Both the position numbers and the translations under genes were made by a program. A DNA stretch of 34,102 bases from Oleispira sp. (GTDB lineage: Bacteria; Pseudomonadota; Gammaproteobacteria; Pseudomonadales; Oceanobacteraceae), in NCBI GenBank assembly GCA_002708475.1, contig PAOL01000056.1, positions 19,135 through 53,236 of the forward strand, given 5' to 3'. A model generated the notes under the pieces. The model did no database searches and was not told where the DNA came from. It saw only the letters and a program-made list of their open reading frames with translations. Positions 1-34,102 of this stretch are shown piece after piece. The stretch's first letter is position 1; every line of letters starts with the position of its first letter.

Positions 1-852
1 GAGCTTTATTTGAAGCGTTTGGTTGTCGGTGGTTTTGAACGTGTTTTCGAAATTAACCGTAATTTCCGTAATGAAGGTTTGTCTACGCGTCACAATCCTG
101 AATTCACTATGATTGAGTTTTATCAGGCATACGCTGATTACAATGATCTAATGAATATCACTGAGGATATGTTGCGTACTGCGGCGTTAGAAGTGCTGGG
201 TACTACGGATATCAAGAGTACGACTAAAGACGCTGAAGGCAATGTTGTTAGTGAAACAATTTATGACTTCAACCAGCCGTTCACTCGCTTAACCATGGCG
301 GATGCAGTTCTTAAATATAATCCTGAATTTGATGCAGCGGTGATTAACGACCCTGAAAACAACCTAGAGCAGATGATTGCTTATGGTCGTCAGGTGGGCA
401 TTCGTGAAGATGATAAACAGTCTGCATGGGGTGCAGGTAAGTGGTTGTGCGAAATATTTGAAGAGACGGCTGAAGAAAAACTGGATCAGCCAACCTTCAT
501 TACAGCTTACCCTTGGGAGGTTTCTCCTTTGGCTCGTCGTAATGATGAAAACGCGTTTGTTACTGACCGTTTTGAGTTCTTTGTAGGTGGTCGTGAACTT
601 GCGAATGGTTTCTCTGAGCTTAACGATGCTGAAGATCAAAAGAATCGTTTCTTGAAGCAAGTTGCTGAAAAAGATGCAGGTGATGATGAAGCAATGCATT
701 ACGATGCGGATTACATTCAAGCACTAGAATACGGCATGCCTCCAACAGCGGGTGAAGGTATCGGTATTGACCGTTTGGTAATGTTGTTCACAGATAGTCC
801 AACGATTAAAGACGTTATCTTGTTCCCACATATGCGTCCTGTGGCTAAGTAG
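1..852 (+). CDS. lysS: Lysyl-tRNA synthetase class II, C-terminal part (5' truncated by window edge)
   Basis: Open from base 1 in frame ([26 protein letters not shown]...). Class II aaRS motif 2 '[30 protein letters not shown]' and motif 3 '[28 protein letters not shown]'. Confidence 0.97.
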
Positions 853-873
853 TTGATCGGTTAAAAGAACAGT

Positions 874-1620
874 ATGAAAGAACAATTCAATATGTTTGCT
901 GATGAGCGGGGCGGTAATGAGTCCGATCAGGTGGCTATTGAATTGTTTGCTTCACTTTTGCCAAAGGATTGGCAAAAAATATTAGCGCCAGAATTTGATC
1001 AGCCTTACATGCACGATTTGCAGAAATTCCTTTCAGCAGAACAAGCGCAAGGTAAGATTATCTATCCACCTGCGAATCAGATTTTCACTGCGTTTAATTT
1101 AACGCCGCTCAAGAGTGTGAAAGTCGTTATCTTAGGGCAAGACCCATATCACGGCCCTGGCCAATCTCATGGTTTGAGCTTTTCTGTACCTTCTTCGTTA
1201 AAGAAGCTTCCTCCATCCTTGAAGAATATTTATAAAGAATTAAATACAGATTTAGGGCTGCCTATTGTCACTACTGGTAACTTAACACCTTGGGCCAAGC
1301 AGGGCGTTTTAATGCTGAATGCAATGCTAACAGTAGAAGCGAGAAATGCAGGATCTCATCAAAAGCAAGGTTGGGAGACATTTACCAATCGAGTTATTGA
1401 GTTGCTTTCAGAAAACTGTGAGAACCTAGTCTTTGTTCTTTGGGGTGCTTATGCTCAAAAGAAGGTTGCTCTTATTGACGAAGGTAAGCATTTGGTCCTG
1501 AAAGGTATTCATCCATCCCCACTTTCCGCGCATCGCGGCTTCTTTGGTTCTAAGCCATTTTCTGCTATCAATCAGTACCTTAAAAATCATAGTATTTCTG
1601 AGATCGACTGGTCTTTATAG
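874..1620 (+). CDS. ung: Uracil-DNA glycosylase, family 1
   Basis: Active-site motif 'VVILGQDPYHGPGQSHGLSFSV' and 'GIHPSPLSAHRGFFGSKPFSAINQYL'. An internal ATG at 892 is an alternative start. Confidence 0.97.
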   Translation: MKEQFNMFADERGGNESDQVAIELFASLLPKDWQKILAPEFDQPYMHDLQKFLSAEQAQGKIIYPPANQIFTAFNLTPLKSVKVVILGQDPYHGPGQSHGLSFSVPSSLKKLPPSLKNIYKELNTDLGLPIVTTGNLTPWAKQGVLMLNAMLTVEARNAGSHQKQGWETFTNRVIELLSENCENLVFVLWGAYAQKKVALIDEGKHLVLKGIHPSPLSAHRGFFGSKPFSAINQYLKNHSISEIDWSL

Positions 1621-1872
1621 ATCAAACTATCCCTTTTAAATCTTCATTTAGACACCTTATAGATTATTTACAATAACTTTAATGGGTTCTAACTCTTTGT
1701 AATATATAGATTTTTCTATATTTTTTGGAATGCTCTGTTTTTTAGTAACAAAATGTAATGTATTGGAATGGTACAAATGTTCTAATTCTGGTATGTTCTT
1801 CATATGTTGCGTCATTTCACCCTTTAGATGACCACGAAATAATAAAAAAAATAATAATTAAAAGGAATTCTC

Positions 1873-3033
1873 ATGGCTGCTAGAGCCCTGATTGCATTAT
1901 TAATGATGCCCCTTATCGCTTCTGCGTTAGAACGTCTGGATGATTTTAGTATGTCTGATGTTGTCGCTCAGGAAGGTGTTATTTTACGTTCCGAATATGA
2001 AATTGAAATTGATACAGTCCAATATTTCGATGAAGATGATTACGGCAATATCACAATGTCTGACATTAATTTTGCAACTCGATCGCAACAAGTTATTGAT
2101 TTGGATATCGTTTCAGGTGCTGTAGGCAGCAATCGAGAAGGGCGCAATGGTATTCGCTTTAGTAACCAAGAATTGCCTATCGATTTGTCCGTAGGAGCAG
2201 TTAAAGTAAACGGAAAATCTTTGGGTGGTCTTGGCATGAGGCACTTAGATACTGGTGGCGTAGATCCCTTGGTTGTTGATGTGTGGGCAGGGGGATTCGA
2301 TTTAAATGAAAACACAATTGCTGATGAATCGGGTTTCACAGTAGATGTGACAGTTCCTAAAGAAACCACTTACGATCTTTACTACACGGATGACGGCTCT
2401 GAGCTTTCAATGACGATAGATCATTGTTCGAGTTATTCCGCTGGTTCTTGTACTGCAGGCGGTATTGTATTTTCGGGTATGACTTTTGATGTAACGGATG
2501 AAGGTTTACGCATAGGTATTCCAGAAGTTGCTGGTGGGCAGATCAATATAAGAAATTTTAGATTAAACGAATCTGTCATTAATGATATCACCCTCAAAAA
2601 TTTTACTATTCCGACAGGGGGCTATTTTAATTTAGGTGCTCCTGATGTTGCCGCTGAGTCTGCTATTAATTTTGATGCTTACTTTGCTGCAGGTTCTGGT
2701 TTTGATTTTATTTATTACGATACTTCTGACACGGATGTTCAGGAATTTAATGCCACTATATCGTTCAACGCTTTGGCTTCTGATGCAAATACCGCAAGTA
2801 CTAATTACTTTTCTGTTCAAGACTCTTCTATAAATGTGCGCTCGGGTAGTGATAGTGGCATATATATCGCGTTAGGCGATGTAAGCACAGGAACAGGTGG
2901 TGTTCGAGGCAGTATGAGTATCAACGATATTATGTTGAAGCCAGAAGGCACTGCATCGGCTCCTGTTCTAGGGAGTATTAAAATGAACTTAGAAGTTCTC
3001 CCTGGTAGCTACCTTGAAGTGATGGGACATTAA
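1873..3033 (+). CDS. Exported protein of the block A family, with a divergent SGQSGI-type N-terminal motif
   Basis: RBS-like aaaggaa upstream. Signal peptide MAARALIALLMMPLIASA, then LERLDDFSMSDVVAQEGVIL. C-terminal PGSYLEVMGH. Stop is followed 2 nt later by the next ATG. Confidence 0.8.
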   Translation: MAARALIALLMMPLIASALERLDDFSMSDVVAQEGVILRSEYEIEIDTVQYFDEDDYGNITMSDINFATRSQQVIDLDIVSGAVGSNREGRNGIRFSNQELPIDLSVGAVKVNGKSLGGLGMRHLDTGGVDPLVVDVWAGGFDLNENTIADESGFTVDVTVPKETTYDLYYTDDGSELSMTIDHCSSYSAGSCTAGGIVFSGMTFDVTDEGLRIGIPEVAGGQINIRNFRLNESVINDITLKNFTIPTGGYFNLGAPDVAAESAINFDAYFAAGSGFDFIYYDTSDTDVQEFNATISFNALASDANTASTNYFSVQDSSINVRSGSDSGIYIALGDVSTGTGGVRGSMSINDIMLKPEGTASAPVLGSIKMNLEVLPGSYLEVMGH

Positions 3034-3035
3034 TT

Positions 3036-3872
3036 ATGAAAATACGGACTAAATTAAGCATTTTTTTTGGTTTTGTTACTTTATTGCCATTACATCACGC
3101 GCACGGAATGCAAAGTATTGAGGAAGAAAATTTGCGGTATGTTTCTGGCCAGAGTGGAATTGACGTTGATCTGAACTTCAAAGGAACTGTTGGTAGAACG
3201 TATCTTGAAACCGATGGAAATTCATTAAATATAAGAAATTTAAGTATCGACACGGATGGCTCGAATGATGATGCAGTTACTCCGGGATCGGACAGGCCTC
3301 TTAATATAATTTTAGATTTAGTTACTCGGGGAAAAAAATCTGGGTTAGCGATTTCTATCAGTGGAATTAATGATTTAGATCTGAAATTTGATCAGATCAA
3401 TGTGAATGGCGATACATCTTCGGACGATATCGTTGGACAGATGCACTCATTCGGTGGCTTAGCATTGAATAATATTAATGATCACGGTGGAATTACCGAT
3501 ATTAATATTTTTGCCCGCGGAGCAAGTGGTCAAGAAGGAATACAGCTAGAAGTAAATTTTCCTGAAACACTGAGTATGAACTTAGCCTATACCGATTACG
3601 GAGCTGATAATACAAGTTCGGTAGATGACTTCACCTTTGGTGGAGATTTAACATTAAATAATTTCAGTATTGCTAATTCTGTGGATTTAACAACGGGTAA
3701 AAATGCAGAAGGAGAAGAAGTCGGAGGGTTGCATGTTGGTGTAATTACTCAAACGGGTGATATGACTTTGAGTAATATTCGTGCGGGTAATCAGTTAGGG
3801 ACAATGGGGCGTTTAGTTATAAATGGCTACACCATGACCCCTGATAGTTACTTAACAATACAGGGTAAATAA
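3036..3872 (+). CDS. Exported SGQSGI-motif protein (DUF6160/FilA-like by eye)
   Basis: Signal peptide, then MQSIEEENLRYVSGQSGIDVDL. C-terminal PDSYLTIQGK. Tight operon spacing. Confidence 0.8.
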   Translation: MKIRTKLSIFFGFVTLLPLHHAHGMQSIEEENLRYVSGQSGIDVDLNFKGTVGRTYLETDGNSLNIRNLSIDTDGSNDDAVTPGSDRPLNIILDLVTRGKKSGLAISISGINDLDLKFDQINVNGDTSSDDIVGQMHSFGGLALNNINDHGGITDINIFARGASGQEGIQLEVNFPETLSMNLAYTDYGADNTSSVDDFTFGGDLTLNNFSIANSVDLTTGKNAEGEEVGGLHVGVITQTGDMTLSNIRAGNQLGTMGRLVINGYTMTPDSYLTIQGK

Positions 3873-3874
3873 TA

Positions 3875-4711
3875 ATGAAAAAAATAATCTGTATTTCTCT
3901 TATTGTTAGTGCAAATAGTTTTGCCTTATTGCCGATGCAGGATGATGATCTTTCTACTGTGTCAGGACAAAGTGGTATCACCGTTGATATAACTACAGAC
4001 TCCGACATAAAAGTTGGAGAAGTTCGATATGAAGATAAGGATAATGGTGCAGCTGAAAAAGATGGTGGAGGTTCTTTTTCATTACGAGATGTTGTTATTA
4101 AGGATAGTGAATTCTCTTTTGATATTGATGTATCAGATAGTGGTGAACTTGTGATGAGTCTCAATCGCTTTGGTGTTATGGATATATCTATAGATGCGCT
4201 TCAGTTTAATTATGATGATACGTTGAGTGAAATTAATCTTTTTTCGACTTCATCAGAAACTCAATTACAAAATCAATATAGCCGTTTAGGTTCTTTGGCG
4301 GTAAATGATTTTACCTTAGCGACAGGCTCCGAAATTACTTTTAAATTTACTTCAGACGGTGAGTTTGCGTTTACTGCTGGGCTGCTAACGGGCTCGTTCT
4401 TTCAATTTACATATATTGATGATGGCGAGTTTACTTATGATACTGCTAATGATGGTGATACAACACTTAACGATAATGAAGGTGAAAATTACATTTCTGC
4501 TCGAGTGGAATTTGAAGATTTCAAATTAAATGATGTCAAGCTGAAAGGTGAAGGCGTTGGTGAAGATTCGTATGTCGCAATGTCTTTGGGAGGAACTCAA
4601 GGTGCTGTGGTATTTAGAGATATTAATATCAACGGAAAAATTATTGGTAGCGCTGGGTTCGAAAATATTAGCGTTGATCCTGTTAGTTATTTACATATTA
4701 AGGGTCATTAA
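3875..4711 (+). CDS. Exported SGQSGI-motif protein (DUF6160/FilA-like by eye)
   Basis: Signal peptide MKKIICISLIVSANSFA, then LLPMQDDDLSTVSGQSGITVDI. C-terminal PVSYLHIKGH. Starts 2 nt after the preceding stop. Confidence 0.82.
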   Translation: MKKIICISLIVSANSFALLPMQDDDLSTVSGQSGITVDITTDSDIKVGEVRYEDKDNGAAEKDGGGSFSLRDVVIKDSEFSFDIDVSDSGELVMSLNRFGVMDISIDALQFNYDDTLSEINLFSTSSETQLQNQYSRLGSLAVNDFTLATGSEITFKFTSDGEFAFTAGLLTGSFFQFTYIDDGEFTYDTANDGDTTLNDNEGENYISARVEFEDFKLNDVKLKGEGVGEDSYVAMSLGGTQGAVVFRDININGKIIGSAGFENISVDPVSYLHIKGH

Positions 4712-4714
4712 GCA

Positions 4715-7700
4715 ATGCAAGCATTACTGATTATTAAACACATATTTTTATCTTTTATTATAAGTGCCATAACATTATCCTTCTCTAGTTTAGCGTTCTC
4801 GTACGATCCAGGATTAACTTATAAGCCAAGTCGTGATGACATATTAACCGCAGATATTGATGAATCAATGCAAGGTTGTGTCTATCGTGAAAGTGATGCA
4901 GGTACAGGGGATTGGACCGTTGATGACTGTGATTATGTTGGAGCACATTATGCTTGTTACAACGGTGCTGAATGGCAGGTTTCACAAGCACTAGGAACAA
5001 CGATTAATCCTGGAGAACCGCGTGACGGAAGTTCAGTTTTTAAAATCAAATCAGTGGATTCTTGGGATCCGACTAATGCAGATGTTTTATGTAAAGCTAA
5101 GTTTGGCCCTTCTTATTTTTTTAGTGTGCCAGTTACTGCTGAAGAAAATGAAGCTTTAGGTCGTGCAATTAGCGATATGACGGCAGCAAAGAAAAGAACT
5201 TGGGTTTATTACTACTCAGATACTGAAAACATTCCACTGAGTGAAAATTACTGGTTAGGAAATCGTACTCAATATACAAATTTATTAAGTGATAGTTCAG
5301 GCAATGCTGGAGATAGAGGTGTTGCAGACTGTACATTGATGAATCGAGATACAGGGCTGTGGCAGGATGCATCATGTTCTGAAACACATTCTTTTGCCTG
5401 CTATGATTCGGGAACTTGGCTAATAACAGCAGAGCAAGATGAATGGAAGGCAGGGTTTGCAATATGTGATGAAAATTATGGGCTTCAAACCCTATATGCA
5501 GTACCTAGAGATAGTGTTGAGAATAGTGCGATTGCAGCCGCGGTACTGCCATCAGGGGGAACTGGGGTTTCTGCGGATTATAATAAAGTATGGTTGAATC
5601 GAACGGATTTAGCATTTGAAGAATTCTTTATTTCAAACCAAACCCGTCAAGCTTGGTGGGGTGAAGGCCAACCAAGTAATCGTAATAATTCGGATTGTGC
5701 ATTAATTGATTCTGCAGGTAATTGGATTGCAGAGAGTTGTAATGGTTATGTTGCATATCATGCTTGTTATTTAGGTGATAGCTCAACAGGAGTCGCACAG
5801 TGGCAGCTAACAAAAGACGTTCCTGATTTAAAAATGTCAGAATTTGCTCTAGGTTTTGGTTACTGTAAGCAATTGCCTGATAACCCGCATGCAGAATATA
5901 GACCTCCTAACTCTGCAATTTCAAATAATGCCTTGGCGGCTTTATTATCACCTGGTGAGTATGTATGGATTAATTACAGTGACCAAGTGAGTGAGGGCTT
6001 CTGGAAAGTATCTAGTCAGTTTGAAGATTTTGTTAGTACTGGAGATGTTTTAGACGGTGATGCTGAAGACTGTGGCTACTTTAGTTTAAATACAGACAGT
6101 AAAAGAAATTGGTTGGCAGGGCAGTGCTATGCAGGTGGTGAGCCTTTAACCCAAGGCTTTGCTTGTACGAACGGTTATGAGTGGAAAGTTGCTACAACAT
6201 CGCTAAGCGATGGCTCTTCTTTAGAATCAGATCTTTGGAAGGATGGTTTTACAGCCTGTGAAGCTGCATTTGGGAAAGATTATGAGTTTGCTGCACCTTA
6301 TGATGCCGATCAGAACTCACGCTTATCATTAGCGTTAAGATTATCTGGCAATACACAGGCATGGATGAATTTAAATGATGCTGAGTCAGAAGGTGAATGG
6401 GTTTCTAATGGTCCTGTTGTAAATTTATCTCCGGTTATTGTTTCATTATCATCGGAGCGCATATTTCCTGAAAATACAGATATCCAATTATCAGTAACTG
6501 CGGAAGATCCAGAAAGTGCAAGTAATGTTGGATTAATCTATTCGTGGTCGATCGTCGATCAACGAATGGGTATTGAAGGTACAGGCACAGACACGATTAC
6601 ACCATTAGACCAAACAGATATAAGTTACGACCCTTTGGCTACACCGAATGAAGTGACCTTGTCGAAAACGAAACTTCAACTATTGAATGATGATTATTAT
6701 ATCGATCTTCAACTTCAAATAACGGATGCAGACCAACAGACCCCGGCAACAACGACAAAGATTATAACCATTAAAGTTAAGTCACCGTTGAGAGCGGCTT
6801 ATGATTTTAATGAATATACAAATCCTAACTTGGATACTAGTGGTAATGGTCACGATCTGATACTTGATAAATCCCAGGTAGAGATAATTTCATATGAGGG
6901 TAACTCTAATAATTACTTTGCAAAATTGGATAGTGCCGACTCTTTTTCGATCGATGGTTCTTCTGGAGGATTACAATTAGACAGTGTTAAAGATCAATAT
7001 ACGTTAATTTATCGTTTTAGATTAGATGCACTTCCTGTGAGTGCATTTGCGGGTTTTGTGCAGAAAGGTGATCCGCAGGTTCGTCAGCCGGCAATATTCT
7101 TTGATAAAAATGCGCAGCAGATTCATTTTTCTAATAGTACAACGAATGGATTTAATCAGGCGCAAAATAGTATTGAAAGCGTACGAATTGGACAGTGGAT
7201 GACAGTGGCCTATGTTAAAAATGGGCCTCAAGTTGAATTCTATATTGATAAAGCAGAATTAAATTTATCATCTCCAGATCCGGCTCCACTTAATGATGAA
7301 ATTCGCGACAGTGTTCAGAGTCTAGTGGGAGCTTCACTTGGCTATGATTCTGGAGATTGGGTATTTGGTGCTATCTCTGATGCGGGAGAGGGAATGACGG
7401 GTGGATTGGATGATATCCGTATTTATGATCGTGCTTTAACAGCTGCTGAACTTGCAACTATTTTTCCTAGTCAGCCTAGGGGCGTATTTGAATTTACCAA
7501 TGAAATAGCTGCGGGAGATGAAAATGAAATCAATAATTCGGTAAATGAAGTGCTAGTTCCGGTTAGTCGTGTAGAGGGCGATGACGGTATCGTTTCAGTT
7601 GAATATTCTCTGGAGTCTGGAAGTGCTGAGTTGGATGTGGATTTCAGATTGAAAGATGATGTTGGCGTTGGTTCAGAACGAGGCAAAGGTGTATTAACTT

Positions 7701-9946
7701 GGCTCGTACATGATGCGGAAGATAAAAATATTATCGTTGAGTTAATTGGCGATGATCTTCGTGAAGGAACAGAAACATTTTCTATTGAGCTTGCACAATT
7801 ACCAACAGAGCCTGCATTAGGTTCTGATACAAAAATAGATATCAATATTACGGACAAAACGCCTAATCCTTATGGAGCAATTGGTTTCGCGCCCATTACA
7901 GCAACGGATAATATTGCCGTTCAAGAAGGTGACTCTGGACTAATTACGGTTGAGCGAGTCGGTACAGATTTACAAGGTAGTTTTGATGTTCTTTATGAGA
8001 TTGAAGCTTTAACTGCACATAGTCCTGATGACTTTTCAATTGATACTCAAGCAGGCTATGTATCAACAGGTGCTTCTGGGGTTAACACTATTATTGGTAA
8101 TGGACGCTTGAGTTTTACAGAGGCACTCGGACAGATAAGACAAACGCAAACAATAAGTTTTACTTCAGTATTAGAAGGAATTCCTACTCCAGAATTTGAT
8201 GAGTATTTTTCAGTTAAATTACTGGGAGTGACAGATCCTGGCAGTTCAACGTTGGCAACGCCTGCAACCAGTGCAATCTTGGGAACTAATAAATTCTATA
8301 CTCAGATTATTCAAGATAAAACGATTGGTAGAATTAGCTTTGAAAGTGCGAGCTATTCTGCAAATGAGATTAACCAGGGGGGGCAAGAAAATGTGCTACT
8401 TGTGAAATTTCAGCGTCTTGATGGGGATGATGGCGATCTATGTATTACCTTGAATCAAGCCGGGAGTGCCACGGAGACAGTTGATTATACCGTAGATTAT
8501 TTAAACCCTTCAGCTAGCGGGAAAAGTGATATTTATTGGGCAGATAAGGATGCTGCTGATAAAGCGATACAAGTAACCATTATTGATGATGGTGCTTATG
8601 ATCCAAGTGAAGATATTACACTTTCTTGGGTTGTCGAGAATACTTGTAATGGTATTGCGACGGATGTTCCTGATGGGTCAGAGGCTTCGGATGTTGTCGA
8701 AACAACTATTTCGATTGCTGATTATACCACGCCTATCACCGTTAAGTTTACGGAAACGAGTTATAGCGTTTCTGAAACGATCGCAACTGGGAAGAAAGAA
8801 GTCACTGTATTGGCGACTCAAACAGATTTCTTAAATCCTGTGAATAACAATACTTTTGAAGTGTTTTTAAATCGAGGAACTGGATCTTCAGCGATTGAGG
8901 GCCAGCACTACGGTGATTTAAGTAGTCTAGAAAAAATAACATTTAATGCTGGTGAAACACAGAAAACGATTGAAATCCCTATTCTGGATAACTGTGATGC
9001 AGCGGCGAGTTTATCTTTAGAGATGGCTTTAGTGAATAATGATGTCTCTCTTATGAATAGTTTGCCTGCAAGTTTAATTGATGTCTCTAGTGCGAATAGT
9101 TCTTTAGAAATTTTGGAGGGTACTATTCCTGTTGCTGTTTCAGCAGCGGTATCAACGGTTGGAGTAACTGATGCAGCAAATTTATCTGGTGGCAATTATA
9201 TTGTAACGGGTAATGGCACAACAAGTGGTGGCTTCTCATCGAAAAAACTTAAGTTGGAATCAACAAACACAACAGGAGACGGTTGCGCACTTGCCTATGA
9301 ATGGGAGTATGTTGATGCTGCTCCTTCATTACCTAAGGCCGGGGTTGGTAATGCTGGTTCCTCATTGCCATCAAACTTTTCATCATTTGCTCACGTTGCA
9401 GGCAATAATGTTAGTACTTCAAGCGAGGTTGGTGAATTTACCTTGCCGTTTATCGTTGAAGATACAGCTTTGAATTATGTACTTAAAGTTAAGCATCCTG
9501 AGCAAGTTCAGCAGACAGTTAATATAGCAGTACCAATAGCGGCAAACTGGAGTCGTGTAAAAAATGATCGAGGCTGGTGTACAAATATTGATGGTACTAC
9601 GATCGGGACAAGTAGTACTTGCTCTGCAAGTACATTGAGAAACTTTATTTTTAATCCTGCGACTAAGCAAGTCATTGGACAATCCTTATACGGTGGTGAT
9701 TATGGCTGCTGGCAAGCCATTGATAGCAATGATGGTAATGTCTTGTACCGAGCTTGTAGCGGTGAAGCTCGACAAGTTATAACTTTCTTGGGTGACGATG
9801 AAAACGACAATATGCAGTCTAGCGATGGTCGTGATCTTGTTGATACAAATAATCTTTTCTTAGGAGAGCGGGGATTGAGATCACTAAGTGACGGGAACTC
9901 TGGTGGTCAAAGTGGTGCGCGTAAGCATTGGTTCTGGGTGAATTAA
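4715..9946 (+). CDS. Large exported multidomain protein: tandem C-type-lectin-like repeats, Ig/PKD-like segment, LamG-like domain, Calx-beta-like repeats, Cys-containing C-terminal domain
   Basis: 1743 aa with an N-terminal signal sequence (IFLSFIISAITLSFSSLAFS). CTLD signatures such as 'VWLNRTDLAFEEFF...WWGEGQPSNRNNSDCALIDSAGNWIAESCNGYVAYHACY'. LamG-like 'AYDFNEYTNPNLDTSGNGHDL...GGLDDIRIYDRALTAAELATIF'. Calx-beta-like 'ISFESASYSANEINQGGQENVLLVKFQRLDGDDG...'. Confidence 0.85.
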   Translation: MQALLIIKHIFLSFIISAITLSFSSLAFSYDPGLTYKPSRDDILTADIDESMQGCVYRESDAGTGDWTVDDCDYVGAHYACYNGAEWQVSQALGTTINPGEPRDGSSVFKIKSVDSWDPTNADVLCKAKFGPSYFFSVPVTAEENEALGRAISDMTAAKKRTWVYYYSDTENIPLSENYWLGNRTQYTNLLSDSSGNAGDRGVADCTLMNRDTGLWQDASCSETHSFACYDSGTWLITAEQDEWKAGFAICDENYGLQTLYAVPRDSVENSAIAAAVLPSGGTGVSADYNKVWLNRTDLAFEEFFISNQTRQAWWGEGQPSNRNNSDCALIDSAGNWIAESCNGYVAYHACYLGDSSTGVAQWQLTKDVPDLKMSEFALGFGYCKQLPDNPHAEYRPPNSAISNNALAALLSPGEYVWINYSDQVSEGFWKVSSQFEDFVSTGDVLDGDAEDCGYFSLNTDSKRNWLAGQCYAGGEPLTQGFACTNGYEWKVATTSLSDGSSLESDLWKDGFTACEAAFGKDYEFAAPYDADQNSRLSLALRLSGNTQAWMNLNDAESEGEWVSNGPVVNLSPVIVSLSSERIFPENTDIQLSVTAEDPESASNVGLIYSWSIVDQRMGIEGTGTDTITPLDQTDISYDPLATPNEVTLSKTKLQLLNDDYYIDLQLQITDADQQTPATTTKIITIKVKSPLRAAYDFNEYTNPNLDTSGNGHDLILDKSQVEIISYEGNSNNYFAKLDSADSFSIDGSSGGLQLDSVKDQYTLIYRFRLDALPVSAFAGFVQKGDPQVRQPAIFFDKNAQQIHFSNSTTNGFNQAQNSIESVRIGQWMTVAYVKNGPQVEFYIDKAELNLSSPDPAPLNDEIRDSVQSLVGASLGYDSGDWVFGAISDAGEGMTGGLDDIRIYDRALTAAELATIFPSQPRGVFEFTNEIAAGDENEINNSVNEVLVPVSRVEGDDGIVSVEYSLESGSAELDVDFRLKDDVGVGSERGKGVLTWLVHDAEDKNIIVELIGDDLREGTETFSIELAQLPTEPALGSDTKIDINITDKTPNPYGAIGFAPITATDNIAVQEGDSGLITVERVGTDLQGSFDVLYEIEALTAHSPDDFSIDTQAGYVSTGASGVNTIIGNGRLSFTEALGQIRQTQTISFTSVLEGIPTPEFDEYFSVKLLGVTDPGSSTLATPATSAILGTNKFYTQIIQDKTIGRISFESASYSANEINQGGQENVLLVKFQRLDGDDGDLCITLNQAGSATETVDYTVDYLNPSASGKSDIYWADKDAADKAIQVTIIDDGAYDPSEDITLSWVVENTCNGIATDVPDGSEASDVVETTISIADYTTPITVKFTETSYSVSETIATGKKEVTVLATQTDFLNPVNNNTFEVFLNRGTGSSAIEGQHYGDLSSLEKITFNAGETQKTIEIPILDNCDAAASLSLEMALVNNDVSLMNSLPASLIDVSSANSSLEILEGTIPVAVSAAVSTVGVTDAANLSGGNYIVTGNGTTSGGFSSKKLKLESTNTTGDGCALAYEWEYVDAAPSLPKAGVGNAGSSLPSNFSSFAHVAGNNVSTSSEVGEFTLPFIVEDTALNYVLKVKHPEQVQQTVNIAVPIAANWSRVKNDRGWCTNIDGTTIGTSSTCSASTLRNFIFNPATKQVIGQSLYGGDYGCWQAIDSNDGNVLYRACSGEARQVITFLGDDENDNMQSSDGRDLVDTNNLFLGERGLRSLSDGNSGGQSGARKHWFWVN

Positions 9947-9966
9947 GAGCTTTCGCAAAGACAGGG

Positions 9967-10003
9967 TAAAGATGTTGTACAATCGTGCCACATCTTTATA
10001 TTA
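9967..10003 (+). terminator. Possible weak terminator or stem-loop after the giant gene
   Basis: TAAAGATGT (9967-9975) pairs with ACATCTTTA (9990-9998), 14-nt loop. The 3' side is AT-rich with no clean U tract. Confidence 0.4.
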
Positions 10004-10074
10004 TGTTTGTGCTGATATTTAGATATCACAATTGAAAATATAAAAATAATAATATTCAGAGTAAGAGCGATTCT

Positions 10075-11211
10075 ATGAAGAAACTCGTTTTACATTATAT
10101 CAATCTCCCTTTTCTGCTAGGCGCTTTAAGTATTCCAAGCTATGCGCTTGAAGCTATGGATGATAGTGAATTGTCATCGACTACGGGTGAAGGTATTGGT
10201 GTGATAGTCGATAACTTGTCAATTCATAGTGAAGACAAAGGTACTCCTGGGGATTTTGAGATTGTTTTAGATTTAAGTGACACACCCAATCAAGATCAAT
10301 TCATTTTTAGCGAGCTAAGAATACATAAAACAGGAACGGTTTCTGGTACTGCAGAGTCCGGTGGTAACTTCGGCACGGTTGATAACCCTGTCTTTTTAGG
10401 TGATTTGAGAGCGGCTGAAGTATTTACAGGAAATGCTAATGACATTACTGATTCAACGGTGAGCGTCACTAGTGTTATGCGATCTGAATTTCCTGGAGCG
10501 AATTTAACACAGCTGGATCGATCCACTAAAAGACAAAAAGCTAACCTTGCGGGGTATCTAGAAGCAGCAGCCAATTTTGAAGCAGATCTAGCTCAAGTGT
10601 CTGATAAATTCACTGCGCACGTGCGCTTCGATGATTTAATTGGCGGCACTTCTAATAATTTTCGCGCAGTCATCGATATAGAAGGCTTTCGTTTTTATGG
10701 TACTTATTCAGATATATTTGCAACAGCAGGGCATGGTGTTTCTATAGCCGGTGCAACAGGTGTTTATATTGATGAGTTAACAATTTCGACGGCATTACCT
10801 ACGGTTGCGAGTAACCAAGCGGCTGTCGATAACAATGATTATGTTACAACTCCAGTTGATAGCAGGCTGACTTTTTCAGGTATAGATATTTACACAACAT
10901 TAGGAACTTATGACCAGCCGCTGACCCTTGATAATGTTAAGGATGAGGCGGGGAATAATCAGCTCCAAATAGAAATATCACCTTTGCCTGCATCTGTTGG
11001 GATTGCACCCAAGAGTAATATATTTGTGAAAAGTATTTATTTTGGCGAGCAGTATAATTCAGAACTGAGAACGGGATTAAGAGATGGGGCAATCTCAGGC
11101 AGTACTAACCCAGAAGATTATCATTATGCTTTTCAGCCTGATGTCGGTAATACTCTAGAAATTCGCGGAATGGAAGTTCAGCATCTTCGTATTACCACTA
11201 TGGATATTTAA
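10075..11211 (+). CDS. Exported protein of the block A family, divergent motif
   Basis: Signal peptide ending PSYA, then LEAMDDSELSSTTGEGIGVIVDNLSI, parallel to MQDDDLSTVSGQSGITVDI. Confidence 0.75.
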   Translation: MKKLVLHYINLPFLLGALSIPSYALEAMDDSELSSTTGEGIGVIVDNLSIHSEDKGTPGDFEIVLDLSDTPNQDQFIFSELRIHKTGTVSGTAESGGNFGTVDNPVFLGDLRAAEVFTGNANDITDSTVSVTSVMRSEFPGANLTQLDRSTKRQKANLAGYLEAAANFEADLAQVSDKFTAHVRFDDLIGGTSNNFRAVIDIEGFRFYGTYSDIFATAGHGVSIAGATGVYIDELTISTALPTVASNQAAVDNNDYVTTPVDSRLTFSGIDIYTTLGTYDQPLTLDNVKDEAGNNQLQIEISPLPASVGIAPKSNIFVKSIYFGEQYNSELRTGLRDGAISGSTNPEDYHYAFQPDVGNTLEIRGMEVQHLRITTMDI

Positions 11212-11224
11212 CAGGTATATAAAA

Positions 11225-11713
11225 ATGATAAATAAATTATATCTTGTAATCGTTTTCTCTTGCTCACTAGTAATGACCAGCGCTGCTGAACTAATACCTG
11301 TTGATGATGCCGATTTAAATCAAGTTTCGGGCAGAAGTGGGATTACACTTAACGCAAAAATTATTTTAGGAGATGAAAGTAGCTTTGTTTTTACTAATAC
11401 ATCCGGTAAAAAAATTGCAGACGCAACACTGGATGAAACAGGTTATTTGATCGTAGATAAAATTCAAGGTGAGCTGGAAATGGAAGGCTTAGCTTTTGAT
11501 TTAGTCTCAGGCTTAAAGAACTCTGGTAAATCTGCTTTGCAGTGGACACTACCGAGTAAAATTAAGGCTACTAATTTGAAAACGACGGGTATTTATATTT
11601 CTAGTACAGAAGAAGTTACCCCAACCACAAGTACATTCTTGCTAGGCTTAGAATTAAATGGCGAATTAAGCTTGCCGGCTAGCACCCAAGTCTCTTTATT
11701 TGTAGTGGATTAA
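11225..11713 (+). CDS. Exported SGQSGI-motif protein, short
   Basis: Signal peptide, then LIPVDDADLNQVSGRSGITLNAKI. 162 aa. Confidence 0.75.
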   Translation: MINKLYLVIVFSCSLVMTSAAELIPVDDADLNQVSGRSGITLNAKIILGDESSFVFTNTSGKKIADATLDETGYLIVDKIQGELEMEGLAFDLVSGLKNSGKSALQWTLPSKIKATNLKTTGIYISSTEEVTPTTSTFLLGLELNGELSLPASTQVSLFVVD

Positions 11714-11720
11714 TATAATT

Positions 11721-13055
11721 ATGAATAACAATACATCTACAAAAATAAATCCTGTAAGCCTTATTTCTTTACTCTGCTTTCTTTTTATATCATTGGAAAG
11801 TTTTGCAGATTTAAGCCCATTAAGTGATGGTGCTTTAAGCGATGAGGCGTTAGGGCAGGTGAGTGGACAGGCTTTATTTAAAATTGAGGAAACACAATCC
11901 AGTTTTGCCGGTCAAGAAGATATTAGTTTCACTCGCATGACGTTAGGTTTGAAAATTGAGATGAATGTGAATATTGAAGAAATAGCGTTGGGTACATTTT
12001 ATCGTCAACCAGGTAATTCTTGTGATGGAACGTTTACTGGTCGATTCTGTGATAATTCAGTGGGAGATTTTAGTAATTGGAATTGTTCTGAAAGTACTTG
12101 TGGTGGGATAACAGATGATCATGGTGAAAATCCATTTAGTGCATCAGCCCTAGTCTATGGTGATTTACTTGGTTTATCGACCGCTGAAGTTCAAGCGGCT
12201 ACTTGGGGCTCCCTAACGGGTGATCATTATGCTTCTAGTGTTATGTTTACAGGAGATCCTGATAAAAATAGCGCTGACTATTTTCCCTCTGGTTTTGAGC
12301 GAACTGAAGGAACAGATATCAAATTACGTGATGTTACTTTTGGCCGTGTGATAGAGAATTCAGATGGAACTCAAAGCTTGGAAGATTTTGTGATTGAGAA
12401 GCCTTTTATAGAATTTGTTCACGATGATTCTTCCGGGATAAGAAAAATTGCAGGCCTACGTGTCGGTTTTGGTTCTTCTACTGGGACACAAGGACAGGCT
12501 ATTGATGTTGTTAGTGGATTTATTCAGCCAGTCATTAATGCAACAGCCAGTGCGACACTTATTGGTTTGAGCGGTACAGGTGAATTTACGTTTGCTCCTT
12601 ATTTAGGTGGGGTTCGAACGGCGGGTTATATTGATCCAAATAAAACAATAGCAGGTGGTTGTACACCTTCAGGAATTATCGGAGGTGTTGTTTGTGGAAA
12701 TGTAGAAACAGCAGCGTTGATTGCAGAGGCATCTCCACAAGCCCAACTTTTTCCACTTCAGAATCTTACCCTAGACGACTCACCAAATGTTTTTCTATCC
12801 ATTCAAAGCCAAGATATAAATTATGAATCTGATACAAGAGATGGGTTAACGTATAACTATGAAACGGCAAGAGCAGGTGTTTGGTTCAATTTAGGAGCTT
12901 TGTCTATATATGAAGGCGGGCGACAGTTAGGTATTGATGAACTGACCGCTGCAACAGGTATTAGTGGTAATACTAGTCAGCCTAGACATCCTGATAATTA
13001 TTTTGCTGCGCATCCTAATAGCTTGAAATATCCTCAAAGTAATAATTACTATTGA
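11721..13055 (+). CDS. Exported protein of the block A family
   Basis: Signal-like hydrophobic segment (VSLISLLCFLFISLESFAD), then LSPLSDGALSDEALGQVSGQALFKIEE. 444 aa, 7-nt spacing from the upstream gene. Confidence 0.75.
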   Translation: MNNNTSTKINPVSLISLLCFLFISLESFADLSPLSDGALSDEALGQVSGQALFKIEETQSSFAGQEDISFTRMTLGLKIEMNVNIEEIALGTFYRQPGNSCDGTFTGRFCDNSVGDFSNWNCSESTCGGITDDHGENPFSASALVYGDLLGLSTAEVQAATWGSLTGDHYASSVMFTGDPDKNSADYFPSGFERTEGTDIKLRDVTFGRVIENSDGTQSLEDFVIEKPFIEFVHDDSSGIRKIAGLRVGFGSSTGTQGQAIDVVSGFIQPVINATASATLIGLSGTGEFTFAPYLGGVRTAGYIDPNKTIAGGCTPSGIIGGVVCGNVETAALIAEASPQAQLFPLQNLTLDDSPNVFLSIQSQDINYESDTRDGLTYNYETARAGVWFNLGALSIYEGGRQLGIDELTAATGISGNTSQPRHPDNYFAAHPNSLKYPQSNNYY

Positions 13056-13110
13056 TCATATATTATTCTACAAGTTATAACGTGTAACGAAATTTAGGTT
13101 TGAAATTATC

Positions 13111-13143
13111 AAAGGCTTTTCAAATATTGAAAGGCCTTTTTGA
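13111..13143 (+). terminator. Rho-independent terminator closing block A
   Basis: AAAGGCTTTTCAA / TTGAAAGGCCTTT hairpin (one G-U type mismatch) followed by TT. Confidence 0.65.
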
Positions 13144-13252
13144 TAAAAATAATCTGAAATAGATATAATGATGGGACTGAATCAACTCACGATTGTTGAT
13201 ACTGTGATTTTAATTAAACAGTCTTAATATCTAAAAATATTAGTGAGAAAAA

Positions 13253-13861
13253 TTAACTATCTTGTTTATTTATTCCAGATAGCTCTGCTAAGTTTAAATT
13301 ATTTAAGATTGAAAAATCGTTAATTTTATTGCTGTGAGCATGTAATGATTTTAGTGAATATATTGATTGAAGAGGGCTGAGATCTTGAACCAGATTTTTT
13401 TGAATCCCCAATTCCATTAGTTCAGATAGCTCACTTAATGGATTTAGGTTATAGATCTGATTACCACTTAAATACAGTGTTTTTAATTTTTTTAGCTCAA
13501 CCAGTGGCGTAATGTCTTCGATGTGATTGAAGTTTAAATGTAAGGTATTCAATTCAGTTAATTGTTCTATACCGTCAAGAAATTGAATGCCTTTATTGTT
13601 ACAAATTAGCGTACTGACTTCTTCAACAAATTCGCGACCTGTTGATTTAATGCACTTATCTAAAGAATAATCTGAAATAGACAAAGTATTGATCGGAGTT
13701 AATTGCGATACATCATTACTCGTTCCCGGCAAGGTACTTTCTTCTTGAGAATTATTTTGACCTTCAGAATGAGCACTCTTCTCGGCACCACCACAACCAA
13801 GCATAGCAAGACTGAGTGAGCTAATAGCAATAGCTGCTCCTAGTCTGTTTAATGCAATCAT
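13253..13861 (-). CDS. Leucine-rich-repeat lipoprotein
   Basis: Signal peptide with lipobox LAMLGC at the N-terminus. Internalin-like LRRs: 'LNTLHLNFNHIEDITPLVELKKLKTLYLSGNQIYNLNPLSELSELMELGIQKNLVQDLSPLQSIYSLKSLHAHSNKINDFSIL'. Confidence 0.85.
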   Translation of the reverse strand: MIALNRLGAAIAISSLSLAMLGCGGAEKSAHSEGQNNSQEESTLPGTSNDVSQLTPINTLSISDYSLDKCIKSTGREFVEEVSTLICNNKGIQFLDGIEQLTELNTLHLNFNHIEDITPLVELKKLKTLYLSGNQIYNLNPLSELSELMELGIQKNLVQDLSPLQSIYSLKSLHAHSNKINDFSILNNLNLAELSGINKQDS

Positions 13862-14023
13862 AAACTTACCTATTTATATTTTTGTATTTATTATTTAGGT
13901 TTATCCTTAAATAGTATCATTTTGGTACGCTACTCCCAATAGGTAATGGCTGAAAATTTACACAATGCTGTCAAATATTTATCTAACTTCCAGTATAGAA
14001 TATGTGCGGTGTATATTAGGTAT

Positions 14024-14045
14024 ATTGTCTTATTTATAGGACAAT
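14024..14045. promoter_or_regulatory. Interrupted dyad, candidate LysR-type regulator binding site
   Basis: ATTGTC (14024-14029) - N10 - GACAAT (14040-14045), a perfect 6-bp dyad with T-N11-A geometry, just upstream of the LysR gene start at 14064. Confidence 0.45.
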
Positions 14046-14063
14046 AAGTGGGAATCTCCATTA

Positions 14064-15041
14064 ATGAGTAATCTTATGTTAGATCTTAACCAGCTTGCCA
14101 TCTTTATACGCGTTGTTGATGAGGGAAGTTTTACTGCTGCCGGTAAGTCTCTTCAGGTCCCTAAGTCCCGTATAAGTCGTATGGTCGCTGATCTTGAGAG
14201 TACTTTAGGTGTACGCTTATTGCAGCGTTCAACTAGACAGGTGAGTTTAACTCAGGTGGGAGCAGATTATTATAATAACTGTAAGCACTTAGTCGCTGAG
14301 GTTATGGATGTTCATGCTGAAATTTCAGATCGTCAAGATCGTCCTCATGGAGTACTGCGTATTGCCGTACCTATGATTGTCGGAAGTGGTATTCTGGGAC
14401 GTTTCATTGCCCAGTATCAACAAGTTTATCCAGATGTTCGGGTTGAACTTTGCCATACCGATAGACAGGTGAATTTGATTGAGGAGAAGTTCGATTTAGC
14501 CCTCCTTGTGGGTGACTTACCAGAATCCTCTTTGATTGCCCGAACAGTTGCAGAAACTGATCTAATGCTATGTGCATCTCCAGAATATATACAGAGAAAT
14601 GGCACGCCAAGTTCTATTGAAGAACTACAGAATATGGACTTTGTTAAAATCGGTGAAGGGATGCAGGATGAATCTTTTGAGATGACTCACATGAGTGGTA
14701 CTGTTTCAACAGTTAAGCTAAAACCGAATATCGTGACGAATCATATTGCGGCTGCTATGAGCTCAATTATTCACGGGGAAGGTGTTGGCGTATTGCCGAT
14801 GTTTATGGCAAGTGAGTACTTGCTATCTGGACGTATGGTATCGATTATGAATGATTGGTCATTTCGGCCGCAATCGTTTTCAGTGGTTTACCCCAGTCGC
14901 CAATATTTATCGCTCAAAGTACGTTGTTTTATAGACTTTTTGGTCGCTGAGATTGAAGAACTGAAGCTGTCACTCGATACTATACCTAAGAATGAAAATG
15001 AAAAGGTGCTCCTTGCGTACAAAAAATTAATCGAGCATTGA
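14064..15041 (+). CDS. LysR-family transcriptional regulator
   Basis: N-terminal wHTH 'LDLNQLAIFIRVVDEGSFTAAGKSLQVPKSRISRMVADLESTLGVRLLQRSTRQVSLTQVGADYY' and a LysR substrate-binding domain. Confidence 0.95.
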   Translation: MSNLMLDLNQLAIFIRVVDEGSFTAAGKSLQVPKSRISRMVADLESTLGVRLLQRSTRQVSLTQVGADYYNNCKHLVAEVMDVHAEISDRQDRPHGVLRIAVPMIVGSGILGRFIAQYQQVYPDVRVELCHTDRQVNLIEEKFDLALLVGDLPESSLIARTVAETDLMLCASPEYIQRNGTPSSIEELQNMDFVKIGEGMQDESFEMTHMSGTVSTVKLKPNIVTNHIAAAMSSIIHGEGVGVLPMFMASEYLLSGRMVSIMNDWSFRPQSFSVVYPSRQYLSLKVRCFIDFLVAEIEELKLSLDTIPKNENEKVLLAYKKLIEH

Positions 15042-15071
15042 CCAAGCATCCAATCCTTAAGCCTCGCACAT

Positions 15072-15100
15072 CTGTAACAAAGATGTCATAAAACTGTAGT
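15072..15100 (+). promoter_or_regulatory. Candidate PHO box (three 7-bp repeats, 11-bp period)
   Basis: CTGTAAC (15072-15078) aaag ATGTCAT (15083-15089) aaaa CTGTAGT (15094-15100), 47 nt upstream of the TonB-dependent receptor ATG. Resembles consensus CTGTCAT-N4-CTGTCAY. Confidence 0.72.
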
Positions 15101-15147
15101 AACTTGCTCTCAAATAAATTTGAAGTGAAATTTCTTTGGGGTAAGTT

Positions 15148-18100
15148 ATGAAATCCAAATTCGCACCATCCTTATTCGGTGCTATCTCGTTTGTATCCGT
15201 TCTAACTGCTGGTTTATCTGTTATGCAAGTGAATGCAGGTGAAACAGTTTTCTATGTTACCGAAGACGGAAATCCTGTCAGTGATTTAGCCATTACAGTC
15301 GATGGCAACAAAAAATTAGTTCGCAGCAATGGCTTTATCAGCTTTGATGTTAAAGCGGGTACCCACCAAGTTGAGTTTAGTCAATTAGGTGAATGGGCTG
15401 GTGATGCTGAGTTCACAACGACAGATAACCAAAATGCTGAAATTCAGGTCGAATTAGTTGGTGGAGAAGCTTTAGCAGAAGTAAATGTTTTTGCTGAAGA
15501 TGAAATTGCTGCAGGAACATTATCTGGATATTTAATTTCAGAAGAAACCGGCTCTGGTATTGTTGGTGCGACTGTTAGTCTATCTAAAGAGTTAACTGTT
15601 TTAACCAATCAGCAAGGGTATTTTGAATTTGAAGTTCCTCGCGGGTCTTATGAAGTGATGATTGACCATAAGGAATATGGTCAGAAGAAAATTAGAAACC
15701 TTAGAGTGCTTGCCAACGTTGCGACAGAAGTGAATGTTGACTTGAGTATGTCGGGTGATGGCGTTATTGAAGAAGTGGTTGCTATTGGCACATACGTAGC
15801 TGATACGGTTACTGCGCAAGAGCGAGATTCAAGTGCAGTTTTAGATGCAATTGGTAATGAACAGTTTTCACGTTTTGGTGATTCAAATGCTGCCTCTGCA
15901 TTAAAGCGAGTATCGGGTGTCACTATTGCTGACGGTAAGTATGCCGTTGTTCGTGGTTTGAACGAACGGTATACGACCGTGACATTTAATGGTGCTAATT
16001 TACCATCTCCTGACCCAAGTCGTCGTGTTGTTCCGTTGGATATCTTTCCATCAGGTTTGATCTCTGGAATAAATGTTCAAAAAAGTGCCACAGCAGATAG
16101 ATTTTCAGATTCTGCTGGAGCAAATATTGATATTTTATCTAAAGAAGCACCTGATGCATTTAGTGGAAAATTAAAAGCGAGTATCGGATTTGTTGATGGC
16201 TTAACGGGAACTTCTCGGGACCTACAGACAACTTCTGGAACTGAAATATTAGGCTTCGGATCTGATGATCGAGCGCTATCTTCGCAAGCAAAATCATTGT
16301 CAAATGCTGATAATAAAGTAGCCACAGGTAGCGATGCAGCAAATTTAGTAGACTTATCTCAATTAGAAACTGAGAAGCAAAACATTCGCCCTGATATGAG
16401 CTTAGAGCTTTCTATTGGCGATATGATTGCTGAAACGGATTCTGGGTTCTTTACCTATAAATGGACTGGTAAATATTCAAATGAATGGAATCTTGAGGAG
16501 TCAGATAGAGCAACTTATGAGGCTGTAGGTAATGGCGATATTCAAGAAGCAGATGAATATATCTACGAAAGGGTTACCAATGACATTACTCTGGCAACAG
16601 GTTTAAGTTTATCTTATCAGGGTGAAGATACCAATTTATATTCTAATAGCATGATGCTGCGCCAAACTCAAAATGATAATGTTTTGACTAAAGGTATTCG
16701 AGGAGAGAACAGAGATTTTATAATTGAAAAAGATTATTCCTGGAGAGAGCGTGAGTTCTTAATGCAGCAATTTGTTGGTGAACATTATTTCTCTATGGAA
16801 TCATTTTTCGGGTTAGAAACTGATTTAGATTGGGCCTTAACTGTTTCGCAAGCATCTTTGGATTCACCAGATAGCCGTTCTTATGAATTTGTGGGTCCTT
16901 CAGGTATTGCGACTGATGAAACGTTTAATCCATTAGCCGTTGACTATACCAGTGTGAGTGATTTGTCAGAAGAAAATGACCCAACGCGTGAATTTTCAGA
17001 GTTAACTGATGACTCAACAGATTTTTATCTAAAAGGAAATACCTTACTTGTATCTGCGGATGATTATGAAATAAGAACAAAATTTGGACTTTCAACATTC
17101 AGTCGTAAACGTGTAGCCGATAATTATACGTATCAATATGAGCTTGCAACCGCTAATGACGAGTTACCTACTGCGCTTAACGATATTCAGATAATTTCAG
17201 ATATCTTGACTGAAGATGCATTTTTAAATGGTATTTATAACGCAAAATCAAATACAAATTATGAAAATTCATATGAAGGAACTTGGGATTACACCGCTTT
17301 CTTTATTCAGCCTAAATTTGAAATTTATGACTTAATTAGTGCAGAAGTTGGACTGCGTTTAGAAGATTCTGATATGTCTTTAGAAACAAAAGAAAACCCT
17401 AGCACAGGAAGTAATGTTACTGCTGATGTGACTGACAATGATGCGTATACATCATTGAACGTTACTTATCACATGCTTGAAGATGTACAAGCTCGATTTG
17501 CTTACTACAACTCTATTAATCGTCCTGATTTTAGGGAAGTGGCTCCTGCTCAATTTACTGATCCCGTGTCAGGTGATTTATATCAGGGTAACCCAGTTTT
17601 AGAGTCTTCTACGATAGATAATTTAGATGTTCGATTTGAATATTATATGTCGGATAACGAAAGTATTACTGCAGCTGTTTTTAGAAAAGATTTTACCGAT
17701 ATTATTGAAAGAACAGTCAGTATTGTATCGGGAAGCAGCAATAGTACCATCTACCGTTATGATAATGGTGGAGATGCATTTGCCCAAGGTATTGAACTTA
17801 GTTTTGCAAAAGATATTTCGTTTGATAATGATTTTGTCGGTTTAAAAGTATCAGGTAATACGTCATTTATTGATTCAGAAGTAGAAGAGTTAAATGCTTC
17901 TGGCAATGTTTCGGCGACACGCCAGATGCAAGGTCAGCCTGATATGTTGGCCAACCTTCAATTAGAAGCTGATGAGCTGGAGTCTGGTCGAGAGTACACC
18001 CTGGTTTTAAATTATACCGGTGAAAGTTTAGATAGCGTTTCTGCGAGTGAAGCTCTACCAGATTTCATGAAGGCCAGTCGTACTGTATTGGATGTGAGTT

Positions 18101-18252
18101 TTAAACAACCGATTATTTATGATGAGCTAGAAGTTAAAGCAACGATAAAGAATATTACGAATAGCGAAGTATTAATTGAGCAGGGTGGTCGTATGATTAA
18201 AAAATATAAACCAGGTTCAGAATTTAAATTGGGTTTTACATACAATTTTTAA
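15148..18252 (+). CDS. TonB-dependent outer-membrane receptor with N-terminal carboxypeptidase-regulatory-like domain(s)
   Basis: Signal peptide. 'GTLSGYLISEETGSGIVGATVSLS...TNQQGYFEFEVPRGSYEVMID' (CarboxypepD_reg-like). Plug 'ASALKRVSGVTIADGKYAVVRGLNERYTTVTFNGANLPSPDPSRRVVPLDIFPSGLISGINVQKSATADRF'. C-terminal aromatic end 'FKLGFTYNF'. Confidence 0.95.
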   Translation: MKSKFAPSLFGAISFVSVLTAGLSVMQVNAGETVFYVTEDGNPVSDLAITVDGNKKLVRSNGFISFDVKAGTHQVEFSQLGEWAGDAEFTTTDNQNAEIQVELVGGEALAEVNVFAEDEIAAGTLSGYLISEETGSGIVGATVSLSKELTVLTNQQGYFEFEVPRGSYEVMIDHKEYGQKKIRNLRVLANVATEVNVDLSMSGDGVIEEVVAIGTYVADTVTAQERDSSAVLDAIGNEQFSRFGDSNAASALKRVSGVTIADGKYAVVRGLNERYTTVTFNGANLPSPDPSRRVVPLDIFPSGLISGINVQKSATADRFSDSAGANIDILSKEAPDAFSGKLKASIGFVDGLTGTSRDLQTTSGTEILGFGSDDRALSSQAKSLSNADNKVATGSDAANLVDLSQLETEKQNIRPDMSLELSIGDMIAETDSGFFTYKWTGKYSNEWNLEESDRATYEAVGNGDIQEADEYIYERVTNDITLATGLSLSYQGEDTNLYSNSMMLRQTQNDNVLTKGIRGENRDFIIEKDYSWREREFLMQQFVGEHYFSMESFFGLETDLDWALTVSQASLDSPDSRSYEFVGPSGIATDETFNPLAVDYTSVSDLSEENDPTREFSELTDDSTDFYLKGNTLLVSADDYEIRTKFGLSTFSRKRVADNYTYQYELATANDELPTALNDIQIISDILTEDAFLNGIYNAKSNTNYENSYEGTWDYTAFFIQPKFEIYDLISAEVGLRLEDSDMSLETKENPSTGSNVTADVTDNDAYTSLNVTYHMLEDVQARFAYYNSINRPDFREVAPAQFTDPVSGDLYQGNPVLESSTIDNLDVRFEYYMSDNESITAAVFRKDFTDIIERTVSIVSGSSNSTIYRYDNGGDAFAQGIELSFAKDISFDNDFVGLKVSGNTSFIDSEVEELNASGNVSATRQMQGQPDMLANLQLEADELESGREYTLVLNYTGESLDSVSASEALPDFMKASRTVLDVSFKQPIIYDELEVKATIKNITNSEVLIEQGGRMIKKYKPGSEFKLGFTYNF

Positions 18253-18265
18253 TAATAAATTTTGT

Positions 18266-18283
18266 TTGTCACATAATTGTAAT
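18266..18283 (+). promoter_or_regulatory. Candidate PHO box (two 7-bp repeats)
   Basis: TTGTCAC (18266-18272) ataa TTGTAAT (18277-18283), with TAAACT (-10-like) starting exactly 10 nt later at 18294, upstream of the lipoprotein gene. Confidence 0.5.
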
Positions 18284-18351
18284 TATTAAACCATAAACTA
18301 AGTTCAGTCATAAAAAACAGTGACCTTTTCTAAATAAATAGAGAGAGAATT

Positions 18352-19932
18352 ATGAATAACAAATTTTTACTTAAGAATCTTTCAGTAGCCATCATAGCAG
18401 CAGGCCTAGCGGCATGTGGTGGAAGTAGCAGTAGCAGCAGTAGTGATGATACGACTACAGCAGCTACCTCAGCTAACTTAAGTTCAAATCCAGCATTTGC
18501 TTTTGATAATACAGATTACGCTGGTGCAGTAGAATCAGGTTCAAGTAACTGGTGGGATTTCGCGATTGCTGGAACAGTTCCAACAACTCCTGAAACAACG
18601 CCTTATGCTACCGCATCTGGTGCTGGTTCAACTGGTTTTGAATCAGATGTTGATTTCACTGATGTTTCCTACAGTGCAGCAGCAATTACTCCTGCGACTG
18701 AATGTCCTGCTGCAGAAGACTCTAACTACAGCATCGTAGATTCTAGTGAAACTTATGTGATGGATGGTAAAACATTCAAAGTTTGTAGTGTTACAGGTTC
18801 TATCTACAAAGATGAAACTTTCTCGAATGATATTGTTTGGTCATTTGATGGTCGTGTAAACGTTGGTAATGGTAACCGTGAGCTGACTGCTAGTGATAAT
18901 GTGGTTTATGACGTAACGTTAACCGTTGAAGCAGGTACAGTTTTCCGTAGTGAAAGTGGTTCTTCTTTGGTTGTTACTCGTGGTTCTAACATTCAGGCGA
19001 TCGGTACTGAAACTCAGCCAATTATTATGTGGGCTGAAGGCGATGACGATTTCAATGATCGTGGTGCTTGGGGTGGTTTAGTTTTGCAGGGCTACGCATA
19101 CAACAATAATTGTGGCGACCCAACTAACCAAACTTACTGCAACATAAGTGGTGAAGGTGCTTCTGGTTACTTCGGTGGTTTTGATAACTCAGATAGCTCG
19201 GGTACTTTACAGTATGTAATTGTTGCTGAAGCTGGTTCTGAGCTTTCTAGTGGTGATGAGCTTAACGGTGTTGGCTTCATGGGTGTTGGTTACGGCACTA
19301 CGATCGATTATGTTCAAGTTCACCAGAATGATGATGATGGTGTTGAGTTCTTTGGTGGAGCAGTTGATGCTAAGCACTTAGTGTTAACTTCTAACAAAGA
19401 TGATGATATCGATTGGGATGAAGGCTATGTTGGTAATATTCAATATGGTGTTATTGTAAAAACATCTTCAAGCTCAGGCACTCGTCATGCATTTGAATTG
19501 GATACAGCGGGTGATGCTGCTGAAAGTGCATACCAAGAATCTAACCCAACGGTTGCTAACGTAACAGCTTTAGCTTTGCTTGAAGATGCAGAAGTAACAG
19601 ATGGCGTTGATACTTTAGCGGGTGATGCAATTCACTTGAAAAAAGGTTCTGAAGGTCGTTTCTACAACATTCTATTGTTGGGTGACTTCAATAACTGTGT
19701 AAGTATCGAAGATACTACTAACTACACGACTACTGAAAATGCAAATGCATCATTCGTTAATGTGTATGGTGACTGCATGAATACATCATCAATTCCTACT
19801 GAATTCACATTGAATGACGTAAATTTTGATGCTGCTTACAATGGTGTTGATGCTGAAACAGCTGAAACTAACGTGCCAGCACTGACTGCTCCAACAATTG
19901 CTTCAGAAGAAGTTGATGGTTCAGCAAACTAA
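18352..19932 (+). CDS. Probable surface or periplasmic lipoprotein, Asp-rich, beta-helix-like
   Basis: Lipobox LAAC followed by GGSSSSSSSDD linker. Motifs 'RGAWGGLVLQGYAYN', 'GYFGGFDNSDSSGTLQYVIVAEAG', 'GVGYGTTIDYVQVHQNDDDGVEFFGGAVDAKHLVLTSNKDDDIDWDEGYVGNIQYGVIV'. Confidence 0.85.
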   Translation: MNNKFLLKNLSVAIIAAGLAACGGSSSSSSSDDTTTAATSANLSSNPAFAFDNTDYAGAVESGSSNWWDFAIAGTVPTTPETTPYATASGAGSTGFESDVDFTDVSYSAAAITPATECPAAEDSNYSIVDSSETYVMDGKTFKVCSVTGSIYKDETFSNDIVWSFDGRVNVGNGNRELTASDNVVYDVTLTVEAGTVFRSESGSSLVVTRGSNIQAIGTETQPIIMWAEGDDDFNDRGAWGGLVLQGYAYNNNCGDPTNQTYCNISGEGASGYFGGFDNSDSSGTLQYVIVAEAGSELSSGDELNGVGFMGVGYGTTIDYVQVHQNDDDGVEFFGGAVDAKHLVLTSNKDDDIDWDEGYVGNIQYGVIVKTSSSSGTRHAFELDTAGDAAESAYQESNPTVANVTALALLEDAEVTDGVDTLAGDAIHLKKGSEGRFYNILLLGDFNNCVSIEDTTNYTTTENANASFVNVYGDCMNTSSIPTEFTLNDVNFDAAYNGVDAETAETNVPALTAPTIASEEVDGSAN

Positions 19933-19953
19933 TCTACCAATTAATTGGTAGAT
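19932..19953. repeat. Perfect 22-bp palindrome
   Basis: ATCTACCAATTAATTGGTAGAT, starting at the last base of the lipoprotein stop codon. Confidence 0.85.
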
Positions 19954-19959
19954 CTTAAG

Positions 19960-19993
19960 AGCCCGCTATCTTTTCAGATAGCGGGCTTTTTTA
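19960..19993 (+). terminator. Strong rho-independent terminator
   Basis: AGCCCGCTATC TTTTCA GATAGCGGGCT TTTTT. Confidence 0.92.
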
Positions 19994-20015
19994 TTGCGTG
20001 TAGAAATGTATTGAA

Positions 20016-20066
20016 CTGTCATTTTTCTGAAACCATTCTGACATTATTTAGCAACTAAATTGTAAT
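20016..20066 (+). promoter_or_regulatory. Upstream PHO-box-like array (five positions on an 11-bp period)
   Basis: CTGTCAT (20016) tttt CTGAAAC (20027) catt CTGACAT (20038) then weak TAGCAAC (20049) and TTGTAAT (20060), each start exactly 11 bp apart. Confidence 0.55.
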
Positions 20067-20076
20067 CTTTTAAATG

Positions 20077-20105
20077 CTGTAACCTTCTTGTCATATTCCT
20101 GATAT
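20077..20105 (+). promoter_or_regulatory. Promoter-proximal candidate PHO box
   Basis: CTGTAAC (20077-20083) cttc TTGTCAT (20088-20094) attc CTGATAT (20099-20105). -10-like TATTAA starts 10 nt downstream (20116). 80 nt upstream of the DUF3450 gene. Confidence 0.68.
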
Positions 20106-20185
20106 ATCTTGTTTCTATTAAATTAACAGTGGGTCACTTATGAATGAGTGGCTTGTATTTTTAGATTCGAAACGGTGATTATGCA

Positions 20186-21034
20186 ATGCGTACTCAACAT
20201 ACATCTGTAAAAACAAAATTTTTAAAGAGTAGCATCGCAGCTATTCTTCTTACTTCGGGAGCCTTATTCACAGCCCCTTCCGCCTGGTCATCCGATACAG
20301 CGTTAACATCTGTATTAGAAAAGGGTGAACAACGTGCCGATAAAGCGGTTAAATCACAACTTAAAATAGACTCTATCGATGCTGATATTCGTGGTGCTGA
20401 GCGTGAATATCGAGGTGTTAGCAAAGAGGTAGAAGGTCTTGAAGTTTATATCAAACAATTGAATAAGCAGCTAGCCGCTCAAGAGTCTGAAAAAACAGAT
20501 ATTGAAAACAGCATTCGCCAAGTCACTTTAATTGAACGTCAAATCACACCTTTAATGCTACGTATGATTGATGCGTTAGATCGTTTTGTTTCAGCCGATA
20601 TTCCATTCCAGAAAACAGAGCGAATGGCTAGAGTTGAGATGCTAAAAGATTTAATGGGTCGTTCAGACGTTACTGTGGCTGAAAAGTACCGAAAAGTAAT
20701 GGATGCCTATCAAAAAGAAATGGATTATGGGCGAACGATTAAAACCTATCGCAGCACAATCAATCTTGCAGGAACAGAACGTGAAGTGGATTTTTTACGT
20801 GTCGGTCGCCTAAGTTTAATGTTTCTATCTTTAGATGGTGAAAGCTTGGGTATTTGGGATCAACAAAGTAAAGAGTGGGAGCCACTAGAGGGCGACTATA
20901 AGGGTAAATTAATTGGTGCTTTACGTATTGCGCGTGAACAGGCAGCGCCTAGTCTTATGAAAATTCCTGTTGCAGCTCCATCAAAATCTACTTTCACACC
21001 TAACTCCAATGTTGCTTATGGGGAAGTTAAATAA
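20186..21034 (+). CDS. DUF3450-like exported coiled-coil protein, TonB2-cluster associated
   Basis: Signal peptide, long helical region, 'ADIPFQKTERMARVEMLKDLMGRSDVTVAEKYRKVMDAYQKEMDYGRTIKTY...LRVGRLSLMFLSLDGESLGIWDQQSKEWEPL', typical of DUF3450 proteins upstream of TtpC/ExbB. Confidence 0.85.
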   Translation: MRTQHTSVKTKFLKSSIAAILLTSGALFTAPSAWSSDTALTSVLEKGEQRADKAVKSQLKIDSIDADIRGAEREYRGVSKEVEGLEVYIKQLNKQLAAQESEKTDIENSIRQVTLIERQITPLMLRMIDALDRFVSADIPFQKTERMARVEMLKDLMGRSDVTVAEKYRKVMDAYQKEMDYGRTIKTYRSTINLAGTEREVDFLRVGRLSLMFLSLDGESLGIWDQQSKEWEPLEGDYKGKLIGALRIAREQAAPSLMKIPVAAPSKSTFTPNSNVAYGEVK

Positions 21035-22479
21035 TGAACACTCTATCTACGTTTAAAACGGTTAATAAAGCTAAAAAAATCGCGTTAGGTTTATGCATCA
21101 GTTTTACCGCATCGGTTGCTTCAATAGTACCTGCTCATGCAAATCAAGACATTGATGTTGATTCGTTACTGAATTTAGTTAAACAAGGTCAGGCGCGTGA
21201 TGATAGTGAGTTTAATTCTCGCATACAGCGCTTTAATACGAATAAGCAGCAACAAGAAAAAATGCTGCTTCAAGCAAAAAATAAACGTACTTCTCTTGAA
21301 AATGAAAGTGAAGAAAAAGAAGCGAGTTTTGCAAAGAATGAAACAGATCTTGCAGATGCACAAGAACGTTTAACTAACCGTTTAGGTAGTCTAAAAGAAT
21401 TGTTTGGTGTTCTTCAGCAAGTTGCTGGTGATAGCAAGGGGATTTTTGAAGGTTCATTAATTACTTCAGAATTGAATGAAAATTCTTCAACAGCAGGGCG
21501 TGAAATCTTCTTAGAAGATTTAATTAAGACAGCCGGTTCAAGTTCTAAGTTGCCTTCAATAGAAGAATTAGAACAGCTTTGGTTTGAAATGCAGCGTGAA
21601 ATGACCATGTCGGGTAAGGTTTCTAGCTATCAAGCGGATGTGGTTTTGCCAACGGGTGATACTGTTAAGAAGCAAGTAGTTCGACTAGGTAGCTTCAACG
21701 CCGTTGCCGATGGAAACTATCTTACTTTTGATTTGGAATCTCAGAAATTAGTAGAACTAGCAGCCCAACCAGGTAATCGATATAACGGCCCAGCGGCTGA
21801 TTTAGAATCAGCTGAAATGAAGGAAGGTAAAACAAACTTTACAGGGTTTTGGATCGATCCTTCTCGTGGCCAGTTATTAAAAATCATGGGGCAGTCTGCT
21901 GGCTTAGGCGAACGTATTGATCAAGGTGGAGTTGTTGGCTATATCATTCTGTCTCTGGCTGTTATCGGTGTGTTATTAGCAATTTGGAGAATGATTAAGT
22001 TAACAGCTGAAACAGCGCGTATGAAGAAACAAATGAACTCAGATGTTGCGAGTGATGATAATGCGTTAGGTCGTGTTATGAAGGTTTATCAGAAAAATGG
22101 CGATGCTGATGTTGAAACGTTAGAGCTTCATTTAAGTGAGGCAATTTCTTCAGAAGTACCTAGCCTAACTCGTGGCGTTAACTGGATCAAAATCATCTCT
22201 GTTGTTGCACCGCTATTAGGATTGTTGGGAACGGTAACTGGGATGATTGATGTATTCGAAACTATGTCGTTATTCGGAACAGGAGACCCTAAGTTAATGG
22301 CCGGTGGTATTTCACAAGCCTTGATTACAACGGTGTTAGGCCTTGTTGCAGCGATTCCTTGTGTATTTCTTCATACCATGACTAATAATCGCAGCCGAGC
22401 TTTGATTACGATTTTAGAAGAACGCGCGACGGGGATTCTTGCGCGTAAATCAGAACAGCTATCACTAGCGAAGGCTTAA
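21034..22479 (+). CDS. ttpC: TtpC-like MotA/TolQ/ExbB proton-channel protein with long periplasmic coiled-coil N-terminus
   Basis: Signal peptide, coiled coil ('NTNKQQQEKMLLQAKNKRTSLENESEEKEASFAKNETDLADAQERL'), C-terminal ExbB signature 'ISVVAPLLGLLGTVTGMIDVFETMSLFGTGDPKLMAGGISQALITTVLGLVAAIP'. Overlaps the previous stop. Confidence 0.88.
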   Translation: MNTLSTFKTVNKAKKIALGLCISFTASVASIVPAHANQDIDVDSLLNLVKQGQARDDSEFNSRIQRFNTNKQQQEKMLLQAKNKRTSLENESEEKEASFAKNETDLADAQERLTNRLGSLKELFGVLQQVAGDSKGIFEGSLITSELNENSSTAGREIFLEDLIKTAGSSSKLPSIEELEQLWFEMQREMTMSGKVSSYQADVVLPTGDTVKKQVVRLGSFNAVADGNYLTFDLESQKLVELAAQPGNRYNGPAADLESAEMKEGKTNFTGFWIDPSRGQLLKIMGQSAGLGERIDQGGVVGYIILSLAVIGVLLAIWRMIKLTAETARMKKQMNSDVASDDNALGRVMKVYQKNGDADVETLELHLSEAISSEVPSLTRGVNWIKIISVVAPLLGLLGTVTGMIDVFETMSLFGTGDPKLMAGGISQALITTVLGLVAAIPCVFLHTMTNNRSRALITILEERATGILARKSEQLSLAKA

Positions 22480-22484
22480 TCGAT

Positions 22485-23003
22485 ATGTTTACTGCTATAG
22501 ATCAGGTTACTTTATTTATGGAGCGTGGCGGCGATGTATTGTATGCCTTGCTGTTAGTGATCTTCTTATTATGGCTTTTCATTTTAGAGCGCATCGCGTT
22601 TTTCTCTTTCACATATCGCCCGCAGCTTAAACAAGCTGTTGGCGAGTGGGAAGGGCGAAAAGAACGCACTTCATGGCATGCGCACCAAGTTAGAGAAGAT
22701 CTAACGAGCCAAGTAAGAATGGCGTTAGAAACGAATATGACAACGATTAAAATGTTGGTCGGTCTATGTCCTTTGTTTGGTTTGTTAGGCACGGTAACGG
22801 GCATGATCGAAGTATTCGATATCATGGCTTTTCTTGGTAGTGGTAGCCCTAAGGCAATGGCTTCTGGAATTTCAAAGGCAACTATTCCCACAATGGCGGG
22901 CATGGTTGGCGCGATAACCGGTGTATTTGCTTTGTCGTTATTACAACGTTATATCCAACGCCAAAAAGCTCAGCTTGAAGATAAAATGACGTTTGACCAT
23001 TAG
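22485..23003 (+). CDS. exbB: ExbB-family biopolymer transport protein
   Basis: 'LVGLCPLFGLLGTVTGMIEVFDIMAFLGSGSPKAMASGISKATIPTMAGMVGAITGVF'. Confidence 0.94.
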   Translation: MFTAIDQVTLFMERGGDVLYALLLVIFLLWLFILERIAFFSFTYRPQLKQAVGEWEGRKERTSWHAHQVREDLTSQVRMALETNMTTIKMLVGLCPLFGLLGTVTGMIEVFDIMAFLGSGSPKAMASGISKATIPTMAGMVGAITGVFALSLLQRYIQRQKAQLEDKMTFDH

Positions 23004-23038
23004 ATTATTGTTTTGAAAATTTAAAAGAGGGTAAAGGT

Positions 23039-23449
23039 ATGAGACGCGGATTCTCAAACTTGGCAGCACAGACAGAAGAAGATGGTATTGATATCACACC
23101 AATGCTCGATGTTGTTTTTATTATGTTAATTTTCTTTATTGTTACGGCATCGTTTGTAAAAGAATCGGGCATTGAAGTTAATCGTCCTGATGCAAGTACT
23201 TCAAGTGCTAAACCAAAAGCCAGTATTTTGGTTGCAATTAATGATCTAGGTGAAATTTGGATCAATAAACGAAAAATTGATGAAGGCCAAGTACGAGCTA
23301 ATATTGAACGCCTGCACGCAGAAAACCCACAAGGTACGGTGGTTATTCAAGCAGACGAAGAAGCAAAAACTAAAACGTTGGTTGCAGTAATGGATGCTGC
23401 AAGAGAAGCTGGCGTTGTTGATGTATCCCTGGCTACAGAGAAGAAATAG
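23039..23449 (+). CDS. exbD: ExbD-family biopolymer transport protein
   Basis: 'DGIDITPMLDVVFIMLIFFIVTASFVKESGIEVNRP'. Confidence 0.95.
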   Translation: MRRGFSNLAAQTEEDGIDITPMLDVVFIMLIFFIVTASFVKESGIEVNRPDASTSSAKPKASILVAINDLGEIWINKRKIDEGQVRANIERLHAENPQGTVVIQADEEAKTKTLVAVMDAAREAGVVDVSLATEKK

Positions 23450-23450
23450 C

Positions 23451-24122
23451 ATGGTATCGACAGGTGAAAACCCGATAAGTCACTCCCCATCGATTCAAGC
23501 TACATTAACTCGTTGGGTCATTGCTCTGCTAGTAGCCACCTTTGCTACTTTCAGCGTATTTTGGATGATGCAGGGCTTAATTTCTTCAGGTAACTCGGTC
23601 GTTAATGAAGAAAGTTTTGGCCGTTTAATCGAGTTTGTTGATGTCTCGCAAGATGACGATGTACAAACTAAGCAGAATAAAGTTAATAAGCCACCAACGC
23701 CACCTGCCGAGCCGCCAAAGCCTGAATTACCTAAACCAAATGTTCAAGCGCAATCGGCAAACTCTTTTGATATTGGTGCAATTGATCTTTCGGCTGACTT
23801 AAATATTGATGCTGGTTTAGCAGGATCGGGTGGTGATGGGGAATTTTTACCTATCGTAAAAGTAGCACCACAATATCCAAGGCGCGCATTGCAGAAAGGT
23901 ATTGAAGGCCATGTGACGGTTGAGTTTACGGTAACTGCATTAGGTACAGTGGTTGACCCTAAGGTGATTGATGCTAATCCACCGACTGTTTTTAATCGCG
24001 CTGCTATGAATGCAGTAAAAAAATTCAAATACAAACCTAAAATAGTGGATGGTAAAGCGCAAGCGGTGACAGGTGTGCGTAACATTATTCGGTTTGAGTT
24101 AGATAAAAGTAGTAAGAAATAA
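23451..24122 (+). CDS. tonB: TonB energy transducer
   Basis: ATG at 23451, 1 nt after the exbD stop, preferred over the track start 23394. N-terminal TM, Pro-rich 'KPPTPPAEPPKPELPKP', C-terminal TonB domain 'PIVKVAPQYPRRALQKGIEGHVTVEFTVTALGTVVDPKVIDANPPTVFNRAAMNAVKKFKYKP'. Confidence 0.94.
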   Translation: MVSTGENPISHSPSIQATLTRWVIALLVATFATFSVFWMMQGLISSGNSVVNEESFGRLIEFVDVSQDDDVQTKQNKVNKPPTPPAEPPKPELPKPNVQAQSANSFDIGAIDLSADLNIDAGLAGSGGDGEFLPIVKVAPQYPRRALQKGIEGHVTVEFTVTALGTVVDPKVIDANPPTVFNRAAMNAVKKFKYKPKIVDGKAQAVTGVRNIIRFELDKSSKK

Positions 24123-24156
24123 ATTAAAGAGCTAATTGTGAAGGCTGGAGTTCATA

Positions 24157-25578
24157 ATGAAAGCAATGAAATTAAATAGAATGAATTTAAGTACTAAGCA
24201 CTCTAAAAATGTACTGTCGTCTTTACTGCTCACTACTTGTATAGGTATGTCAGTTGTAGCCTCGCCTGTTGTGCTTGCTGAAACGACTGCGACTGATAGT
24301 TCAAGCGTTAAAAATAGTTCGAGCGCAAAGAACAGCTCAGTCTCAGGTAATAACGAAGTTGTAAAAAAGAAGAAACGTGTACGCCGTGCGCAAACTATGC
24401 GACCAAAAGTATTTAAGAAATTAGATAAAGTTCGTGAACTTTCAGATGCAAAGGATTATGAAGGTGCAATTTCTGCTTTAGAAAGTTTATCTAAAATGAA
24501 GCGTAATTCTTACGAAACGGCCATGACCTGGAATATGTATGCTTATATGTATTTCAATAAAGAAGATTATGGTTCAGCGGCTGAAGCGTATGAGAAAATA
24601 ATCTCAGGAAAACGAGTTCCTGAAAGTTTGATGCAAACCACCCTGTATAGTTTGGCTAAACTGTATTTGATTCAACAAAAATATACGCTGGCTTTGGAGT
24701 CTCTTAATCATTGGTTTGAGGTTGTTGAAAAACCTAGTGCACAATCTTATATATTGCGTGCTCAGGTTTATTATCAGCTAGAAAATTATAAAAAAGCTTT
24801 GCCAGATGTGAAGCAGGCAATATCAAACACCGTTGCACAAGGTAAAAAACCTCGTGAAAATTGGTTGTTAATGGAACGCGCTGTTTATTTTCAAAACAAA
24901 GATTATGTATCGATGGAACGTTGTTTGAAGGATTTGATTGCTTATTATCCTAAATCGGCTTCAGTCGCTCAGTACTGGGTACAGCTATCTGCTATTTACA
25001 ATGAGTTAGGCAAGTCAGAGTTAGAGCTATCAACCCTAGAAACAGCTTATGAGCAAGGGTTGCTCACAAAAGAAGAGCAGCTAGTAAACTTAGCGCAAGC
25101 GATGCTTGGAAAAGAAATTCCCTATAAGTCGGCGCAGATAATGTTGATGGGAATGAAAAATAAGCACATTGAAGAGAATGCAAAAAATCTTTCACTTCTG
25201 GGTGACGCCTTAATGCTTGCAAAAGAATATGAGCAAGCAATTTCTGTCATGGCTAAAGCGGCAGGTTTATCGGATTCAGCTAAGGACTATTATAAGTTAG
25301 CTCAGATTCATACAGAGCGACAAGAATGGAATGATGCCTTAGTAAATGTAGATAAAGCTATTGAAAAGAATGATGTAAGCTCAAAGCAAGCGATTAAAGT
25401 AAATGAAGCTAGAATCCTTAAAGGCTTAGTCTTGTTTAATATGAAAGATCTGCTATTAGCCAAGGCCGAGTTTGAACTAGCATCTGAGTCTACTGGAACT
25501 GAGAAAATGGCGGGTCAGTGGTTGACATACATCGCGAGTGAAGAAAAGAGAATGGCTTTCTTAGCAGGGTCAGAATAA
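24157..25578 (+). CDS. TPR-repeat exported protein of the TonB2 cluster
   Basis: Signal peptide, Ser/Asn/Lys linker, repeated TPR-like units ('ETAMTWNMYAYMYFNKEDYGSAAEAYEKII', 'AQSYILRAQVYYQLENYKKALPDVKQAI'). Confidence 0.85.
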   Translation: MKAMKLNRMNLSTKHSKNVLSSLLLTTCIGMSVVASPVVLAETTATDSSSVKNSSSAKNSSVSGNNEVVKKKKRVRRAQTMRPKVFKKLDKVRELSDAKDYEGAISALESLSKMKRNSYETAMTWNMYAYMYFNKEDYGSAAEAYEKIISGKRVPESLMQTTLYSLAKLYLIQQKYTLALESLNHWFEVVEKPSAQSYILRAQVYYQLENYKKALPDVKQAISNTVAQGKKPRENWLLMERAVYFQNKDYVSMERCLKDLIAYYPKSASVAQYWVQLSAIYNELGKSELELSTLETAYEQGLLTKEEQLVNLAQAMLGKEIPYKSAQIMLMGMKNKHIEENAKNLSLLGDALMLAKEYEQAISVMAKAAGLSDSAKDYYKLAQIHTERQEWNDALVNVDKAIEKNDVSSKQAIKVNEARILKGLVLFNMKDLLLAKAEFELASESTGTEKMAGQWLTYIASEEKRMAFLAGSE

Positions 25579-25620
25579 TTATAAATTGAAGTATTTTTAG
25601 CGCGTATATCTTATAAAATC

Positions 25621-25654
25621 AAAGCCTATTTATGAAAATAAATAGGCTTTTTTT
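25621..25654 (+). terminator. Rho-independent terminator after the TPR gene
   Basis: AAAGCCTATTTAT / ATAAATAGGCTTT followed by TTTT. Confidence 0.9.
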
Positions 25655-25844
25655 GTTTTTAATTGTTAATTAATGGGATGTTTAACAGCGTGTTAATAAT
25701 TAATACATAAAAGAATTGTAGTATGCGGTTTCTAAATTAATAAGCGCATAGATCACATAGAGAATGAGTGTCGTGTTCTTTTGAGCTAGTAATAACCAGA
25801 AATGTTTGTACAAAATAACTCTTAGTATTAGTTGGATTTTAATT

Positions 25845-27713
25845 ATGACACTTAAAACAGATTTAACTCGCCGTTCTTTTATAAAATCTGCAGCCGCTGG
25901 CGCTGGTGCAGTCGCGGTTCCTATGGCGATCACTGGTTGTGGTGGTGATGATAATGATGACTCTTTGTCGTTATCTGATTCTAAACTTGTTGTTGCTTTT
26001 GGGCACGGCGTGGCTTCAGGCGATCCTTTATCTGATCGAGTGATTGTATGGACGCGTGTGACGCTTACTGATGATGATATTGCGGCTGATAAATCAGTAC
26101 CGGTTGAATGGAAAGTCGCTACTGATGAAACGATGACCAATATCGTGTCTTCTGGAATTACAGAAACAAATTCAGATGTCGATTACACTGTAAAAATTGA
26201 TGCTGAAGGATTATCACCAAATACTACTTATTATTATCAATTTACGGGTCCTCTAGAAGTAACGACGGATGTTGGTCAAACTAAGACTTTGCCAGTAGGC
26301 TATGTTGAGAGTGTTAAGTTAGCGGTGTGTTCTTGTGCTAATTACCCTGCGGGTTACTTTAATGTTTATCAGGCAATCGCACAGTCCGACGCTGATGTTG
26401 TTATTCATCTTGGTGATTACATTTATGAATACCAAACTGGCGTATATCCGGTAATTTCAGTTGCAGGTCGTGCACCAGATGAATTATCAGAAGTGATAAC
26501 ACTTGATCAATATCGTGGACGCTATGCTCAATATCGTATTGATGAAAAAGCACAGCTAGTTCATAAAACTAAACCTTTTATTTGTGTTTGGGATGATCAT
26601 GAATTGGCTAATGATTCATACACTGATGGTGCTGAGAATCATAATGAAGGCGAAGGTGATTACGCTGATCGTAGAGCGGCCGCTTTTCAGGCTTATCATG
26701 AGTGGTTACCTATTCGCACAGATTCAAATATTGAAAAAATATATCGTAACTTTAAATTTGGCGAACTAGTTTCATTGAATATGCTAGACACTCGCCATAT
26801 CGCGCGTGATCAATCAATTTCAACGACTGATTTATTAACCTCTACAGATGCAACTGCTTTGTTGATGGATTCTACCCGTCGCTTAATTGGCGATGAGCAG
26901 TTGTCTTGGCTAGTACAGGAATGGACTAACTCAAGTACAACATGGGAGGTTTTAGGGCAGCAGGTGCTAATGGGGCGTATGTTTGTTCCCGTTGAACTAT
27001 TACTTTCTCTGGGGGCCTTAATCGCTAAGTTAGAGGCAGGCTTAGATGCTTCGACTGAGCAGATTGCTGTTAATACAGCTATTGGCGAGTTATATGCGTT
27101 AAAACTGCGTTTGAATGCTGGCGACCCTACACTGACTGATGCTGAAAAGCTAAGATTGTCGTCAACAGCGCCTTATAATTTAGATGCTTGGGATGGTTAT
27201 TTTATTGAACGTGAGCGAGTTCTTCAGGGAGCCGACTCATTGAATAAAAATATAATTACTTTGGCAGGTGATACACATAATGCTTGGGCAAGTGATTTGC
27301 ATGTTCTTGATCAGGTAACGGGTGAACTAAGTGAGAGTTCTATTGGTGTTGAGTTCGCAACATCTTCTGTTACTTCACCTGGATTTGATCAATATTTAGC
27401 ACTTGAAGCCGCTGATAAAATTGGTTTTGAGAGCTCGGTTATCGCTTTGATTGACGACTTGAAGTACATGGATTCAAATCGTCGAGGTTTCTTAGAAGTA
27501 ACGTTTACACCGGATGTTGCAACAGCGCAATGGAACTTCATTGATGACGTTACCGTGAATGAGAGTATCTCTGACACAATTACAACGAATAGCAGTTATA
27601 TTGAGCTGGCAGCCGATGGTATGACGCCAGTGGCTAAGGCTGCTAAATTTGAGGTATATCCATACAGTTCAGGTCGTTCTGATGCGAATACCTTGATCCC
27701 TGTAATTGAGTAA
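25845..27713 (+). CDS. phoD: PhoD-like phosphatase/phosphodiesterase, Tat-exported
   Basis: Start at 25845 (MTLKTDLTRRSFIKSAAAGAGAVAVPMAITGC) preferred over 25806 because it places the Tat motif correctly. PhoD-type metallophosphatase motifs: 'FGHGVASGDPLSDRVIVWTRV', 'HLGDYIYEY', 'FICVWDDHELANDSYTDGAENH', 'LAGDTHNAWASDL'. Confidence 0.93.
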   Translation: MTLKTDLTRRSFIKSAAAGAGAVAVPMAITGCGGDDNDDSLSLSDSKLVVAFGHGVASGDPLSDRVIVWTRVTLTDDDIAADKSVPVEWKVATDETMTNIVSSGITETNSDVDYTVKIDAEGLSPNTTYYYQFTGPLEVTTDVGQTKTLPVGYVESVKLAVCSCANYPAGYFNVYQAIAQSDADVVIHLGDYIYEYQTGVYPVISVAGRAPDELSEVITLDQYRGRYAQYRIDEKAQLVHKTKPFICVWDDHELANDSYTDGAENHNEGEGDYADRRAAAFQAYHEWLPIRTDSNIEKIYRNFKFGELVSLNMLDTRHIARDQSISTTDLLTSTDATALLMDSTRRLIGDEQLSWLVQEWTNSSTTWEVLGQQVLMGRMFVPVELLLSLGALIAKLEAGLDASTEQIAVNTAIGELYALKLRLNAGDPTLTDAEKLRLSSTAPYNLDAWDGYFIERERVLQGADSLNKNIITLAGDTHNAWASDLHVLDQVTGELSESSIGVEFATSSVTSPGFDQYLALEAADKIGFESSVIALIDDLKYMDSNRRGFLEVTFTPDVATAQWNFIDDVTVNESISDTITTNSSYIELAADGMTPVAKAAKFEVYPYSSGRSDANTLIPVIE

Positions 27714-27730
27714 CTTTTAACTGTATTGAT

Positions 27731-27765
27731 AGCCTTGCTAGATAATTGTTTAGCAGGGCTTTTTT
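27731..27765 (+). terminator. Rho-independent terminator after phoD
   Basis: AGCCTTGCTA gataattgtt TAGCAGGGCT TTTTT. Confidence 0.8.
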
Positions 27766-27837
27766 GTATCAGTTAAAAATGCGATAAGGGCCAATAAGTG
27801 ATAAGTTAGTGCTTTCAGTTTTCAACTCGGCGCACGA

Positions 27838-30800
27838 ATGTTCAAACTCTACCATTCTAATGATCTTGATGTTTTAAAAGAGCTATTAGTTCACCAAATG
27901 CAGCAGGGTGATAGCGACCCTTTTATTCCAGAACAAATCTTGGTGCAAAGCCAAGGTATGGCCCATTGGTTGAAGTTGCAGATAGCTGAATCGTTAGGCA
28001 TTGCCGCTAATATTGAATTCCCCTTACCGTCGAGTTTTGTTTGGAAAGTATACAATTCGGTTAAGCCAGACTTACCAGAGCGTTCCCATTTCGAAAAAGA
28101 ATCAATGACATGGAAATTAACGCGCCTTTTACCCATATTGATCAATGAGGAAGAGAATAAAGAGCTGTTTGCGCCGATTGCTCATTATTTAGACGCTAAA
28201 TCTGGGTCTGATAATAAAACAGACGACAGGGGGATTAACCAGCAAAAAGTTTTCGCCCTTGCCGAAAAAATCGCTGATACTTTTGATCAATATTTAGTCT
28301 ATCGTCCAGATTGGTTATTAGCTTGGGAAGCAGGCGAAGATGAAATCAAAGACGGTGATATTAGTCATCAACCTTGGCAGCCTGAACTGTGGCGTCGCCT
28401 TGTGGCTGATAGTGAACAACTGGGTCATAGCTTATTCCACAGAGCACGTCTAACTGATCAGCTGGTTGATATTGTTCGGGAAGGTAGAGAAGGCTTAAAA
28501 GACTTATTACCAACCAGTTCGGCTGAACAACCTTCACGTATCTTTGTTTTTGGTATTGCAGCACTTCCAGGAACTTACTGGCAGGTACTGAATGCCATCA
28601 GTGAACATGTGGATGTGCATTTCTTTTTATTAAACCCTTGTCGTAATTATTGGGGGGATATTGTTAGTGAAAAGAGCCGTGCGAAATTGCTACAAAAAGA
28701 TGCTAGCTTGGCGAACTACTTTACCGTGGGGAATCCTTTATTAGCATCGTGGGGTAAGTTAGGCCGAGATTTCGTGACATTAACCCATGAAGCAGCGAAT
28801 GAAGGTGGCAGAGAAACCTACTTTCAAGATATTGAAGCCTATGTAGATAGCCGTAAAGCGTGTGATAGAAATCTATTACAGAATATTCAAAATGATTTCT
28901 TAGAGCTGAATAATCGCAGTGAAGCGGCTTTCGGAATCACAGCTTTAGAAAACAGTCAGGCCAAGGTAGCGATTAATAATACAGATCAAAGTATTCAATT
29001 TGTTAGTGCTCACTCGCCATTGAGGGAAGTACAAACCTTATTTGATCAAATGCTAACCTGGTTTGATGAAGATGCTGCGAGCGATAGCGCAGTTACTCCT
29101 GATATTGGAGAACCATTAAAGCCCCGTGATATTTTAGTCATGGTGCCTGATATTGATATTTATGCACCTTATATCGAAGCCGTATTTGGCTCGGCTGCGG
29201 ATGACCAGAGAATTCCTTGGGCCATTGCCGACCAAGCATTAAATAAAGAAAATTTAATCATTGATTCGTTTCTGCGTTTATTGCAATTACCCAATAGTCG
29301 TTTAACGATTACTGACGTCATTGAGTTTTTAGAAGTCCCCGCAGTTGGACAAAAGTTCGAAATAGAACTGCAAGACCTTGATCAAATTAAGAATTGGTTA
29401 ACCAAAGCTAATATTCGCTGGGGTCTAGATAAATCGCATCGTGCGGATTTAGGTTTACCAAGTTGGGATGATAATAGTTGGTTTAAAGGATTACAGCAGT
29501 TAATTCTTGGCCTAGTGATGCCAGATAATGCTCATGCTTTAGATCAGGATTGGCCGGTCCCCGGTGTTATGGGAAGCCAGGGAGAGCTACTTGGCAAGCT
29601 TATGGCTTTTGTTGATCAACTTGGTCACTGGTATGAAGTATTAAGCGATCAGAAAAAATCTCGGAATCCGCTAAAGAAAGAAGAATGGCAAGATTTATTG
29701 TTAACCTTAATTAATGATTTTTATCCGCAGCAGGCTTTCGATGAAAATGGATTAAGCGATCAAGTTGTTCTACAAAAAGTGCGAGATCAAATTCAGCGCT
29801 GGCAGCAAGAATTGGAGTTAGCAGGATTTGTTGAAGGGCTAAATCATGGCGTAGTACTGCAATATCTAACAAGTTGTTTAACCAAACAAGTCGGCTGGCA
29901 GCGCTTTCTTGCAGGGCCAGTCAACTTCTGTACCTTGATGCCGATGCGGAGTATTCCGTTTAAAATTATTTGCATGTTAGGTATGAATGACGAAGATTAT
30001 CCACGCCGAGTGCCGCCACAAGGTTTCGATTTAATGGCCCAAGGTCAGTATCGTCGAGGAGACCGATCACGCCGCGAAGATGACCGCTACTTATTTTTAG
30101 AAGCGGTTGTTGCAGCGCAGAAAAAACTTTATATCAGCTATCGTGGTCGTGATAGCCGAGAAAATAATGAATTACAGCCTTGTGTACTGGTGAGTGAATT
30201 AATTGATTACATTAGTAATGGTTATGTGATTTCAGGTGATGAAGATTTATCTCACAAAGAAAGTGAAAAGAGACTCAGAAAGTATTTAATATCAGAGCAG
30301 TTACTGCAGCCGTTTAATACGGCATATTTCTCTTCAGATAAAAATAAAAGTTATCATAATTTATGGCAGCAAGTTGCCTGTGTCAGTAATGAATTAGAAA
30401 CAGCCTCCACAGAGGATAAAATACGAATTTATCAAACATCATCTTTTATTCCTGAAGCATTAGATGATGATCGTGATGACAGTATACGTTTGTATCCCGA
30501 ACTTGATGACATTAAGCAGTGTTTAATCAATCCCGCTAAGTTTTTTATGCAAAGGCGTCTCAATGTGAATCTCACGCAGTACTGGGATGAAACAGACGTT
30601 GATGAACCCTTTGCATTGGATAATTTACAGGCATATTTGCTTAATGAGGCGATTTTAGAAACCCATTTAGAAGGCCGTTCAGAAGACTTTAAACAGCAGC
30701 AAAAATCATTAGGTTTATTGCCTGCTGCGGGTTTTTCAGAATACGTATTAAATCAAAGTGAACATAAAATTGCTCCTTTACTTGAAGAACTAAATAGTCA

Positions 30801-31446
30801 TTTTCCTACCTTTGAAAAAATGCCACCACAAAGTGATTGTATTACGATTTCTGATTATCAGTTGAATGGTCAGTTAGAACATTTAATGAATGGCGAAGCG
30901 GGTCAACACGTTTTTCATTTTCGTAGTGGTGGGTTTAAGGCAAAGCAAATTCTCAATCTCTGGCTGGAGCATTTATTTTCCTGCGCTCGAGATGACAAAA
31001 ATACAATGGCCAGTAGCATTGGTTTAGGCATTGATAAAGAAGGCTGTGTAGAAAAGTGTGAATTTACACCGATAGGAAAAGACGCAGCAAAAGATTATTT
31101 ATTGCAGCTAATTGAATTTGTGAATCTTTGCTATATCCAGCCTCAACCTTTCTTTCTGTCTATTGCATTGGATTACTTAACAGCAGAGTCGGAAAAGAAA
31201 GAAAGCATTTTACATCAAGCATCCGATAGCGAATTTAGTCAGTTAAATGATGAGTTTGTGCAGCGCTGTTTTTCTAAAGTATTAGCTGAAGATGAATTTC
31301 AGTTTTTAAATGATCATATTTCTTTATGGCAGGCGCTATTACAGCCGTTATTAGATCATAAGGTTCTTGAACAAGACGAAGATGAGCAAGGCGGTACTGA
31401 GAAAAATAACAGTGCGAAAGCAGAAAAAGGAGGGCGAGGAAAATGA
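27838..31446 (+). CDS. recC: Exodeoxyribonuclease V gamma subunit
   Basis: 1202 aa; N-terminal 'MFKLYHSNDLDVLKELLVHQM...ILVQSQGMAHWLKLQIAESLGIAANIEFPLPSSFVW', 'GPVNFCTLMPMRSIPFKIICMLGMNDEDYPRRVPPQGFDLM'. Confidence 0.97.
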   Translation: MFKLYHSNDLDVLKELLVHQMQQGDSDPFIPEQILVQSQGMAHWLKLQIAESLGIAANIEFPLPSSFVWKVYNSVKPDLPERSHFEKESMTWKLTRLLPILINEEENKELFAPIAHYLDAKSGSDNKTDDRGINQQKVFALAEKIADTFDQYLVYRPDWLLAWEAGEDEIKDGDISHQPWQPELWRRLVADSEQLGHSLFHRARLTDQLVDIVREGREGLKDLLPTSSAEQPSRIFVFGIAALPGTYWQVLNAISEHVDVHFFLLNPCRNYWGDIVSEKSRAKLLQKDASLANYFTVGNPLLASWGKLGRDFVTLTHEAANEGGRETYFQDIEAYVDSRKACDRNLLQNIQNDFLELNNRSEAAFGITALENSQAKVAINNTDQSIQFVSAHSPLREVQTLFDQMLTWFDEDAASDSAVTPDIGEPLKPRDILVMVPDIDIYAPYIEAVFGSAADDQRIPWAIADQALNKENLIIDSFLRLLQLPNSRLTITDVIEFLEVPAVGQKFEIELQDLDQIKNWLTKANIRWGLDKSHRADLGLPSWDDNSWFKGLQQLILGLVMPDNAHALDQDWPVPGVMGSQGELLGKLMAFVDQLGHWYEVLSDQKKSRNPLKKEEWQDLLLTLINDFYPQQAFDENGLSDQVVLQKVRDQIQRWQQELELAGFVEGLNHGVVLQYLTSCLTKQVGWQRFLAGPVNFCTLMPMRSIPFKIICMLGMNDEDYPRRVPPQGFDLMAQGQYRRGDRSRREDDRYLFLEAVVAAQKKLYISYRGRDSRENNELQPCVLVSELIDYISNGYVISGDEDLSHKESEKRLRKYLISEQLLQPFNTAYFSSDKNKSYHNLWQQVACVSNELETASTEDKIRIYQTSSFIPEALDDDRDDSIRLYPELDDIKQCLINPAKFFMQRRLNVNLTQYWDETDVDEPFALDNLQAYLLNEAILETHLEGRSEDFKQQQKSLGLLPAAGFSEYVLNQSEHKIAPLLEELNSHFPTFEKMPPQSDCITISDYQLNGQLEHLMNGEAGQHVFHFRSGGFKAKQILNLWLEHLFSCARDDKNTMASSIGLGIDKEGCVEKCEFTPIGKDAAKDYLLQLIEFVNLCYIQPQPFFLSIALDYLTAESEKKESILHQASDSEFSQLNDEFVQRCFSKVLAEDEFQFLNDHISLWQALLQPLLDHKVLEQDEDEQGGTEKNNSAKAEKGGRGK

Positions 31447-34102
31447 AAATATTACAAACCGATAGCTTTCCCCTGCTAGGAAAACGTTTGATTGAAGCCA
31501 GTGCGGGGACAGGAAAAACCTATACCATCGCCAACTTGTATTTACGCTTGTTATTGGCGGATTTTCAGTTAGAAAAGCCGAGAGAATTAGCACTTCAACC
31601 TGTAGATCGAATTCTTGTTGTAACGTTTACACGTGCGGCGACGGAAGAGTTGAGAGGGCGTATTCGTGATCGCATTCGTGATTTATACGAAGATGTTTTA
31701 CGTTTAGAACAGGATCCAGAGGATAAAAATAATCAGATAGATCCCTATATTAAAGCGTTAATAGAACGGACAAAAGATAACTTCTACAACACGCAACAGC
31801 CGAATAAATTATTGCTGACTGACTGGCTACAAGCCAATCTTGCGCAGATGGATGAATCGTCGGTATTTACCATTCATGGATTCTGTCAGCGAATCTTAAA
31901 ACAATTTGCCTTTGATAGCGGCGTTGGTTTCGAATCAGAAATGATCTTGGATGCGCAAGAATACTTAAGGCGAGCAGCTCAAGATTATTGGCGTGAACTC
32001 GCTTACCCAATGGACCAAGAACAACTCAGTGCTTTACTTGGGCAGATCTCTAGCCCTGAAGATGTTTTTTGGAAAGTTCGGGGTTGGTTGCAACATGATG
32101 ATATTGAACTGCTGCCAAAAGCAAAAGCCGATATTGATTTTCCGACAGCATGGAAATCGGCTAAAACGAGTTATGACAGCGCCTTAAAGGCATGGCAGGA
32201 ATTTTCAACCCAAGATGCTAATGATTTAATTGAAAACTCTGGTGTTGATAAACGCAGCTTCTCTAAAACGACCCGACCTAAGCGCATAGCCGCGGCAAAG
32301 GTTTTCTTCAGTGAGTTAACTTCCTTTAATGGCAAGATCCCTAAAGACGTTTTGGAGCTTGGCCAAGAAAACCTGTTTACTAAAACAAAGAAAGGTGAAG
32401 CCCCTGAGCATAAAGCCTTTCGTTTAATCGATCAGTTAGCGGTAGATTGTGAGCAAATGACTGCGGTTTTGCCGCATCACATGCTTGCGCAAGTGAAAGC
32501 TAAATTCTGGGCTTCTATGGAGCAGGCGAATTTAATGAATCCTGATGATTTATTACGTTTGTTAGCCAATGCTTTGAATGGTTCTCATGGGGCTTCTCTT
32601 GCAGAACATATTCGCCGCCAGTATCCATTTGCCATGATTGATGAATTTCAAGATACCGACTCTTTACAGTATGAAATCTTTAATCAGGTTTATCACACGC
32701 AAGAGGGTATAGAAGCCAGCTCTGGGCTTTATATGATTGGCGATCCTAAACAAGCAATTTATAGCTTTCGTGGCGCCGATATTTTTACCTATCTACAAGC
32801 GGGTAAGTCGTTAGATGAAAATAGTCGCTTTACACTAAATAAAAACTGGCGCAGTCACAGTGATTTAGTTTCTGCGACCAATGAATTGTTTTCTCGTCAT
32901 CCAGAGCCGTTTGTTTTACCAGGGAAAATTGAATTTCAATCGGTATTGGCGGCTGGCAATTCTGATGATGGCTATTTTCACTATCGTGAAGAAGAGAAGT
33001 GCGCTCCGCTAAATATCTTATTAAATTCAGAGGGCACTAATCGTGATGGTGGGCGTTATAACGCTGCTGAAATGTGCGCTAAGAGTATTCAACAGTTACT
33101 GTTGAAGTCTTGTTTAAAAGAGAGGGCTGTAACTGCCGGTGATATTGCTGTTTTAGTGCATAACCGTAAACAAGCTAAATTAGTTAAAGATAATTTAAAA
33201 AATCTCGGTATTAATAGTGTCTTTTTATCTCGAGATAGCGTTTTAAATTCGATGGAAGCCCGTGACTTATTACGTTGGTTAACCGCTATTGCTGAACCGC
33301 AGAATGAACGCTTATTACGTAATGCCCTTGCGTGTGAAAGTTTAAATTATAATGCTGAATATTTAGCGTCGTTATTAGAAGATGAAGTTCGCTGGGAAGC
33401 TGAACTGGCTCAGCTGTACTTATTACGAGACCGTTTTAATCAGCGTGGTGTAATGGCATTCTTGATGGCTTGGTTAGAAATGAAGCCTTGTCTTATAAGC
33501 GAAGGCGCTGAAATAGATTCAGCCGAATCTTTTGCAGTGCGATTACGAAAACAAGTTGATGGTGAACGTAAGCTAACCAACTTCTTGCATTTGGGAGAAG
33601 TGCTGCAGCAAGCGAGCCGAGAGCTGGGTGTTCAATCGGGTTTTTATAATACCGACGGAAAGGGTTTATTAACGTTATTGCGTTGGTATTCTGAGCGCTG
33701 CCAAAATGCATTATTGCATCAATCGGAAGAACAGCAAATTCGCCTAGAAAGTGATGCTAACCTAGTGCAGATTGTCACCATTCATAAGAGTAAAGGCTTG
33801 CAGTACCCTGTGGTGTTTTTACCTTTCTGTTGGGATGAAGATAATAACGCAGTCAAATTTGATGCGCTTTATCATATTGAAAAAACGCAGGAAGAAGGGC
33901 ATGCTCGTTCAGTATTAACCATTAATACTAAGCCCGATACTGATGTTAAGAAAAAGCATGTAGCTGAAGTACGTGCTGAGGCCATGCGCTTATTATATGT
34001 TGCGTTAACCCGAGCAGAGCAAGCCTGTTTTGTGCAATTAGAGAATGTTCAAAAGTATTCTAAAGGCGCTTTAATGAATTCTGCGATTGGGTATTTGCTT
34101 GA
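31443..34102 (+). CDS. recB: Exodeoxyribonuclease V beta subunit, N-terminal part (3' truncated by window edge)
   Basis: ATG overlaps the recC stop (ATGA). Walker A 'LIEASAGTGKTYTIANLYLRLL', 'VVTFTRAATEELRGRIR', 'MIDEFQDTDSLQYEIF', 'YMIGDPKQAIYSFRGADIFTYL', 'LLYVALTRAEQACF'. Not in the ORF track because no stop lies inside the window. Confidence 0.96.
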   Translation, partial: MKILQTDSFPLLGKRLIEASAGTGKTYTIANLYLRLLLADFQLEKPRELALQPVDRILVVTFTRAATEELRGRIRDRIRDLYEDVLRLEQDPEDKNNQIDPYIKALIERTKDNFYNTQQPNKLLLTDWLQANLAQMDESSVFTIHGFCQRILKQFAFDSGVGFESEMILDAQEYLRRAAQDYWRELAYPMDQEQLSALLGQISSPEDVFWKVRGWLQHDDIELLPKAKADIDFPTAWKSAKTSYDSALKAWQEFSTQDANDLIENSGVDKRSFSKTTRPKRIAAAKVFFSELTSFNGKIPKDVLELGQENLFTKTKKGEAPEHKAFRLIDQLAVDCEQMTAVLPHHMLAQVKAKFWASMEQANLMNPDDLLRLLANALNGSHGASLAEHIRRQYPFAMIDEFQDTDSLQYEIFNQVYHTQEGIEASSGLYMIGDPKQAIYSFRGADIFTYLQAGKSLDENSRFTLNKNWRSHSDLVSATNELFSRHPEPFVLPGKIEFQSVLAAGNSDDGYFHYREEEKCAPLNILLNSEGTNRDGGRYNAAEMCAKSIQQLLLKSCLKERAVTAGDIAVLVHNRKQAKLVKDNLKNLGINSVFLSRDSVLNSMEARDLLRWLTAIAEPQNERLLRNALACESLNYNAEYLASLLEDEVRWEAELAQLYLLRDRFNQRGVMAFLMAWLEMKPCLISEGAEIDSAESFAVRLRKQVDGERKLTNFLHLGEVLQQASRELGVQSGFYNTDGKGLLTLLRWYSERCQNALLHQSEEQQIRLESDANLVQIVTIHKSKGLQYPVVFLPFCWDEDNNAVKFDALYHIEKTQEEGHARSVLTINTKPDTDVKKKHVAEVRAEAMRLLYVALTRAEQACFVQLENVQKYSKGALMNSAIGYLL

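Follow-up and report, generated by a model that had tools for sequence, protein, structure and literature searches.

A predicted PhoB-driven promoter of a TonB2-type energiser operon linked to receptor and lipoprotein genes in Oleispira

The 34,102-nucleotide stretch of Oleispira sp. DNA analysed here (the window) contains a TonB2-type energiser operon preceded by CTGTCAT-like 7-bp direct repeats 11 bp apart, the arrangement that defines a PHO box. In all probability, this region is a phosphate-starvation promoter of the operon that would be driven by PhoB, with a TonB-dependent receptor and a surface lipoprotein induced alongside (Table 1). We infer PhoB binding and induction at low phosphate from the motif, its geometry, its conservation, a pattern common to this operon and pstS, and the linkage of the genes. 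On the same sequence grounds, PhoB control of the whole receptor/lipoprotein/energiser unit appears very likely.

Table 1. Position of the promoters, genes and other elements in the window
Feature	Position	Strand	Remarks
Receptor promoter	15072..15105	+	CTGTAAC-AAAG-ATGTCAT, 10 nt, TAACTT; score 16.0; conserved before relatives' receptors
TonB-dependent receptor, 1034 aa	15148..18252	+	Plug and CarboxypepD_reg domains (Pfam)
Lipoprotein promoter	18266..18299	+	TTGTCAC-ATAA-TTGTAAT, 10 nt, TAAACT; score 15.5
Predicted surface lipoprotein, 526 aa	18352..19932	+	Lipobox LAAC
Distal array	20016..20066	+	One 11-bp register; units at 20016, 20027 and 20038 strong, at 20049 weak, and at 20060
Core PHO box, in place of -35	20077..20094	+	CTGTAAC-CTTC-TTGTCAT; score 16.0 with -10; conserved in relatives
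CTGATAT	20099..20105	+	Likelier spacer plus first -10 base; no good half-site there in 14 relatives
Predicted -10, TATCTT	20105..20110	+	10 nt after core PHO box
Stem-loop in predicted 5' leader of operon mRNA	20129..20156	+	About 12 nt after predicted start
TonB2-type energiser operon	20186..25578	+	DUF3450 (TtpB-like), TtpC-like, ExbB, ExbD, TonB, TPR (TtpD-like); Pfam
PhoD-type phosphatase gene	25806-27713		Downstream of TonB operon

Genes and PHO boxes in the window

The operon has the six-gene order DUF3450-TtpC-ExbB-ExbD-TonB-TPR by which TonB2-type systems are defined (PMC6957404); its second product, TtpC-like, is a MotA_ExbB protein (Pfam). A LysR regulator gene lies upstream of it on the same strand, alongside the receptor and lipoprotein genes. 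The receptor is TIGR01782-like, with a score under the TIGR01782 cut-off, and the lipoprotein has zero matches in Pfam and NCBIfam. The lipoprotein gene ends directly before the array at what is probably a terminator, an inverted repeat with a T-run after it. A search upstream of the phoD and LysR genes found no PHO box, and the PhoD-type phosphatase may be expressed via read-through from the operon or under different control. Elsewhere in the window (1873-11713), a predicted surface-protein cluster comprises a 1743-aa protein, which carries C-type lectin, Laminin_G and Calx-beta domains, and four surrounding DUF6160 proteins, three of them in tandem and one at a greater distance.

The earlier note described the array as up to eight half-site-like units in two clusters, and all eight are present, with the strict 11-bp period that it gave. 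The distal cluster comprises CTGTCAT (20016-20022), CTGAAAC (20027-20033), CTGACAT (20038-20044), TAGCAAC (20049-20055) and TTGTAAT (20060-20066), which have 7, 4, 6, 2 and 5 matches of 7 to CTGTCAT, respectively. The proximal cluster comprises CTGTAAC (20077-20083), TTGTCAT (20088-20094) and CTGATAT (20099-20105), with 5, 6 and 5 matches of 7, and is correctly described as offset by 17 bp from the distal one (20060 to 20077). Seven of the eight are retained as half-site-like units, the weak one at 20049 (2/7) solely on a register conserved in relatives; the sequence at 20099 is better read as spacer plus -10.

The best repeat period among those of 7 to 15 bp is 11. The top three 11-bp triplets on both strands of the 34-kb window begin at 20016 (17/21), 20077 (16/21) and 15072 (16/21). 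All three are on the + strand and the - strand has none of at least 16/21, whereas 100 dinucleotide shuffles yield a mean of 0.01 such triplets per strand, so the permutation test that had been proposed for the array came out in its favour. A core-promoter score was also computed for pairs of half-sites at 11-bp spacing with a -10-like hexamer 10 nt further along, using half-site weights consistent with the published E. coli PhoB consensus, CTGTCAT-N4-CTGT(C/A)A(C/T) (PMC3465305). Scores of at least 15 occur at just three sites of the window (20077, 15072 and 18266; shuffle expectation, 0.017), all on the + strand, and each precedes one gene of the receptor/lipoprotein/TonB2 cluster. Boxes before the lipoprotein gene occur in the same place in several relatives.

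Core promoter of the TonB2-type operon

The core PHO box replaces the -35 element and is followed about 10 nt downstream by a -10, as in other PHO-box promoters. The promoter weights were fixed after some relatives had already been seen, a bias that is avoided if the -10 is ignored in selecting the box: YAnnnT then occurs at exactly 10 nt in 25 of the 30 TonB2-operon promoters, and every other spacing in at most 6 of 30. At the position of 20105, TAnnnT is found in all 14 non-redundant relatives. The earlier note had instead proposed three proximal units followed by a -10 TATTAA (20116-20121). Although TATTAA does lie 10 nt after CTGATAT, this geometry scores 13.0 versus 16.0 for the core, the TATTAA position is not conserved among relatives, and position 20099 has a good half-site in 0 of 14 non-redundant relatives. 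Since the 10-nt spacing prevails among the promoters, TATCTT rather than TATTAA is taken as the -10; the three-unit geometry is highly improbable, and neither its hexamer nor its third unit is retained.

Scanning for sigma70 -35/-10 pairs revealed no ordinary promoter, which is in line with the expectation for a PHO-box promoter. Fur control of the operon was considered and rejected: the best Fur match (11/19) does not exceed what shuffles give. Likewise, the layout of the P. aeruginosa PUMA3 promoter, with a pho box upstream of a separate -35 and -10, is not present here, because the short distance between the core box and the -10 leaves no space for a separate -35.

The core promoter closely resembles that of E. 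coli pstS, in which CTGTCAT-like direct repeats recur at 11 bp, the last full box lies at -35 and the -10 stands exactly 10 nt downstream (checked in E. coli genomes). In pstS, however, four units share one unbroken register, whereas the Oleispira distal units are shifted from the core, and the gene controlled is that of a phosphate transporter rather than a TonB energiser. The four 11-bp units of pstS also show that long arrays, such as the one described in the earlier note, are not exceptional in themselves.

The stem-loop in the predicted leader has counterparts in most relatives, at a similar distance from the predicted start and with differing sequences. Leader stem scores average 14.2 in relatives versus 10.95 (sd 0.5) in shuffles, and the element is possibly a conserved mRNA-stabilising or regulatory hairpin.

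Conservation, paralogues and the distal array

DUF3450 homologues were found in 51 of 58 genomes searched and form two groups: orthologues of the window gene, with 53-82% identity, and paralogues, with about 40% or less. Boxes are present in nearly all of 30 orthologue upstream regions and in none of 18 paralogue TonB2-type operons. In 24 related loci, core matches number 51 on the operon strand and 0 on the other. Counts from relatives are not independent because ancestry is shared, but neither the asymmetry between strands nor the contrast with paralogues depends on such independence. The Oleispira genome itself contains a second DUF3450/TtpC operon (L003, L035, contig C12); PHO boxes are absent from it and from the corresponding operons of relatives.

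In most genomes the three units sit side by side, with the lipoprotein gene between the receptor gene and the TonB operon. In G017, as in G011, the receptor and the TonB operon lie apart, and both keep their boxes in G017. The clearest boxless orthologue (L026) belongs to a genome, G025, in which no receptor match was found either, an absence that is not certain because the assembly is fragmented. In a class-wide sample of 274 genomes, two from other families (G266 and G196) are the only ones among those checked that have the receptor and lipoprotein beside the operon, and boxes are present in each; none occurs at those unlinked operons for which scoring was possible.

The five-unit register at 20016 scores 24/35, and no shuffle out of 1000 made from the upstream 350 bp does as well. 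In four same-genus (Oleispira-like) genomes, this one and three relatives, the distal units make up the top-scoring five-unit upstream register, with 24, 22, 22 and 27 of 35 and shuffle frequencies of 0 to 0.004. In the alignment, the two weak units of the window, 20049 and 20060, correspond to TTGCCAT and TTGTCAT in G004. Distal units recur across much of the family. In other genera, the distal triplet is mostly positioned at -27, -16 and -5 relative to the core, which makes its last unit (-5) share 2 bp with the core box; the window, with its 17-bp shift, has no such overlap. These comparisons indicate that the distal array is real and old. Several relatives have no recognisable distal array, and it is thus not essential.

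The role of the distal array is the least certain part of our reading. Its sites may act in support of the core box or in competition with it; assistance to the core is favoured, and cooperative PhoB loading at the array is plausible. A somewhat unlikely alternative is a PhoB-activated promoter in which the array does not help and PhoB bound in the shifted or overlapping register serves as a buffer or negative site. The overlap seen in most other genera, which prevents the last distal unit and the core from both being filled, would agree with this, as would the window shift, which is about half a helical turn out of register, and the repressing weak extra PhoB sites known at E. coli phoB (PMC6194859). 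However, the clusters do not overlap in the window genome, and extra in-register units are found at E. coli pstS, a strongly PhoB-bound promoter (PMC3465305).

Regulator, related systems and proposed function

The genome encodes PhoB, PhoR, PstC, PstA, PstB and PhoU. Two proteins are above the PhoB family cut-off (L062 5645-6340 and L063 7016-7720, on contigs C50 and C24, respectively). The gene of one adjoins phoR and pst genes; that of the other adjoins ubiA and has a PHO-like box of its own (L062:5573, contig C50).

The strict box pattern alone has 4 matches in the genome, 2 of them in the window and 2 near or inside unrelated genes. A more specific whole-genome pattern, consisting of the box, 10 nt and part of the -10, has 9, 8 and 8 matches in three genomes; a few of these are probably chance, because reversed-pattern controls give 2, 1 and 1. 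In all three genomes, the pattern precedes pstS, a porin, a GNAT acyltransferase (possibly an ornithine-lipid enzyme), the receptor and the TonB2 operon, while a second PstS-like gene is preceded by it in two genomes and the lipoprotein gene likewise in two. The proteins downstream of the pattern were named by Pfam for one member each and by sequence resemblance for the others. A cognate PhoB/PhoR pair is encoded, and the same site occurs at pst genes.

It is improbable that the sites are read mainly by another regulator of the OmpR family, or by just one of the two PhoB-like proteins (C50/C24), in which case the signal might not be simple phosphate starvation. This idea draws on the two proteins that pass the PhoB cut-off and on the many response regulators of the OmpR family in the genome; against it, the pattern precedes pstS in three genomes as well as a phoB gene here, and the site sequence is that of the published PhoB consensus (PMC3465305). 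The probability that the sites are random matches in AT-rich intergenic sequence is negligible: single half-sites are frequent, with about 1.2% of random positions being good, but the shuffle tests, the strand asymmetry, conservation and the paralogue controls contradict this explanation. Motif statistics, the retrieval of pstS, conservation and co-segregation with the receptor instead uphold the central claim of the earlier note, a PHO-box array controlling the DUF3450/TonB2 operon, with PhoB as the predicted regulator.

Under this PhoB-driven reading, low phosphate would lead through PhoR to phosphorylated PhoB (PhoB~P), which would bind the core PHO box at 20077-20094, standing in for the -35, and recruit sigma70 RNA polymerase to the -10 TATCTT at 20105-20110. 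Additional PhoB on the distal array (20016-20066) would probably raise occupancy at low PhoB~P. PhoB would also drive the receptor (15072) and lipoprotein (18266) promoters; since one regulator would drive all three, the receptor, the lipoprotein and a private TonB motor would be induced together when phosphate is scarce. A possible and more tentative extension is that a dedicated phosphate-starvation TonB machine, in which PhoB governs receptor, surface lipoprotein and six-gene TtpB/C/D energiser alike, occurs across one marine family of the Gammaproteobacteria and in no fewer than two others, and that its promoter responds to PhoB~P in a graded or biphasic manner owing to two PhoB registers that overlap or are half a helical turn apart.

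Components of this scheme are known from other bacteria. In P. aeruginosa PUMA3, a PhoB-bound pho box controls exbB2D2-tonB4 (PMC4971064); the Oleispira box is likewise predicted to be PhoB-bound and to control an ExbB-ExbD-TonB set. PUMA3, however, also requires sigma-VreI and has its pho box upstream of a separate -35/-10, whereas the Oleispira box itself occupies the -35. The Vibrio vulnificus TonB2 operon (TtpB/TtpC/ExbB/ExbD/TonB/TtpD) and TonB3 share the six-gene order, with DUF3450 first and TPR last, and a receptor gene also opens the TonB3 operon (PMC6957404). Regulation by iron and a predicted Fur box are described for Vibrio TonB2 (PMC6957404), whereas the Oleispira operon has PHO boxes and no Fur box above shuffles.

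In Caulobacter, the PhoB regulon includes several receptors (PMC11208175), and ElpS is a phosphate-starvation-linked surface lipoprotein beside a TonB-dependent receptor, CC0171 (PMC2996285). The Oleispira lipoprotein, which also adjoins a TonB-dependent receptor, resembles ElpS by setting only (receptor linkage and lipobox). The Caulobacter genes, in contrast, are next to type II secretion genes, and cc0171 is reported to be expressed alike in rich and poor media.

In the open literature searched, no DUF3450/TtpC TonB operon is described as being under PhoB control. The promoter is thus of a known type, and what is new is its placement on a TonB system not reported as PhoB-controlled in the literature searched. 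TonB2-type systems that include TtpB/C/D have been described in iron uptake, and one lineage of them is here tied to phosphate starvation; the tie rests on promoter and gene linkage, and a paralogue in the same genomes has no such tie. The shifted distal array provides a natural test of the effect of extra PhoB units. The association also makes the roles of otherwise unnamed proteins (DUF3450, the lipoprotein and the receptor) accessible to testing, and it suggests TonB-driven import in which the cargo would be a phosphorus compound too large for porins.
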